Part shown: positions 1 to 60,084 of the stretch, in pieces
How the letters are laid out: each line of letters begins with the position of its first letter
Numbering within the stretch: position 1 is the first letter of the stretch
Assembly (NCBI GenBank): GCA_017859395.1
Contig: JAFMNE010000010.1
Span: 1 to 60,084 of the forward strand
Direction of reading: 5' to 3'
Length of the DNA stretch: 60,084 bases
DNA from: Ilumatobacteraceae bacterium
Lineage (GTDB): Bacteria; Actinomycetota; Acidimicrobiia; Acidimicrobiales; Ilumatobacteraceae
Notes under the pieces: generated by a model
Database searches by the model: none
Told to the model about the DNA's origin: nothing
The model's input: only the letters and a program-made list of their open reading frames with translations
Program-made: the position numbers and the translations under genes

Positions 1-6
1 GTTGGT

Positions 7-294
7 TCAGCCGACGACGTTGGATATCTGCATCGAGGGCGTGGCATTCGTGTAGTTCACGATGTCGCCCATGATGTCGCCCATGCGCTCGGACGCCATG
101 GCGGCCTGCATGTCCTCAGCCGAGTCGAAGTAGAACGACACAGCGGCCACCGCCGGTCCGTCCACACCGCGCTCGATTTCGGTGCGCACCGGTTTGAACG
201 CCTCGTTGCACATCGGCACGTGCGTGGCCGCGTAGTAATCGTGGTCGAAAGTGACGTCGTCGCCAGCGGCGTAGGACACGGTGAGTTTGATCAT
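7..294 (-). CDS. EthD-family small dimeric alpha/beta-barrel protein
   Basis: A 95-residue protein beginning MIKLTVSY, with a conserved Asp-His-Asp-Tyr-Tyr block followed by His-Val-Pro near residues 18-27. This resembles EthD-type dimeric alpha/beta-barrel proteins of about 100 residues, named after a protein needed for ether degradation; most members have no proven reaction. The reading frame stays open to a GTG at 354, but family alignment favours the ATG at 294, where the first beta strand begins. It is divergent from rmuC. The family is fairly clear; the function is not. Confidence 0.7.
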   Translation of the reverse strand: MIKLTVSYAAGDDVTFDHDYYAATHVPMCNEAFKPVRTEIERGVDGPAVAAVSFYFDSAEDMQAAMASERMGDIMGDIVNYTNATPSMQISNVVG

Positions 295-364
295 GTTGGC
301 ACCGTAGCCGCCCGTGGCCACCCGCCGAGCCGTCAACGTCACAGGTGCTGCCACACCCCGCGTT

Positions 365-370
365 TAGGGT
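365..370 (+). promoter_or_regulatory. -10 box TAGGGT of rmuC, leaderless arrangement
   Basis: TAGGGT fits the TANNNT -10 pattern and lies exactly 6 nt before the rmuC ATG, with no Shine-Dalgarno sequence. Transcription would start at or next to the start codon. The same spacing recurs at seven other genes in this window. Confidence 0.55.
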
Positions 371-376
371 TGGCAT

Positions 377-1594
377 ATGGACACCCTTCTCGTCGCCGTG
401 CTCGCTGCTGTGGCTGCAGCAGCCGTTGCCACCGTGGTCGTTAGCCGCCTGCAACGCCCGGCGGACAACCCCGTCGCCGCACCTCAGGCCCCCATTGATA
501 CCTCGGCGCTCATCGCCCAAGTGCAGTTGGCGAACGCCGAGGCACTTCGCGATGCCATGGGTGAACTGCACGAACGCGCCGCAGCCGACCGTGCCGAAAC
601 CACCCGCATCGTTACCGAAATGGTCACCGCGCAAAGCGGTGACCAACTTGGCCAACGGGCAGAAGTCCTCGACCACACCCTGCGCAACGTCCAGACCGAT
701 ATGGGGCAACGCATCAATGATCTCGCCCAGGAGTTGCAACGGCTCCGCGAAATGACCACCGGCCATTTCTCCAGTGTCAGTGATGCCGTCACCGCCTTGT
801 CACAACGCACCCAGAACCTCAACGAAGTGCTGTCAAGTTCACAAAAACGCGGGCAGTGGGGTGAGCGACTTGCCGAGGACATGATCCGGGCTGCCGGTTT
901 CGTTGAGGGCATCAATTACTCCAAACAAGACACCACCGCCGCTGGTGGCCGTCCCGACTTCACCTTTTCCATGCCGCCCGACCGGGTGCTCTTCATGGAT
1001 GTGAAGTTTCCCCTTGATCGCTATGCCGCACATCTCGCCGCTGACGACGACACCACACGCGCAACCACCAGAAGCGAATTCGTTCGTGCGGTGCGCAGCC
1101 ATGTTGAAGCACTCGCCAAACGCGACTACATCGACCAAAGCACCGACGACGCGGTCGACTACGTGTTGATGTTTGTGCCGAACGAGAGCATCTCGGGGTT
1201 TGTCCACGAGGCCGACCCGACGTTGATCGACTGGGCACTCGAACGCAAGGTGGTGCTGTGCTCACCGCTCACGCTCTACGCCTTCCTCGTCGTGATTCGC
1301 CAGGCGACCGACAGTTTTCATACCGAACGAACGGCTGCTGAGATCATGCAGCAGATCAACAAGTTCGCTAAGGAGTTCGAGAACTACACCGCGGCGGTCG
1401 ACAAGGTGCGGACGTCGTTTCAGAAACTTGATGGCGACCTCGGTGCGATCGCCACGGAGGGCACTCGCTTTCGAAAGTTGCGGGTCCCGATCCGTGACAT
1501 CGAAAAGTTGCGGCGTCGCCAGGGAGTGCCCGAACTCGATATCGGTGCGGAGGCTCTCGCAGCCGCTGACCCCACCGACGACGACATGGTCTGA
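377..1594 (+). CDS. rmuC: DNA recombination protein RmuC
   Basis: A 405-residue RmuC-family protein. An N-terminal hydrophobic segment (about residues 3-23) would anchor it in the membrane. A predicted coiled coil follows (about 60-150), then the conserved RmuC core with the Gly-Gln-Trp-Gly-Glu block, a PDF motif and FMDVKFPL, which match the PD-(D/E)XK-like nuclease fold. RmuC limits inversions and processes DNA structures during recombination; its exact substrate is unsettled. The start is supported by a TANNNT box 6 nt upstream. The amidase gene follows 58 bp downstream with its own -10 box. Confidence 0.9.
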   Translation: MDTLLVAVLAAVAAAAVATVVVSRLQRPADNPVAAPQAPIDTSALIAQVQLANAEALRDAMGELHERAAADRAETTRIVTEMVTAQSGDQLGQRAEVLDHTLRNVQTDMGQRINDLAQELQRLREMTTGHFSSVSDAVTALSQRTQNLNEVLSSSQKRGQWGERLAEDMIRAAGFVEGINYSKQDTTAAGGRPDFTFSMPPDRVLFMDVKFPLDRYAAHLAADDDTTRATTRSEFVRAVRSHVEALAKRDYIDQSTDDAVDYVLMFVPNESISGFVHEADPTLIDWALERKVVLCSPLTLYAFLVVIRQATDSFHTERTAAEIMQQINKFAKEFENYTAAVDKVRTSFQKLDGDLGAIATEGTRFRKLRVPIRDIEKLRRRQGVPELDIGAEALAAADPTDDDMV

Positions 1595-1640
1595 CATACC
1601 TGCAATCTCTGTCTCGATCTCCACGCGGTATGCCGTGACG

Positions 1641-1646
1641 TAGTGT
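1641..1646 (+). promoter_or_regulatory. -10 box TAGTGT of the amidase gene, leaderless arrangement
   Basis: TAGTGT lies exactly 6 nt before the amidase ATG at 1653, and there is no Shine-Dalgarno sequence. It matches the TANNNT-N6-start pattern seen repeatedly here. Confidence 0.55.
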
Positions 1647-1652
1647 CGGCAT

Positions 1653-3056
1653 ATGGCCAACAACCCTGATGCACCGTGGACAGGCGATGCGTGTTCGCTG
1701 GTCGATGAGTTCCGCGCGGGGCGTCGTTCCCCGTTGGAGGAAACCGCCGCGACTCTGGCCGCTATCGATGCCGACCCATTCAATTGTGTGTCGTTCGTCG
1801 ATGCCGAGGGAGCCCTCGACGCCGCTCGCCGTGCCGACGTCACTCGCCCATTCGGCGGCGTGCCATTCCTGGTGAAAGAACTCGACCAGGTCGCCGGCTG
1901 GCCCGACACCGCAGCATCGGTCCCCTTTGCCAACCGTGTGGCTACCGGCACCACAACCAATGGTGGGCGCATCCGTGATCGTGGTGGCGCCACCATGGTG
2001 GGGCTGTCGACCGCCAGCGAGTTCGGCGGTGTGAACGTGACCCGCACCGAATTAAACGGGGTCACTCGCAACCCGTGGGACCTCACCTGCACACCGGGTG
2101 GGTCGTCGGGTGGCGCGGCCGCGGCTGTTGCCGGTGGCATCGTCACCATCGCCACCGCTGGCGACGGCGGAGGGTCAATTCGCATTCCGGCGGGGTTCAC
2201 CAACCTTGTTGGTCTGAAAGCCACCTTCGGCCGCATTCCACGCTCACCTGGCGCCCGTTACGGCAACCTCACCGTGAACCATGGCTGTGTGTCACGCTCG
2301 GTACGCGACACCGCACGATGGTTCGACGTGGCCAATGGCCACGACCCGCGCGACCCTCTGTCGCTGCCGCAGGTCAGCGGCTGGGAAGCTGGCCTCGGCA
2401 CTCTCGGAGATGCATTGGCGGGCCTGCGGGTCGCAGTTGTCAGCAACTGGGGTGGCGCCACCGTGTCGCCGATCATGTGGGACCACCTCCTCGGTGTGGC
2501 ACATGAACTCATTGCCGACACCGCGATGGTTCCGGTTGACGATGTCGACACCCATCTGCCCCGCATGGGAGCCGCATGGTCGATCTCCGGGATGATCTCC
2601 ATTCGCTCCGCGCTTGGTGACATGTGGCCAGACTGCGCCGACCAACTCACCCCGGAAATCCGCGCCGGGTTGGAACTGACCGAGGGCCGCTACGGCGCCG
2701 ATGCCCGTGACCGCATCGAACGTCGCCGATGCGAACTGAACGAAGCAATGGCTCGCATCTTCGACCCGGCCGACGGTGTGGATCTCGTAATCACCCCCAG
2801 CAATCCTGACGTGGCATTCACCGCTGAAGGTCCGCTGCCGAGCGTGTTCGGCGGGCTCGACGCCGGTGCTGGCAATAACGGGTTGCTGACCTTCCCTGCG
2901 AACCTCCACGGCAACCCCGCCATCTCCGTGCCCGCAGGATTCATCGACGGACTCCCCGTCGGCCTACAAATCATCGGCCGTCACTTCAGCGAACAACTAC
3001 TACTCGACGCAGCACACCGCCTCGAGCAACTACGGCCCTGGCCACTCGTGGCCTAA
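1653..3056 (+). CDS. Amidase signature family hydrolase
   Basis: A 467-residue amidase-signature enzyme. The Ser-cisSer-Lys triad is visible: Lys75 in VPFLVKELD, Ser151 in the GGSSGG glycine/serine motif, and Ser175 in GDGGGSIRIPA, with the usual 24-residue spacing between the two serines. Such enzymes hydrolyse amide bonds in small molecules. No GatB or GatC partner lies nearby and the length fits a stand-alone enzyme, so this is probably not GatA. The substrate cannot be read from the sequence. It converges on the acyl-CoA dehydrogenase gene across a 31-bp gap. Confidence 0.88.
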   Translation: MANNPDAPWTGDACSLVDEFRAGRRSPLEETAATLAAIDADPFNCVSFVDAEGALDAARRADVTRPFGGVPFLVKELDQVAGWPDTAASVPFANRVATGTTTNGGRIRDRGGATMVGLSTASEFGGVNVTRTELNGVTRNPWDLTCTPGGSSGGAAAAVAGGIVTIATAGDGGGSIRIPAGFTNLVGLKATFGRIPRSPGARYGNLTVNHGCVSRSVRDTARWFDVANGHDPRDPLSLPQVSGWEAGLGTLGDALAGLRVAVVSNWGGATVSPIMWDHLLGVAHELIADTAMVPVDDVDTHLPRMGAAWSISGMISIRSALGDMWPDCADQLTPEIRAGLELTEGRYGADARDRIERRRCELNEAMARIFDPADGVDLVITPSNPDVAFTAEGPLPSVFGGLDAGAGNNGLLTFPANLHGNPAISVPAGFIDGLPVGLQIIGRHFSEQLLLDAAHRLEQLRPWPLVA

Positions 3057-3087
3057 ACCACCAGCGCCTCTCTGGAGCGCCGACGGT

Positions 3088-4302
3088 TCACTCGATGCGT
3101 AAACCGGAAATGGCGCGTGAGATCACCAACTGCTGGATCTCGGACGTGCCCTCGAAGATGGTGTGAATCTTCGCGTCACGGTGCCAACGCTCCACCGGGT
3201 ACTCACGCGTGTAGCCGTACCCGCCGAGGATCTGGATGGCTTCCTCGGTGACCCGCACCGCAACCTCTGACGCCTTCCACTTCGACATCGAACCCTCGGC
3301 GTTCTTGAACCCGCCGTTACGAGCGAGCCATGCCGCGCGCCAAATCAACAGACGGCTGGCGTCGATCTCAGTGATCATGTTCGCCAATTTGAACGCGATC
3401 GCTTGGTTCATGATGATCGGCTTGCCGAACGCCTGACGCTCCTTGGCGTACTCCAATGAGTACTCATAGGCCGCGCGGGCAATGCCCAACGCCTGAGCAC
3501 CCACCGTGGGTCGAGTGGCCTCGAAGGTCGACATCGCCGGCTGCTTCTGGCCGGTCGAGCCCTGTTCGCGAGCGCGTGCCAACTTCGCGTCAAGACGCTC
3601 CTTGCCACCGAGCAGGCAGCTGCCGGGCACGCGCACATCGTCGAGCACGACCTCAGCGGTGTGGCTGGCACGAATGCCGTGCTTCATGTACTTCTGGCCT
3701 TGCGACAGGCCTTTCGTGCCCGGAGGAATGACGAACGATGCCTGCCCGCGACCGCGCAATTCCGGATCGACAGCGGCCACCACCACGTGCACGTCGGCGA
3801 TCCCACCGTTGGTGATCCACGCCTTGGTGCCGCTCAGCACCCATTCGTCGTTCGCCTCGTCGTACACGGCGCGGGTACGCAGGTTCGACACGTCACTTCC
3901 AGCATCGGGTTCGCTCACGCAGAACGCGCCAAGCATCACCTTGTTTGCATCGCCGTAGCACTGCGGCACCCATTCCATGACCTGCTCGGGTGTGCCCACG
4001 CCAGCAATACCGGCTGCGGCCAGGCCCGACCCCATGATGGCCATACCTAGGCCGGCATCGCCCCAGAACAACTCTTCAACCGCCACCGGCAACGTGAGCG
4101 CGGTGGGGTCTTGGAATGAGTTCATCAAGAACTCCCAACCGTAGAGACCGATCTTGGCGGCCTCTTCTACGACCGGATACGGGAACTCCTCACGCTCGTC
4201 CCACTCGTGGGCGACGGGGCGCATCACCTCTTCGGCAAAGCCGTGGGTCCAGTCACGGATCTGCTGCTGATCGTCATTGAGTGCAAGAGAGAACTCGGCC
4301 AT
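3088..4302 (-). CDS. Acyl-CoA dehydrogenase
   Basis: A 404-residue FAD-dependent acyl-CoA dehydrogenase. It shows the CVSEPDAGSD flavin/substrate signature, the WITNGG block and a C-terminal IFEGTSEIQ motif whose first Glu (about residue 384) is the expected catalytic base. These enzymes introduce the alpha,beta double bond in acyl-CoA thioesters. Chain-length preference is not evident. A GTG start two codons upstream (4308) is possible, but TAACTT lies exactly 6 nt before the ATG at 4302, so I chose the ATG. It stands alone, with no beta-oxidation partner beside it. Confidence 0.9.
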   Translation of the reverse strand: MAEFSLALNDDQQQIRDWTHGFAEEVMRPVAHEWDEREEFPYPVVEEAAKIGLYGWEFLMNSFQDPTALTLPVAVEELFWGDAGLGMAIMGSGLAAAGIAGVGTPEQVMEWVPQCYGDANKVMLGAFCVSEPDAGSDVSNLRTRAVYDEANDEWVLSGTKAWITNGGIADVHVVVAAVDPELRGRGQASFVIPPGTKGLSQGQKYMKHGIRASHTAEVVLDDVRVPGSCLLGGKERLDAKLARAREQGSTGQKQPAMSTFEATRPTVGAQALGIARAAYEYSLEYAKERQAFGKPIIMNQAIAFKLANMITEIDASRLLIWRAAWLARNGGFKNAEGSMSKWKASEVAVRVTEEAIQILGGYGYTREYPVERWHRDAKIHTIFEGTSEIQQLVISRAISGLRIE

Positions 4303-4308
4303 GGACAC

Positions 4309-4314
4309 AAGTTA
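4309..4314 (-). promoter_or_regulatory. -10 box TAACTT of the acyl-CoA dehydrogenase gene
   Basis: Read on the minus strand, TAACTT sits 6 nt before the ATG at 4302. This settles the choice between the ATG and the GTG two codons upstream and suggests a leaderless transcript. Confidence 0.55.
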
Positions 4315-4364
4315 CCCATGGGTAGAAACCGCGTCCACCCCGATGGCCATCTGCGCGCGATGTG

Positions 4365-5723
4365 TCAGCGACGCACGGTGGTGCCGTCACGGGTGGTCTC
4401 CACCGTCCACCCCTGTGACGTCAACTCATCGCGGATCGCGTCCGCCGTGGCGTAATCCTTCGCTGCACGCGCCGCATCCAGAGCAGCAGCGCGCTCGGCC
4501 ACCTCTGCGGGCACCTCGCCAGGTCCCTCGAGACGCAGACCGACCGCTGCGCAGATTTCCATCACCGCCGTCGTCAACGCGCCTGCTGTGGCTGCGTCAC
4601 CGGCATCGATCGCGGTGTTCGCACGCCGCACCGCATCGAACACCGCCGCCATTGCCCGCGGAGTATCCAAGTCATCGTCCATCGCCGCGCGGAAGTCGGC
4701 CATCAACGCCTCGTCTGGTGCGGCTGTTGCCACGCCGGCGGCCCGTGCCGCAAAGGCATCAAGACCATCGATCGCCCGACCCGCGGCCTCGAGACCGGTC
4801 AACGAGATCGACACCGGCGAGCGATAGTGCGACTGCAACAACACCATGCGGTAGGTGCGCGGGTCATACGTGTCGATCAGGTCCAACAGGTTCGACACAT
4901 TGCCGAGCGACTTCGACATCTTCTCGCCCTCGGCATCGACGACGAACCCGTTGTGCATCCAGTGCCGCGCGAACTCGCGACCCAATGCCACCGCCTGGGC
5001 GCGTTCGTTCTCATGATGCGGGAACCGCAGATCTTGGCCACCGCAGTGCAGGTCGAAGCCATCACCGAGCAGCCCGAGGCTCATCACCACACATTCCGAA
5101 TGCCATCCCGGACGACCCTCACCCCACGGCGATGCCCACGCCGGCTCACCCGGCTTGGAGAACTTCCATAGAGCAAAGTCCGCCGGATGCCGCTTCTCCC
5201 CGGCACCGAACACCTCACGATCACCGCCACCGGCGAGCATGTCATCCAACGACTGGTGCGCGAGTAGCCCATATCCGGGCACCTGCTCCACCGCGAGATA
5301 CACACCATCGCTCGTCGTGTACGCCGCACCACGGCCGATGAGGTCACCGATCATCTCCACCATCTCATCGACGTATTCGGTGGCGTGGGGCACATCGGTG
5401 GGCCGCAGAACATCGATGCCCTCCATCGCGGTGAACCACACCCGCTCGCATTTGGCGGTGATGTCGCTCCATTCGCGACCCTCACGCTCCGCCCGGTCGA
5501 TGATCTTGTCGTCAATATCGGTGATGTTCGACACCAGCCGCACCTCAAGACCCGACCACTCCAGGTACCGCCGCAAAATGTCGTACACCAGCGTCGCGCG
5601 ACCGTGGCCGAGATGCGGAGGGCCGTACACGGTGGGGCCGCACAGGTAGATGCTGACCCGGCCCGGCTCACGCAGAGCAAGTTCGCGGACCTCGCGGGTG
5701 GCGGTGTCGTACAGATGAAGCAC
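4365..5723 (-). CDS. cysS: Cysteinyl-tRNA synthetase
   Basis: A 452-residue class I synthetase that charges tRNA-Cys. It has the HIGH-type motif HLGH (37-40), KMSKS (268-272), and zinc ligands expected at Cys28, Cys211, His236 or His237, and Glu240. The C-terminal 100 residues form the helical DALR-type anticodon-binding region, which separates it from the shorter mycothiol ligase MshC. The start is GTG, supported by TAGCCT exactly 6 nt upstream. It is divergent from valS, with about 98 bp between the start codons. Confidence 0.95.
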   Translation of the reverse strand: MLHLYDTATREVRELALREPGRVSIYLCGPTVYGPPHLGHGRATLVYDILRRYLEWSGLEVRLVSNITDIDDKIIDRAEREGREWSDITAKCERVWFTAMEGIDVLRPTDVPHATEYVDEMVEMIGDLIGRGAAYTTSDGVYLAVEQVPGYGLLAHQSLDDMLAGGGDREVFGAGEKRHPADFALWKFSKPGEPAWASPWGEGRPGWHSECVVMSLGLLGDGFDLHCGGQDLRFPHHENERAQAVALGREFARHWMHNGFVVDAEGEKMSKSLGNVSNLLDLIDTYDPRTYRMVLLQSHYRSPVSISLTGLEAAGRAIDGLDAFAARAAGVATAAPDEALMADFRAAMDDDLDTPRAMAAVFDAVRRANTAIDAGDAATAGALTTAVMEICAAVGLRLEGPGEVPAEVAERAAALDAARAAKDYATADAIRDELTSQGWTVETTRDGTTVRR

Positions 5724-5729
5724 ACCGCA

Positions 5730-5735
5730 AGGCTA
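5730..5735 (-). promoter_or_regulatory. -10 box TAGCCT of cysS, leaderless arrangement
   Basis: Minus-strand TAGCCT is followed by 6 nt and the GTG start of cysS. No Shine-Dalgarno sequence is present. Confidence 0.55.
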
Positions 5736-5807
5736 GTTGCGACCCCACCCGGGACGCCCCGACGACGAATACCCGCATCGGCCGTTCGTGCCGGGCAATC
5801 CCTCCCC

Positions 5808-5813
5808 TAACCT
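5808..5813 (+). promoter_or_regulatory. Candidate -10 box TAACCT of valS
   Basis: TAACCT matches TANNNT and ends 8 nt before the valS ATG at 5822, which implies a leaderless or nearly leaderless mRNA. No good -35 box is visible at 16-18 bp spacing. Confidence 0.45.
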
Positions 5814-5821
5814 TGTGCCCC

Positions 5822-8368
5822 ATGGCACAGGTTCCCGACAAGCCCACTCTCGACGGCATCGAGGATCACTGGGCATCGGTATGGGACACCGAAGCGATTC
5901 ACGTATTCGATCGCTCGGCCACCCGCGACAACGTGTTCTCCATCGACACTCCGCCGCCCACCGTGTCGGGGTCGTTGCATATGGGACACGTGTTCTCCTA
6001 CACCCACACCGACGCCATCGCTCGCTTCCAGCGCATGTGCGGCCGCGACGTGTTCTACCCCATGGGATGGGACGACAACGGCCTACCGACCGAACGCCGC
6101 GTGCAGAACTACTACGGCGTGCGATGCGACCCCAGCCAGCCCTACGACCCGAACTTCACCCCACCGTTCCGCGGTGACCCACCCAAGGACCATCACTCCA
6201 TTCCGATCTCGCGGCCGAACTTCTTGGAGTTGTGTGACGAACTCGTCGAACTCGACGAAAAGGTGTTCGAAGAACTGTTCCGGCGACTCGGGCTCTCGGT
6301 CGACTGGTCGCTGCTCTACGCCACCATCGACGAGCGCTCACGTCGCGTCAGCCAACGGGCTTTCTTGCGCAACCTCGCACGCGGTGAGGCCTACAGCGCC
6401 GAAGCTCCCACCCTGTGGGACGTCGACTTCCAGACCGCGGTCGCCCAAGCCGAAATGGAAGACCGTGAGCGCCCCGGCGCGTACCACACCTTGGCCTTCC
6501 ACCGCACCGACGGTGGCGGTGATGTACTGATCGACACCACCCGTCCCGAGTTGCTGGCCGCATGTGTTGCCCTTGTGGCCCACCCCGACGACGAGCGCTA
6601 CCAGCCGCTGTTCGACACCACCGTCACCACTCCGCTGTACGGCGTGGAGGTCCCCGTGCGCGCACATCCGCTGGCCCAGCCCGACAAGGGCACCGGCATC
6701 GCGATGATCTGCACCTTCGGTGACGTCACCGACGTGATCTGGTGGCGCGAACTGGCGCTGCCCACCCGCGCCATCATCGGGCGCAACGGACGCATCCTGT
6801 CCGAGCCACCGGCCGACGTGCCCGCCGACAGCTTTGCCGCCATTGCCGGCCTCACCGTGAAACAGGCCCAACGCGCGGTGGTGGAACAACTCGTCGCCAG
6901 TGGCGAGATGATCGGCGACGCCGACCCCATCCAGCATCCGGTGAAGTTCTACGAGCGCGGTGAACGCCCGCTCGAGATCGTGACCAGCCGCCAGTGGTAC
7001 ATCCGCAACGGCGGTCGCGATACCGACCTGCGGGCCGCGCTGGTGGCACGGGGCCACGAACTCACCTGGCATCCCGACCACATGCGCCACCGGTACGAGA
7101 ACTGGGTCGAGGGCTTGAACGGCGACTGGCTCGTGAGCCGTCAGCGCTTCTTCGGTGTTCCGTTCCCCGTGTGGTACGCCCTCGACGCCGACGGTGAGCC
7201 CAACCACGATGCACCGCTGTTGCCCGATGAGGCCGATTTGCCCATCGACCCATCCACCGATGTGCCGGCCGGCTACACCGCCGACCAGCGCGATGTCCCC
7301 GGCGGGTTCACCGGCGACCCGGACGTGCTCGACACGTGGGCCACGTCATCGCTGTCACCCCACATCGCTGCACGATGGTGCGAGAACGACGGCGACCTCT
7401 TCGAGCGGGTGTTCCCGATGGACATGCGGCCCCAAGGCCACGACATCATCCGCACCTGGCTGTTCTCCACGATGGTGCGCTCACATCACGAGCACGGCGG
7501 CGTGCCCTGGACGAATGCGGCCCTGTCGGGATGGATTCTCGACCCTGACCGCAAGAAGATGTCGAAGTCGAAAGGCAACGTGGTCACGCCTATGGCGTTG
7601 TTCGACACCTACGGCACCGATGCCGTGCGCTACTGGGCCGCATCCGCACGGCCCGGTGTCGACACCGCCTTCAGCGAAGACCAGATGAAGGTCGGGCGGA
7701 AGTTCGCCAACAAGATGTTGAACATCACCAAGTTCGTGTTGAACCTGGCGAGCGATCACACCGCCACCATTGACGACGTCACCCACCCGGTCGACCGAGC
7801 AATGTTGACCCGTCTCGACCACACCGTGACCGAGGCGACCCGTGCTTTCGGTGACTTTGACTATGCGCGTGCCCTCGAGCGCACCGAGAGCTTGTTCTGG
7901 TGGTTCTGTGACGACTACGTGGAACTGGTGAAGAGCCGCGCCTACGACACCGATGACCCCGCCCGCAATTCGGCGCTGTCGGCACTGCGCATCGCTGTTG
8001 ACACCATGCAACGCTTATTGGCGCCCCTGCTGCCGTTCGCCACCGAGGAGGCCTGGCGCTGGAGCCACGACTCCAGCGTGCACGCCGCCGATTGGCCAAC
8101 ACCACTGGGTATTGGCGCCGACGATGTGCTCGACCCGGTTCTCGAGGTGCTGGCCCAGGTGCGCCGCGCAAAAACTGAAGCCAAGGTGAGCCAACGCGCC
8201 GTTGCCGAGCGAGTGAACGTTGCTGCCGCCGATGCGACCGATGCCGTTCGTGCCGCGCTCAGCGCAGGCCAGGGCGACCTGTGCAACGCCGGGTCGATCA
8301 CCGAACTGGTTCTGATCGCCGGTGATGACCTGTCGTGTCAGGTCACCTTGGCGCCAGTGGCATCATGA
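5822..8368 (+). CDS. valS: Valyl-tRNA synthetase, type 2 (archaeal-like) form
   Basis: An 848-residue class I synthetase that charges tRNA-Val. HMGH is at 53-56 and KMSKS at 579-583, with a large CP1 editing domain between them. The N-terminal GWDDNGLPTERR block and the absence of the C-terminal coiled-coil tRNA-binding arm match the type 2 ValRS found in archaea and some bacteria, including actinobacteria. A TTG three codons upstream is in frame, but the ATG sits at a natural distance from TAACCT. It is divergent from cysS. Confidence 0.93.
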   Translation: MAQVPDKPTLDGIEDHWASVWDTEAIHVFDRSATRDNVFSIDTPPPTVSGSLHMGHVFSYTHTDAIARFQRMCGRDVFYPMGWDDNGLPTERRVQNYYGVRCDPSQPYDPNFTPPFRGDPPKDHHSIPISRPNFLELCDELVELDEKVFEELFRRLGLSVDWSLLYATIDERSRRVSQRAFLRNLARGEAYSAEAPTLWDVDFQTAVAQAEMEDRERPGAYHTLAFHRTDGGGDVLIDTTRPELLAACVALVAHPDDERYQPLFDTTVTTPLYGVEVPVRAHPLAQPDKGTGIAMICTFGDVTDVIWWRELALPTRAIIGRNGRILSEPPADVPADSFAAIAGLTVKQAQRAVVEQLVASGEMIGDADPIQHPVKFYERGERPLEIVTSRQWYIRNGGRDTDLRAALVARGHELTWHPDHMRHRYENWVEGLNGDWLVSRQRFFGVPFPVWYALDADGEPNHDAPLLPDEADLPIDPSTDVPAGYTADQRDVPGGFTGDPDVLDTWATSSLSPHIAARWCENDGDLFERVFPMDMRPQGHDIIRTWLFSTMVRSHHEHGGVPWTNAALSGWILDPDRKKMSKSKGNVVTPMALFDTYGTDAVRYWAASARPGVDTAFSEDQMKVGRKFANKMLNITKFVLNLASDHTATIDDVTHPVDRAMLTRLDHTVTEATRAFGDFDYARALERTESLFWWFCDDYVELVKSRAYDTDDPARNSALSALRIAVDTMQRLLAPLLPFATEEAWRWSHDSSVHAADWPTPLGIGADDVLDPVLEVLAQVRRAKTEAKVSQRAVAERVNVAAADATDAVRAALSAGQGDLCNAGSITELVLIAGDDLSCQVTLAPVAS

Positions 8369-8426
8369 TCACCGACACTGAGCCTCACGTCCGCCACCGT
8401 ACGTAGGCCGACCCACAAGCGCTTCG

Positions 8427-9869
8427 ATGACCCCCACGACACGACCACCTACGCGACGCACCTGGCCGCAGCGCCTGGTCATCACCGGTGCCATCGTCGT
8501 GGCCCTCGCCTCGTTCATCTCAGCCGCTGCGCTCACCACCGGCCATTGGTTGCTGTCACAACGCCAACTCGTCGAGATCGACGACAGCATCACCCCACTG
8601 CCCGACACCGACGGCCTCGCAGATACCGGTGACAGCCCCGATGACGACACCGCGTCAGTGCTGCCCGACAGCCCAGAGCCAGCGGCCATCGTCACCGATG
8701 GCCTAGCTGAACCCGATGCGGCGAACTTCTTGTTGGTCGGCACCGACAACAACGCCTGCATCGACCCCGACTCGCCCTACGCACCCTTCATCCTCGGCCG
8801 CGAAGGCTTCGGGGAACGCGCCGACGTCATCATGATGTGGCGCATCAACCCCGACACCGGCGCCACCGCCGCGCTGTCGATGCAACGCGATCTTTACGTG
8901 CGTCTCGATGGTGGTCGGCAGGGTCGCATCAACCAAGCCTTCGACCCTGCCGATCCGAACCGTCTGATCAACACGATTCGCAACAACTTCGGGATCGAGA
9001 CCGACCACTACGTGCAAATCGACTTCTGCGCCTTCAAGACCCTGGTCGACGCGGTCGGTGGCGTGGGCATCCCACTGACCTATCCCCTTCGCGATCGCGG
9101 CACCGGCCTGTCGATCGGTGCCACCGGATGCGTGAACCTCGACGGTGACGACGCCCTTGCATACGTTCGTTCGCGATATCTCGAATATGAAAACCCGGCC
9201 GGTTCTGGCGACTGGGTCATCGACCCGACATCGGACTACGGCCGCATCCGCCGCCAGCAAGACTTTCTGCGCCGCACACTGTCGAAGACGGTGGCCGGTG
9301 GGCTGTCACAACCATCCGTCGCCGCCGCGCTCATCGAATCGAATCGTGACTATGTCGTCACCGACGACGATCTGTCGATCACCGAAATGCTCGAATTCGC
9401 CAACGTGCTGCGCCGCATCGACATCGGTGCCATCGGGTCGTATCAGATCACCGCGACCGGGCGTTCGGTCGGTGGTCAGGCCGTGCTGATTCCACTACTG
9501 CGTGGCAATGAGATGGAAGACATCTTGGACATCTTCCAAGGTGACGCAACAATCGAAGGCTCGCCCATCCGCCTGAGCGAGATCGACGATGCCACCTCGA
9601 CCACGACCGCTGATGTCACCACCACAACCAGCGACGCAGCATCCGATGATGAAACCGGTGACAATGCCGTGACCGACAACGTGACCACTGACGACACGGC
9701 TACCGATGAACCCACTAGTACCGAGCCCGCAGTTGGCGATGACTTGCGTACACCCGCCGGCGAGTCGGCAACGATCAGCCGCTGGATCAACCAGGACGAC
9801 GCCGACAGCGCGAGCCCCGACGACAACACCATTGGCTGGGTGCCCGACGCCTCTGTGCTGTGCGACTGA
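8427..9869 (+). CDS. LytR-CpsA-Psr family cell-wall polymer ligase
   Basis: A 480-residue membrane-anchored LCP protein. One transmembrane helix (about 17-37) follows a short basic cytoplasmic N-terminus. The extracellular LCP domain spans about 95-310 and carries RADVIMMW, MQRDLYV, GRINQAF and the late RIRRQQDFLR motif, whose Arg and Asp residues bind the polyprenyl pyrophosphate. LCP enzymes attach secondary polymers such as arabinogalactan or teichoic-type chains to peptidoglycan. The C-terminal part (about 390-460) is a low-complexity Thr/Asp/Ser-rich stretch, probably unstructured. The gene starts 58 bp after valS and has no visible leaderless box. Confidence 0.88.
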   Translation: MTPTTRPPTRRTWPQRLVITGAIVVALASFISAAALTTGHWLLSQRQLVEIDDSITPLPDTDGLADTGDSPDDDTASVLPDSPEPAAIVTDGLAEPDAANFLLVGTDNNACIDPDSPYAPFILGREGFGERADVIMMWRINPDTGATAALSMQRDLYVRLDGGRQGRINQAFDPADPNRLINTIRNNFGIETDHYVQIDFCAFKTLVDAVGGVGIPLTYPLRDRGTGLSIGATGCVNLDGDDALAYVRSRYLEYENPAGSGDWVIDPTSDYGRIRRQQDFLRRTLSKTVAGGLSQPSVAAALIESNRDYVVTDDDLSITEMLEFANVLRRIDIGAIGSYQITATGRSVGGQAVLIPLLRGNEMEDILDIFQGDATIEGSPIRLSEIDDATSTTTADVTTTTSDAASDDETGDNAVTDNVTTDDTATDEPTSTEPAVGDDLRTPAGESATISRWINQDDADSASPDDNTIGWVPDASVLCD

Positions 9870-9907
9870 GCCGGCAACGTTCACACCCACGCACAGCCAC
9901 TGACGGC

Positions 9908-10777
9908 TTACCCCACCACGTCGCGTAGCACGGCCGGAATCTCTGACGGTCCCGCCCACGTGGCCACGCGCGCACCCGTCGCCGCAGCCAATTCTCGCGC
10001 CGCCGCATCGTCGTCGCGCGGCGCGATGATCACCAATTCGTCCACCGACGCGGCCGCGGCCACAACATCGCCGGGTTCCGTCGATCGACAATCCGACAAC
10101 ACGATGCCCACCCGACGACCCGCACGTGAGCGGCCGAGTTGCTGAGCACACGCCAGCAGCGCCGCCGCGACATCGGTTGTGCCATGCCCGCGGAGGCCAA
10201 GGACCGCATCGACCAGTGCTGCGCCACCATCGGGAGCGGGCGCCGCGGGAGCCATCGGGCGAAGTACCTCCACATCGTTGGCGAAGGCCACAACGGCATG
10301 CTCGCCCGTGGCCCGCAACGCCACGGCGGCAGCCGCCATCGCAGCGGTCGCCAGCGCGTCACCACGCATCGACCCCGAACGATCAACCAGTAGGCACAAC
10401 GACAGATCGGGGCGTTCCCATTCGATCACCCGGAGATCCTCCACCGCGGGTATCCCACCGCCGGCGGCGACCCGTGCCTCCACGGCAGCATCCACGTCAA
10501 GGTCACCGCCCGGGGCCAATGGAGCCGACACCAATCGTCCGGGACGACCGCGGCGTGGCGCCCCGCTGCGCGCCGCAGCGATGATCACCGTGCGAGCCAC
10601 CTCCCGCGCTCGTGCCCGCAACCGTTCATCGACGGCTGCGGTCAATGTGGCCAACAAGCCCAGCGCCGCATCCGGATCTGCGGCCATCGCCTCGTCGAAG
10701 GCCCCCTCATCGAACTCGCCCACCTCGGGTGATACCCGCTCGAATGTCTCGTTCCCGGCGAGTTCACGTCGCGACAC
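9908..10777 (-). CDS. VWA-domain protein, partner of the MoxR-like ATPase
   Basis: A roughly 289-residue protein whose C-terminal half is a von Willebrand A domain with an intact MIDAS start DRSGSM (Asp132, Ser134, Ser136). The N-terminal 120 residues are Ala/Arg/Glu-rich and helical. It is the third gene of the operon with the alcohol dehydrogenase and the MoxR-like ATPase. MoxR/VWA pairs are known as chaperone or metal-insertion modules for specific enzymes, for example CoxD/CoxE for CO dehydrogenase. Here the likely client is the dehydrogenase, which is inference. The GTG start is uncertain because the frame stays open upstream and could overlap the ATPase gene. Confidence 0.8.
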   Translation of the reverse strand: MSRRELAGNETFERVSPEVGEFDEGAFDEAMAADPDAALGLLATLTAAVDERLRARAREVARTVIIAAARSGAPRRGRPGRLVSAPLAPGGDLDVDAAVEARVAAGGGIPAVEDLRVIEWERPDLSLCLLVDRSGSMRGDALATAAMAAAAVALRATGEHAVVAFANDVEVLRPMAPAAPAPDGGAALVDAVLGLRGHGTTDVAAALLACAQQLGRSRAGRRVGIVLSDCRSTEPGDVVAAAASVDELVIIAPRDDDAAARELAAATGARVATWAGPSEIPAVLRDVVG

Positions 10778-10833
10778 TCCCGCACGACCCGGTGGGGCCT
10801 GCGCACCCGAATGTGCTGCTGGTGGCGCCGAAC

Positions 10834-11745
10834 TCAGCCCGTCGGACTCCCCGCCGGGCTCGGCGCTTTTCCCGCCGCCGGATCCCCACCATCATCGGAC
10901 GGCGCCCGATCAACGAACCATCGCTGCCACAACTCCGAGATGATGTCCTCGGTGCTGCGCGACACCCCATCGCGACGTCGTACGCGGCCCGACAGTGCCA
11001 CCAATGCAGCATCAAGGGTGACCGCCGGATCCGAGACGCCGGTGTCGCGCAGCCCGGCCAATTCCACTGCGATAGCGCACATATCGATTGCGCCGCGCAC
11101 CGACGACCCGGTGACCAGATCGCTGTGATCGCGGGTGTCGCGCACCACACCCACCGCCCGCCGCACGATGTCCTCGCCCGCCATGGCCACCTGAGCCAGC
11201 ACGATCGATTCCTCTGCGGGCGCGTCCTGGTACCCCATCGCCACACGACACACCCGGTCGTACACCGCGCCGGAAATGCGCGCCGTGCCGATCGCGTCGA
11301 AGGGATTCATCGCCGCCACCAGACGAAACCCGGCCGCAGCGGGCACCCGACCAAGTCGGGGCACCGTCACCTCTCGCTCGCTCATCACGGTGACGAGCAC
11401 ATTCAGGGTTTCTTCCGGTACCCGATTGATCTCTTCGATGTAGAGCAGCGCACCGTCACGCACTGCGCGCAGCAGTGGTCCGTCCACGAACACATCCGGG
11501 TCGTAGCCCTCGGCCATCACCCGTGCCGGATCGAAATGCCCCACCAGGCGCGCCGGGGTCAGCTCAGCTGTGCCCTCCACGAACTCGAATGTGGCGCCAT
11601 CACCCGCGGCGATCGAGCGCAACAGTGTCGACTTGCCAGTACCCGGCGGCCCCTCGAGCAGCACGTGACGCCCCGCAGCGAGGGCGGCGCGCACCAATTC
11701 GATCTCACGGGCACGGTCGACGACAGCGACCGGCGGCGACGGCAT
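10834..11745 (-). CDS. MoxR-like AAA+ ATPase
   Basis: A 303-residue AAA+ protein of the MoxR type. Walker A is GPPGTGKST (32-40), and the Walker B region reads LLYIEEINR followed by a VTVMSERE sensor/pore segment and LVAAMNPFD. MoxR ATPases act with VWA proteins to remodel or activate enzymes, often inserting metals or cofactors. Its ATG lies 9 bp after the stop of the dehydrogenase gene and the VWA gene follows, so all three are probably cotranscribed. The last 25 residues are Pro/Gly/Ser-rich and probably disordered. Confidence 0.88.
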   Translation of the reverse strand: MPSPPVAVVDRAREIELVRAALAAGRHVLLEGPPGTGKSTLLRSIAAGDGATFEFVEGTAELTPARLVGHFDPARVMAEGYDPDVFVDGPLLRAVRDGALLYIEEINRVPEETLNVLVTVMSEREVTVPRLGRVPAAAGFRLVAAMNPFDAIGTARISGAVYDRVCRVAMGYQDAPAEESIVLAQVAMAGEDIVRRAVGVVRDTRDHSDLVTGSSVRGAIDMCAIAVELAGLRDTGVSDPAVTLDAALVALSGRVRRRDGVSRSTEDIISELWQRWFVDRAPSDDGGDPAAGKAPSPAGSPTG

Positions 11746-11754
11746 CGCGACGAC

Positions 11755-12882
11755 TCAGTCGAACACGATCACGCCACGGATGTTCTCACCGTTGCGCATC
11801 GCGTCGTAGCCCTCATTGATCTGGTCAAGCGAGTAGGTCCGTGTCACCAGATCATCGAGGTTCAACTGGCCCTGTGTGTACAACTCCATCAGGCGCGGAA
11901 TGTCACGGCGGATGTTGCCCGACCCGAACAGCGACCCCACCAGTTCCTTTTCGAACAGGGTCAGGAACGACCCGGGGATCGCAATCGACTGCTCGGCGAC
12001 AGGGTGGATGTTCGTGACGACGGTGCGCGACTTCTTCGCGCCCAGCCAGAACGCCTCGCCGAGCACATCGCCGTTGCCCACACCTGCGGTCATGATCACC
12101 TTGTCGAAACCACGACCCCATGTGCTCTCGCCCATGTTTTCGAGGGCCTCGGCAATGGAGGCGTACGTGTGCGTCGCGCCGAATGCCATGGCCTTCTCAC
12201 GCTTGAACTCCACCGGGTCGATGGCCACCACCGCGCGGGCGCCGGCCATCTTCGCGCCCTGAATCGCGTTTGCCCCGATACCACCGGCGCCGACAACGGC
12301 CACGTATTCACCGGGCTTCACGTCGGCGGCATACACCGCCGAGCCCCAACCGGTGACCACACCGCAGCCCAGCAGGCAGGCCTTGTCAAGCGGCCAGTCC
12401 GGTTCGATCTTCACACACGACGACTCGTTCACCACGGTGTGTTCGGCGAAGGTACCGAGCAGGCACATGAGCGTGAGGTCGGTGCCATCGAGCAGGTGAT
12501 GCCGCGCCGTGCCATCGGTGATCTGCGTGCCAGCCGGGAACGACTCGCCGCCCACATCACACAGATTCGAATGGCCCTGCACGCACGAGTCACAACGACC
12601 ACACGCCGGGATGAAGCCGAACACCACATGGTCACCCGGAGCCAGGCCGCGCACGCCCTCACCCACCTCGAGCACCACACCGGCTCCCTCATGGCCGCCG
12701 ATGATCGGCAGCGGTGGAGTGGCCCCCTCCAAGTCACCGGTCACCAGGTGCTCATCGGAGTGGCACATACCCGATGCCGACATCTTCACCAGCACCTCGC
12801 CGGCGCGTGGCGGGTCGAGTTCGATCTCTTCGACACTCCACGGCGCGTTCCGCTCGTGGAGGATGGCTGCACGTGTCCTCAT
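11755..12882 (-). CDS. NDMA-dependent-type (mycofactocin-associated) zinc alcohol dehydrogenase
   Basis: A 375-residue medium-chain zinc alcohol dehydrogenase. Catalytic zinc ligands Cys40 and His64 are visible (SGMCHSDEH, GGHEGAG), structural zinc cysteines lie in ACGRCDSCVQGHSNLC, and the nucleotide fold carries VVGAGGIGANAIQGA. It closely resembles the nicotinoprotein family assayed with N,N-dimethyl-4-nitrosoaniline, in which NAD(H) stays tightly bound and mycofactocin is the proposed electron acceptor. Divergent placement beside mftABC strongly supports this. It heads an operon with MoxR-like and VWA genes. The ATG has a modest GGGGG ribosome binding site and no leaderless box. Confidence 0.9.
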   Translation of the reverse strand: MRTRAAILHERNAPWSVEEIELDPPRAGEVLVKMSASGMCHSDEHLVTGDLEGATPPLPIIGGHEGAGVVLEVGEGVRGLAPGDHVVFGFIPACGRCDSCVQGHSNLCDVGGESFPAGTQITDGTARHHLLDGTDLTLMCLLGTFAEHTVVNESSCVKIEPDWPLDKACLLGCGVVTGWGSAVYAADVKPGEYVAVVGAGGIGANAIQGAKMAGARAVVAIDPVEFKREKAMAFGATHTYASIAEALENMGESTWGRGFDKVIMTAGVGNGDVLGEAFWLGAKKSRTVVTNIHPVAEQSIAIPGSFLTLFEKELVGSLFGSGNIRRDIPRLMELYTQGQLNLDDLVTRTYSLDQINEGYDAMRNGENIRGVIVFD

Positions 12883-12914
12883 GGTCGACCCCCGTCGATC
12901 GTGTCTGCGACGAC

Positions 12915-12933
12915 CCGTGGGTGACACCCACGG
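12915..12933. promoter_or_regulatory. 19-bp palindrome, candidate operator between the ADH and mftA genes
   Basis: CCGTGGGT and ACCCACGG are perfect 8-bp arms around a 3-bp spacer GAC, 33-51 bp upstream of the dehydrogenase ATG and within the 176-bp divergent intergenic region. The size and symmetry suit a dimeric regulator such as a TetR-family protein, and mycofactocin clusters usually carry a TetR-type gene, mftR. The binding protein is not known and no mftR lies in the window. Confidence 0.4.
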
Positions 12934-13046
12934 CGACCCCCGCCGCGCACCTGCGGTGCTCATCGCACAGTACCCCACGGGGACACCGGTGCGCCTCCCC
13001 GCAGCGCCGCTCGACCCCGACGGCGCCACGGTGACCATTGGTTCGC

Positions 13047-13052
13047 TACGCT
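13047..13052 (+). promoter_or_regulatory. -10 box TACGCT of mftA, leaderless arrangement
   Basis: TACGCT matches TANNNT and is separated from the mftA ATG by exactly 6 nt. There is no Shine-Dalgarno sequence, so mftA is probably translated from a leaderless mRNA. Confidence 0.55.
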
Positions 13053-13058
13053 CGACCC

Positions 13059-13193
13059 ATGGCACCGCACGAGAACTCCATCACCGACGGCAGCGTTGAC
13101 GACGCCCCCGACACCGGCGCCGAACAGACCATCGAGGACGAACTCGAACTGATCGAGGAGATCTCCATCGACGGCATGTGCGGGGTGTACTGA
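13059..13193 (+). CDS. mftA: Mycofactocin precursor peptide MftA
   Basis: A 44-residue peptide with an acidic leader (EDELELIEE) and the diagnostic C-terminus ISIDGMCGVY. In the known pathway MftB delivers this peptide to MftC, which oxidatively decarboxylates the last Tyr and cross-links it to the adjacent Val; MftE then releases the modified Val-Tyr unit. The exact C-terminal match together with mftB and mftC next door makes the call nearly certain. The gene is short and easily missed. It is divergent from the alcohol dehydrogenase gene and lies 13 bp before mftB. Confidence 0.95.
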   Translation: MAPHENSITDGSVDDAPDTGAEQTIEDELELIEEISIDGMCGVY

Positions 13194-13206
13194 GCCCGCC
13201 GGGACC

Positions 13207-13500
13207 ATGACGGTCCATACCGCCACCCTGGGCGCCCTGCGGTTACACCCCAGCGTCGCCGTGCGACCCGAACCCTTCGGAGCCCTCGCGTACCACTACG
13301 ACACCCGTCGGCTGGTGTTCTTACGCCACCCGCAATTGGTTGATGTGGTGCATGCCCTTCATGAGCACGCCGATCTCGACACGACGATGGACGCTCTCGG
13401 CGTCGCCGAGACACTTCGTGGGCCATTTCAACGCGCTGTCGCGAATCTGGCCGAGGCCTGCATTGTGATCACCCGCGACAGCGAGGAAGACCGCTCATGA
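13207..13500 (+). CDS. mftB: Mycofactocin biosynthesis chaperone MftB
   Basis: A 97-residue protein of the PqqD-like peptide-recognition fold. It has the typical LHPSVAVRPEPFGALAYHYDTRRL opening, in which a Val-Arg-Pro-Glu-Pro-Phe-Gly core stands out, and a helical C-terminal half. MftB binds the MftA leader and presents the peptide to the radical SAM enzyme MftC. Its ATGA end overlaps the start of mftC by 4 bp, so the two are translationally coupled. Confidence 0.92.
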   Translation: MTVHTATLGALRLHPSVAVRPEPFGALAYHYDTRRLVFLRHPQLVDVVHALHEHADLDTTMDALGVAETLRGPFQRAVANLAEACIVITRDSEEDRS

Positions 13501-14627
13501 CCAAACTGGCCGACCAGATGAAGCGTGGCCTCGATGCTCCGATCTGTCTCACATGGGAATTGACCTATGCCTGCAATCTCGACTGTGTGCACTGCCTGTC
13601 GTCATCGGGTCGACGCGACCCTCGTGAACTGAGCACCGACGAGGCCATCGCTGTCATCGATGAACTGCGGCGAATGCAGGTGTTCTACGTAAACATCGGC
13701 GGCGGGGAACCCATGCTGCGACGCGACTTCTTCCCCATCATCGACCATGCGACCACCTCGGGTGTCGGCGTGAAGTTTTCGACCAACGGCACCTACATCG
13801 ACACCGACGCTGCCCGCCGGCTGGCCGCCATGGACTACCTCGACGTGCAGATCAGCATCGACGGCGCCGATGCCGCCACGAACGACCTCGTCCGCGGCCA
13901 GGGCTCGTGGGATACTGCCCGACGGGCCATGGATGCCCTTGCCGCGGCCGACTTTGGCGAGTTCAAGATCTCCGTTGTTGTCACCCGCGAGAACGTCACC
14001 CAGCTCGATGACTTGCTCGCCATCGCCGACGGTTACGGCGCGCAGTTGCGCATCACCCGCCTGCGTCCCGCCGGCCGAGGTGCCGACACATGGCATCAGC
14101 TGCATCCCACCGACGCCCAGCAGCGTGACCTCTACCACTGGCTGCTCGAACGAGGCGACCGGGTTCTCACCGGTGACTCGTTCTTCCATCTCAACGCACT
14201 CGGCGACCCTCTGCCGGGCTTGAACCTGTGCGGCGCCGGGCGCGTGGTCTGCCTGATCGACCCGGTCGGCGATGTCTACGCCTGCCCATTCGTTATCCAC
14301 GACGAATTCAAGGCGGGAAACGTGCGCGACCCCGGCGGTTTCGCCTCCGTGTGGAACTCCAGCGAGCTCTTCGCCGAACTCCGTGAACCCGGATCCGCAG
14401 GGGCCTGCGCATCGTGCGGGGCCTACGACGCCTGTCAGGGCGGCTGCATGGCCGCCAAGTTCTTCACCGGGCTTCCCCTCGACGGCCCGGATCCCGAGTG
14501 TGTGTCGGGTCACGGCGCAGCTGCTCTGGCGGCCGCCACCACCGCCCCGCGACCCGATCAGGATCATTCACGTGCCCGTGCCCGCGCTGCTGCCGCGGCC
14601 GTGCCGGTCACGCTCGGACGACGCTGA
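13497..14627 (+). CDS. mftC: Mycofactocin radical SAM maturase MftC
   Basis: A 376-residue radical SAM/SPASM enzyme. The 4Fe-4S cluster motif CX3CX2C is at Cys26, Cys30 and Cys33, GGGEPM follows, and a C-terminal SPASM region carries several Cys residues including CASCGAYDACQGGC. MftC performs the decarboxylation and Val-Tyr cross-linking of MftA. The last 30 residues are Ala/Arg-rich and probably dispensable. It overlaps mftB by 4 bp. The next gene is plsY, not mftD, so the usual order mftC-mftD-mftE-mftF is broken here. Confidence 0.95.
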   Translation: MTKLADQMKRGLDAPICLTWELTYACNLDCVHCLSSSGRRDPRELSTDEAIAVIDELRRMQVFYVNIGGGEPMLRRDFFPIIDHATTSGVGVKFSTNGTYIDTDAARRLAAMDYLDVQISIDGADAATNDLVRGQGSWDTARRAMDALAAADFGEFKISVVVTRENVTQLDDLLAIADGYGAQLRITRLRPAGRGADTWHQLHPTDAQQRDLYHWLLERGDRVLTGDSFFHLNALGDPLPGLNLCGAGRVVCLIDPVGDVYACPFVIHDEFKAGNVRDPGGFASVWNSSELFAELREPGSAGACASCGAYDACQGGCMAAKFFTGLPLDGPDPECVSGHGAAALAAATTAPRPDQDHSRARARAAAAAVPVTLGRR

Positions 14628-14644
14628 GCAACAGCAGTGGTGCC

Positions 14645-15271
14645 ATGAGCGACCTGTCGAGCACCGCGGTGGTCGCCATCTGGATCGTGGTCGTCATCGC
14701 GGCCTACATCGTGGGGACGTTTCCCAGCGCGGTGTTGGTCGCACGCGCCAATGGTGTCGATATCACCACCGCCGGTTCGGGCAATCCGGGAGCATCGAAT
14801 GTGGCCCGGGTGCTCGGCTGGCGGCGCGGCATCTGGGTATTTGTTCTCGATGCGGCCAAGGGCGCCCTACCAGCTGCGGCCAGCCTGCTCATCGGTGCCG
14901 GCAGTAACCCCTCTATCGACGGGCGCGCCTTGGCCTACGCCGGCGGCGCCGCGGCTGTTCTCGGCCATGTCTTCCCTGCGACCAGGAATTTCCGCGGCGG
15001 CAAAGGTGTCGCCACCGGCGGTGGCGCATTTGCGGTGCTGTCACCCGTGGTGTTCCTCGTGCTCATCATCACCTGGATCGTGGTGTCGCGGTTGACTCAT
15101 ACCGCTGCCATCGCGTCGGTCATCGTGGTCACGGCGTTGCCGGTCGGCGTATGGGCGGTGGGCCGTCACCTCTGGGAAGTGCCAGCCACCGTTGGCATCT
15201 GTGCCCTGGTTCTCGTGCGCCACGCCGGCAATCTCCGCCGGCTGGCTACGGGTGCCGAGTCACGACTGTGA
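14645..15271 (+). CDS. plsY: Glycerol-3-phosphate acyltransferase, PlsY type
   Basis: A 208-residue integral membrane protein with about five hydrophobic segments. It has the PlsY motifs SGNPGASNVARVLG, DAAKGALP and FRGGKGVATGGG. PlsY transfers acyl groups from acyl-phosphate to glycerol-3-phosphate in the first step of phospholipid synthesis. The ATG lies 17 nt after mftC, so the gene is probably cotranscribed with mftABC. A link between phospholipid synthesis and mycofactocin is not established, and chance clustering is possible. The frame is open far upstream but the motifs begin just after this ATG. Confidence 0.85.
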   Translation: MSDLSSTAVVAIWIVVVIAAYIVGTFPSAVLVARANGVDITTAGSGNPGASNVARVLGWRRGIWVFVLDAAKGALPAAASLLIGAGSNPSIDGRALAYAGGAAAVLGHVFPATRNFRGGKGVATGGGAFAVLSPVVFLVLIITWIVVSRLTHTAAIASVIVVTALPVGVWAVGRHLWEVPATVGICALVLVRHAGNLRRLATGAESRL

Positions 15272-15285
15272 CCTGTGGATTTTCC

Positions 15286-16380
15286 CTACGCCTCGTCAGA
15301 CTCGATCTCTACGAGCAGGCTCGAGAAGTCGTGCCGATCGAGATCGGGAAGGTGGCGATCAACCACATCGCGCAGCAGGTGCCGCCAGATGTCCTCACGG
15401 AAGAAGTGCCGGCCTTCACGCACCACATAGTTCAACAAGAAGAACCGGTAGGCCTCCTTTAAGAACAGCACCTCACGCTCGGCGAGGGGGAACACGGCGT
15501 GATACGCCCGCAGGAACCGACGGAATCGAGGCTCGAACAAGGTGTGCACGCCGTAGGAAAACGTGGTTCGGTCGCCGGTGCGCGACGACACCCGCGACAA
15601 GAAATAGAAGTCGAGCAGTCGGGTCTCGATGCGGAACCAGTCGTAATCCCAACGAGAGAACAGCCGGAAACCTGCTCCGTCAGCCACACCGGGGTCGGGT
15701 TCCACAGAGAAATTCCCCAGATTCCAATCGATCAGCACCGGCATCTTCGGCCAGTAGTCATAACCCGATTCATGCACCGCCATCAAGAACCGGTGCGTAT
15801 GCCGCCGCACCAGATCAAGCCGTGACGGATCGAGGCCCAGTTCCTCACCGGCGCGACGACTCGCTGTCATCTCGAACAGGTTCACCGCGTCCGAGGTGAC
15901 CGTTTTCGATGTGGGCGGCAACAGGCGTGCCACCGAATGCGTCGCTCGGTGAAAGCGCGCAATCTCCGCGCCCAAGTTGTCGACCTGCGCCTCGCTCAAA
16001 ATGGCCGGCAGGCGGTCGCGCACCTCCACCTCGGTGTAGAACACCACCCACATCTCACCGTCATAGAAGATGAACGGACGGTCGTCCGCGGTCAACATGC
16101 CGGCCATGAAGTCCTCGTACGGCCCACCCGAGAGCAACCGCGTACACCGGTGCAACCGGTCGTGATCCTCCGCAAATAAAAAGAACGAGCCGTAGTTCGA
16201 TGACTTCGCGATGATCGCCGCGCCATCGTCGAGAACCAGTCGGTACACACGGTTCGTCGACACCATCGCGCTCAGTTCAACGATGTCGGCAATGCGTCGA
16301 CCATCGTCGAACTCAGACCATGCGTTACGGATGGCATCCAGATGCCGACGGCTTAGCCCGGCGTCGGCAGCACTGTTCAT
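15286..16380 (-). CDS. Kinase-fold phosphotransferase-like protein, substrate unknown
   Basis: A 364-residue protein of apparent aminoglycoside-phosphotransferase/protein-kinase fold. An N-lobe strand-lysine pattern (VYRLVLDDGAAIIAKSS) is followed by a degenerate catalytic loop LIDWNLGNF, in place of the usual HGDLxxxN, and a metal-binding-type Asp in SRWDYDW. The C-terminal half is rich in aromatic residues. The start is ATG, with GTG three codons upstream as an alternative. It converges on plsY across a 14-bp gap. The real substrate, or whether it is active at all, cannot be told. Confidence 0.6.
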   Translation of the reverse strand: MNSAADAGLSRRHLDAIRNAWSEFDDGRRIADIVELSAMVSTNRVYRLVLDDGAAIIAKSSNYGSFFLFAEDHDRLHRCTRLLSGGPYEDFMAGMLTADDRPFIFYDGEMWVVFYTEVEVRDRLPAILSEAQVDNLGAEIARFHRATHSVARLLPPTSKTVTSDAVNLFEMTASRRAGEELGLDPSRLDLVRRHTHRFLMAVHESGYDYWPKMPVLIDWNLGNFSVEPDPGVADGAGFRLFSRWDYDWFRIETRLLDFYFLSRVSSRTGDRTTFSYGVHTLFEPRFRRFLRAYHAVFPLAEREVLFLKEAYRFFLLNYVVREGRHFFREDIWRHLLRDVVDRHLPDLDRHDFSSLLVEIESDEA

Positions 16381-16451
16381 GACCCACACGATGCCACAGC
16401 GCTCGGGCTCTCACACATGCATCCCACCCCAGCCAAGCGTCCGTGCAGCGG

Positions 16452-18659
16452 CTACTGCGTGGTCGAGATGCGACGGCGCCGCAAGCGCAGACTGTTGCTG
16501 ACCACGAACACGCTCGAGAAGGCCATCGCCGCGCCAGCCACCATCGGCGACAGACGGCCGGTCATCGCGAGCGGTATGGCTCCCACGTTGTAGGCGAACG
16601 CCCAGAACAGGTTCACCCTGATCGTCGAGAGGGTGCGCCGCGACAGATCGATGGCATCAGCCACAGCCAACGGGTCGGAGCGAACGAGGGTGAGATCGCT
16701 TGCGTGTTTGGCGACATCGGTGCCGGTGCCCATCGCGATGCCGAGATCCGCAGCCGCAAGGGCCGCGGCGTCGTTCACCCCATCACCCACCATGGCGACA
16801 CGATGTCCCTCGGCCTGCAGCGCCGTGACCACAGCCAGTTTGTCGTCGGGCATGACGTCGGCGTGAACGGTGGTGATCCCGACCTGTTGCGCAACGGCGT
16901 TGGCCACCTCGGCACGATCACCGGTGAGCAGCACCGTGGACAAGCCCATCGATGCGAGACGCCCCACCGCGGATTTGGCGGTGTCTTTCACAGCGTCGGC
17001 GACCGCGATCAATCCGACGATCTCGTCGTCGACAACGACTTCAGCGAGTGTGGACGCTGGCGCGGCCTCCGCCCAAGAGTCCGCAGCAGACCGCCGAACC
17101 TCGATCCGCCGACCGTCGACTACTCCGCTGACGCCAACACCGGGGTGGTCGACGACGTCTGTGGCGGCCAACTCCGTCGCACCCGTGGCCCGATGCGCAT
17201 CGACCACGGCCCGCGCCACCGGATGCAGGCTGTGTGCCTCAACCGCTGCGGCCCACATCACGACATCGGCGACCGATGGCGACAACGACGAGGGACGCAT
17301 CTCTACGGCCACCACCGTCATCACACCCGTCGTGATCGTGCCGGTCTTGTCGAGAACCACAGTGTCGATTGAACGCGTCGACTCCAATACCTCAGGACCT
17401 TTGATGAGGATGCCCATCTGTGCACCCCGACCCGTCCCCACCAGCAACGCGGTGGGGGTCGCCAAGCCGAGCGCACACGGGCACGCAATGATCAGCACAG
17501 CAACACCGGCGGTGAACGACCGTTCCCACGACCCTGTCACCACTGCCCACACCACCACCGTGACGATGGCGAGCACGATCACCACCGGAACAAATACCGC
17601 CGAGACCTGATCCGCCAGGCGCTGCACCGGCGCCTTCCCCGACTGGGCGTCGGCGACGAGGCGTGCCATCTGAGCGAGACGAGTATCGGCACCCACGCCC
17701 GTGGCGCGTACCCGAAGCACGCCCGTGGTGTTCACCGCTGCTCCAACCACAACGTCACCGCCGCGAACGTCGACCGGCATCGATTCCCCGGTGAGTAACG
17801 ACATGTCCACCGCCGACACGCCATCGATCACTACACCATCGGTGGCCACCTTCTCACCGGGAGCCACGATGAACACATCGTCGACCTCCAACAAGTCGAC
17901 CCCCACGCGTTCGCTGCTGCCATCAGCGCGAATCCGCGTGACCTCGGCTGCACCCAGATCAATCAACGAACGAAGAGCGTCACCGGCACGACGTTTCGCG
18001 CGCGCCTCGAAATACCGGCCGGCGAGAATGAAGGCCACGACCGTGGACGCCACCTCGAGATAGATGTGGTGGCCCTCATCGGCGGTGATGCTGAACGACA
18101 TCGACATCGTCATGCCGATATCGCCCGCCGGCGTGGCCACCAGGGCCCACAGCGACCACGCCCACGCCGCGGACACCCCGACCGACACCAACGTGTCCAT
18201 CGTGGCCTGACGGTGACGTAGGTTTGCCGCCATTGCGCGGTGGAACGGCCACGCAGACCACAACGTGACCGGAGTGGCGAGCACGAGTGCTACCCACTGC
18301 CATCCGTCGAACTGAGTCGATGGCACCATCGACAACACGAGCACCGGTATTCCCCCGATCACCGCCACGACGAGGCGTCGACGCAGGTCGGCAAGCCGAG
18401 CGTCGGCGGCGGCATCGGTGTCGTTACCGGACAGTCGAGCGCCGTATCCGGTGCGCTCGACCGCAGCGATCACCGCGGCGATGTCGATCATCTGCGGGTC
18501 GAAACGAACCCGAGCACGCTCAGTGGCGTAGTTCACCGATGCCGACACACCGTCGGTGCGGTTCAGACGCCGTTCGATGCGCGCCGCACAGGCGGCGCAG
18601 GTCATCCCGGAGATGTCGAGTTCGGCGTCGGTACCCGTCAGAACGGCGTCAGTCGACAT
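16452..18659 (-). CDS. copA: Copper-exporting P1B-type ATPase
   Basis: A 735-residue heavy-metal P-type ATPase. One HMA domain (about 13-75) has GMTCAAC with Cys21 and Cys24. Later motifs are TGES (290-293, actuator), CPC (393-395, membrane metal site), the phosphorylated Asp437 in DKTGT, and a late MVGDGVNDAAAL hinge. CPC with an N-terminal HMA domain points to Cu+ export. It overlaps copZ by 11 bp, so the chaperone and pump are coupled. No CsoR- or CueR-type regulator gene is nearby. Confidence 0.93.
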   Translation of the reverse strand: MSTDAVLTGTDAELDISGMTCAACAARIERRLNRTDGVSASVNYATERARVRFDPQMIDIAAVIAAVERTGYGARLSGNDTDAAADARLADLRRRLVVAVIGGIPVLVLSMVPSTQFDGWQWVALVLATPVTLWSAWPFHRAMAANLRHRQATMDTLVSVGVSAAWAWSLWALVATPAGDIGMTMSMSFSITADEGHHIYLEVASTVVAFILAGRYFEARAKRRAGDALRSLIDLGAAEVTRIRADGSSERVGVDLLEVDDVFIVAPGEKVATDGVVIDGVSAVDMSLLTGESMPVDVRGGDVVVGAAVNTTGVLRVRATGVGADTRLAQMARLVADAQSGKAPVQRLADQVSAVFVPVVIVLAIVTVVVWAVVTGSWERSFTAGVAVLIIACPCALGLATPTALLVGTGRGAQMGILIKGPEVLESTRSIDTVVLDKTGTITTGVMTVVAVEMRPSSLSPSVADVVMWAAAVEAHSLHPVARAVVDAHRATGATELAATDVVDHPGVGVSGVVDGRRIEVRRSAADSWAEAAPASTLAEVVVDDEIVGLIAVADAVKDTAKSAVGRLASMGLSTVLLTGDRAEVANAVAQQVGITTVHADVMPDDKLAVVTALQAEGHRVAMVGDGVNDAAALAAADLGIAMGTGTDVAKHASDLTLVRSDPLAVADAIDLSRRTLSTIRVNLFWAFAYNVGAIPLAMTGRLSPMVAGAAMAFSSVFVVSNSLRLRRRRISTTQ

Positions 18660-18858
18660 CGAAGCCGGCTTCGTCGATCGAGGCCACGATGCGGGCCCGA
18701 TCGAGGCCCGACCCGGCCACCGTCACCATCTTCGTATCGAGGTCGACCTGCACGCTCACCACACCATCGAGAGCGCCGACTTCGGCGGTGACCGCAGCCT
18801 CGCAATGGCCACATGTCATACCGGGAACCGAGAACGTCATGGCATCGGTTGTCGACAT
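18649..18858 (-). CDS. copZ: Copper chaperone CopZ-like HMA protein
   Basis: A 69-residue stand-alone heavy-metal-associated domain with the metal-binding motif GMTCGHC (Cys16, Cys19). It would carry Cu+ to the CopA pump encoded immediately downstream with an 11-bp overlap. The ATG is preceded by TAGGTT at exactly 6 nt, so this small gene probably starts a leaderless transcript of its own, although the hydrolase gene ends only 39 bp upstream. Confidence 0.9.
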   Translation of the reverse strand: MSTTDAMTFSVPGMTCGHCEAAVTAEVGALDGVVSVQVDLDTKMVTVAGSGLDRARIVASIDEAGFDVD

Positions 18859-18864
18859 ACGAAC

Positions 18865-18870
18865 AACCTA
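18865..18870 (-). promoter_or_regulatory. -10 box TAGGTT of copZ-copA, leaderless arrangement
   Basis: Minus-strand TAGGTT is followed by 6 nt and the copZ ATG. It lies in the 39-bp gap after the hydrolase gene, so the copper genes may be transcribed separately. Confidence 0.5.
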
Positions 18871-18897
18871 CCGATCGGATACTCGCACGGCGAGCCC

Positions 18898-19650
18898 TCA
18901 GGCGATGTCGAGACGTTGGCGAAGGAACTCCACCACGCGAGCGACGGCAGCCTCGTCGCGCTGCTCGGTGAGAACCGAGTGATCCGATGACCGCCGGCTG
19001 TCGAGTTCCACGGTCTCCACCGCATCGCCGAGCAGTTCGCTGAGCGTGTCGAATCGCGTGCCCACAGCTCGGTCGTCGCGATAACGCAGCGCGAGCACCC
19101 CACAGCCATCGGCCGCACGACGTGCCACCTGCAGCCGATCATCGGGAGAGAGCCCGAGATCAGCACTACGCGCGGGGCCCACGGGTAACGGCAGCGACGG
19201 CTGCGACAGCACCGGCGCCACCATGGTGTCGTCGACCATCATCGCCAGCGCGAAACCACCGGAGAAACACATGCCGACCGCGCCGATACCCACACCACCG
19301 ATCTCGCGATGCAGTGCCGTGCCGAGCGCACGCAACCATGCCACCACCGGCGAGGTGCGCCCCACCGCCCACGTACTGAACTCACGTGAGATACATATCT
19401 TCGCCAGCGACGCAGCCAATGCACCACGGCTCGGAGCCTGACCGGCACGGCCAACGAGGTCGGGCATCGCCACCGTCATGCCGGCGGCGACGAGTTCGTC
19501 GGCAAACGCGACCACGCGCGGCGTAATTCCGGGCAACTCGTGCACCACGATCACCGCCGGTCCGCTGCCACGGCGGTACCAGTCATGCGTCAGTCCGGCG
19601 GCGGTGAAACTGTCGCGGTCCCAGCCAGCCAGAACGTCACTCATCGTCAT
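18898..19650 (-). CDS. Dienelactone hydrolase family protein
   Basis: A 250-residue alpha/beta hydrolase of the dienelactone hydrolase type. It has a Cys nucleophile in GAVGMCFSGGFAL, an early HELPG block with the conserved Glu, and a late His in SSDHSVL. Dienelactone hydrolases open lactones in aromatic breakdown, but many members have other ester substrates. Its ATG overlaps the stop of the upstream phosphotransferase gene (ATGA), so the two are translationally coupled and may act on the same compound. Confidence 0.85.
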   Translation of the reverse strand: MTMSDVLAGWDRDSFTAAGLTHDWYRRGSGPAVIVVHELPGITPRVVAFADELVAAGMTVAMPDLVGRAGQAPSRGALAASLAKICISREFSTWAVGRTSPVVAWLRALGTALHREIGGVGIGAVGMCFSGGFALAMMVDDTMVAPVLSQPSLPLPVGPARSADLGLSPDDRLQVARRAADGCGVLALRYRDDRAVGTRFDTLSELLGDAVETVELDSRRSSDHSVLTEQRDEAAVARVVEFLRQRLDIA

Positions 19651-20684
19651 GACCCTCGTCGCAGTCGCTCGAGTGCCGACACACTGAGTTCTTCCACCCC
19701 GGTGCGAAAGTGCTCCAGCATCGACGACTCAATGTCATCACCCATGGCGCCATTCACATAGCGGGCGTATACCCCCTCGGAGATCACCGCGAGACGGAAC
19801 GCCGAGAACGCCACGTAGTAGTCGATACGGCTCACATCGCGACCCGTGCGCGCGGCGTAGCGCTCCACCAGGGCGTCGTGACTCGGATAGCCACCTGCAC
19901 CCGTGGGGTCGTTCGGCCGGCTGACCCCATCAGGCCCCGCCCAGTACACACCGAGATATCCGAGATCAGCGAGGGGATCGCCGAGCGTGCACAACTCCCA
20001 GTCGAGCACCGCCGCCACCTGCTCACCCGCAACGTCCACCAAGCAGTTGCCGAAACGGAAATCACCGTGGGCGATGCAGGCATCTTGCTGGGTCGGGATA
20101 CCGGCGGCCAAGGTGCGCGCTACCTCATCGACCACCGGCAACTCACGGGTCTTGGACTTCTCCCACTGAGTGGTCCACCGCCGCAGTTGACGCTCGACGT
20201 AGCCATCGCGGCGCGCCAGGTCACCCAAGCCGACCGCATCGACGTCAACAGCGTGCAGATCGGCCAACACATCGATCAGGTGGTGTGACAGCGACACCCG
20301 GGTGGCAGCCGGAACCGTGGCACCGAGGTCGGGGCTGTCGAGCACTACCCCGTCGACGAACGACATCACGTAGAACGGCGCGCCGTTCACGTCGTCATCG
20401 GAGCACAGGCCGAGTGTGGTGGGCACCGGCACTCCGGTCGACCCCACCGCGGAGATGATGCGGTGCTCACGCGCCATGTCGTGCGCGGTGGCAAGCACAT
20501 GGCCGAGCGGAGGCCGGCGCAACACATACCGGGTGCCATCACCACCGGTGACGCGATAGGTGAGGTTGCTTCGCCCTCCCTCGATCAATACGAAGTCGAA
20601 CGGTGCGGTAGCACCGGGTACGTGGGCGACCAGCCAGTCGCTGACGCGATCGTGATCGATTCCGGGGATGTCGGTCGTCGGCAC
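19647..20684 (-). CDS. Phosphotransferase family protein (ACAD10/11-like kinase domain)
   Basis: A 345-residue protein of the aminoglycoside-phosphotransferase superfamily. It has a GGRSNLTYRV nucleotide strand, the catalytic loop HGDFRFGN and metal-binding LDWEL followed by GDPLADLGYL. This subgroup resembles the N-terminal kinase domain of eukaryotic ACAD10/ACAD11, which phosphorylates 4-hydroxyacyl-CoA during catabolism; the role here is inferred only by family. The GTG start is supported by TAGCGT exactly 6 nt upstream. It heads a coupled pair with the dienelactone hydrolase gene. Confidence 0.87.
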   Translation of the reverse strand: MPTTDIPGIDHDRVSDWLVAHVPGATAPFDFVLIEGGRSNLTYRVTGGDGTRYVLRRPPLGHVLATAHDMAREHRIISAVGSTGVPVPTTLGLCSDDDVNGAPFYVMSFVDGVVLDSPDLGATVPAATRVSLSHHLIDVLADLHAVDVDAVGLGDLARRDGYVERQLRRWTTQWEKSKTRELPVVDEVARTLAAGIPTQQDACIAHGDFRFGNCLVDVAGEQVAAVLDWELCTLGDPLADLGYLGVYWAGPDGVSRPNDPTGAGGYPSHDALVERYAARTGRDVSRIDYYVAFSAFRLAVISEGVYARYVNGAMGDDIESSMLEHFRTGVEELSVSALERLRRGS

Positions 20685-20690
20685 GCTCCG

Positions 20691-20696
20691 ACGCTA
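20691..20696 (-). promoter_or_regulatory. -10 box TAGCGT of the phosphotransferase gene
   Basis: TAGCGT on the minus strand lies 6 nt before the GTG start at 20684. It repeats the leaderless spacing seen at seven other genes and supports the GTG call. Confidence 0.5.
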
Positions 20697-20717
20697 CCCG
20701 CCCGCCGCGCGGTGCTC

Positions 20718-21896
20718 TCAGCCCGGCCGACCGACCGCGACGACCTTCGACCAATTCACATTCGACACCTTCACCACGGTCGATGAGTTTGGTGCGTGCA
20801 CCAACTGACCGTTGCCGAGATAGATGCCAACGTGGCTGATCGGTGAGTAATAGAAGATCAGGTCGCCGGGCTGGGCCGAGGCCACCGGCACCCGCGGCAG
20901 CGCGTTGGCCTGCATACGCGAATTGCGTGGCAGGTACACACCAGCTTGGCCCCACGCCCAATGGGTCAAACCGGAACAATCAAATGACACCCCCGGCAGC
21001 GCTGTGGCATACACGTAGGGCACACCCAACTGGCCGAGTGCGGCCTGTACTGCCACCCCGGCCATCCCCGACGGCGCCGGATAGTTGGCCACGAATTCAG
21101 CCGAGGCCGCATCCTCGGCACTTGCACCCGGGTTGGAGGGACCACTGAGGTCGATCCCGGCCGCGGCCTGTTCGGCCTGCAGACGCTCAAAAGCCTCCTG
21201 GGATCGACGTTCCTCCTCGGCACGAATCAGTTCACCGAGGCGTGCTTCGGCATCGGAACGCGCCCGTTCGTAGGCCGAGGTGCTGGATTCCACCTCGTCG
21301 AGTTGGGCCGACAAGCCGTCGCTGAGCGCGATCGACTCGGCGCGCAAACGGTCGAGTTCGGCCTGTTCAGCCTGCAGGGCGGTGATGGCAGCGCCGAGAT
21401 CATCGCCGGTGCCCGTGCCGATGCTCAGCGCCACCCGCGAGTACTGATCGCGTGACAGATCATCGGTGTAATCAGCCGGATTCGACAGCAGCGGTCCCAA
21501 CACGTCGGTACCCGAACGGGTGAAGGCCCGAACCGCGACGGCGCTGAGATCGCCCTGCAACTCGTCGAGGGCAGCACGGCGCTCGGCGACACGCGCCTCG
21601 GCGATCGCGATATCGCCGGTGAGCATGCGCTGGTCGTCGACGGCCACCGCGTAGTCCTCAGCCAAGATGTCGGCGCGTTCGTGCAGCCGATCGAGTTCGT
21701 CGACGATGCGTTCCACTTCGCGACGCTGATCATCGACGGACTGCGCGGCAGCCTGCTGCGGCAAGATCAACGCCATCACCACGGCCATCGTGGCGAGAAT
21801 CACCCCGCCGAGGCGACGTGAACCCGCGGGCAACGTCAACGCCCGGTCATCGGCGATGCCGACACGGCGATGGGGGGTGGGAGCGATCCGCGACAT
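20718..21896 (-). CDS. Secreted NlpC/P60 peptidoglycan endopeptidase with coiled coil
   Basis: A 392-residue protein with an N-terminal hydrophobic export segment (about 30-50) ending in QAAAQS, a likely signal-peptidase site. A long coiled coil follows (about 55-250), then a C-terminal NlpC/P60 domain with catalytic Cys307 (FDCSGL), His355 (SHVGIY) and third residue His367 (LVHAP). The layout matches RipA/CwlO-type D,L-endopeptidases that cut peptidoglycan stems at division or elongation, with the coiled coil probably autoinhibitory. I chose the ATG at 21896 over a TTG nine codons upstream; TAACGT lies 10 nt before it. Confidence 0.9.
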   Translation of the reverse strand: MSRIAPTPHRRVGIADDRALTLPAGSRRLGGVILATMAVVMALILPQQAAAQSVDDQRREVERIVDELDRLHERADILAEDYAVAVDDQRMLTGDIAIAEARVAERRAALDELQGDLSAVAVRAFTRSGTDVLGPLLSNPADYTDDLSRDQYSRVALSIGTGTGDDLGAAITALQAEQAELDRLRAESIALSDGLSAQLDEVESSTSAYERARSDAEARLGELIRAEEERRSQEAFERLQAEQAAAGIDLSGPSNPGASAEDAASAEFVANYPAPSGMAGVAVQAALGQLGVPYVYATALPGVSFDCSGLTHWAWGQAGVYLPRNSRMQANALPRVPVASAQPGDLIFYYSPISHVGIYLGNGQLVHAPNSSTVVKVSNVNWSKVVAVGRPG

Positions 21897-21962
21897 CGTG
21901 CTCGCCACGTTACCGCTCCACAACGGAGTATTACGAACAGGTGACGACGACGTGCACGGGAA

Positions 21963-22226
21963 TCAGAGCCAACGGATCATGCCGATGAGTGCCGCCGTCG
22001 CATAGAAGAACTGCAGCAACAAGATCCCGCGATGACGGCAGATCCGGGCCCATACCCCGATGGCCACCGACGACACCATCAACAACGCGAAGCCAACGAA
22101 TTCGGCACCGATATTCGCCGCAACCAGCAACGAGTAGACGATGGCCGAGACCACCCCTAACCACTCGAGCGTTCGCGCGCGACGGGTCGCGCCGACCCCT
22201 ACCTGCTCACCCACTGCGGTGCTCAC
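21963..22226 (-). CDS. Small integral membrane protein of unknown function
   Basis: An 87-residue protein with three hydrophobic segments (about 21-38, 43-60, 66-85 from the GTG start) separated by short loops containing RICRHR. The pattern resembles small PnuC- or SemiSWEET-like membrane proteins, but I cannot assign a family. It starts 10 bp after the guaA stop, or with a TTG inside guaA if the longer form at 22250 is used. Cotranscription with guaA is likely. Confidence 0.6.
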   Translation of the reverse strand: MSTAVGEQVGVGATRRARTLEWLGVVSAIVYSLLVAANIGAEFVGFALLMVSSVAIGVWARICRHRGILLLQFFYATAALIGMIRWL

Positions 22227-22236
22227 GGCCAGTCGA

Positions 22237-23817
22237 TCACTCCCACTCAATGGTGCCTGGCGGCTTCGACGTCACGTCGTAGGCCACGCGGTTGATACCC
22301 GGCACCTCATTGATGATGCGCTGCGACATCCGCTCCAACAGGTCGTACGGCAGCCGCGCCCAATCGGCGGTCATCGCGTCATCGCTGGTCACCGCGCGGA
22401 TGATGATCGGATGACCGTAGGTGCGTTCATCACCCATAACCCCCACCGAGCGAATATCGGCTAGCACCGCAAACGACTGCCAGATCTCGCGTTCGAGTCC
22501 CGCGGCCGCGATTTCAGCGCGCACGATGGCATCGGCCTCCTGCAACAGCGCCACCCGCTCGGCGGTCACCTCGCCGATGATCCGCACGCCGAGGCCCGGG
22601 CCGGGGAACGGCTGGCGCCACACCATCTCATCGGGCAGACCCAGCTCGGTGCCAAGGGCGCGTACCTCATCTTTGAACAGGTCGCGCAGCGGCTCGATCA
22701 GTTCGAGGTCCATGTCCTCGGGCAGACCGCCCACATTGTGGTGGCTCTTGATCACCTCGGCGGTGCCGTCGGCTCCACCGCTCTCGATCAGGTCGGGATA
22801 CAAGGTTCCCTGCACCAAGAAGGTGGCCTCGACGAGACCACCGGTGTGCTCTTCGAATACCCGCACGAACTCCTCGCCGATCGCCTTGCGCTTGGCCTCG
22901 GGTTCGGTCACCCCGGCCAGCCGCGACAGGAAACGCTCGCCCGCATCAACATGGATCAACTCGATACCCATGTTGCGACGGAAGGTCTCCACGACCTGTT
23001 CGCTTTCGCCCTTGCGCATCAGACCGGTATCGACATACACACAGGTGAGCTGAGCGCCGATCGCGCGATGCACCAACGCCGCGGCCACGGAGGAGTCGAC
23101 CCCGCCTGACAAGCCACAGATTGCTCGGCCGTCACCGACGCGAGCGCGGATCTCAGCCACCTGCTCGGCAATCACCGACGACATCTCCCAGTCGGGGGTG
23201 ATAGCCGCGAGGTCGTGCAAAAAGGTACGCAGCACATCGGCGCCAAAGGGCGAATGCACCACCTCAGGGTGATACTGCACGCCCCAGATCCGTCGCGACG
23301 GCGATTCGAGAACGGCAACCGGTGCATCGGGGGTAGCTGCCGTTGCCGTGAACCCGTCGGGCACCTCCACGATCGCATCGAAGTGGCTCATCCACACGTC
23401 CTGAGTCCCCGGCGTATCGCCGAGAAGTCCCCCGGTGGTGCTGCGTTCCAACACGGCACGTCCGTACTCGCCATTCATGCCGCGACCCACCCGGCCGCCG
23501 AGCTGCTCGGCGATCAACTGTGCGCCATAACAGATACCCAAGATGGGGATGCCGAGGTCATAGATCGCCGGGTCGAGGGTGGGGGCACCATCGACGTGCA
23601 CGCTCTTCGGGCCACCCGACAGCACGATGGCGGCCGGCGCAGCGGCAGCCACCTCATCGGCGGTGATGCGATGCGGCACGATGCGCGACAGCACCCGATG
23701 TTCACGCACGCGGCGTGCGATCAACTGTGCGTACTGCGCGCCGAAGTCGACGACGAGCGCCTCAGCGTGCTGGACGGTAGTGGGGGTGCCCGTGCTCACG
23801 ACACCGATGGTAGACAT
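22237..23817 (-). CDS. guaA: GMP synthase (glutamine-hydrolysing)
   Basis: A 526-residue two-domain enzyme that converts XMP to GMP. The N-terminal class I glutamine amidotransferase has its Cys nucleophile in ILGICYGAQ and the His/Glu pair in QYHPEV. The ATP-pyrophosphatase domain starts at about 225 with the P-loop GLSGGVDSS, and the C-terminal dimerisation domain ends in [13 protein letters not shown] six codons downstream (23799) is an alternative start, with TACCAT 7 nt before it. The gene is divergent from a small membrane-protein gene only 5 bp away, so their promoters must overlap. Confidence 0.95.
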
Positions 23818-23822
23818 CGGTT

Positions 23823-24203
23823 GTGGTCTTCACTCGCACCGCCCCCCATCAGATCCGTCAGCCCCGCCGGTTCGCCGCCCGACTCCTCGTCGGATTGGCC
23901 GCCCTGATCGCCGCGATGCTCCCCGTTGGTGCCGTGACCGCTCAAGACGACGGCGGGTCCGATACGGACGTCACCACCGTGACCGTGAACGATTTCGTAC
24001 CCACCGACCGCGACCTCAGCGAATGCATCTCGGCGGTTCCCAAGCCCGGATGCGGCTCCGAGGCGCGTGGCGGGTGGCGCCAGACCGCCATATTTGCCCT
24101 AGTGGTTGGTGGACTTGCCTTCATCGGCTGGCGCGTCGTCGCCGGTGCACGCAAGAACCTCGCCGCCAGCAACTCTCCCACCGAGCCCGACAGCACTGCG
24201 TGA
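23823..24203 (+). CDS. Small membrane protein with signal-like N-terminus, unknown
   Basis: A 126-residue protein: a hydrophobic segment at about 20-40 ending in VGAVTAQ, a Thr/Asp-rich external loop with two cysteines ([15 protein letters not shown]), a second membrane segment at about 87-106, and a charged tail. The two Cys could form a disulfide. No family is recognised. The GTG start lies 5 bp from the guaA start on the other strand, with TAGACA 6 nt upstream, a near match to the leaderless box. It overlaps the decarboxylase gene by one base (TGATG). Confidence 0.6.
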
Positions 24204-25621
24204 TGACGCCCGATGAGTTCCGTGCCGCCGGGCACGCCATGGTCGACCGCATTGCGGCCTATCTGGACAGCGTTGGAGAGCAGCGCATCGTTCCCGACAT
24301 TGCCCCCGGCGATGTGTACGCAGCGCTTCCGCCAACCGCACCGACCACCACAACCGACCTCGACACGCTGATGGCCGACATCGACCGGGTGATCATTCCC
24401 AATCTCAGCCACTGGCAACATCCGGGCTGGTTCGCCTACTTCCCCGCGAACACCTCCTACGCCTCCATCCTCGCCGAGCTGCTGAGTGCCGGCCTCGGTG
24501 TGCAGGGCATGAGCTGGGTGACATCCCCGGCGGCCACCGAGGTCGAGACGTTGATGTGCGACTGGATGCTGGACCTCTTGGACCTGCCATGGTCGTTCCG
24601 GTCCGACACCGCCACGGGTGGCGGTGTGATTCAGGGCTCCGCCAGCGAAGCCACCCTGGTCGCCATCCTCGCGGCACGATGGCGCGCAACGCAGGGCACC
24701 GTGAACGACACCGGTGATACCAGCCGGCTCGTGGCCTACCGCACCGCGCAGGCCCACTCCTCAATCGACAAAGGCCTGCGCATCGCGGGCATCGGTGAGC
24801 AGCGCATCCGCACCGTGGCCCACGACGCCGACCTCGCCATGGATCCGGCCGATCTTGCTCGTCAGATGGCGGCCGACGTTGACGCCGGGCTGCAGCCGTT
24901 CTTCGTGTGCAGTACTCACGGCACCACCTCCACTCTCGCGATGGACCCCACGGCGGCCATCGCTGACGCGATCGACACCGTCGACGGCGCGGGGACACAT
25001 CGTGTATGGCTACACGTCGATGCAGCCATGGCCGGCATCGCTGCCCTCGACCCCGATCAACGGTGGGTGAACGACGGCGTTGACCGCGCCGACTCGTATT
25101 GCACGAATCCGCACAAGTGGATGGGGGTCAATTTCGACTGCACGCTGTTCTGGACGGTGGACCGCCACGCCATGCTCGGCGCGCTCAGCATCTTGCCCGC
25201 GTACCTACGCTCAGCCGCCGCCGACAGCGGCGCGATCGACTATCGCGACTGGCAGATCCCTCTCGGGCGACGTTTCCGCGCTCTGAAACTTCTCTTCGTG
25301 CTGCGCCTCGACGGTGTGGAACCCATCATCGAGATGCTCCGACACCACCTGCGCCTTGCCAACGACCTCGCAGCACGCGTGGCGGCTCATCCACGCCTCG
25401 AGATCGCCGCGCCACCTCGGCTGGGACTGGTCTGCCTGAGCCATATCGATGGTGACGCCGCAACCGACGCACTGATCGAGGCGGTGAACGCCAGCGGACG
25501 CCACCTCGTCACCCGTACCGAGGTCGACGGACGGTCGCTTCTGCGGGTGTCAATCGGGGCGCGCACCACCGCAGCGGAACACGTCGATGCCCTGTGGGAT
25601 GACATCCACGCTCACAGCTAA
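24203..25621 (+). CDS. Group II PLP-dependent amino acid decarboxylase (aromatic type)
   Basis: A 472-residue pyridoxal-phosphate decarboxylase. The PLP lysine is Lys305 in NPHKWM, the PLP-ring-pairing Asp273 is in HVDAAM, and His185 in QAHSSIDKG stacks on the cofactor; FVCSTHGTT is also typical. This resembles aromatic-L-amino-acid decarboxylases (Tyr, Trp or DOPA), but substrate choice cannot be decided by eye. The frame is open well upstream; I chose the ATG overlapping the previous stop codon because the family N-terminus begins there. It converges on the Nudix gene. Confidence 0.88.
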   Translation: MTPDEFRAAGHAMVDRIAAYLDSVGEQRIVPDIAPGDVYAALPPTAPTTTTDLDTLMADIDRVIIPNLSHWQHPGWFAYFPANTSYASILAELLSAGLGVQGMSWVTSPAATEVETLMCDWMLDLLDLPWSFRSDTATGGGVIQGSASEATLVAILAARWRATQGTVNDTGDTSRLVAYRTAQAHSSIDKGLRIAGIGEQRIRTVAHDADLAMDPADLARQMAADVDAGLQPFFVCSTHGTTSTLAMDPTAAIADAIDTVDGAGTHRVWLHVDAAMAGIAALDPDQRWVNDGVDRADSYCTNPHKWMGVNFDCTLFWTVDRHAMLGALSILPAYLRSAAADSGAIDYRDWQIPLGRRFRALKLLFVLRLDGVEPIIEMLRHHLRLANDLAARVAAHPRLEIAAPPRLGLVCLSHIDGDAATDALIEAVNASGRHLVTRTEVDGRSLLRVSIGARTTAAEHVDALWDDIHAHS

Positions 25622-25684
25622 CGCCTGCGTGCGCCGCTGAGCACCCCGGCAGTTGCCTGATGGGCCTCGTTCAGTGGGTGTGGT

Positions 25685-26359
25685 TCAGCGGTGCGGTCGC
25701 GCCAATAGGTCGAACAACATGTGACCCGTCGCGCCCCACACCGTCTCATCCACCAACTCGAAGAAGTGCAACAGGCGGTCGGTGGGTGGGGCGCCCCAGA
25801 CCTCGCCGTGGTACGTGTGCGTAGCCACCAACTCGTCGAGGGGCACCCACATGGTGCGGTCGAGTTCGCCCGTCATCGGCCGCACCTCGGCCGCCGGGTC
25901 CACCACGGCCACCTTCGGCACGATGTACGACCGGCTCACCACCGTGTTCAAATGATCGAGCTCTCCGATGACGCGCACCGCATCAGGTTCGAGGCCCACC
26001 TCCTCATGCGCCTCACGCAGAGCGGTGTCGAGCGGGGTCTCCCCCGGGTCCATACGGCCACCGGGAAACGAGATCTCACCCCGATGATGACGCATGGTCT
26101 GGGAACGTCGTGTGAGCAGCACCTCAGTGCCGTGCACGCCCACACGCAGCGGCACCAGCACAGCAGATGAACGAGCCCCATCGAAGGCCGGCACCAACGG
26201 GCGTTCTACATCTCGAACATGAGCGAGCACCGCATCGAGTCCGGTGACCGGACCCGTCGCCCACGGTGGCGGAGGGCCCTCGCCGATCACCGCCGGACGA
26301 GGCACCACCTGGGCGCCACCACGACGGCGCGGAGAGGTGACCTCGCTCGAGTTGCTCAC
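25685..26359 (-). CDS. Nudix hydrolase, CoA pyrophosphatase type
   Basis: A 224-residue Nudix protein with the box GGRMDPGETPLDTALREAHEEVGL. The residues just before it (RGEISFPGGRMD) match the extended signature of CoA and acyl-CoA diphosphatases such as NudL/NUDT7. It would split CoA derivatives into 3',5'-ADP and phosphopantetheine. The start is GTG and the N-terminal 30 residues are Pro/Arg-rich. The gene follows a small 57-residue gene by 28 bp and probably shares its transcript. Confidence 0.85.
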   Translation of the reverse strand: MSNSSEVTSPRRRGGAQVVPRPAVIGEGPPPPWATGPVTGLDAVLAHVRDVERPLVPAFDGARSSAVLVPLRVGVHGTEVLLTRRSQTMRHHRGEISFPGGRMDPGETPLDTALREAHEEVGLEPDAVRVIGELDHLNTVVSRSYIVPKVAVVDPAAEVRPMTGELDRTMWVPLDELVATHTYHGEVWGAPPTDRLLHFFELVDETVWGATGHMLFDLLARPHR

Positions 26360-26387
26360 GACGCGGTCACGACGGCGCGCATCAGAG

Positions 26388-26561
26388 TCAGGAGGCTGCG
26401 CCCGGGGTCCACCCGGTGGCTACCAGTTCGGCGAGCACCTCAGCCATTCCAGCCGTCTTCAGATCGGCCAGCACGCGGCCGGGCATCTGCTCACCTGTCT
26501 CCCACTGCTCCCAGGCAGCAACGAGCTTGTTCAGATCGGGGGCGGGACGCTCGAACGACAT
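26388..26561 (-). CDS. Conserved-looking 57-residue protein, unknown function
   Basis: A short reading frame encoding MSFERPAPDLNKLVAAWEQW and continuing to 57 residues, with acidic and amphipathic helices and a C-terminal GWTPGAAS. Two things support it as a real gene: TAGGCT exactly 6 nt before the ATG, and a position just after the groEL terminator and just before the Nudix gene. Similar small proteins seem familiar from other actinobacteria, but I cannot verify that here. No function is known. Confidence 0.7.
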   Translation of the reverse strand: MSFERPAPDLNKLVAAWEQWETGEQMPGRVLADLKTAGMAEVLAELVATGWTPGAAS

Positions 26562-26567
26562 GTTCCC

Positions 26568-26573
26568 AGCCTA
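26568..26573 (-). promoter_or_regulatory. -10 box TAGGCT of the 57-residue protein gene
   Basis: TAGGCT on the minus strand, 6 nt, then ATG. It lies about 37 bp beyond the groEL terminator, so this gene and the Nudix gene form a separate leaderless unit. Confidence 0.5.
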
Positions 26574-26609
26574 CGAGGCGACCCGCACGGCTGCCATGTG
26601 ACCACCCTG

Positions 26610-26649
26610 AAAAACAATGGTGCCCGGGGCACACAGCCCCGGGCACCAT
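26610..26649 (-). terminator. Intrinsic terminator of groES-groEL
   Basis: A perfect 14-bp stem (26617-26630 with 26636-26649) around the 5-nt loop region ACACA, rich in CCCGGGG. On the minus strand it is followed at once by TGTTTTT. It lies 25 bp after the groEL stop, so it is a textbook rho-independent terminator. Confidence 0.9.
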
Positions 26650-26673
26650 CGGCGTCTCAATGGACGACGGACG

Positions 26674-28314
<1,641 letters not shown>

Positions 28315-28322
28315 TCAATTCC

Positions 28323-28616
28323 TCACTTCGCCACGATGGCCAGCACGTCGCGGCTGGAGAGCACGAGCAGGTCTTCACCATTGGCGGTGACCTCGGTGCC
28401 GCCGTACTTTGAGTACAGCACCGTGTCGCCGACGGAGATGTCGAGCGGGATCAGTTCGCCGCTGGCCTCGGCGCGCTTGCCGGGGCCGACCGCGAGGACT
28501 TCACCCTGCTGGGGCTTCTCCTTGGCGGTGTCAGGGATGACCAGGCCGGAAGCGGTCTGGGTCTCGGCCTCTGCGGGCCTGACCACGATCCGGTCGTCGA
28601 GGGGCTTCAGGTTCAT
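28323..28616 (-). CDS. groS: Co-chaperonin GroES (10 kDa)
   Basis: A 97-residue co-chaperonin starting [14 protein letters not shown], with the mobile loop around [19 protein letters not shown] and the [14 protein letters not shown] block. It caps the GroEL ring. The ATG has a GGAGG ribosome binding site 9 nt upstream and a 5' leader, unlike the leaderless genes nearby. In-frame codons further upstream run through the CIRCE element and are not used. It is first in the groES-groEL operon. Confidence 0.97.
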
Positions 28617-28670
28617 GTTGCATGCCTCCGTTGGCGTGAACAGTGGGATGTCAGTGGAAATACCCGGGCG

Positions 28671-28697
28671 TTGGCACTCTGCCCGAGCGAGTGCCAA
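28671..28697. promoter_or_regulatory. CIRCE operator 1 (HrcA site) of groES-groEL
   Basis: TTGGCACTC, 9 bp, then GAGTGCCAA: a perfect inverted repeat differing from the CIRCE consensus TTAGCACTC-N9-GAGTGCTAA by one compensated base in each arm. It starts at the edge of the -10 box and covers the expected transcription start, so HrcA binding here would block initiation. Confidence 0.9.
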
Positions 28698-28726
28698 TGC
28701 TAGAGGCGTAGCCCAGTGATTAGCAA
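28697..28726 (-). promoter_or_regulatory. groES-groEL promoter between two CIRCE elements
   Basis: On the minus strand TTGCTA (-35, 28721-28726), an 18-bp spacer and TAGCAT (-10, 28697-28702). The -35 lies inside the left arm of CIRCE 2 and the -10 touches CIRCE 1. Confidence 0.65.
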
Positions 28727-28746
28727 CCGGAGGGCGAGAGTGCTAA
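28720..28746. promoter_or_regulatory. CIRCE operator 2 of groES-groEL
   Basis: TTAGCAACC, 9 bp, then GAGTGCTAA. The right arm is the exact consensus and the left arm matches 7 of 9. It overlaps the -35 box and, by 4 bp, the end of maf, including its stop codon. Confidence 0.8.
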
Positions 28747-29387
28747 CTGCCGGCGACGACCACGCCAGCACAGCGGAGCAATTCTGCGGTCTCGGCTAGC
28801 GGAAGACCCACAACGTTGCTCACGCTGCCGGAGATCTCTGCCACGAACACTCCACCGGTGCCCTGCACGGCATAGGCGCCCGCCTTGTCAAGCGGTTCCC
28901 CGCCATCGACGTACCAGCGCACAGCCTCGGGGGTGACGCGCACGAAACGGACATCGGTGGTCACCACCTGCGACCACACCTGCGCACCACGGCGCACCAC
29001 CACCCCCGTGTGGGTGCGGTGCCAACGATCCGACAACGACATCAACATGTCCACTGCATCATCGGCATCGACCGGTTTGACCATGATGCGCCCGTCAAGG
29101 TCAACGGTGGTGTCGGCCGCGAGCACCACCGCATCATGGTGGCGGTCCGCAATACGCTGGGCTTTCAGCGCCGACACGCGGGCCACATACTCCACGGCCG
29201 ACTCGTCGCCGATCACCGACTCATCGACATCAGCAGGATCGATGATGAACCCGACCCCCATCGATGTCAGCAACTCGCGCCGACGAGGAGACGCCGAGGC
29301 CAACACCACTGGCGCATCCGGCGCAGCTCCGCCACGAGATGCTTCCGCGGCGACAGCACCGTGACGACCCGAGGTGTTCTCAGCCAC
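28743..29387 (-). CDS. maf: Maf-like nucleotide pyrophosphatase
   Basis: A 214-residue Maf/Ham1-fold protein with the signature LASASPRRRELL (about 30-41), DVDESV, VLAADTTVDLDG and a late GAYAVQGTGG. Maf proteins hydrolyse modified or canonical NTPs and affect septum formation. The start is GTG at 29387, overlapping the dihydrouridine synthase stop by 8 bp; an ATG at 29411 is an alternative that would overlap more. The stop codon lies within CIRCE 2 of the groES promoter. Confidence 0.88.
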   Translation of the reverse strand: MAENTSGRHGAVAAEASRGGAAPDAPVVLASASPRRRELLTSMGVGFIIDPADVDESVIGDESAVEYVARVSALKAQRIADRHHDAVVLAADTTVDLDGRIMVKPVDADDAVDMLMSLSDRWHRTHTGVVVRRGAQVWSQVVTTDVRFVRVTPEAVRWYVDGGEPLDKAGAYAVQGTGGVFVAEISGSVSNVVGLPLAETAELLRCAGVVVAGS

Positions 29388-30564
29388 CCGACACCGCCAT
29401 CGCCCGATCATCGTCGGGAATGCTCATATCGCTGTCGGCATCGGGAGCATCACGGAAACCCTCGGGCAAGGCCGGCCGGATCGGGCCATTGGTATGGCCA
29501 CGACGAATCCGCTCACCACCGTCCACCAAGCGTGCCTGCGGATCCAACTGGCCGAGCAGATCCTCGAACTCGGACAACGTTTTCACCATCGAGAAGCGCC
29601 GTCGCATCTCCGGACCCACCGGGTACCCGCTCAAATACCAGCCAGAGTGCTTCCGGAAATCGCGCATGGCGAGGTCCTCACCGGTGCTGCGCACCGCGGC
29701 ACCGTCGAAGTGCTCCACCAGTGCGCGTGCATGTGCCGACATGGTGGCAGCCACCTCACCCAGCGTGCGCGACGGCGGAGGGTCACCACCTGACAACACG
29801 GTGACCAGATCCAAGAACAACCACGGACGCCCCAAGCACCCACGTCCGATGACCACGCCATCGCACCCGGTGGCGTCCATCATCGCCACCGCGTCGGTGG
29901 CTTCCCAGATGTCGCCATTGCCAAGAACCGGAATGTCGTGGCCGGCGTCGTCGAGGGCGGCGCGCAACTCGGCAATCGCCGTCCAGCGCGCATCACCGGC
30001 ATAGTGCTGGGCAACGGTGCGTGCATGCAATGCCACCCAGTGCGCCCCCTCGTCGGCACAGATCAAGCCGGTGCGCACATCGGTGCGCCAGTCATCATCG
30101 ATGCCCATACGGAACTTCGCTGTCACCGGCACCCCGTAGGGCGCTGCTGCCGACACCGCACCACGGACAATGGCACGTAGCAGCGCCGGCCGGGCCGGTA
30201 CCGCCGCCCCTCCACCCCGACGGGTGACTTTCGCTGCGGGACAGCCGAAATTGAGATCGATGTGGTCGACTCGACCCTCGTCACATAACTGGCTCACCGC
30301 CCGAGCCAGATCGGCGGGATCCGAGCCGTACACCTGCAACGAACGTGGCTGCTCATCGTCACCAAAGGCCATCATCGTCTCGGTCTTCGGATTGCGGTGC
30401 AGCACTGCGGTGGCCATCACCATCTCGTTGACGTACACCAGTCCCGGTGCGAATGACCGACAGATCGACCGGAACGCTCGGTTCGTCACCCCAGCCATCG
30501 GGGCGAGCACGACCGGCGCAGCCGGTGTGTGGCCGGCAATGGTCAACGGCCGACGTTCAACCAC
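29380..30564 (-). CDS. dus: tRNA-dihydrouridine synthase, DusB type
   Basis: A 394-residue FMN enzyme that reduces uridine to dihydrouridine in tRNA. It has the VLAPMAGVTNRAFR opening, IDLNFGCPAAKVTRRGGG with the catalytic Cys, VTAKFRMG, LHARTVAQHY, PVLGNGDIW and the GCDGVVIGRGCLG phosphate site. The GTG start at 30564 follows a strong GGAGG at 6 nt, which rules out the longer frame. It overlaps tsaD by 8 bp, so it is part of the same transcript. Confidence 0.92.
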   Translation of the reverse strand: MVERRPLTIAGHTPAAPVVLAPMAGVTNRAFRSICRSFAPGLVYVNEMVMATAVLHRNPKTETMMAFGDDEQPRSLQVYGSDPADLARAVSQLCDEGRVDHIDLNFGCPAAKVTRRGGGAAVPARPALLRAIVRGAVSAAAPYGVPVTAKFRMGIDDDWRTDVRTGLICADEGAHWVALHARTVAQHYAGDARWTAIAELRAALDDAGHDIPVLGNGDIWEATDAVAMMDATGCDGVVIGRGCLGRPWLFLDLVTVLSGGDPPPSRTLGEVAATMSAHARALVEHFDGAAVRSTGEDLAMRDFRKHSGWYLSGYPVGPEMRRRFSMVKTLSEFEDLLGQLDPQARLVDGGERIRRGHTNGPIRPALPEGFRDAPDADSDMSIPDDDRAMAVSGG

Positions 30565-31657
30565 GATGAGCCTCCGGCGTGGACGACACCAGCGGCATTG
30601 TTGGGAACGCACCAATGTCGAGAGGGCTCGGCCCGTCGACCCCGAGCCGATGCCAACCAGCAGCGGCGATCATGGCTGCGTTATCCGTGCACATCTCCCG
30701 GCTGGGCAACAGCACCGTGCGGCCATCTGCAGCGCCCGCAGCTGTCATCTCGGTGCGCAACAGGGCGTTGGCAGCCACACCGCCACCCAACACGATCCCC
30801 ACCGCGTCGACCTCGGCTGCCGCCCGGCGGGTCTTGGCGACCAGCACATCCACCACCGCGGCGCGGAACGACGCCGCCACATCGGCAGAACCCACATCGG
30901 GGTGGCGTCGCACATGATTCGTGACCGCGGTCTTCAGGCCGCTGAAGCTCATATCGAGACCGTCATGCATCATCGCCCGAGGGAACGCAATGTGCTCGGG
31001 GTCACCCAATTCGGCAGCAGCGTCGATCGCCGGGCCACCCGGATATCCGAGATCGAGAAAGCGTGCCACCTTGTCGAAGGCCTCGCCGGCCGCATCATCG
31101 ATGGTGCGACCCAGCAGGCGGTAGTCACCGTGACCGCGCATCTCGATCAGCATCGTGTGCCCACCCGACACCAATAGAACCACCAACGGAAACCCGATGT
31201 CGCCGTGGTCGAGGAACGACGAGTACAGATGAGCTTCGAGATGGTTGACCCCCACAAAGGGAACCTCCCACGCCAGCGACAGTGCCTTGGCAGCCGACAC
31301 GCCCACGAGAAGCGCACCGATCAGACCGGGGCCCACAGTGCACGCCACCGCGTCCACCCGCTCGGGGCCAACACCGGCGTCGGCGAGGGCGCGTTCCACC
31401 ACCGGGTTCAACGACTCGAGATGTGCCCGCGATGCGACTTCGGGCACCACGCCACCGAATTCGGCATGAAGATCAATTTGGCTCGACACCACCGACGACA
31501 CCACGTCGGTGCCACCGAGCACCAGTGCAGCCGCTGTCTCATCACAACTGGTCTCGATGCCGAGCACCAACGTGTCGGGACCAACACCTAGCTGCCCCGC
31601 ACCGCCACGCATCGTCGTCACCGCCATGTCATTGCTCATCGACATGTCATTGCTCAT
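30557..31657 (-). CDS. tsaD: tRNA N6-adenosine threonylcarbamoyltransferase TsaD
   Basis: A 366-residue ASKHA-fold enzyme that, with TsaB and TsaE, transfers the threonylcarbamoyl group to A37 of ANN-decoding tRNAs. It has GIETSCDETAAALV, the metal-binding HLEAH, SGGHTML and GEAFDKVARFLDLGYPGGP. Its ATG overlaps the rimI stop (ATGA). The first codons lie in a tandem 18-bp duplication that gives Met at positions 1, 5, 7 and 11, so the exact start is uncertain by up to ten codons. Confidence 0.95.
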   Translation of the reverse strand: MSNDMSMSNDMAVTTMRGGAGQLGVGPDTLVLGIETSCDETAAALVLGGTDVVSSVVSSQIDLHAEFGGVVPEVASRAHLESLNPVVERALADAGVGPERVDAVACTVGPGLIGALLVGVSAAKALSLAWEVPFVGVNHLEAHLYSSFLDHGDIGFPLVVLLVSGGHTMLIEMRGHGDYRLLGRTIDDAAGEAFDKVARFLDLGYPGGPAIDAAAELGDPEHIAFPRAMMHDGLDMSFSGLKTAVTNHVRRHPDVGSADVAASFRAAVVDVLVAKTRRAAAEVDAVGIVLGGGVAANALLRTEMTAAGAADGRTVLLPSREMCTDNAAMIAAAGWHRLGVDGPSPLDIGAFPTMPLVSSTPEAHRG

Positions 31658-31659
31658 CG
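31625..31659. repeat. Tandem 18-bp duplication at the tsaD start
   Basis: The unit CATGTCATTGCTCATCGA occurs twice head to tail (the second copy lacks the last base). It is in frame, duplicates six codons of tsaD and covers the rimI/tsaD overlap, so it multiplies the possible start codons. Confidence 0.85.
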
Positions 31660-32199
31660 TCCACCCCGGTTTGGATCGAGCGCATCAAGTCGGTGTCCAT
31701 AGTCGTCGTCGCCAAGTTCATGGCACCACATCACCACGGCATCGGTCCCGTTCTCGTAATAGCCGCGACGCACGCCCGCGGGGGCGAACCCGAACCGGCG
31801 ATACAACTCGTGAGCTCCCGTTGCTGTGGCCCGCACCTCAAGGGTCCACGCGCTTGCTCCCTCCGCACGAGCCACGCGCCCCAGGTGACACATCAACGCC
31901 AACCCAACACCACGGCGACGATGTGCCTCATCAACAACGATGTTGGTGATGTGCGCCTCCGTGGGGGCACTGCCGCCGGCCACCACCCATAGGCCCCCAT
32001 ACCCCACGATGTCGCCGTCGATGCGCGCCACCACGTAATGACGTCCACCGCGCCCAACCTGATCGAGTTCGCTCTCGAACACCGACCGTGTCCAATGCCG
32101 TTCATACGTCACCGATTCGATCCGCATCACGCGCCGCAGGTGCCGGCGGCGCATCGGAGTGATCACACACACCGCGCCACCCACACCGAGCAACCTCAT
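31654..32199 (-). CDS. rimI: Ribosomal-protein-alanine N-acetyltransferase RimI
   Basis: A 181-residue GNAT acetyltransferase. Motif A is NIVVDEAHRRRGVGLALM with the acetyl-CoA-binding Arg/Gly pattern, followed by LEVRATATGAHELYRRFGF and YYENGTDAVVM typical of RimI. It acetylates the N-terminal Ala of S18 in well studied bacteria. The ATG overlaps the tsaB stop (ATGA), and the gene overlaps tsaD in the same way, so tsaB-rimI-tsaD is a tightly coupled set. Confidence 0.9.
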   Translation of the reverse strand: MRLLGVGGAVCVITPMRRRHLRRVMRIESVTYERHWTRSVFESELDQVGRGGRHYVVARIDGDIVGYGGLWVVAGGSAPTEAHITNIVVDEAHRRRGVGLALMCHLGRVARAEGASAWTLEVRATATGAHELYRRFGFAPAGVRRGYYENGTDAVVMWCHELGDDDYGHRLDALDPNRGGR

Positions 32200-32891
32200 G
32201 GGCGCACCTGCCGCGTTGCCCAATTGATCGTCGCGTCCGGTGCCCGCAGATACATCGGTTCGACCAGATGGGGGGCGCACAAGGCCTCCTCGGCGGCAAT
32301 ACCCACTGCCGCGGCCAAGAGTGCCACCGGCGAGGGATGCACGGGGCCGGCGACCTCGCAATTCACCCCGGCGGTGATCTCATCGCGGTATCTCGCTGCG
32401 CCGTCCCCAACGCACACGCTCGGCTGATCCCGCGCCATCATGTCGGCGACGAGGTCCTCGACCGGACCGATCGCCGGCTCCATCAATCGCTCGGTGCGCC
32501 CGTGCGCCGTGCGCACCATCGACCATGCCACTTCGCCCTTGCGGGTATCGACCACCGGCACGACCACCCGGTCCGTATCGCCAACACCGCCTGCGAGGAC
32601 GTCGAGCGATGAGACCGGGGCGATCGGCACATCGAGAGCCATGGCGAACGCCTTCGCAGTCGCGATGCCGACCCGCATGCCGGTGAACAGGCCGGGCCCG
32701 ATGTCGACAGCGACCGCGGTGACCTCGGCCAAGGCAACATCGGCCTGGCGGCAGACGAACTCGACCGCAGGGACCAGGGTCTCGGTGTGGCGCCGACCGC
32801 GTGCCACCTCAACGGTGGCCATCGGGCCATCTGATGTACCGATCGCTACCCCCACCGACTCGGTGGCGGTCTCAAGAGCAAGGATCAACAT
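32196..32891 (-). CDS. tsaB: tRNA threonylcarbamoyladenosine biosynthesis protein TsaB
   Basis: A 231-residue paralogue of TsaD that acts as its scaffold in t6A synthesis. It starts MLILALETATESVGVAI, with the VAVDIGPGLFTGMRVGIATAKAFA block and DTRKGEV. The ATG follows GGAGG at 4 nt and overlaps tsaE by 7 bp. In-frame codons upstream belong to the tsaE region and are not used. Confidence 0.93.
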   Translation of the reverse strand: MLILALETATESVGVAIGTSDGPMATVEVARGRRHTETLVPAVEFVCRQADVALAEVTAVAVDIGPGLFTGMRVGIATAKAFAMALDVPIAPVSSLDVLAGGVGDTDRVVVPVVDTRKGEVAWSMVRTAHGRTERLMEPAIGPVEDLVADMMARDQPSVCVGDGAARYRDEITAGVNCEVAGPVHPSPVALLAAAVGIAAEEALCAPHLVEPMYLRAPDATINWATRQVRP

Positions 32892-33391
32892 GCTGCCTCC
32901 ATGGCCGCACGCAGACGGTCCCACCGACCGACCCACCGTTGACCGACCGCACCACATTCGATCGTGCGCCCCTCCGGTGGGGCGTCACTTGCAGCATCGA
33001 GGTCTGCTGCCACATCGTCGATCTCGAGATGAACCCACAGGTGATCGCCCAACGCGTCAGCGGCTACCTCGCCCCACTCGATGAGGACCACGCCAGAGAA
33101 CTCCGCGAGTTCGGCCAGCGCCAGATCTGCCAGTTCGGTGGTGCGCTCCAAGCGATAGAGGTCGGCATGATGCAGGGTGAAGCGGTCGCAGTCGTACGAA
33201 TTCACCAGCGTGAACGTGGGCGACGTCAAGGGCTGATCCACCCCCAGCGCCGTACCGACGCCTTGGGCGAATGCCGTCTTGCCCGCACCCATCTCCCCCG
33301 ACAGAACGACGATGTCCCCGGATCGCAACCACGCAGCCAGCGCAGCCGCGATCGCGCGGGTGTCAGCGATCGAATGGGCCTGCAACAACAT
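32885..33391 (-). CDS. tsaE: tRNA threonylcarbamoyladenosine biosynthesis ATPase TsaE
   Basis: A 168-residue P-loop protein with Walker A GEMGAGKT (32-39), then SPTFTLVNSY, HHADLYRL and IEWGE. TsaE hydrolyses ATP to reset the TsaB-TsaD complex during t6A formation. The ATG lies 11 bp after alr, and a longer frame reaching into alr is unlikely. The C-terminal 30 residues after the conserved core are variable. Confidence 0.93.
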   Translation of the reverse strand: MLLQAHSIADTRAIAAALAAWLRSGDIVVLSGEMGAGKTAFAQGVGTALGVDQPLTSPTFTLVNSYDCDRFTLHHADLYRLERTTELADLALAELAEFSGVVLIEWGEVAADALGDHLWVHLEIDDVAADLDAASDAPPEGRTIECGAVGQRWVGRWDRLRAAMEAAC

Positions 33392-33402
33392 CGGACCCGA
33401 TG

Positions 33403-34572
33403 CTATGAGCGTGGTTCCACCGCACCCACGGAGCTGCGTCGCGGCACCCGGCCCCCGATTCGGCACACCACCTCGTAACCGATGGTGTTGGACCACTCGG
33501 CCCACTCCTCAACGGTGATCGCAGCATCACCAGCGGCGCCGATCAGTACGACCTCATCCCCCACCGCCACGGCGGCATCGCCCACATCAACCAGCATCTG
33601 GTCCATCGTCACCCGACCCACGATCGGGCACCGGCGACCACCGATCAGCACCTCACCCCCGCGCGCGGCGAGGTCGCGTGGCACACCATCGGCGTAGCCA
33701 ACCGGCACCGTGGCCAATGTGGTGGCGGCCTCACAGATGTGCGTCCATCCGTATGAGACCGGTGTGCCCGCAGCCACCCGCTTCACGAACGACACCTTGG
33801 ACACCCACGACAGCACCGGGCGTAGGCCAGACGCGGCGGCGGGTACCGCAGGCGATGGCGAGATGCCATACAGCGCAATGCCGACGCGCACCAGGTCGCG
33901 ACGTGCGCTGGGTCGGGTGAGCCCCGCGGCCGAATTCGCCACATGCACGGCCGCATGCGACCACGCCCCGCCGCGCGCCTGCACATCATCAACCACGTCG
34001 GCAAAGATCTCCAACTGCTGATCGGTGCCCGGATGATCGGGCTCGTCGGCAACCGCGAGATGCGACATGACACCGGCCGGTTCCAGCACATCGTCCGCAT
34101 CGATTGCATCACACAGTGCCGCCACGTCAGCGGGTGCCACACCCACTCGGCCCATGCCCGTGTCAACTTTGACATGCACACTCACGGCGCCCACCGTGCC
34201 GCGGCGTGCCGCAGCCGCGAGGGCTGTCACCTGCTCGACGGTGTACACCGTGGCATCCAACCGGTGCTGCACCAGCACATCCAGTTCAGCCTCCGGTTGT
34301 TCACTCAGCACCAGAATCGGTGTGCTGTCGGGCAGTGCCGCCTGTTCTCTTAACCGCACACCTTCGCCGACCAGCGCGACACATAGTCCGTGTGCGCCGG
34401 CGGCAACCGCTGCCCGTGCCACATCGCCGTCACCGTGGCCGTAGCCATCGGCTTTGACCACGGCCCAGACATCGGCGGGCGCAACCAGCGAACGGAGCAC
34501 CCGCACGTTGTGGGCAATCGCCTCGGTGTCGACCACCACCTCGGTCGAGCGACCGCGCACTGGGTACGGCAT
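33403..34572 (-). CDS. alr: Alanine racemase
   Basis: A 389-residue PLP enzyme of fold type III that makes D-Ala for peptidoglycan. The PLP lysine is Lys40 in VVKADGYGHG; VKVDTGMGRVG, VRVGIALYG, VSYGWTH with the catalytic Tyr, and VGRVTMDQMLVDVG are all present. It begins with an ATG that shares one base with the nnr stop, and tsaE follows by 11 bp. The order nnr-alr-tsaE-tsaB-rimI-tsaD is common in actinobacteria. Confidence 0.95.
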   Translation of the reverse strand: MPYPVRGRSTEVVVDTEAIAHNVRVLRSLVAPADVWAVVKADGYGHGDGDVARAAVAAGAHGLCVALVGEGVRLREQAALPDSTPILVLSEQPEAELDVLVQHRLDATVYTVEQVTALAAAARRGTVGAVSVHVKVDTGMGRVGVAPADVAALCDAIDADDVLEPAGVMSHLAVADEPDHPGTDQQLEIFADVVDDVQARGGAWSHAAVHVANSAAGLTRPSARRDLVRVGIALYGISPSPAVPAAASGLRPVLSWVSKVSFVKRVAAGTPVSYGWTHICEAATTLATVPVGYADGVPRDLAARGGEVLIGGRRCPIVGRVTMDQMLVDVGDAAVAVGDEVVLIGAAGDAAITVEEWAEWSNTIGYEVVCRIGGRVPRRSSVGAVEPRS

Positions 34573-36002
34573 CAGTCCTCGAACTGCCCGGCATGCGATG
34601 GGCCGGCCACCGCCAACAGATCGGCCACAACCTCTGCGATCATCTCCGGCAGAGCTCCCGCAACCGGCAACGCGCCGCAGCGACGCGCCGCATCACCATG
34701 CACCCATGCTGCAGCCGCGGCCGCCCTCCCCGGCGGGCAGCCACCCGCGAGAAGCGCGCCGATGACGCCCGACAACACGTCACCGGTACCGGCTGTGGCC
34801 AGGCGGCGATCACCACGCGTCACCAGATACGTGCGGCCATCGGGACCTGCCACCACCGTGGTCGGCCCCTTCAACAGCACCACGGCCCCGGTCTCGGCCA
34901 CCAGTGCATTCGCGGCAGCGATCGGATCAGCCCCCGGGGCTGAACCAGTGAGGGTGGCAAACTCACCCGCATGCGGAGTGAGCACCACCGGTGCTCCTCG
35001 TCCACGCAACGACCCCGGCGCCCCGTGCGGATTCCACGACAGTGCGAAGAGCCCGTCGCCATCGACCACAGCGGGCAGACCACTATCGAACACCACTCGG
35101 GCGGCCTCAGCCGCCGTCACGTCGGCGCGTCCGAGACCGGGGCCCACCACCAACGAACCGAAACGATGCAGATCCTCAAACACCTGTGCCGCCCAGCCAT
35201 CAATCGGCAACGACTCGTGCACGGCCTCGATCGGGGCGGAGTCACCGTCGGGTGCGCCAGGTGACGACAACCGCACCATGCCGGCGCCCGCGCGTAATGC
35301 TGCCGACGCGGCCAACTGCGCAGCTCCGCGCATGCCGGGCCCACCCGCAACAACCCGCACCGCAGCCGACCACTTGTGGGCGGTGCGAGCACGACGCGGC
35401 CACCAGGCGGCAACATCGGCACCGGTGACCAGCCAGGCATGTGGTTCGGCTCCATCGGGCAGCGGATTGAGTCCGATGTCGGCTATTTCGATACGACCTG
35501 CCACATCCGGGCCAATCCCCAGATGAAGTCCCGGCTTCGACGCGGCGAAGGTCACCGTCACGTCGGCGCGCAGAACCGCATCACCTTCACCGGTCATCGG
35601 ATCCAGACCAGACGGCAGATCCACAGCCAACACCGGAACACCCTCAACCGCCGGTGGCATCCAGCCCGCGCGAGCACCGGTGCCAAATGCCGCGTCGATC
35701 ACCAGGTCGCATCCGGCGTCGCTGCGTGAGAACAGATCCGCGACGTCATCGGGGGCATCGAGAGCGTCAACCACCTTGACCCGGCATCCCGCCGCCGCCA
35801 GATGTCGGGCCGCCACTCGACCGTCGGCACCGTTCATCCCCGGCCCAGCAAGCACCACCACCGTCCGTGCGTAGGCACCGCCCAGCATGTCGATCGCCGA
35901 ACGCGCCACCGCCGCGCCAGCACGTTCGATGAGCACCTCGATATCCACGCCAGCGGCAGCGTCCGCACGACGCGCCTGATCGGGGGTAAGCACCGGAATC
36001 AT
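34572..36002 (-). CDS. nnr: Bifunctional NAD(P)H-hydrate repair enzyme Nnr
   Basis: A 476-residue two-domain repair enzyme. The N-terminal YjeF epimerase domain (about 1-210) has VVLAGPGMNGADGRVAARHL. The C-terminal ADP/ATP-dependent dehydratase domain (about 220-470) has VVAGGPGMRGAAQ, VGPGLGRAD, VLTPHAGEFATL and ATAGTGDVLSGVIGALLAGG. Together they return damaged hydrated NAD(P)H to use. It overlaps alr by one base, and acpS ends 55 bp upstream. No particular start alternative stands out. Confidence 0.93.
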   Translation of the reverse strand: MIPVLTPDQARRADAAAGVDIEVLIERAGAAVARSAIDMLGGAYARTVVVLAGPGMNGADGRVAARHLAAAGCRVKVVDALDAPDDVADLFSRSDAGCDLVIDAAFGTGARAGWMPPAVEGVPVLAVDLPSGLDPMTGEGDAVLRADVTVTFAASKPGLHLGIGPDVAGRIEIADIGLNPLPDGAEPHAWLVTGADVAAWWPRRARTAHKWSAAVRVVAGGPGMRGAAQLAASAALRAGAGMVRLSSPGAPDGDSAPIEAVHESLPIDGWAAQVFEDLHRFGSLVVGPGLGRADVTAAEAARVVFDSGLPAVVDGDGLFALSWNPHGAPGSLRGRGAPVVLTPHAGEFATLTGSAPGADPIAAANALVAETGAVVLLKGPTTVVAGPDGRTYLVTRGDRRLATAGTGDVLSGVIGALLAGGCPPGRAAAAAAWVHGDAARRCGALPVAGALPEMIAEVVADLLAVAGPSHAGQFED

Positions 36003-36057
36003 CGGGCACTCCCCATCATCGGCGCACCCTCACACGGCCAACATCGGGCAATGGTCA

Positions 36058-36423
36058 TCACTCCGCCACCACATAGGCCACTGCGGACTTCTCGTCGTGG
36101 GTGAGGCTGAGGTGCCAGCGCGACACTCCCGCGCGGGCAGCCAGATGAGCCGCACGACCTCCGACCACCAAATCGGGTCGTCCCGACGAATGCCGACGCA
36201 CCCACACCTCATGAAAGCCAAACGCTCCTAGCCCAACCCCCAACGACTTCATCACCGCTTCTCGTGCCGCAAACCGCGCGGCAAGGCCCGGAACCGGATC
36301 GGCGCGGGCAGCGAGGTCATCGAGTTCACGCTCCGTGAACAAGCGAAATCGCATGCTGGGAGTCCGCTCCAGACTGCGGCGGAACCGTTCGATGTCGACC
36401 AGATCGACACCGACACCGATCAC
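36058..36423 (-). CDS. acpS: Holo-[acyl-carrier-protein] synthase AcpS
   Basis: A 121-residue phosphopantetheinyl transferase. The metal-binding motif GVDLVDIERF lies at the N-terminus and FAAREAVMKSLG in the middle, followed by WHLSLTHDEKSAVA. It activates acyl carrier protein. The GTG start at 36423 overlaps the stop of the large glmS-like gene (GTGA), so translation is coupled. The longer upstream frame runs into glmS and is not needed. Confidence 0.93.
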   Translation of the reverse strand: MIGVGVDLVDIERFRRSLERTPSMRFRLFTERELDDLAARADPVPGLAARFAAREAVMKSLGVGLGAFGFHEVWVRRHSSGRPDLVVGGRAAHLAARAGVSRWHLSLTHDEKSAVAYVVAE

Positions 36424-39400
36424 GACGCCCGACCACCCGCGCCAGCCACCCAATGATCGGCCGTCTCGGAGATCGGCGCGATCAGGAGCTCGGCCACATC
36501 GATATCGGCGAGGCGTTCGTCATCGAAGGAGCCCTCAGTCTCCGACACCCAGTCCACCAACCGGTCGTAGCGGTTGTCGTAACCCTGCAGGCACCGACGG
36601 GCATCAGCCACCGACAGACGGTCGCGCAGGCGCACATGCAACAGGGTGAGGCCCGTACACGTCACGCCCTTCACCTCGGGCACGAGGATCACGATGCGTC
36701 CATCACCGCGCCCACGTGCCACCAACACCTCACGGTTCTCGGCCACGTACCGTTTGGTGCCACGCAGCACCGGATCGCCGTCGGCACGCGAGGTGAGATT
36801 TCGCGACAGGCCACCGCGGTCGACCACGGCAAGAGTGGCGGCCTCGATGCCGTACCGGGTGAACCCGACAACCTCGTCCACTGCGGCATCCAGTGCTGCC
36901 AGCACCTTCAGAGTCCGGTAGGCGAGCACATCGCGACCCGCTCCGGCGGTGAGCACCTCGCCGACCAGAGCCACGTCCAGCAGGTCGGAGTCCGACCGGG
37001 AGATACCCACGGTGACGGTCTTGGCCTGATGCTTGATCGCATCGATGGGTCGGGTTAACTCGTCGATACCCGCGGTGAGGGCTGCCAAGAGATCTTCGAT
37101 GAGCAAGGTGGGTGTGCCCACCTTGCCGGTGGCGGCCGTGTACCGCTCAATGGGCCGATCCGATGCCACGTCGGCGAGCAGGGACATCATCCGCACGGCC
37201 GTCGACGCCTCCAGGTGGCCGTCGTAGAGCCCAGAGCGCAGCCCGGCGGCTAGGTCGCGGGCTGGTCCGTCGAGGTCGGTCCGCAGCCGGGCGATGACCG
37301 CATCGCCATCGCCGAGATCGGCCGCGGCATGTTCAATCGCCTCCCGCGCCCGACGCAGCGGCATCGCCGATGCATCGATCGCGCGCGCTGCCTCATAGCC
37401 GAACAGATGGCCCACCATCGCCGACAGAACAAATCCCAATGCCGGGTCGACAGACGGAACACCGATCACCGCTGCAGCGGTGAACCGTGTCTCCCCTCGA
37501 TCGGCAACGACGACAGCGGTGGCCTTATGGGCCGAGAAGATCGCCGTCTCTTTCGCCACGTCATCGGCGGTGGACCCCGACAACCCAGCAGCACACACCA
37601 GAATCAACGGTTCGCTCGACAGGTCGATGTGCTTTTTGTCCTCGGTGATATCGGACGCGATGGACTTGTAACAGAGCTCGCTGAGTTTGATGCGCACCTC
37701 ATTGGCCGCCACCCGGTTGGGACCGTTGCCAACAACCGCCCAGTACCTCTTCGACGGTGCCAATCGGTGCGCTGCTTCAGCAATAGCAGGACGTTCTGCG
37801 AGCACCTCACGCATTGCCGCGGGGAGATCCGCGAGCGAGCTCAACAGGCGATGCCGACGCACCTCATCGCCGAGGCCTGTAGCCGACACCACTTCGCAGG
37901 CAAGCAGAGCACCGGCAGCCACCTGGGCGTAGAAAGCCTTCGTCGACGCAACGCTCATCTCCACGTCACGGCCATCAGAGGTGTACACCACCCCATCGGC
38001 ACGTTCGGTGAGATCGCTCCCGCGCCGGTTGACGATGGCGATCACCGCCGCGCCCCGCGACCGCAACAAATCGACGGTGCGATTGGTATCGGTGGTGGTA
38101 CCGCTCTGGCTCACCGCGATGACCAAAGTGTCGGACATGTCGGGGCGCAAACCGAACCCGCTGAGTTCGGTGGCCGTAATCGCCACGGCGTCGAGGCCTC
38201 CACCCGTCAACGTGTCGATGATCGCTGCTGTGCTCTGACCCGCGACAGCAGCCGTGCCCTGGCCAATGACTCGCACCCTGGAGATCGACCCGTTGGCCAG
38301 ACGCTCCCGCACCGCCGACGGCACACCTGTTTCTCCGAGGTGCGCCACCCGCCGACCGTCGATATCCACGATGCGGCCCCGCAGGGTCTTATGCATCGAC
38401 TCCGGGGCCTCGCTGATCTCTTTCAACAGATAGTGGGGCGCATCACCGAGATCGATGTCGCGGGTTGTCACCTCAGCGATAGCGATGTCAACGTCATCAA
38501 TGGGCTGTTCGGTGCCGTCGTAGGCGCGGCGGGAGATCCCTGCTCGTCCACCCACCCGCGCATCAAGCGCCATGATCTCGCCACCGGACTCACCGTCCAT
38601 GCGCACATACTCGGCGGCATCGGCCACTACGCCGTACGGTTCGCTCGCGATCACATAGGCATCAGGTGCGAGCCCGACATACAACCCCTGACCGCTTCCG
38701 GCGAGAGCCAACATGACCAGGTCAGGATCGACCACGCACTGCCCACACACCGCAACCGACCCCTCGAAGGTCATGACCGTGCGACGAAATGCCTCGGCGG
38801 GATCGAGCCCGTCGGCGAGACGACGCGACCACATCACCGGAATCACCTTCGCGTCGGTGGTGATCTTGTCGTGAATGGCAAGGGCGTGATCCACGCGGAG
38901 ATCGCCGTGATTGTCGACATCACCATTCAGACTTGCGATCGCATAGGGGCCGGTGGATGCGACCTCGGTCTCGGTGCTGTTCAAGGGATGGGTGTTCGGC
39001 TCGGAGATCACACCCACGCTGGCCCAACGTGTGTGGCCGAGGACGATTACCCGCGCACCCTCGAGCGAGAGCAGGCGACGCAGAGCGGTGTCGGCCGCAA
39101 TGCTGGCACGCAACGAGCGGGTGTTGTCGCCGAGTTCACCGATCTCAGCCGCTGCCTTATAGGTGAACGACACCATCAGTTGTTCCGCGTCCACATGGTT
39201 CACATCCACTGCCGTGTCGGTGAACAACGGATCGCTGCGGCCTGCCAGATGACCAAGATCACCGGCGGCCGCCGCATCAACGGTGGCCGACACGTGGATC
39301 CCCGCCGAATCGCGACCACGGACCTCAAGGCGGTCAATGGCATCCAGTGATCGCTGGATCGCTGCCCAACCGACCGCCGCTGTTGGCGAGCATGCCCCGC

Positions 39401-39836
39401 CAGCGAGTGCGAGCGCGGCCTTGGCCGCACCCAGTCGGTCGGTGCGCAGCGACCATGCGGCATCGCGCACCGCCCCCAGCGCGGCCAGCGCATCAGCGCC
39501 GATGCCGTCGGTACCGGCGCTCACCGAATCGGCCCATGAGCTATCGAGGCCGTCGACTGTGGCCACGATCGCATCGAGGGCAGCCGCCGCATCATCATGC
39601 AGATCGGGATCGGCGGCAACGGCCAGAACGCCAGCAGCACCACGGGTGGCATCGGCCGCTGCTCGCAAAGAACGCGCCACTTCACCAAGGCCATCCAACA
39701 CGGCCGGTGATGCGTCGGCCTCGGCACCGAGACCGTCGGCAACCGCACGTGCCGCGGTGATCAGGTCACGAATCTTCGTGATGTCAGGTGCCGCCGGCAC
39801 ACCGGCGTGGGGGACGATGCCCACGATGCCGCACAT
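36420..39836 (-). CDS. glmS: Oversized glucosamine-6-phosphate synthase-like protein (glutamine amidotransferase + two SIS domains)
   Basis: A 1138-residue protein, almost twice the usual 600-620 of GlmS. The start MCGIVGIV fixes Cys2 as the amidotransferase nucleophile. A helical, Ala/Asp-rich insert (about 11-158) separates it from RLEVRGRDSAG (170-179). GHTRW (268-271 region) and NGDVDNHGDLR (304-314) are intact. SIS1 spans about 521-650 with SQSG (576-579) and VASTKAF (629-635); SIS2 spans about 697-830. AKTVTVG (938-944) resembles the normal GlmS C-tail, and a further 194 residues of unknown role follow. Its position between glmM and acpS supports a role in making glucosamine-6-phosphate. 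It overlaps acpS by 4 bp. Confidence 0.85.
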   Translation of the reverse strand: MCGIVGIVPHAGVPAAPDITKIRDLITAARAVADGLGAEADASPAVLDGLGEVARSLRAAADATRGAAGVLAVAADPDLHDDAAAALDAIVATVDGLDSSWADSVSAGTDGIGADALAALGAVRDAAWSLRTDRLGAAKAALALAGGACSPTAAVGWAAIQRSLDAIDRLEVRGRDSAGIHVSATVDAAAAGDLGHLAGRSDPLFTDTAVDVNHVDAEQLMVSFTYKAAAEIGELGDNTRSLRASIAADTALRRLLSLEGARVIVLGHTRWASVGVISEPNTHPLNSTETEVASTGPYAIASLNGDVDNHGDLRVDHALAIHDKITTDAKVIPVMWSRRLADGLDPAEAFRRTVMTFEGSVAVCGQCVVDPDLVMLALAGSGQGLYVGLAPDAYVIASEPYGVVADAAEYVRMDGESGGEIMALDARVGGRAGISRRAYDGTEQPIDDVDIAIAEVTTRDIDLGDAPHYLLKEISEAPESMHKTLRGRIVDIDGRRVAHLGETGVPSAVRERLANGSISRVRVIGQGTAAVAGQSTAAIIDTLTGGGLDAVAITATELSGFGLRPDMSDTLVIAVSQSGTTTDTNRTVDLLRSRGAAVIAIVNRRGSDLTERADGVVYTSDGRDVEMSVASTKAFYAQVAAGALLACEVVSATGLGDEVRRHRLLSSLADLPAAMREVLAERPAIAEAAHRLAPSKRYWAVVGNGPNRVAANEVRIKLSELCYKSIASDITEDKKHIDLSSEPLILVCAAGLSGSTADDVAKETAIFSAHKATAVVVADRGETRFTAAAVIGVPSVDPALGFVLSAMVGHLFGYEAARAIDASAMPLRRAREAIEHAAADLGDGDAVIARLRTDLDGPARDLAAGLRSGLYDGHLEASTAVRMMSLLADVASDRPIERYTAATGKVGTPTLLIEDLLAALTAGIDELTRPIDAIKHQAKTVTVGISRSDSDLLDVALVGEVLTAGAGRDVLAYRTLKVLAALDAAVDEVVGFTRYGIEAATLAVVDRGGLSRNLTSRADGDPVLRGTKRYVAENREVLVARGRGDGRIVILVPEVKGVTCTGLTLLHVRLRDRLSVADARRCLQGYDNRYDRLVDWVSETEGSFDDERLADIDVAELLIAPISETADHWVAGAGGRAS

Positions 39837-39852
39837 GACCGCGAGGCTACTC

Positions 39853-41190
39853 TCAGCCAGCGATGTCGCGGTGTCGACCCGCCACAGCCGCGATGCGCTG
39901 TGCAGCGGCATCGGCGGCCGCGGGGGTTGGTGCTTCGACCATGATGCGCAACAGTGGTTCGGTCCCACTCGCGCGCACCAGCACCCGACCGGCATCGCCG
40001 AGTTCTGAAGCCACCCGGTCGGCTTCGGCCGCGACGTCTGCGGGGACGTCGCCGGTGCGCTCCGACGTCACCACATTCACCAGCACCTGCGGCAGGGATG
40101 TCATCACCGCTGCGAGATCGGCGAGGGGTCGTCTGCTGCGGGCCACCGCAGCTGCGAGCGCCGCACCGGTCAAGATGCCGTCACCCGTGGCCGAGTACGC
40201 AGCCATGATGACGTGGCCCGATTGCTCCCCACCCAACGATGCGCCAGCGGCTTCCATGGCGGCAACCACGGCACGGTCGCCAACCGGGGTGGTGATGACG
40301 CGAATTTCTGCGTCGCGCATCGCGATGTGAAAACCCAGGTTCGACATCACCGTGACGACCACCGTGTCGTCGACGAGCACGCCGCGCGAGCGCATATCGT
40401 GCGCCAGAACGCACATCACGTGGTCCCCGTCGACGACCGAGCCATTGGCGTCCACCGCGATCAGCCGGTCAGCATCACCGTCGAGGGCCAGACCCATATC
40501 CGCCCCATGATCGACCACGGCTGCAGCCAATGCGCCCGGCGCCGTGGCGCCGAACCCATCGTTGATGTTGCGGCCATCGGGCGAGACCCCGATGGTGGTC
40601 ACCCGTGCGCCAAGATGCGCGAACACGTCGGGGCCGATTCGTGACCCGGCGCCGTTCGCGCCGTCGAGCACGACGTGTAGCCCGTCGAGGGCACGAGCAC
40701 CGACGGCGCTCACCAAACGATCGCGGTAGCGCGCGGTGACCTCGTCGGTGTTGGCGACGCTGACCTGCCCCTCACGTATTTCGAGATCACCAGAGGCGTT
40801 GCCGGCTGCCATGGCCGCCTCGATACCGGCTTGGGCGTCATCATCGAGTTTGCGCCCTCCGGGCCCGAACACTTTGATGCCGTTGTCGTGAAACGGGTTG
40901 TGACTGGCCGACACCATCACGCCGAGGGCGCCCGAATGCGCAGCCTCACCAGCAACGATCGGAGTTGGAACTACACCGAGGTCAACAACATTCACGCCAC
41001 CGGCGGCAAGTCCGGCCGACACCGCGGCGACGATCCTCGGCGACGACGCTCGTGGGTCGGCTCCAATGACCGCGCGATGGCCTGACTGTGCGCCGACAAC
41101 ATCGGCCGCGGCACGACCAACGGCATACGCCAGATCGTTGGTGAGGTCGGAATCGGCGTGTCCGCGGATGCCGTCGGTGCCGAAACGCAT
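39853..41190 (-). CDS. glmM: Phosphoglucosamine mutase
   Basis: A 445-residue alpha-D-phosphohexomutase converting GlcN-6-P to GlcN-1-P for UDP-GlcNAc. The active-site serine is Ser96 in VMVSASHNPF, the Mg loop is LALDGDADR, the sugar-binding loop is GGEQSGH and the phosphate loop is RASGTEPLLRIM. It directly precedes glmS on the transcript (15-bp gap) and follows rpsI by 26 bp, so amino-sugar synthesis is tied to the ribosomal genes. Confidence 0.96.
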   Translation of the reverse strand: MRFGTDGIRGHADSDLTNDLAYAVGRAAADVVGAQSGHRAVIGADPRASSPRIVAAVSAGLAAGGVNVVDLGVVPTPIVAGEAAHSGALGVMVSASHNPFHDNGIKVFGPGGRKLDDDAQAGIEAAMAAGNASGDLEIREGQVSVANTDEVTARYRDRLVSAVGARALDGLHVVLDGANGAGSRIGPDVFAHLGARVTTIGVSPDGRNINDGFGATAPGALAAAVVDHGADMGLALDGDADRLIAVDANGSVVDGDHVMCVLAHDMRSRGVLVDDTVVVTVMSNLGFHIAMRDAEIRVITTPVGDRAVVAAMEAAGASLGGEQSGHVIMAAYSATGDGILTGAALAAAVARSRRPLADLAAVMTSLPQVLVNVVTSERTGDVPADVAAEADRVASELGDAGRVLVRASGTEPLLRIMVEAPTPAAADAAAQRIAAVAGRHRDIAG

Positions 41191-41216
41191 GACACTCCGC
41201 GAGGCGTGGCGCCCGA

Positions 41217-41609
41217 TCAGCGCTTGGTGTACTGCGGGGCCTTACGGGCCTTCTTGAGGCCGTACTTCTTCGACTCTTTCTTGCGAGAGTCGCGGGTGAG
41301 CAGACCAGCGCGCTTCAGCGCGGGGCGTGACTCGGGGTCGATCTCGACCAGGGAGCGAGCGATGGCCATGCGCAGGGCACCGGCCTGGCCACTGACGCCA
41401 CCACCATGAATCGACGCGTCGACATCAAAGCGCTCGTCGACCTCGGCCACGCGAAGCGGCTCGGTCACGATCATGCGCTGGACGGCGGTCGGGAAATACA
41501 CCTCGAGCGGCCGGCCATTGATGGTGATGTTGCCCGAGCCGTCGCGCAGACGGGCGCGGGCAACGGCCTCCTTACGGCGGCCAGTGGTCTGGGTGAGCGG
41601 TGCGTTCAT
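41217..41609 (-). CDS. rpsI: Ribosomal protein S9
   Basis: A 130-residue small-subunit protein with [13 protein letters not shown] near the N-terminus, [27 protein letters not shown], and the basic tail ending [12 protein letters not shown] that reaches the P site. It follows rplM by 19 bp as the usual L13-S9 pair and precedes glmM. Confidence 0.97.
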
Positions 41610-41628
41610 CGTGTCTCCTCGGGGCGGC

Positions 41629-42075
41629 TCAACGTCGGGCAGCGCCCGGGACGGTCATCGTTGTTGGCGACTGTGAGCCATGGGGATGGTCGGGGCCGGC
41701 ATACACCTTCAACTTCGAGAGCTGACGGCGACCGAGTGGACCCTTGGGCAGCATGCCGCGCACGCTGCGGCGCACTGCGTCGGCCGGCTTGCGAGCATGG
41801 AACTGCGCGAATGTCTCGGTCTTCAAGCCACCGGGATAGCCCGAGTGACGGTAGACCATGGTGCGATCGGCCTTGCCGGAGGTCATCACGACCTTGTCGG
41901 CATTCACGATGATGACGTGATCGCCGGTGTCGACATGGGGGGCGAAAATCGGCTTGTGCTTTCCACGCAGCACGCGCGCCACCTCGGTGCAGAGGCGGCC
42001 GAGCACCATGCCCTCGGCGTCGACCACGAACCACTCGCGGCTGATCTCGGCTGGTTTTGGTGTGTACGTCTTCAT
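41629..42075 (-). CDS. rplM: Ribosomal protein L13
   Basis: A 148-residue large-subunit protein starting [20 protein letters not shown], with [26 protein letters not shown] and [21 protein letters not shown] second ATG two codons upstream (42081) is possible. No clear ribosome binding site precedes either. The 141-bp gap to truA probably holds its promoter, but no convincing box was found. Confidence 0.95.
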
Positions 42076-42216
42076 CGTCATCCAGTCAACTGTGCGTTCG
42101 CTGCGTGAGGCAGCCGGAGGCGTTATCCACGGCGCCATCACGTCCACCGGTCGAACCGGCGAACCACGGAAGGATAGGGGCGGGCGAGGCCGATACCCAA
42201 CACGCCAGGCCCCGAG

Positions 42217-43026
42217 TCATGGCCCGTGTGCATCCCATCTCTCGCCGTCGTATCCAACACCGGTCAGTGTGAGACCGTGTGGTGGAGCCACGCGACCGGC
42301 GGCGGCCCGGTCGCGTGCTGCGAGCACAGCCGGTATGGCGTCGGCTGCCATTCGCCCCAGACCGACATCGACGCAGGTGCCCACCATCGATCGCACCATC
42401 TGCTGACAAAAGGCTGATCCCCGCACCTCGAACCACAACAGGTCCCCATCGTTGGGGCGCCGCCACATCGCGGTATGCACGATGCGGACAAGCGACACCG
42501 CCGGATCGCCGTCGGGCCTCCGGCATAGCGACGAGAAATCGTGTTCACCCACCATGTGTTGAGCGGCCTCGAGCATCGTCGCAACATCGAGCGCCGAGGG
42601 CACGTGCCACGCCACCTCGTGCAGGAGCGGATGCGGCGCCGTGCCATTCCACACCTGGTAGCGATACTGGCGCCACGTCGCCGAGAAACGGGCATCGAAA
42701 TCGTCGGCGACGATGCGCGCGGCGCGCACCGCGATGTCGGGCCCGCAGATGCGGTTCAGCCGATGAGCGAGGTCATCTGGGGCGATCGGATGCACCAGGT
42801 CAAATGTGACCACCTGCGCGGACGCGTGCACACCAGCATCGGTGCGTCCGGCACCGGTGAGTTCCACCGGTTCAGAGCACACGCGCTCGATCGCAGCAGC
42901 CACAACACCCAACACCGTGCGCACGCCCGGGTTCGGGGCCGAACCGCGGAAGGGCGTGCCCCGATACGCGATGTCGAGACGGACACGACGACGAGGCTCG
43001 ACGGCGTCGTCGCTCTCCGCCGTCAT
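42217..43026 (-). CDS. truA: tRNA pseudouridine synthase A
   Basis: A 269-residue enzyme that makes pseudouridine 38-40 in the tRNA anticodon arm. The catalytic Asp lies in GAGRTDAGVHASAQ; RLNRICGPDIAV, FSATWRQYRYQVWNG, HDFSSLC and GSAFCQQMVRSMVG are also typical. The ATG at 43026 lies 10 bp after rplQ, the usual place for truA at the end of the alpha cluster. The in-frame ATG further upstream would overlap rplQ. Confidence 0.94.
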   Translation of the reverse strand: MTAESDDAVEPRRRVRLDIAYRGTPFRGSAPNPGVRTVLGVVAAAIERVCSEPVELTGAGRTDAGVHASAQVVTFDLVHPIAPDDLAHRLNRICGPDIAVRAARIVADDFDARFSATWRQYRYQVWNGTAPHPLLHEVAWHVPSALDVATMLEAAQHMVGEHDFSSLCRRPDGDPAVSLVRIVHTAMWRRPNDGDLLWFEVRGSAFCQQMVRSMVGTCVDVGLGRMAADAIPAVLAARDRAAAGRVAPPHGLTLTGVGYDGERWDAHGP

Positions 43027-43036
43027 CGGCGTCTGC

Positions 43037-43408
43037 TCAGACGAGTTCGATGCGGGCCATGCGGGCGTTGTCGCCCTCACGTGGCCCGAGCTTCAAGATC
43101 CGCGTGTACCCACCGTTGCGATCGAGGTAGCGCGGAGCCACTTCGTTGATCAGCTTGTGGGTCATCTCGCGGTCACCGAGGTAGCCCTGGATCTGACGCA
43201 GGCGATGCACGCGCATCGGAGTGTCGTCTTGGGCCTTCTTGGCCTTCGTGATCAGCTTCTCGGCAATGGGGCGCAGCGCCTTGGCCTTGGCCTCGGTGGT
43301 GGTGATGGCCTCGGCGGCGAACAACGACGCAGCGAGGTTTGCCATCATCAGGCGCTGGTGGGCGGCATCGCCGCCAAAGTTGCGTGCGCGGCGTGGTGTA
43401 GCAGGCAT
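43037..43408 (-). CDS. rplQ: Ribosomal protein L17
   Basis: A 123-residue protein opening MPATPRRARNFGGDAAHQRL, with TTTEAKAKALRPIAEKLIT and the C-terminal GGYTRILKLGPREGDNARMARIEL. It follows rpoA by 13 bp, as in most bacteria. Confidence 0.97.
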   Translation of the reverse strand: MPATPRRARNFGGDAAHQRLMMANLAASLFAAEAITTTEAKAKALRPIAEKLITKAKKAQDDTPMRVHRLRQIQGYLGDREMTHKLINEVAPRYLDRNGGYTRILKLGPREGDNARMARIELV

Positions 43409-43421
43409 GGTGGTCTCCGGA

Positions 43422-44354
43422 TCAGGTGCGCAGCTTCAGGCCGCGCTCGTCGAGTTTCTCGATGACTTCGTCCAGGCTTTTCTGGCCGAAGTTGGTGATG
43501 TTGAGCAGGTCGTCCTCGGTCTTGGTGAGCAACTCGCCCACCGTGTTGACCTGGGCACGCTTCAAGCAGTTGCGGGGCCGCTCGGACAGGTCGAGGTCCT
43601 CGATGAGCAAATCGAGATCCGGTGATGACGAGGTCATGTCGGGCACCTCGGTGAGGGTCAAACCCTGCGGGGCATCGCTGAGTTCGGCGACGAGACCGGC
43701 GAGCGTGCGTAGGGTTTCACCGGCCGACGCGAGAGCTTCACGCGGTGTCAGCGACCCGTCGGTGGTGATGTCGATCACTACACGATCATGGTTGGTCGAC
43801 TGTCCCACACGAACTGGCTCCACGTCGAAGCTGACCCGACGTACGGGCGAGAAGATCGCGTCGATCGGCATGTTGCCGATCACTGGGGTGTCGACCTCGC
43901 GCTGGCTGCTCATGTAGCCACGGCCGATCGACACGGTGAGGTCGATGGCCAGACGGCCCTTGTCGTCAAGGGTGGCGATGTGCAGGTCACCGTTCAACAC
44001 AGCGACGCCGGCAGGGCACTCGATGTTGGAGGCGGTGATCGCACCGGGCCCGCGGGCATCGAGACGGAGGGTGACCTCTTCTTCGATCTCGCTCGTCAGC
44101 ACGACGTCTTTGAGGTTCAAGATGATGTCGGTGACATCTTCGACCACACCGGAGATGGTGTCGAACTCGTGGAGGGCATCGTCGAAACGCACCATGGTGA
44201 TGGCCGCACCGGGCACCGACGACAGCAGCGCGCGGCGCAACGAGTTGCCGAGGGTGTGGCCAAAGCCCGGCTCGAGCGGGCCGATCGAGAACCGCTGACG
44301 GTTCGCGTCGATCGCGTCGAGTGCTTCAACTGAGGGGCGCTGCATAAGGAGCAT
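43422..44354 (-). CDS. rpoA: RNA polymerase alpha subunit
   Basis: A 310-residue alpha subunit. The N-terminal assembly domain has PLEPGFGHTLGNSLRRALLSS, and the C-terminal domain (about 245-310) has LSERPRNCLKRAQVNTVGELL and the FGQKSLDEVIEKL helix that contacts DNA and activators. The length is slightly short but complete. It lies between rpsD (85 bp upstream) and rplQ. Confidence 0.97.
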   Translation of the reverse strand: MLLMQRPSVEALDAIDANRQRFSIGPLEPGFGHTLGNSLRRALLSSVPGAAITMVRFDDALHEFDTISGVVEDVTDIILNLKDVVLTSEIEEEVTLRLDARGPGAITASNIECPAGVAVLNGDLHIATLDDKGRLAIDLTVSIGRGYMSSQREVDTPVIGNMPIDAIFSPVRRVSFDVEPVRVGQSTNHDRVVIDITTDGSLTPREALASAGETLRTLAGLVAELSDAPQGLTLTEVPDMTSSSPDLDLLIEDLDLSERPRNCLKRAQVNTVGELLTKTEDDLLNITNFGQKSLDEVIEKLDERGLKLRT

Positions 44355-44439
44355 CGCTGCCGTGTCCTTTCGTGGTGGCGGAATATCTGCCGGGTGTTCG
44401 ATGGGGTGTCGTGGGTGGTGGCCGCACAGCGGCCATTGG

Positions 44440-45057
44440 TCACTTCGAGTAGAGCTCGACGATCAGCGACTCGCGCACCGGAGCATCAACGTGTTCACGC
44501 TGCGGCAGATCGCGGACGGTGACCTGGTGCTTGTCGTCAGAGCGATCCAACCACCCGACGACCGAGCGGTCGACGGTGTCGAGGTTGTGCTGAATGACGA
44601 TCATCTGGGCGGCCTTGGGCGACAATGACACCACATCGCCCTTGCGCACGCGGAAGCTCGGGATATCGACTCGACGGCCGTTCACGTGGATCAGCCCGTG
44701 GTTCACGAACTGGCGGGCCTGGGGACGGGTCGACCCCCAACCGGCGCGGAACGTCACATTGTCGAGACGGCACTCGAGAAGAATCAGCAGATTCTCGCCC
44801 GTGGGGCCCGACATGCGGTTGGCCTCGTCGTAGGTCTTCTTGAACTGCTTCTCGAGAAGGCCGTAGATGTACTTGGCCTTCTGCTTCTCTTGCAGCTGTG
44901 CGAGGTACTCCGACCCGGCATTGCGACGGCGGTTTCGACCGTGCGTGCCCGGAGGGAACGGCCGGCGCTCCATGGCGCGGCGACCCTTTTCGTTCTCGAA
45001 GACGTTGACGCCGAGCCGACGGCTCATGCGCACCTTGGGACCTGTGTAACGGGCCAT
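44440..45057 (-). CDS. rpsD: Ribosomal protein S4
   Basis: A 205-residue small-subunit protein starting MARYTGPKVRMSRRLGVNVF, with the S4 RNA-binding domain (RLDNVTFRAGWGSTRPQARQ, then HVNGRRVDIPSFRVRKGD). In many bacteria S4 represses its own operon. The start is fixed by the conserved N-terminus, 2 bp after rpsK. The 84-bp gap to rpoA holds a short hairpin (44419-44435) without a T run. Confidence 0.97.
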   Translation of the reverse strand: MARYTGPKVRMSRRLGVNVFENEKGRRAMERRPFPPGTHGRNRRRNAGSEYLAQLQEKQKAKYIYGLLEKQFKKTYDEANRMSGPTGENLLILLECRLDNVTFRAGWGSTRPQARQFVNHGLIHVNGRRVDIPSFRVRKGDVVSLSPKAAQMIVIQHNLDTVDRSVVGWLDRSDDKHQVTVRDLPQREHVDAPVRESLIVELYSK

Positions 45058-45059
45058 GA

Positions 45060-45458
45060 TCAGTTCCTCCGACGCTTCGGCTGGCGGCAGCCGTTGTGTG
45101 GGATGGGGGTGACGTCCTTGATCGAGGTGACCTCGATGCCCGAGTTCTGAATCGAGCGGACAGCGGTGTCGCGACCCGAGCCAGGTCCCTTCACCTCGAC
45201 TTCGACACGGCGCACGCCATGCTCCTGTGCGGCCTTCGCAGCACGCTCGGCCGCGAGCTGAGCGGCGAACGGCGTCGACTTCCGCGACCCCTTGAAGCCA
45301 ACGGCACCCGAGGAGGCCCATGCCACCACGTTGCCCTCCGGATCGGTGATCGACACGATCGTGTTGTTGAACGAGCTCTTAATGTGGGCAACGCCGACAG
45401 CAACGTTCTTGCGATCGCGTTTGCGCGGCCGCCGGCCGCCGGGCTTGGTCTTGGCCAT
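45060..45458 (-). CDS. rpsK: Ribosomal protein S11
   Basis: A 132-residue protein with [20 protein letters not shown], a [15 protein letters not shown] block and the C-terminal [13 protein letters not shown]. Its ATG shares one base with the rpsM stop, and rpsD begins 2 bp after it. Confidence 0.97.
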
Positions 45459-45838
45459 TACTTCCTCACAGCCTTCTTCTTGTTGGCAACGGTGCGCTTG
45501 GGGCCCTTGCGGGTACGCGCATTGGTGTGGGTGCGCTGACCACGGACGGGCAGCCCCTTGCGGTGGCGCACACCCTGCAGGCAGCCGATCTCGATCTTGC
45601 GCTTAATGTCGTTCTGCACGTCACGACGCAGGTCACCTTCGATGGTGAGGTTCTGGTCGACGTAGGAACGAATGCGGTTTACTTCGTCCTCGGTGAGCGA
45701 CGACACCTTCTGATCGGGGTCGATGTCACACTCGGCGCAGATGCGACGCGCGGTGGTGCGACCGATGCCGAAGATGTAGGTCAGTGAAATCTCCAACCGC
45801 TTTTCGCGGGGGATGTCGATACCGGCGATACGGGCCAT
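45458..45838 (-). CDS. rpsM: Ribosomal protein S13
   Basis: A 126-residue protein starting [20 protein letters not shown], with [10 protein letters not shown] and the basic tail [17 protein letters not shown]. It follows rpmJ and opens the alpha group rpsM-rpsK-rpsD-rpoA-rplQ. Confidence 0.97.
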
Positions 45839-45862
45839 GTCTTGTCTCGATTCTCCTGGCTC

Positions 45863-45976
45863 TCAGCCCTGCCGCTGCTTGTGGCGGGGGTTCTCGCAGA
45901 TGACGCGAATGCGGCCGTGGCGACGAATCACCCGGCACTTCTCGCACATCTTCTTCACACTTGGACGTACCTTCAC
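45863..45976 (-). CDS. rpmJ: Ribosomal protein L36
   Basis: A 37-residue protein beginning with GTG as [20 protein letters not shown] and ending in RHKQRQG. The Cys-X2-Cys, later Cys and His are the zinc ligands of the standard C+ form. The length equals the family norm, which fixes the unusual GTG start. It lies between infA and rpsM. Confidence 0.95.
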
Positions 45977-45989
45977 GTAGACACTTCTC

Positions 45990-46214
45990 TCACTTGTATC
46001 GATAGGTGATCCGACCTCGGGTGAGGTCGTATGGGGTGAGCTCAACCTGGACCTTGTCGCCCGGGAGGATGCGGATGTAATGCATGCGCATCTTTCCGGA
46101 GATATGGGCCAGAACATGGTGGCCGTTCTCGAGTTCGACGCGGAACATCGCGTTCGGGAGCGACTCGGTGATCGTTCCCTCTAAGACGATTGCGTCTTCC
46201 TTCGGCTTTGCCAG
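45990..46214 (-). CDS. infA: Translation initiation factor IF-1, apparent CTG start
   Basis: An OB-fold protein of 74 residues: (M)[29 protein letters not shown] in outline, with [21 protein letters not shown] and the end [10 protein letters not shown]. It aids initiator tRNA selection with IF-2 and IF-3. No ATG, GTG or TTG occurs near the family N-terminus. A CTG does, preceded by AGGAG at 6 nt, and it gives exactly the usual length. The nearest in-frame normal start, a GTG at 46268, would add 18 unrelated residues. rpmJ follows by 13 bp. Confidence 0.93.
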
Positions 46215-46220
46215 TGGACT

Positions 46221-46225
46221 CTCCT
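46221..46225 (-). promoter_or_regulatory. Ribosome binding site AGGAG deciding the CTG start of infA
   Basis: AGGAG on the minus strand, 6-nt spacer AGTCCA, then CTG GCA AAG. The spacing is ideal for the CTG and for no in-frame ATG, GTG or TTG. An out-of-frame ATG overlaps this site and would encode only 15 codons. Confidence 0.7.
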
Positions 46226-46363
46226 CATTACGGCGGGAACGACCCCGCTCGACGAACTTCTGCAGCACCGACCCGTACCGTCCACGACACAGGCCGACCG
46301 ACAATGTTATCGGCGGTTCGGCACAACACCACGCGGCGTCCACCGATGACCGCCAACCGTGTG

Positions 46364-47038
46364 CTATGTGCCTCCCGCGTTGTGCCGACGACTCTCGATC
46401 ACCCCGGTGAGGCGTTGGAACACGTTGTCGGGGTTGCCGACACCGTTGACAACCGACAATTGACCAAGCCCGCCGTAATGCTCGATCAGCGGTGATGTCT
46501 GCGACTCGTACAGGTCGAGTCGACGGTTCACCGCGTCGGGCGTGTCGTCATCGCGTTGCGTGACATCACCACCGCACACATCGCAGATCCACGGGCTCGG
46601 CTCGGGCCCGGAGGCCGTGTAGTTCGTCCCGCAGTCGCGGCACACGCGCCGCGATGAAATGCGCTCCACAACGATCTCGCGTGGCACGTCGAGATCGATC
46701 ACGGCGTGGATCGGCCGGTCAGCGGTGATCTCCGCCAGCGCTTCAGCTTGGGCCACGGTGCGCGGGAACCCATCAAGGATGTACCCGCGGGTGGTGGCAT
46801 CGGCCTTGGCGAGACGTTCGCGCACGATGCCGATCATGATGTCGTCACCGATGAGGCCACCTGCGTCCATGACTTCTTTGGCCGCACGACCGAGTTCGGT
46901 GCCCTCGCGTACAGCAGCGCGAAGCATGTCGCCCGTCGAGATGTGTGGCACCACATAGTGCCTCGACAGACGCACGCATTGCGTCCCCTTGCCCGCACCT
47001 TGGCGGCCGAGGATGATCAGTCGTGCTCCCGGGATCAC
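46364..47038 (-). CDS. adk: Adenylate kinase
   Basis: A 224-residue P-loop kinase interconverting ATP, ADP and AMP. The P-loop is GRQGAGKGT (11-19), with [21 protein letters not shown] and a long LID holding a four-Cys zinc site (CRDCG... CDVCGG). It begins 5 bp after secY. The usual next gene, map, is missing: a 149-bp gap leads straight to infA. Confidence 0.96.
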
Positions 47039-47043
47039 GGGAC

Positions 47044-48372
47044 CTACTTGAGGAACCCCTCGTAATTACGCAACATCAGCTGCGAATCGATCTGGCGCAT
47101 CAGTTCGAGCGCCACGCCAACCGAGATCAGCACGCTGGTGCCGGCGAACGCGAAGGTGCTCACACCGGCGGCCCACAACAACATGTACGGCAACACGGCG
47201 ATCAGCGCAATGAACACCGCGCCGGGCAGCGTGATGCGGTTCACCGCCTTGGCAAGGTACGCCTCGGTGCGCGGACCGGGACGCACACCGGGGATAAAAC
47301 CACCCTGACGGCGAATCTGATCGGCCTGGCGCACCGGGTCAAACGCGATCGAGTTGTAGAAGTACGCGAACGCGATGATCAACAACGCGAACAACGAGAT
47401 GTACACCACGTTCTGCGAATTCAAGATGTACTCGTCGACGTATCCCTGGATGCGGCCCCGGAAGGAGTCAGCCGACGCATTCCCCAAGAAGCTCACGAGA
47501 ATTGCGGGCAGCAGCAACAGCGATGAGGCGAAGATGATCGGGATCACACCCGACTGGTTCACCTTCAACGGGATGTACGTGTTTTGGCCGCCCATCATGC
47601 GACGCCCGACCACACGTTTTGCGAACTGCACCGGGATACGACGTTGCCCGAGCTCAACGAAGACCACCGCCACGATGATGCCCAGGGTCAACACCACCAT
47701 CGCCACGAACCAGAACACCTTGTTGAGCTGCAGGATCGAATAGAAGCCCGACGGCAGACCCGCCACCACGGAGGCGAAGATGATCATCGACATGCCGTTG
47801 CCGATACCGCGCTGAGAGATCAGTTCACCCATCCACATCAGCACCGCGGTGCCCGCGACGAGGGTGGGAATGATCAGGTAGCCACGGGGCCAGATGCCAT
47901 CGGGCAGCAGCGGCACCGATGGTGCCTGCACCGCCGAGTAGAACGCACCGCCTCCGCCGTTGCCGAACAGGAACACCAACACGGTTCCCTGCAACAGCGC
48001 GAGGGTGATGGTGACGTAGCGGGTGTACTGGGTGATCTTGCGCTGGCCCACCGCGCCCTGTTGCTGCAACTCCTCGAGTTTGGGAATCACGACGCCAAGA
48101 ACCTGCATGATGATGCTGGCCGTGATGTACGGCATGATTCCGAGCGCGAACACCGAGAAACTCTCGAAGGCGCCGCCAGAGAACAGGTTGAACAAGCCGA
48201 GGGCACCATCTTGAGCGCCGGCACGCAACTGCTCGATCGCCAAGGGGTCCACACCCGGAACGCGGATTGCGGCACCGATGCGGTACACACCGACGATCAT
48301 GAACGTGAAAAGGATCTTGTTGCGAAGATCCTGAATCTTGAAGATGTTCCTGATGTTCGCGATGACGGCCAT
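47044..48372 (-). CDS. secY: Protein translocase subunit SecY
   Basis: A 442-residue integral membrane protein with ten hydrophobic segments forming the SecYEG channel. Motifs include GVYRIGAAIRVPGVDP at the N-terminus, LGIMPYITASIIMQ, GQRKITQYTRY, the ISQRGIGNGMS loop and PGVRPGPRTEAYL. It lies between rplO and adk, the normal spc arrangement. Confidence 0.97.
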   Translation of the reverse strand: MAVIANIRNIFKIQDLRNKILFTFMIVGVYRIGAAIRVPGVDPLAIEQLRAGAQDGALGLFNLFSGGAFESFSVFALGIMPYITASIIMQVLGVVIPKLEELQQQGAVGQRKITQYTRYVTITLALLQGTVLVFLFGNGGGGAFYSAVQAPSVPLLPDGIWPRGYLIIPTLVAGTAVLMWMGELISQRGIGNGMSMIIFASVVAGLPSGFYSILQLNKVFWFVAMVVLTLGIIVAVVFVELGQRRIPVQFAKRVVGRRMMGGQNTYIPLKVNQSGVIPIIFASSLLLLPAILVSFLGNASADSFRGRIQGYVDEYILNSQNVVYISLFALLIIAFAYFYNSIAFDPVRQADQIRRQGGFIPGVRPGPRTEAYLAKAVNRITLPGAVFIALIAVLPYMLLWAAGVSTFAFAGTSVLISVGVALELMRQIDSQLMLRNYEGFLK

Positions 48373-48417
48373 CGGATGCCCCCGTGTCGTGTCGGCCTCA
48401 ACAGGCCAGGTGGTGGA

Positions 48418-48918
48418 TCAGCGATTCATGAACTGGTTGCCTTGGGCAGCCGGACGTCCGGCGCGGCCCTCAGCACGGAACGGCAGTTCGACCAGAGTGA
48501 CCGAACCACCAGCGGCTTCGATCGCCGCACGAGCAGCAGCCGACACCGCGTGCACGGTGACGTCAACCTTCGTGTCGATCGAGCCGTGGGCGAGCACCTT
48601 CACGAAGGCGCCCTTGCGAACCAAACCGGCCGCAACCAACGAGTCGACATCGACGGTGGATGCGCCCAGCTTGGACAGCTGGTGCAGATTCACCGGCGAG
48701 TACTCCACGCGGAACGGGTTGTTAAAGCCACGCAGTTTTGGAACGCGCTGCTTGAGTGGCATCTGGCCACCCTCGAAGCCACGGGCCACCGTGTTGCGGG
48801 CGCGCTGGCCCTTGGTGCCACGGCCGGCGGTCTTGCCGCCCTTGCCACCAATGCCACGGCCGACGCGCTTGGCGCGCTTGCGTGATCCGGGAGCGGGTGC
48901 GAGGTCATCGACGCGCAT
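48418..48918 (-). CDS. rplO: Ribosomal protein L15
   Basis: A 166-residue protein opening MRVDDLAPAPGSRKRAKRVG, with GRGIGGKGGKTAGRGTKGQRAR and GFEGGQMPLKQRVPKLRGF. A GTG two codons upstream (48924) would overlap the rpmD stop, and either start is possible. It precedes secY. Confidence 0.95.
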   Translation of the reverse strand: MRVDDLAPAPGSRKRAKRVGRGIGGKGGKTAGRGTKGQRARNTVARGFEGGQMPLKQRVPKLRGFNNPFRVEYSPVNLHQLSKLGASTVDVDSLVAAGLVRKGAFVKVLAHGSIDTKVDVTVHAVSAAARAAIEAAGGSVTLVELPFRAEGRAGRPAAQGNQFMNR

Positions 48919-48920
48919 TG

Positions 48921-49112
48921 TCACTCACCACTTTCTGTGATCTTGACCAGATGCGGCACGCGGCGCAGCATGCCGCGCACCTCAGGCCGATCGGGAAGGG
49001 TGTTCGTCTTGCCGATGCGACCGAGGCCGAGGGCACGCAACGTGCCCCGGGTCTTCGGCTTCGCGCCGATGGACGAACGGGTCTGGGTCACGGTGATCGA
49101 ACGATCGCTCAC
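48921..49112 (-). CDS. rpmD: Ribosomal protein L30
   Basis: A 63-residue protein with [20 protein letters not shown] and [25 protein letters not shown] start; its GTGA overlaps the rpsE stop by 4 bp. Confidence 0.95.
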
Positions 49113-49696
49113 TGCTGCTCACCTCCCTGACGAGCAGCCGCGGCACGGCGCTCGTTATAGGCGCTGAGCATGCCCTTGGGCACGAACTCGTCGGCGGGAA
49201 GACCGCGGCGTGCAGCAACCTCATCGGGACGCTGCAGCGACTTGAGACCATCGATCGTGGCGCGGGCCACGTTGATGTGGTTCGCCGAACCGAGCGACTT
49301 GCACAAGATGTCGTGCACGCCGGCCTCTTCCAAGATGATGCGTGCGGCACCACCGGCGATCACACCAGTACCCGGAGCAGCGGGCTTCATCAGCACTCGA
49401 CCACCACCGGTGGTGCCGGTGATGGCGTGCGGAATGGTGGAACCGGCGAGGGGCACTTCGAACAGGTTGCGCTTGGCCTCTTCGGTGCCCTTCTGGATGG
49501 CGAGGGGCACCTCTTTAGCCTTGCCGTATCCGAGACCGACTCGACCGTTGCCGTCGCCAACCACGACCAGGGCAGTGAAGGCGAAACGCCGGCCACCCTT
49601 GACCACCTTGGCAACACGGTTGATGGTGATGACGCGCGACTCGCGTAGGCCGTCATTCTCGGCGGGGGCCGACTGAGGGGATGTGTGCATGGACAT
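49109..49696 (-). CDS. rpsE: Ribosomal protein S5
   Basis: A 195-residue protein with the double-stranded RNA-binding region [20 protein letters not shown] and [15 protein letters not shown], then the second domain with [19 protein letters not shown]. It overlaps rplR by one base and rpmD by four. Confidence 0.97.
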
Positions 49697-50064
49697 CAGA
49701 ACTCCAGACCTGCTTGACGGGCGGCGTCGGCGACCGCAGCGATGCGGCCGTGGTAGTTGAATCCTCCGCGGTCGAAGACCACCGTGGAGACACCGGCGGC
49801 CTTGGCACGCTCGGCGACGAGAGCTCCCACACGATCAGCCGCGGCCACCGATGAACCCGGGCCTGCGGCACGAAGATCGGCTTCGACCGTCGATGCCGCA
49901 GCCAAGGTCACCCCGGCGTCGTCATCGATGACCTGGGCGACGATGTGCTTGTTCGAGCGGAACACAGCGAGGCGCGGACGTGCCGCGGTGCCGTGGATCT
50001 TCTTGCGCACCCGGCGGTGCCGGGTGATGCGACCCGCGCGTCGGGCCTTGGCGATATCACTCAT
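49696..50064 (-). CDS. rplR: Ribosomal protein L18
   Basis: A 122-residue 5S rRNA-binding protein with [38 protein letters not shown] and the late [22 protein letters not shown] block. It lies between rplF and rpsE. Confidence 0.97.
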
Positions 50065-50076
50065 TGCGATCCCCGA

Positions 50077-50619
50077 TCACTTCTTACCGGCTTTGCCGGC
50101 CTTGCGCAGGATGCGCTCACCTGCGTAACGGACACCCTTGCCCTTGTACGGCTCGGGCTTGCGAATGCTGCGGATGTCGGCGGCAACTTGGCCGACGACT
50201 TCTTTGTCGATGCCGGTGACCACGACCTGCGTCGGCTGGGGCACCTCGAAGGTGATGCCGTCGGGGGCCGTGACATTGACCGGGTGGCTAAAACCCAGGT
50301 TCAAGCGCAGAGAATTCGGGCCCTGCGCCTCGGCGCGGTAACCGACGCCCACGATTTCAAGTTCCTTGCGGAACCCGTCCGTGACGCCGATCACCATGTT
50401 GTTGACCAGGCTGCGCACCAGACCGTGCATGGCGCGGGTCTTACCCTCGTCGTTCGGACGTGAGCAGTTCACTACACCGTCGGTGACGGTGACGTCGATG
50501 CGGCCGGGAATCTCACGGCTGAGTGTGCCCTTGGGGCCCTTCACCGTGATCGACCCGTCGGCCACGGCGACATCTACACCGCTGGGCACCTGGATGGGGG
50601 CGTTACCGATACGTGACAT
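50077..50619 (-). CDS. rplF: Ribosomal protein L6
   Basis: A 180-residue protein starting MSRIGNAPIQVPSGVDVAV, with VKGPKGTLSREIP in the first repeat and the C-terminal RKPEPYKGKGVRYAGERILRK signature. It follows rpsH by 27 bp. Confidence 0.97.
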   Translation of the reverse strand: MSRIGNAPIQVPSGVDVAVADGSITVKGPKGTLSREIPGRIDVTVTDGVVNCSRPNDEGKTRAMHGLVRSLVNNMVIGVTDGFRKELEIVGVGYRAEAQGPNSLRLNLGFSHPVNVTAPDGITFEVPQPTQVVVTGIDKEVVGQVAADIRSIRKPEPYKGKGVRYAGERILRKAGKAGKK

Positions 50620-50646
50620 GTTGCTGTCTCCTCCTCGTCGCCTGAA

Positions 50647-51048
50647 TCACCAGACGTAACAGAGGACTTCGCCGCCCACCTTGCGGCGGCGCGCCTCGCG
50701 ATCGGTCATGAGCCCGTGGCTCGTGGACAACACGGCCACCCCGAGGCCACCGAGCACGCGTGGCACGGCGTCGGCCTTGCGGTACACCCGCATACCCGGG
50801 GTTGACACGCGGCGCAGACCAGAGATGGTGCGGTCGCGCTCGGATGAGTACTTCATCTGGACGGTGAGCACCTCGCCGGGTCCGCTGGCAGCCGGGGCCA
50901 CCTCGAATCCGGCGATGTACCCCTCTGATTCCAGCACCTTGGCCAAGGCCACTTTCTGCTTCGACGAGGGCATTCTGACGGCATCGTGCTTCGCCGTGTT
51001 GGCGTTGCGGATGCGGGTCAGCATGTCGGCAATGGGATCGGTCATCAT
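50647..51048 (-). CDS. rpsH: Ribosomal protein S8
   Basis: A 133-residue protein with [20 protein letters not shown] and the C-terminal [20 protein letters not shown]. Two adjacent ATG codons begin it, behind a GGAGGT site. S8 is the spc-operon autoregulator in E. coli; whether that holds here is unknown. Confidence 0.97.
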
Positions 51049-51066
51049 GTCGCGTCTACCTCCCTC

Positions 51067-51252
51067 TCACCAGCTGCTCTTGGTCAAGCCGGGGATTTCG
51101 CCAGCGTGGGCCATCTCGCGAAGGCACAGCCGACACAGTCCGAACTTGCGCAGCACCGAACGCGGCCGGCCGCACTTGCGGCAGCGCGTGTAGGCCCGCA
51201 CCTTGAACTTCGGCGTGGCGTTCGCCTTATTGATCAATGCTTTTTTTGCCAT
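51067..51252 (-). CDS. rpsZ: Ribosomal protein S14, zinc-binding (type Z)
   Basis: A 61-residue short S14 starting [20 protein letters not shown], with Cys-X2-Cys (RCRKCGRP) and Cys-X2-Cys (GLCRLCLRE) zinc ligands. This is the zinc form rather than the longer zinc-free paralogue. The longer in-frame extension upstream is not coding. Confidence 0.96.
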
Positions 51253-51280
51253 GTTTCGATCGTCCGTTCGCTCGCTCGTG

Positions 51281-51907
51281 TCACTTCTTCTTGCCGCCGC
51301 GGAACTGCGGGTTGCGGTTCTTCTTCTTGCGCGGCGCATTGTCAGCGTCGGCCCCGCGCTTGAAGGGGAAGCCGAACGCATCGAGCAGCGCCTTGCCCGA
51401 GTCGTTGTCGTTCGCGGTGGTGACAATGGTGATGTCCATGCCGCGGGGCTGGTCGACCCTGTCTTGGTCGATCTCTATGAACACCGTCTGATCCGACAGA
51501 CCGAAGGTGTAGTTACCGCGCCCGTCCCACGAATGGGCCGGGAGGCCACGGAAGTCGCGGATACGCGGGATGGCAACCGCGATCAGGCGGTCGAGGAATT
51601 CCCACATACGGTCGCCACGAAGGGTCACTTTGCAGCCGATTGCCTGGCCCTCGCGCAGCTTGAAGCCGGCGATCGACTTGGTCGCTTTCGTGATCACCGG
51701 CTTCTGACCGGAGATCGCAGCGAGGTCGGCCACAGCACCCTCGAGCAACGAGGACTGCTGGGCGGCACGGCCCACACCCATGTTGATCACGATCTTCTCG
51801 ATCGCAGGAATCTCCATGATGTTGTCGATACCGAGGTCGGCACGCAACTGCGGGCGGATGATGTCGTTGTAGCGGGACTTGAGCCGCGGCGTGGTCAGGG
51901 TGCTCAC
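51281..51907 (-). CDS. rplE: Ribosomal protein L5 with short basic C-terminal extension
   Basis: A 208-residue protein with [39 protein letters not shown] and [21 protein letters not shown]. About 25 residues follow the usual end, finishing in [12 protein letters not shown]. The PQFRG element also ends ribosomal protein S3 in this genome. The GTG start overlaps rplX by 4 bp. Confidence 0.96.
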
Positions 51908-52209
51908 TTGATCTCCTCCCCCGATGGGCGCGCGATGCGCACCTTGTTGCCGGCGTCGTCGATGCGGTAGCCCACGCGGACCGGGCGGCCCTTGTGCACC
52001 AGCATCACGTTCGAGACGTGGATCGGCATGTCCTTATCGATGATGCCACCGGGCTCATTCGCCCGCACGGCGCGCTGGGAGCGCTTGGCTGTGTTCACAC
52101 CGGTGACGACGATCTTGTCCTTGGACGGGAGCACGCGGTCGACCACGCCCTCTTTACCGCGGTCCTTGCCGGTCATCACGCGCACGGTGTCACCCTTGCG
52201 GATCTTCAT
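51904..52209 (-). CDS. rplX: Ribosomal protein L24
   Basis: A 101-residue KOW-domain protein starting [20 protein letters not shown], with [19 protein letters not shown] and [18 protein letters not shown]. It follows rplN by 1 bp and initiates 50S assembly. Confidence 0.97.
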
Positions 52210-52210
52210 C

Positions 52211-52579
52211 TCAGATCACCTCCGGGGCAAGCGACACGATGCGCATGAAGCGACGGTCGCGAAGTTCACGGCCGACTGGCCCGAAGATGCGCGTACCGCG
52301 CGGGGTCAGATCGTCCTTGATGATGACGGCGGCGTTCTCGTCGAAGCGGATATAGCTGCCGTCGGGACGACGCTTCTCCTTCTTCGTGCGCACGACGACG
52401 CACTTCACGACATCGCCCTTCTTCACGCCGGCGCCGGGAATGGCGTCTTTCACGGTCGCGACGAAGATGTCGCCGATCGAGGCGTAGCGACGACGGGTAC
52501 CACCGAGCACCTTGATGCACAGCACCTCTTTGGCACCACTGTTGTCGGCCACCCTCAGGCGGGATTCCTGCTGGATCAT
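52211..52579 (-). CDS. rplN: Ribosomal protein L14
   Basis: A 122-residue protein starting [20 protein letters not shown], with [18 protein letters not shown] and [21 protein letters not shown]. Its ATG overlaps the rpsQ stop by 4 bp. Confidence 0.97.
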
Positions 52580-52857
52580 CGTGCACGCTCCACGATCTCG
52601 ATGAGCCGCCAGCGCTTGTTCTTGCTGAGCGGACGGGTCTCCATGACCCGCACCTTGTCGCCCACTCGGGCGTCATTCGTCTCGTCGTGGGCGTACAGAC
52701 GCTTGTGACGGACGATGAACTTGTTGTACCGGGCATGACGCACGCGGTCGGTGATCGTGACGACGATCGTCTTGTCCATCTTGGTGGACGACACGACGCC
52801 GTCACGCACCTTGCGCGCTGCGCGCTCGGCGACGTTCTCGATTGCGGTCTCGCTCAT
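52576..52857 (-). CDS. rpsQ: Ribosomal protein S17
   Basis: A 93-residue OB-fold protein with [37 protein letters not shown] and [19 protein letters not shown]. It carries an N-terminal extension of about 15 residues before the conserved core. Confidence 0.96.
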
Positions 52858-52859
52858 TG

Positions 52860-53072
52860 TCAGGCCTCCGCCTCGGCCGCCGCGATTTCACGCTGGCGGA
52901 TCAGGGTGTTGATGCGGGCGATACGCCGACGCACGCGTCGGATCTCCGCAGTGTTCTCAAGTTGGCCCGTGGCATTGCGGAAACGCAGGTTCAGGGCCTC
53001 ATGCTTGGACTCACGCAACTCCTCGAGCAGTTCGCCGAGGTCGGCGTCGACCAGTTTGTCTTTCTTCGCCAT
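52860..53072 (-). CDS. rpmC: Ribosomal protein L29
   Basis: A 70-residue two-helix protein with [20 protein letters not shown] and [20 protein letters not shown]. It lies 2 bp before rpsQ and 8 bp after rplP. Confidence 0.96.
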
Positions 53073-53080
53073 CGTCGTCC

Positions 53081-53497
53081 TCAGATCGTCTCGTTACGGG
53101 TGATGATGCGCGCCTTGATCGGCAGCTTCTGGATCGCCTTGTTCATAGCGATCTTGGCCTGCTCCTCATTGGGGAACGAGAGCTCAAATAGCACTCGGCC
53201 CGGACGCACGACAGCAACCCACAGCTCGGGGTTGCCCTTACCGGAGCCCATGCGGGTCTCGGCCGGCTTCTTCGTAACCGGCTTGTCGGGAAAGACGTTG
53301 ATCCACACCTTGCCACCACGCTTGATCGAGCGGGTCATGGCGATACGGGCGGCCTCGATCTGGCGGGCGGTGATCCAGCCCGGCTCGAGCGCCTGGATGC
53401 CGTACTCACCGAAGGACAACTCGGTGCCGCCCTTGGCCATACCGCGGGTGCGGCCTCGGTGGTGCTTACGGTGTGCGACTTTACGTGGCATCAACAT
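53081..53497 (-). CDS. rplP: Ribosomal protein L16
   Basis: A 138-residue protein starting [20 protein letters not shown], with [34 protein letters not shown] and [15 protein letters not shown]. It follows rpsC by 27 bp. Confidence 0.97.
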
Positions 53498-53524
53498 GAT
53501 GTTCTCCTGTGCCTGTCGACTCGG

Positions 53525-54406
53525 TCAGTCGTCCCCGCGGAACTGCGGAGTGTCGTTGCTGTCACGGGTCTGACGGGTGATGATCTCTTCTTCGTCGAGG
53601 AGCTTCTCGAGTTCGGGATCCGCCTCGCCGACCAAGGGCTGGGGCTCCGCCGGGGCGTCGTCGGCACGGGGGCCGGCCGAGGATACGACGCGCTTGGCGC
53701 TGTCGGCCGACTGACCAGACGTCTCGCCGACGGCCATAGCAGCCTCGCGCGTGATCTTGTCGTCATTCGTCGAGCGGTAGGGAACGATCTCGCCCTTATA
53801 GAGCCAGACCTTTACACCGACGCGACCATTGGCCGTCTTTGCCTCGCGGAAGCCGTAATCGATGTCGGCACGCAGGGTGTGCAACGGCACCTGACCCTCG
53901 CGGTACCACTCGGTGCGGCTCATCTCCGCGCCGCCGAGACGACCGGAACACTGCACCCGGATGCCGAGTGCACCAGCACGCTGGGCGTTCTGCACTGCAC
54001 GCTTCATCGCGCGACGGAAGGCAATACGGTTTGCCAACTGATCGGCGACGCCCTGCGCGACGAGCGCTGCGTCAAGCTCGGGCGACTTGATCTCGACGAT
54101 GTTCAACTGAATCTTGGCGTTGCCGGTGATCTTGGTGATCAGCTGACGCAGCTCGTCGGCTTGAGCGCCCTTGCGTCCAATGACGATGCCCGGGCGTGCG
54201 GTGTGGATGTCGACACGGAGCTTGTCGCGGGTGCGCTCGATCTCGATACGGCTGATGGCCGCGGTCTCGAGACGCTCCATGATGGCACCGCGGATCTTCC
54301 AGTCCTCGGTGAGGTACTCCTTGTAGTCGCGATCGCTGAACCAACGGCTCTTCCAGTCGGTGCTCACGCCGAGGCGGAAGCCGTAGGGGTTGATCTTCTG
54401 GCCCAT
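53525..54406 (-). CDS. rpsC: Ribosomal protein S3 with long C-terminal extension
   Basis: A 293-residue protein. The KH domain contains [19 protein letters not shown], and the C-terminal domain has [38 protein letters not shown] in outline and [11 protein letters not shown]. About 75 residues follow the normal end, acidic and probably disordered, ending DTPQFRGDD, which echoes the L5 tail. Its ATG shares one base with the rplV stop. Confidence 0.96.
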
Positions 54407-55149
54407 CAGTTCTTCTCCGTCTCGTCGGTCTCGTCGGCTTCAGTGCCATCGTCGGTTCCGGCTGCGTCGACCTCGTCGGCGGCTGCATCGGATTCGTCGG
54501 CTGCATCGGATTCGTCGGCGGCATCGCGATCGTCAGCAGCGTCAGCCTCAACAGCGTCAGCCTCGGTGGCGTCGGCAGCGATCTCATCAGCAGCCACGTC
54601 ATCAGCAATCGCTTCGTCGGTAATTGCTTCGTCGTCATCGGCAGCATCGATGGCAGCTTTGGCCGCCTCGGCGCGCTGACGGCTGGCCTCCACGCGAGCG
54701 CGGCGGGCAGCAGACGCCGATGCAGATGCACCCTCAGCCTTCGCGCGCAGAATCTCCAGACGCTCATCGCTCATGCGCGCCACGATCACCGTGATATGGC
54801 AGGTGCGCTTACGGATGCGTGTGGCACGACCACGCGCCCGCGGGCGGAAACGCTTGAGGGTCGAGCCTTCATCGGCGAAACAGGCGACGACGAACAACTC
54901 GTCGACATCCTGGCCGTCGTTGTTCACCGCATTGGCCACGGCAGAGCGCAGCACCTTACGGATATCGCGGGCGATACCACGCTCGGTCAGCATCAACACC
55001 TCATCAGCGCGACGCACATCGAGTCCGCGGATCAGATCGAGGACCGGGCGGGCCTTGAACGCCGACGAACGGATGTGGCGGGCAACGGCTTTGGTGCCGG
55101 TGCGCTCACCAACAGCGGTGGCACCCTCGTTGGTCTTGGGACCGGTCAT
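54406..55149 (-). CDS. rplV: Ribosomal protein L22 with ~120-residue acidic tail
   Basis: A 247-residue protein. The first 120 residues are a normal L22 ([20 protein letters not shown], then [20 protein letters not shown]). The rest is first Ala/Arg-rich and helical, then strongly acidic, built from Asp/Glu/Ala runs with a repeated DAADES element (18-bp DNA repeat near 54480-54520). A normal bacterial L22 is about 110-130 residues. The tail would lie outside the exit tunnel on the ribosome surface. Confidence 0.95.
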
Positions 55150-55427
55150 CAGCGCCTCGCCCCCTTCTCCTGTCCGGCGTGGAACTTAAACGTGCGGGTC
55201 GGGCTGAACTCGCCGAGCTTGTGGCCGACCATCGACTCGGTGATGTACACCGGGACATGCTTGCGACCGTCGTGCACCGCAATGGTGTGCCCCACCATGT
55301 CGGGAATGATCGTGGAGCGACGCGACCAGGTCTTAATGACCTTGCGCTCACCGGCGGTGTTTTGGGCGTCGACCTTGGCGAGCAGATGCTCGTCCACGAA
55401 GGGCCCCTTCTTCAGACTGCGTGACAT
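55149..55427 (-). CDS. rpsS: Ribosomal protein S19
   Basis: A 92-residue protein starting [20 protein letters not shown], with [30 protein letters not shown] in outline and [18 protein letters not shown]. It overlaps rplV by one base. Confidence 0.97.
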
Positions 55428-55447
55428 CGTTTCCTACCTCTCCCGAC

Positions 55448-56284
55448 TCAGCGGCGACCCTTGCCGCTGCGACGGCGACGGACGATCAGTTTCTGGCTGG
55501 ACTTGTTCTTGTCGCGGGTGCGACGCTCCGGCTTGCCCCACGGCGACACTGCAGGGCGGCCACCCGATGAGCGACCCTCACCACCACCGAGGGGGTGGTC
55601 GACCGGGTTCATGGCAACACCACGGGTTTGCGGGCGCACACCCTTCCAGCGGTTGCGACCGGCTTTACCGATCTTCATGAGTTCATGCTCGGAGTTGCCG
55701 ACCTCACCCACCGTGGCGCGGCAGTCGATCAACACGCGGCGCATCTCAGTCGATGGCATACGCAAGGTCGCGTAGTCGCCATCCTTGGCGACCAGCTGCA
55801 CAGCCATACCCGCCGCGCGAGCGATCTTGCCACCTTGGCCGGGACGCAATTCGACATTGTGGATCGTGGTACCGACCGGGATGTAACGCAGCGGCAACGC
55901 ATTACCGGGGCGAATATCCGCGCCCTGGCCGCTTTGGACGGTCTGACCGACCTCGAGGCCCTTCGGAGCCAAGATGTAGGCCTTGGCGCCGTCGGCGTAA
56001 TGGATCAGCGCGATACGACATGTGCGGTTCGGGTCGTACTCGATGGACGCAACGCGACCCGGCACGCCGTCCTTCACACGACGGAAGTCGACGACGCGGT
56101 ACCGGCGCTTGTGGCCGCCACCACGGTGACGGGCGGTCTTGCGGCCGTAGTTGTTGCGGCCACCCGACCCCGAGGACTTCGCCAACAAGGTCCGCTCGGG
56201 AGTCGAACGGGTGATGTCGGAGAAATCGGACGAGGTCTGGAAACGACGACCGGGACTGGTGGGACGGCGGGAACGAATAGCCAT
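55448..56284 (-). CDS. rplB: Ribosomal protein L2
   Basis: A 278-residue protein starting [20 protein letters not shown], with [33 protein letters not shown], the peptidyl-transferase-region sequence [21 protein letters not shown] and a basic tail. The start is fixed by homology; the longer frame reaches into rplW. Confidence 0.97.
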
Positions 56285-56291
56285 GATGTCC

Positions 56292-56579
56292 TCAGTTCTC
56301 GAACAACGGAATCTCGCCGGAGGCGAGGGTGACGATGGCGCGCTTGGTGTCGGGCTTTGAGCCACGCCGGTTGCTGGCGCGGACACGCGTGCGCTTGCCC
56401 TTGCGGTTCAAGGTGTTGACCTTCAGGACCTGGACATCCCAGATCGACTCGACGGCGGCGCGGATCTCGGGCTTCGAGGCTCCGGGGGCCACCTTGAAGG
56501 TGTAGACGCCGGTCTCCATGAGCTCGTAGCTCTTCTCGGACACGACCGGCTCGATGATGATGTCGCGTGGATCCTTCAC
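56292..56579 (-). CDS. rplW: Ribosomal protein L23
   Basis: A 95-residue protein starting GTG as [20 protein letters not shown], with [19 protein letters not shown] and [16 protein letters not shown]23 forms the chaperone and SRP dock at the exit tunnel. Its GTGA overlaps rplD by 4 bp. Confidence 0.96.
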
Positions 56580-57211
56580 TTGGCGGCCTCGCTCTCGGTG
56601 GCCACTGTGCTGGGCAGGGTGGCGCGGGTGAACACGATGTGGTCGTTGCAGAGCACGTCGTAGGCGTTGAGTTCGGCCGGACGAATGATCTGGACCTCGG
56701 GGATGTTCCGGAAGCTCAACGCGGCAGCGGCATCGGCATCGGAGAGCACCACGAGCACGCGACCCTCGAGGCCGAGCGCCAACAGCGCGGCGACGGCCGC
56801 CTTGGTGCTGGGGGTGTCGAAATCCCACGCCTCGACCACGGTGACTGCACCGGTGGCGGCGCGGTCGGACAGCGCCGAACGCAGCGCAAGGCGCACCATC
56901 TTCTTCGGGGTCTTCTGCGCATACGAACGGGGCTTCGGCCCGAGGGCGACGCCGCCACCGGAGAAGTGCGGCGCGCGAGTGGAGCCCTGACGGGCGTTAC
57001 CGGTGCCCTTCTGGCGATAGGGCTTGGCCCCACCACCGGAGACCTCGGAACGGGTCTTGGTGCTCTGGGTACCGGCGCGACGAGCAGCCAGCTGGGCGGT
57101 CACGACCTGGTGCATGACGGGAACGTTCGGCTGCACGCCGAACACTGCATCGTCGAGGTCGATAGTACCGGCATCGGTGCCGGCGGGGTTCTTGACGGCA
57201 ATCTGGGTCAT
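56576..57211 (-). CDS. rplD: Ribosomal protein L4
   Basis: A 211-residue protein with VFGVQPNVPVMHQVVTAQLA, the extended tunnel loop VSGGGAKPYRQKGTGNARQGS and RPAELNAYDVLCNDHIVFT. L4 autoregulates the S10 operon in E. coli; evidence here is limited to a hairpin in the rplC leader. Confidence 0.97.
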   Translation of the reverse strand: MTQIAVKNPAGTDAGTIDLDDAVFGVQPNVPVMHQVVTAQLAARRAGTQSTKTRSEVSGGGAKPYRQKGTGNARQGSTRAPHFSGGGVALGPKPRSYAQKTPKKMVRLALRSALSDRAATGAVTVVEAWDFDTPSTKAAVAALLALGLEGRVLVVLSDADAAAALSFRNIPEVQIIRPAELNAYDVLCNDHIVFTRATLPSTVATESEAAK

Positions 57212-57213
57212 CT

Positions 57214-57861
57214 TCAGGCTCCCTTCACCGCGGCCTTGACGGCGGGACGAACGTGAACGAGGCCACCGTTGCCGCCGGGCACCGAGCCCTTGACGAGCAA
57301 CAGGTTGCGCTCGGTGTCGGCATCGACGACTTCAAGATTCAGCGTCGTAACCTGCTCGGCACCCATGTGACCGGCCATACGCAGGCCCTTGAACACGCGC
57401 CCCGGGAATGAACAGGCACCGATCGAGCCGGGTGTGCGGTGGTTGCGGTGGTTACCGTGACTGGCGCCCTGTCCCTTGAAATTGTGGCGCTTCATGGTGC
57501 CGGCAAAGCCCTTACCACGGCTGGTGGCGGAGACATCGATGCGGTCACCCGTGGCGTAGTCGGCGACGGTGATCTCGCCACCGACCTCGAAACCATCCAC
57601 AGAATCGACACGCAGTTCAACGAGGCGCCGACCCGGAGCCACACCGGCCGCGGCGAAGTGACCGGCGGCGGGTTGGTTCAATTTGCGGGCATCGCGCTCA
57701 CCATGGGTGACCTGCAGGGCGTTGTAGCCATCGCGCTCGTTGGTCTTGATCTGCACAATACGCATGGGTTCCACGCGCAGCACGGTGATCGGCACGATGC
57801 GGTCATCGACCCACTTCTGGGTCATGCCGACTTTCTCGCCGACGATCGGGGTTGTTGCCAT
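57214..57861 (-). CDS. rplC: Ribosomal protein L3
   Basis: A 215-residue protein starting MATTPIVGEKVGMTQKWVDD, with TSRGKGFAGTMKRHNFKGQGASHGNHRNHR in outline and SFPGRVFKGLRMAGHMG. It heads the rplC-rplD-rplW-rplB run and is separated from rpsJ by the protease gene. The start is fixed by homology; about 190 nt of leader precede it from the proposed promoter. Confidence 0.97.
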   Translation of the reverse strand: MATTPIVGEKVGMTQKWVDDRIVPITVLRVEPMRIVQIKTNERDGYNALQVTHGERDARKLNQPAAGHFAAAGVAPGRRLVELRVDSVDGFEVGGEITVADYATGDRIDVSATSRGKGFAGTMKRHNFKGQGASHGNHRNHRTPGSIGACSFPGRVFKGLRMAGHMGAEQVTTLNLEVVDADTERNLLLVKGSVPGGNGGLVHVRPAVKAAVKGA

Positions 57862-58024
57862 GACGGCCTGTCCTTTGCTGTTGATCGAGCCCCGAGGGGC
57901 TATCCACATGTCGTTTCCAACACAAGTGCCCCGCTGCCCGAGGGCGTGCGGAGCACGTGCAGACGGTGTCGCCGTGAGGTCCCCGGTGGTCTCCGGGCTC
58001 ACACGGACATCGGTTGGACGTCTC

Positions 58025-58050
58025 TCGTGTTCGGATTGCTCCGGACACGA
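58025..58050 (-). other. Leader hairpin upstream of rplC
   Basis: An 11-bp stem (58025-58035 with 58040-58050, one G-U pair) around a 4-nt loop, at the expected 5' end of the rplC transcript. There is no T run on the minus strand, so it is either a regulatory leader structure or a weak end for the protease mRNA. Confidence 0.45.
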
Positions 58051-58057
58051 ATTCAGA

Positions 58058-58085
58058 ATGCTATCGGTGCGTCATCGTGTTCCAA
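58058..58085 (-). promoter_or_regulatory. Candidate promoter of the rplC ribosomal operon
   Basis: On the minus strand TTGGAA (-35, 58080-58085), a 16-bp spacer and TAGCAT (-10, 58058-58063), in the 265-bp gap between the protease gene and rplC. Transcription would start just before the hairpin. Confidence 0.5.
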
Positions 58086-58126
58086 CCACGGCCCCACCGG
58101 GCTGGTGAAACGCCACAGGCCACGGG

Positions 58127-59485
58127 TTAGGACACGGGGCGCTCGCTGAGCTCGACAGCGAGATCGATCACGCCATCACCACGACGCACCGTCACCACGG
58201 TGACGTCACCTGGTTCGAGATCCCGAATCGCTGCAATCAAACCCGCCGCGCCCTGGATGGCTGCGCCGTCCAGCGCGATGACCACGTCGCCGTTTTCCAC
58301 TCCGGCCAACGCGGCTGGGGTATCGGGTTGCACCGCGACGATCAACGCCCCAAGGCCGCCGTCGGTGCGGTCGTCCAGATTGACGCCCAAGAACCCTTCA
58401 CGTCGCTCCTCGCCATCGGCTACGCGTCGCAACGACGCCAGAACTGGCAAGGCCTCGGCCACCGAGATGGCGAACCCGATATTGCTTGCGGCCGTCGTCG
58501 CCGACCCGCGCGCCACCGCGGTATTGATACCCACGACTTCACCGTTGGCATTCACCAGCGGCCCGCCAGAGTTTCCCGACGAGATGGCCGCATCGGTTTG
58601 TACCAGACCATCGAGAGCACCGCTGGCGGTGATGATCGTGCGGTTCAGCGCCGACACGATGCCGCGGGTGACCGATGGTGCACCGTCGAGGCTGAGCGCG
58701 TAGCCAATGGCCACTACCTCGTCGCCGAGGCGGGTAGATCCCGGAGCGGCAAATGTGGCTGGCCGGAGACCCTCAACATCAACACGCAACAGGGCAAGGT
58801 CGTTGCCCGTGTCGACCGCGAGCAGTTCGGCTGGGGTGGGCTCGGTCTCGCCCGCGAGCAACACGCTGATCGATGCCGCGAACTCGACGACATGCGCGTT
58901 GGTCACGATCTCGCCATCATCGGACACGATGATGCCGGTGCCGGTCGACCCGATGCCGCCAAACCCGTCGACCGCTGACAATACGGTGACCGTGCTGGGA
59001 CCCACCCGATCGGCCACTGCTGCAACATCGATTCCCGCGCCGGTTGCGGCGGGGCGCTCGGTGCCCACCAAGAACTCATCGGCAGCTGCTTGAGCGCGAC
59101 CAGCGCGTTCCGATGCGGACTCCACAGCGACCTGCACGGCGTTCGGTTCCGCACCGACAGGAGCGCTATCGGCATCATCACCCACATCGACGAAGGTGCG
59201 GTCGAGCGTGGCACCCGCAGCGAAGGCAACCACGATCGCCACGATCAGCACGAGCGGGGTGGGAACGCGACGGCGAGCACGCCCACCCGACGCCTCGGCC
59301 GTGGTCGCGCTGATGTCGAGGTCAACAGGTGGAACATCGTCCATCGTCACAGACACCGCCCCCGCGGATTCCAGAGTCGTCGCCTCCGGGGTTGGCATCG
59401 GTGTCACCGATGGAGACAGTGGCGCTGCAGGCGCTGGACCACCTGAGGCTCCACCACCGCTCATAGGAGGGGGAAGTTCAGCCAT
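58127..59485 (-). CDS. Membrane-anchored HtrA/DegP-like serine protease with PDZ domain
   Basis: A 452-residue protein. The first 75 residues are Pro/Ala/Asp-rich and cytoplasmic, one membrane segment spans about 77-93, then a trypsin-like protease has His198 (VTNAHVV), Asp229 (NDLALLRV) and Ser306 (GNSGGPL). A PDZ domain covers about 360-445 (FLGVNL, QPDTPAALAGVENGDVVIAL). Such proteases handle misfolded or signalling proteins outside the membrane. Its place between rpsJ and rplC, inside the S10 cluster, is unusual. Hairpins flank it, and TAGACC 6 nt before the ATG is a near match to the leaderless box, so it is probably its own unit. Confidence 0.92.
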   Translation of the reverse strand: MAELPPPMSGGGASGGPAPAAPLSPSVTPMPTPEATTLESAGAVSVTMDDVPPVDLDISATTAEASGGRARRRVPTPLVLIVAIVVAFAAGATLDRTFVDVGDDADSAPVGAEPNAVQVAVESASERAGRAQAAADEFLVGTERPAATGAGIDVAAVADRVGPSTVTVLSAVDGFGGIGSTGTGIIVSDDGEIVTNAHVVEFAASISVLLAGETEPTPAELLAVDTGNDLALLRVDVEGLRPATFAAPGSTRLGDEVVAIGYALSLDGAPSVTRGIVSALNRTIITASGALDGLVQTDAAISSGNSGGPLVNANGEVVGINTAVARGSATTAASNIGFAISVAEALPVLASLRRVADGEERREGFLGVNLDDRTDGGLGALIVAVQPDTPAALAGVENGDVVIALDGAAIQGAAGLIAAIRDLEPGDVTVVTVRRGDGVIDLAVELSERPVS

Positions 59486-59624
59486 GGTGTCGGTCTACCA
59501 AGTGCACCGGCCCGCGTCCACCCACGCCCGCTGGTTCTCACCGAGTTCTCACCGTTGCGCCACAGTCGCGGCTGCGCCGTGCATCCGAGCCCGCAAATGG
59601 CCCCGAACCGGTCCCGGACATGAC

Positions 59625-59652
59625 GATGCCCCGCACCAACGTGCGGGGCATC
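59625..59652. terminator. Perfect 12-bp hairpin after rpsJ, candidate terminator
   Basis: GATGCCCCGCAC pairs perfectly with GTGCGGGGCATC around a 4-nt loop, 27 bp after the rpsJ stop. There is no T run, so it is a weaker terminator candidate, but it could end the tuf-rpsJ transcript before the protease gene. Confidence 0.55.
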
Positions 59653-59679
59653 GCTATCGATACGTCGACGAATTCGAGA

Positions 59680-59994
59680 TCAGCCGTTTTGGATCTTGAT
59701 CTCAATATCTACGCCGGCGGGCAACTCGATGCGCTGCAGCGAGTCGATCGTCTTCGCATTGGGATTCACAATGTCGATCAACCGCTTGTGGATCCGCATC
59801 TCGAAGTGTTCACGTGAGTCCTTGTCCACGTGCGGACCGCGAATCACCGTGTACCGGTGCTTGTCGGTCGGCAGTGGGATCGGGCCACGCACCACTGCGT
59901 CGGTACGGTTCACCGTCTCGACGATCTTGCGCGTGGACTGATCGATGATCTCGTGATCAAACGCCTTCAGTCGGATTCGGATGCTCTGGGCCAT
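59680..59994 (-). CDS. rpsJ: Ribosomal protein S10
   Basis: A 104-residue protein starting [20 protein letters not shown], with [34 protein letters not shown] in outline and the C-terminal [12 protein letters not shown]10 also serves in transcription antitermination as NusE. It follows tuf by 36 bp. Confidence 0.97.
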
Positions 59995-60030
59995 GTCAGT
60001 CCTCTCGGTCAGATGTCGTAGGACGACGGG

Positions 60031-60084
60031 TCACTTGATGATCTTCGTGACGCGGCCCGCACCCACAGTACGACCACCCTCACG
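60031..60084 (-). CDS. tuf: Elongation factor Tu, last 17 codons only (window edge)
   Basis: The minus strand reads REGGRTVGAGRVTKIIK and a stop, the invariant C-terminus of EF-Tu. The rest lies outside the window. With rpsJ next, this is the end of a str-type operon. Confidence 0.95.
   Translation of the reverse strand, partial: REGGRTVGAGRVTKIIK

Follow-up and report, generated by a model that had tools for sequence, protein, structure and literature searches.

Gene linkage of a MoxR/VWA pair with mycofactocin-dependent dehydrogenases

A gene pair encoding a MoxR-family AAA+ ATPase and a VWA-domain protein was linked to genes of mycofactocin dehydrogenases in the window (the whole 60,084-nucleotide stretch analyzed, from an Ilumatobacteraceae bacterium) and in other genomes. 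This gene linkage is real, and the sequences argue for a functional link as well, through which a known machine would serve a new client class. The pair probably forms a dedicated ATP-driven remodelling complex for mycofactocin-dependent nicotinoprotein dehydrogenases. Gene linkage, co-occurrence, partner-sorted MoxR groups, gene fusions, and intact ATPase and MIDAS motifs were computed directly. No description of a MoxR/VWA pair with mycofactocin was found in the open-licence papers searched.

The window displayed a divergent layout with ADH–MoxR–VWA on the minus strand and mftA–mftB–mftC on the plus strand; the earlier note had described this arrangement, and profile scores together with sequence reading upheld it. 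The minus-strand operon contained (i) an NDMA-dependent-type zinc alcohol dehydrogenase (ADH; 11755..12882, 375 aa; TIGR03989, 533.3 bits, cut-off 440), (ii) the MoxR-family AAA+ ATPase (10834..11745, 303 aa; Pfam AAA_5 93.4 and AAA_3 55.8 bits, cut-offs 22 and 27), and (iii) the VWA-domain protein (9908..10777, 289 aa; Pfam VWA_CoxE 36.3 bits, cut-off 26.4). The ADH–MoxR gap measured 9 bp, the same value as previously given. The open reading frame 11755–13065 was over-long and was rejected as the ADH extent, the ADH start ATG being at 12882. In the literature, related nicotinoproteins are described as having non-exchangeable NAD(H) and depending on mycofactocin. Window MoxR was identified neither as the NCBIfam MadB ATPase (51.7 bits versus a cut-off of 475) nor as GvpN (74 bits versus 266.8).

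A 176-bp divergent intergenic region (12883..13058, taken from the sequence) separated ADH from the plus-strand genes: mftA (13059..13193; precursor peptide of 44 aa with C-terminus IDGMCGVY, read from the sequence), mftB (13207..13500; chaperone; TIGR03967, 94.3 bits, cut-off 33), and mftC (13497..14627; radical SAM maturase; TIGR03962, 617 bits, cut-off 265). A C-terminal Cys-Gly-Val-Tyr of mycofactocin precursors is described in PMC3023750. The range 9908–15271, previously presented as the system, proved too long at its end, as its final gene was that of a PlsY-type glycerol-3-phosphate acyltransferase (about 14645..15271, plus strand; PF02660, 142.6 bits) and no mycofactocin gene. In several close relatives, too, mftC was followed by a PlsY gene. 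The same genome carried mftD on contig C19 (641 bits, cut-off 470.85) and, on contig C71, an mftE-like gene (179 bits, tblastn only) directly followed by an mftF-like gene (223 bits, under the TIGR03965 cut-off of 280); a mycofactocin system was thus present, with mftA, mftB, and mftC together and the other genes elsewhere in the genome.

The earlier note had named a lack of co-occurrence in related genomes as evidence against the link; that search was run, and the pair–dehydrogenase link survived it strongly: of the 198 class genomes, 25 had the MoxR clade, all 25 encoding both MftC and a TIGR03989 ADH, and 0/160 class genomes without MftC had it (Fisher p 1.6e-22 for MoxR/MftC, overstated because the genomes are related). 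Candidates scored per genome for MoxR and ADH were the best 12 or 9 in the class and the best 6 or 4 in the phylum. Directly upstream of MoxR, the 25 genomes had TIGR03989 in 21 cases and a mycofactocin-type SDR in 3 (G062 and G178 by score, G119 through 60% identity to the G178 SDR); G157 showed the order mftE–MoxR–VWA–ADH–SDR. The ADH link proposed at the outset held, but a single client was too narrow, since the pair also accompanied mycofactocin-coupled SDRs. The top two plasmid matches (50.5% and 47.8%; third 33.2%) likewise adjoined genes for which other workers had given the annotation mycofactocin-coupled SDR. In some lineages, the pair was situated inside the mft operon, and G239 showed the order mftB–mftC–ADH–[MoxR::VWA]–mftD, both in favor of the link. 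Against it, ADH was 12 kb distant from the pair in G022, and two pairs in G028 adjoined no such dehydrogenase. The pair's MoxR was missing from 14 TIGR03989 genomes of the class, 11 of which belonged to family f20, and, at a 300-bit threshold, from 22/51 TIGR03989 genomes of the phylum sample, including all 13 of family f80; the relative G017 retained mftABC and ADH with no MoxR/VWA pair between LytR and ADH. The pair is optional and no general requirement for the TIGR03989 enzyme, because TIGR03989 ADH lacked it as a neighbor in G017 and in the sampled genomes of f20 and f80. TIGR04266 (Fe-dependent nicotinoprotein), sought across 396 phylum genomes as a possible further client class besides ADH and SDR, was never adjacent to MoxR, the genomes with both being four (G278, G445, G500, and G080, the last with a sub-cut-off gene) and too few to conclude from.

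The neighborhood comparison was also applied to 80 loci from titled public genomes; these were the best query matches among the matches listed, and the partner fraction may for that reason flatter the link. Among the matches listed, ADH was located directly upstream of MoxR in 52/80 loci (all 52 being TIGR03989, E <= 1e-131) and a mycofactocin-type SDR in 10/80 (eight scored, 8/8 above the TIGR03971 cut-off), VWA was located downstream in 77/80 (the other three at a contig end), and a partner (an mft gene or a dehydrogenase of these two types) was found within 3 kb in 71/80, or 70/80 without the weak L227 match. Nine loci among the matches listed were partner-less: L155, L159 (contig edge), L186, L201, L202, L206, L227, L190, and L207, in the last two of which the pair followed SDRs of non-mycofactocin type. 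Seven non-clade MoxR loci (L025–L031) used as an earlier control had no partner and were a weak control; their genomes had no MftC over the cut-off, and therefore 20 more non-clade loci were taken from nine MftC-containing genomes, with a partner within about 3 kb in 0/20. Part of the gene calls came from a crude GC-frame caller that fails in lower-GC genomes, and tblastn or ORF lists were used where it mattered.

The MoxR tree was built from 120 chosen rows (matches had to span 150 residues or more and exceed 55 bits), with omission of window relatives L017, L033, L036–L043, and L046, of L050/L062, and of three of the seven controls; partner labels were assigned partly by hand, and 87 rows were counted as labelled, the other 33 being 29 with other labels plus 4 controls. 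In this tree, window MoxR belonged to a clade mostly beside mycofactocin-linked dehydrogenases, SDR-linked MoxR occupied two branches, and partner type needed 2 changes among the 87 labelled rows, L137 ('SDR?') and L132 ('mft5kb') being counted under their original labels even though they follow SDRs. L142, located near xanthine-dehydrogenase-type genes (by eye), branched with L141 outside the main MoxR group. Linked and unlinked ADHs were intermixed in the ADH tree (16 changes; L172 and, beyond a hand-made list, proteins outside 340–400 aa omitted); the 'unlinked' label included the first genes of ADH–ADH–MoxR–VWA tandem operons, and the ADH tree was therefore set aside as evidence. No client-side recognition motif emerged from a cursory look.

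Both proteins of the pair kept their functional motifs. By patterns drawn up for the present analysis, the 116 non-control MoxR rows displayed Walker A in 114, Walker B (EE) in 116, sensor 1 in 113, and sensor 2 in 100. The window VWA protein had a helical N-terminal part followed by the VWA domain with a full MIDAS set (D132, S134, S136, T201, and D229), all five residues being invariant in 39/39 aligned homologues, rows picked from those extracted. MoxR and VWA occurred as one open frame in 20/111 pairs (21 with L142, of a different MoxR type); an AlphaFold2 model of one natural fusion (613 aa, 15 rows) had folded domains, a disordered linker, and no confident docking between the domains (pTM 0.45). 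For the AlphaFold2 model of the window VWA protein (mean pLDDT 91), Foldseek gave as top match the NorD VWA domain in the NorQD complex (9qhd_G, E 1.6e-9; 254 columns, TM about 0.5, rmsd about 10), and ranks 1–4 were all NorD chains (9qhd_G, 9qhe_G, 9qh6_G, and 9qhg_G; E 1.6e-9 to 1.6e-8). With VIA-align, NorD was absent from the best 50, among which were many unrelated VWA domains of similar Z; families beyond these 50 may match as well. The apparent NorD likeness of the modeled fold thus comes from the Foldseek order only, and fold similarity says little about function.

The pair was also compared with known systems. CbbQ–CbbO, the Rubisco activase, is alike, according to PMC5437159, in combining a MoxR-family AAA+ protein with a MIDAS-bearing VWA protein, in freeing an inhibited active site with no metal insertion, and in serving distant client forms through different isoforms, and it is unlike in its client, Rubisco, and in the far longer CbbO (residue numbers above 700); CbbQ-type chains matched window MoxR at only 34–35 bits. 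NorQ–NorD (NorQ, 50–55 bits against window MoxR) shared the MoxR plus VWA composition and supplied the first Foldseek match, and its client activation requires the MIDAS of NorD (PMC9976466), whereas its client is nitric oxide reductase, its action is iron insertion, and NorD, which has a long linker, measures about 70 kDa compared with 289 aa for the window VWA protein. CoxD–CoxE likewise places a MoxR and a CoxE-like VWA protein, of the Pfam family matched by window VWA, beside a dehydrogenase, but its client is CO dehydrogenase (metal cluster). Midasin/Rea1 gave the highest PDB sequence matches of window MoxR (114.8 bits) and, like the natural MoxR::VWA fusions, has its AAA+ modules and MIDAS domain on a single polypeptide; unlike these, it is a chain of over 4,700 residues and a eukaryotic ribosome assembly factor. 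The mycofactocin system of Haft 2011 shares mftA–F and the TIGR03989 and TIGR03971 dehydrogenases (PMC3023750); a word search of its main text returned no MoxR, ATPase, VWA, von Willebrand, or CoxE, and the MoxR/VWA pair is an addition to that system.

We infer complex formation, client binding, and a step at the cofactor site. By analogy with NorQ–NorD and CbbQ–CbbO, the VWA protein would sit in the pore of a MoxR hexamer and use its MIDAS to grasp an acidic residue on the dehydrogenase (client binding for which PMC9976466 and PMC5437159 offer precedents), and ATP hydrolysis would pull the dehydrogenase open. The target would be the cofactor site, with NAD loading, release of a dead-end or damaged dinucleotide, or mycofactocin entry as the outcome. 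According to the literature on their families, both client classes have tightly bound NAD(H) and use mycofactocin. The classical SDR fold has no catalytic metal. Because the clients share NAD(H) and mycofactocin and the SDR class needs no metal, the cofactor site appears the likeliest target; a step at the bound NAD(H)/cofactor site, taken by itself, is proposed tentatively. It is rather doubtful that the pair is a nicotinoprotein activase, which in vivo would spend ATP on exchanging or repairing the 'non-exchangeable' NAD(H), with separate adaptation to the zinc ADH and SDR folds.

The pair might instead serve mycofactocin biosynthesis or handling (MftC, MftD, MftB, or a carrier), the dehydrogenases being merely co-regulated. 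This would agree with MftC in 25/25 class genomes with the pair and with several lineages in which the pair was situated among mft genes (L144, L217, L220, L221, L228, L131–L133, and L051). It is nonetheless unlikely: the fetched stretches (up to 5 kb each side) contained a mycofactocin-linked dehydrogenase in 70/80 loci and an mft gene in 29/80 (28 without weak L227) among the matches listed, 13/38 MftC genomes of the class had no pair MoxR, and the MoxR tree tracks partner type. Moreover, on two Rhodococcus plasmids with the pair and SDRs, an mft gene was neither annotated nor detected by tblastn within about 8 kb. Hitch-hiking of a conserved neighborhood without functional meaning is barely credible and already largely refuted; the LytR–valS neighbors were likewise conserved within the window's family, but they were missing from 39/52 ADH loci and 10/10 SDR loci among the matches listed, whereas the pair travels with the dehydrogenase across orders and onto plasmids and changes client class, and the control MoxR loci had partners in 0/20.

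A negative regulator or quality-control role, restraining or disassembling the dehydrogenase as with RavA–ViaA, is quite improbable: absence of the pair from lineages retaining ADH would suit a modulator, and RavA–ViaA was reported to lower Frd activity via ViaA–FrdA contact, with disagreement from other authors (PMC10585395), but sequences do not tell activation from inhibition, and NorQD and CbbQO activate their clients. Metal insertion into the zinc ADH is very unlikely. NorQD inserts iron (PMC13036017 and PMC9976466), and the metal cluster of CO dehydrogenase involves CoxD (PMC3471820). In the window, the client is of the zinc type, but the same clade stood beside SDRs on two MoxR tree branches, and metal insertion is probably not the common function because SDR clients need no metal.

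The remodelling complex favored here would bear on loading, resetting, and cofactor coupling of mycofactocin enzymes, for which the MoxR/VWA pair offers a concrete machine; the NAD(H) of mycofactocin-linked enzymes does not leave in vitro. The same ATPase pair with two unrelated dehydrogenase folds across many actinobacteria suggests a dedicated helper that opens, loads, or repairs them. If the activase reading is true, the mycofactocin redox pool would thereby have its first helper machine. The arrangement in the window is reminiscent of PQQ, another peptide-derived cofactor: MoxR and VWA genes are likewise part of its methanol dehydrogenase operon.

The ADH gene (11755-12882, minus strand; TIGR03989, 533 bits against a cut-off of 440), the MoxR-family AAA+ ATPase gene starting 9 bp after it (10834-11745, minus strand), and the VWA-protein gene (9908-10777, minus strand) were arranged in the order ADH–MoxR–VWA, divergent from plus-strand mftA (13059-13193; peptide C-terminus IDGMCGVY), mftB (94 bits; cut-off 33), and mftC (617 bits; cut-off 265). 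The divergent layout and 9-bp ADH–MoxR gap described in the earlier note were borne out by coordinates and family scores; the last gene in the range it had assigned to this module was PlsY, which lies outside the mycofactocin system. A 367-aa protein (15286-16389, minus strand), which lay near mft genes in many close relatives, gave nothing at E 0.001 in Pfam and NCBIfam searches. The window's genome (2.25 Mb in 95 contigs) carried mftD (641 bits) on contig C19 and, on contig C71, an mftE-like gene next to an mftF-like one (mftF 223 bits, below the cut-off of 280), and its mycofactocin pathway therefore looks complete, though scattered, as judged by these matches.

The MoxR/VWA pair co-occurred with the ADH and mftABC in related genomes, where the earlier note had suggested looking for it. 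The class set contained 198 genomes, with the MoxR clade called by profile A1 at E <= 1e-40 (weakest match 404 bits) and only 12 MoxR and 9 ADH candidates fully scored per genome: the MoxR clade was found in 25 genomes, MftC in 38, and TIGR03989 in 39; all 25 MoxR-clade genomes had both MftC and TIGR03989, and none of the 160 genomes lacking MftC had the clade (Fisher p 1.6e-22, a value too small given the kinship of the genomes). By coordinates, MoxR was located immediately 3' of TIGR03989 in 21 of the 25. Further gene orders were (i) mycofactocin-type short-chain dehydrogenase (SDR)–MoxR–VWA–mftE–mftF in genomes G062, G119, and G178 (the G119 SDR being assigned because it is 60% identical to the SDR scored in G178) and (ii) mftE–MoxR–VWA–ADH–SDR in G157. 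One genome, G197, had TIGR03989 over the cut-off and no MftC match, and may be incomplete or carry a lone ADH. In the phylum set (396 genomes, 17 of its positives also in the class set; only 6 MoxR and 4 ADH candidates fully scored per genome), MoxR at a threshold of at least 300 bits was found in 29 genomes, all 29 with TIGR03989; three genomes without TIGR03989 (G258, G269, and G509) had MoxR matches of 251-289 bits in other gene settings, and G500 had a partial match of 152 bits. No MoxR of at least 300 bits was present in 22 of the 51 TIGR03989 genomes of the phylum set, among them every such genome of families f80 (13 genomes) and f20 (8 genomes); the pair is optional for genomes carrying the TIGR03989 ADH.

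Among 41 close-relative genomes (the window's own included), 23 had MoxR of at least 250 bits; TIGR03989 was over the cut-off in 22 of these, and the ADH of the 23rd, G007, was broken across two contig ends. Among the remaining 18, an ADH over the cut-off was found only in G017. In 21 of the 23 MoxR-positive genomes (window counted), the MoxR gene lay immediately 3' of the ADH, the exceptions being G022, with the ADH 12 kb from MoxR, and G028, with two pairs and a TIGR03989 ADH near neither. At the corresponding position G017 had mftABC and the ADH, and only ~200 bp separated the ADH from LytR (locus L059, 7008-7205); it is a natural absence of the pair beside kept mftABC and ADH, and a contrast to pair-carrying relatives that is useful for experiments.

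Top public matches to the window MoxR, among those listed, came from Ilumatobacteraceae and other Acidimicrobiia. A contig scan of public genomes was run with a query of the window type, and the best 80 loci were listed, many of them from metagenome-assembled genomes. Among these best 80, a TIGR03989-type ADH was directly 5' of MoxR (same strand, <400 bp) in 52 and a mycofactocin-type SDR in 10 (nine found by script plus L231, whose match is split); the 52 upstream ADHs and the window ADH all matched TIGR03989 at E <= 1e-131, and the eight of the 10 SDRs that were profile-scanned all exceeded the TIGR03971 cut-off (392-420 bits). Carriers of the ADH form included Geodermatophilus (L195) and Amycolatopsis jejuensis (L187). 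The SDRs of loci L176 and L199 matched the TIGR04504-type SDR of G178 at 75% and 92%. VWA was 3' of MoxR in 77 of the best 80 loci, the remaining three ending at contig ends. The fetched stretches (up to 5 kb each side of MoxR) of these 80 contained an ADH or SDR of mycofactocin kinds in 70 (by similarity to the query panel), an mft gene in 29, and either in 72 (71 without the weak L227 match); no such partner was found in the stretches of L155, L159 (contig edge), L186, L201, L202, L206, and L227, and L190 and L207, whose upstream SDR did not match mycofactocin SDR families at 1e-65, were counted as partner-less. By the same rule, a partner within ~3 kb was found in 71 of the best 80 loci versus 0 of 20 control MoxR loci outside the clade, taken from nine genomes with MftC. 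Of the 52 ADH loci, 13 had LytR/valS, neighbours of the pair in the window and close relatives; none of the 10 SDR loci had them. The pair was also embedded in longer operons: mftB–mftC–SDR–SDR–MoxR–VWA–SDR–mftD in L228 (Microbacterium marinilacus), five SDR genes plus a partial one followed by MoxR–VWA–mftD–mftE–mftF in L217 (Agromyces), and single-strand mftE–ADH–MoxR–VWA–mftF in L051 (genome G040).

Away from the ADH, the pair often adjoined SDRs of mycofactocin-coupled families, scoring 322-324 bits for TIGR04504 (cut-off 250) in G062 and G178, and 381-435 bits for TIGR03971 (cut-off 300) in G525, G278, and G578; another G525 SDR, at 285 bits, fell under the latter cut-off. Of 72,556 plasmid records, 536 gave a MoxR match, the first three by rank at 50.5%, 47.8%, and 33.2% identity; the top two, from Rhodococcus ruber and R. 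qingshengii, lay beside genes publicly annotated as mycofactocin-coupled SDR, and the R. qingshengii SDR gene (378 bits) overlapped the MoxR gene by 4 bases. L138 and L137 each had two consecutive MoxR genes, of which the second was fused to VWA, preceded by two or three SDRs of mycofactocin type. In L190 (4321-6853) and L207 (4201-6892), the pair followed an SDR that gave no match to the mycofactocin families and may represent a third class of client.

On a MoxR tree of 120 chosen rows, partner type (ADH versus SDR) changed twice among 87 labelled rows: (i) a 22-row group (support 91) contained 13 of the 17 SDR-labelled rows and none labelled ADH, and (ii) a 90-row group (starred), with the window within it, held 69 of 70 ADH-labelled rows plus four SDR rows as a subgroup (L131, L133, L176, and L199). 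L144, a fusion adjoining an ADH, was placed outside both groups, and L140, L141, and L142, from other gene settings, branched outside them as well. Six rows were labelled 'other' and seven 'none', so a known partner is not universal among clade members. Pairs without a clear dehydrogenase neighbour were seen in L135 (5592-7559), L055 (858-1754), and L143, the first two placed in the SDR-linked group.

Of 111 pairs tested, 21 were encoded as a single open frame covering both domains, or 20 when L142, of another MoxR type, was set aside; such fusions link the pair into a single machine. Genome G239, from another class (family f68, which may be Rubrobacteria, judging by the family name Rxyl_3153), had the order mftB–mftC–ADH–[MoxR::VWA, 620 aa]–mftD (mftD 699 bits). 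Fusions were seen in several lineages, e.g., L144 (8885-10747), L202 (4992-6830), and L138 (5414-7396); the Pseudonocardia fusions L201 and L202 lay beside acyl-CoA synthetase-like and PIG-L-like deacetylase genes (read by eye), and no mycofactocin dehydrogenase was found near them. The natural fusions resembled the one-chain layout of Midasin, and among solved chains Midasin modules came nearest the window MoxR by sequence (114.8 bits), followed by NorQ (55 bits). The window MoxR had Walker A, Walker B (EE), and sensor patterns, and all 39 aligned rows of the VWA protein had a complete MIDAS. With the AlphaFold2 model of the VWA protein (mean pLDDT 91), the first Foldseek match was the VWA domain of NorD from NorQD complexes (E 1.6e-9, TM about 0.5), and VIA-align ranked many other VWA domains first.

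Insertion of a metal and action at a nucleotide or cofactor site were weighed as the job common to both client classes. Classical SDRs require no metal. NMR gave no NAD exchange in mycofactocin-associated SDRs (PMC5264612), and for the SDR and Fe families Haft's mycofactocin-dependence signal coincided with the NAD site (PMC3023750). Taken together, these points suggest that a common job at the NAD(H) site or mycofactocin docking site is more likely than metal insertion. In related machines, the NorQD VWA finger sits in the hexamer pore with its C-terminus on a MoxR loop, MIDAS being proposed as the client grip (PMC13036017, PMC9976466); CbbQO activation requires MIDAS and an acidic Rubisco residue (PMC5437159); and repression of a flavoprotein reductase by RavA-ViaA has been reported, though a disagreement is noted (PMC10585395). 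Gene linkage alone does not distinguish activation from inhibition. No description of a MoxR/VWA pair in a mycofactocin setting was found in the open-licence literature that was searched.

Tandem ADHs were present upstream of the pair in close relatives G016 and G023. Tandem TIGR03989-type ADHs likewise preceded MoxR–VWA in L047, L048, L154, L156, L158, and L167, the MoxR-proximal ADH being the longer one (~383 aa) in all six, and genome G080 had two ADHs of like length.
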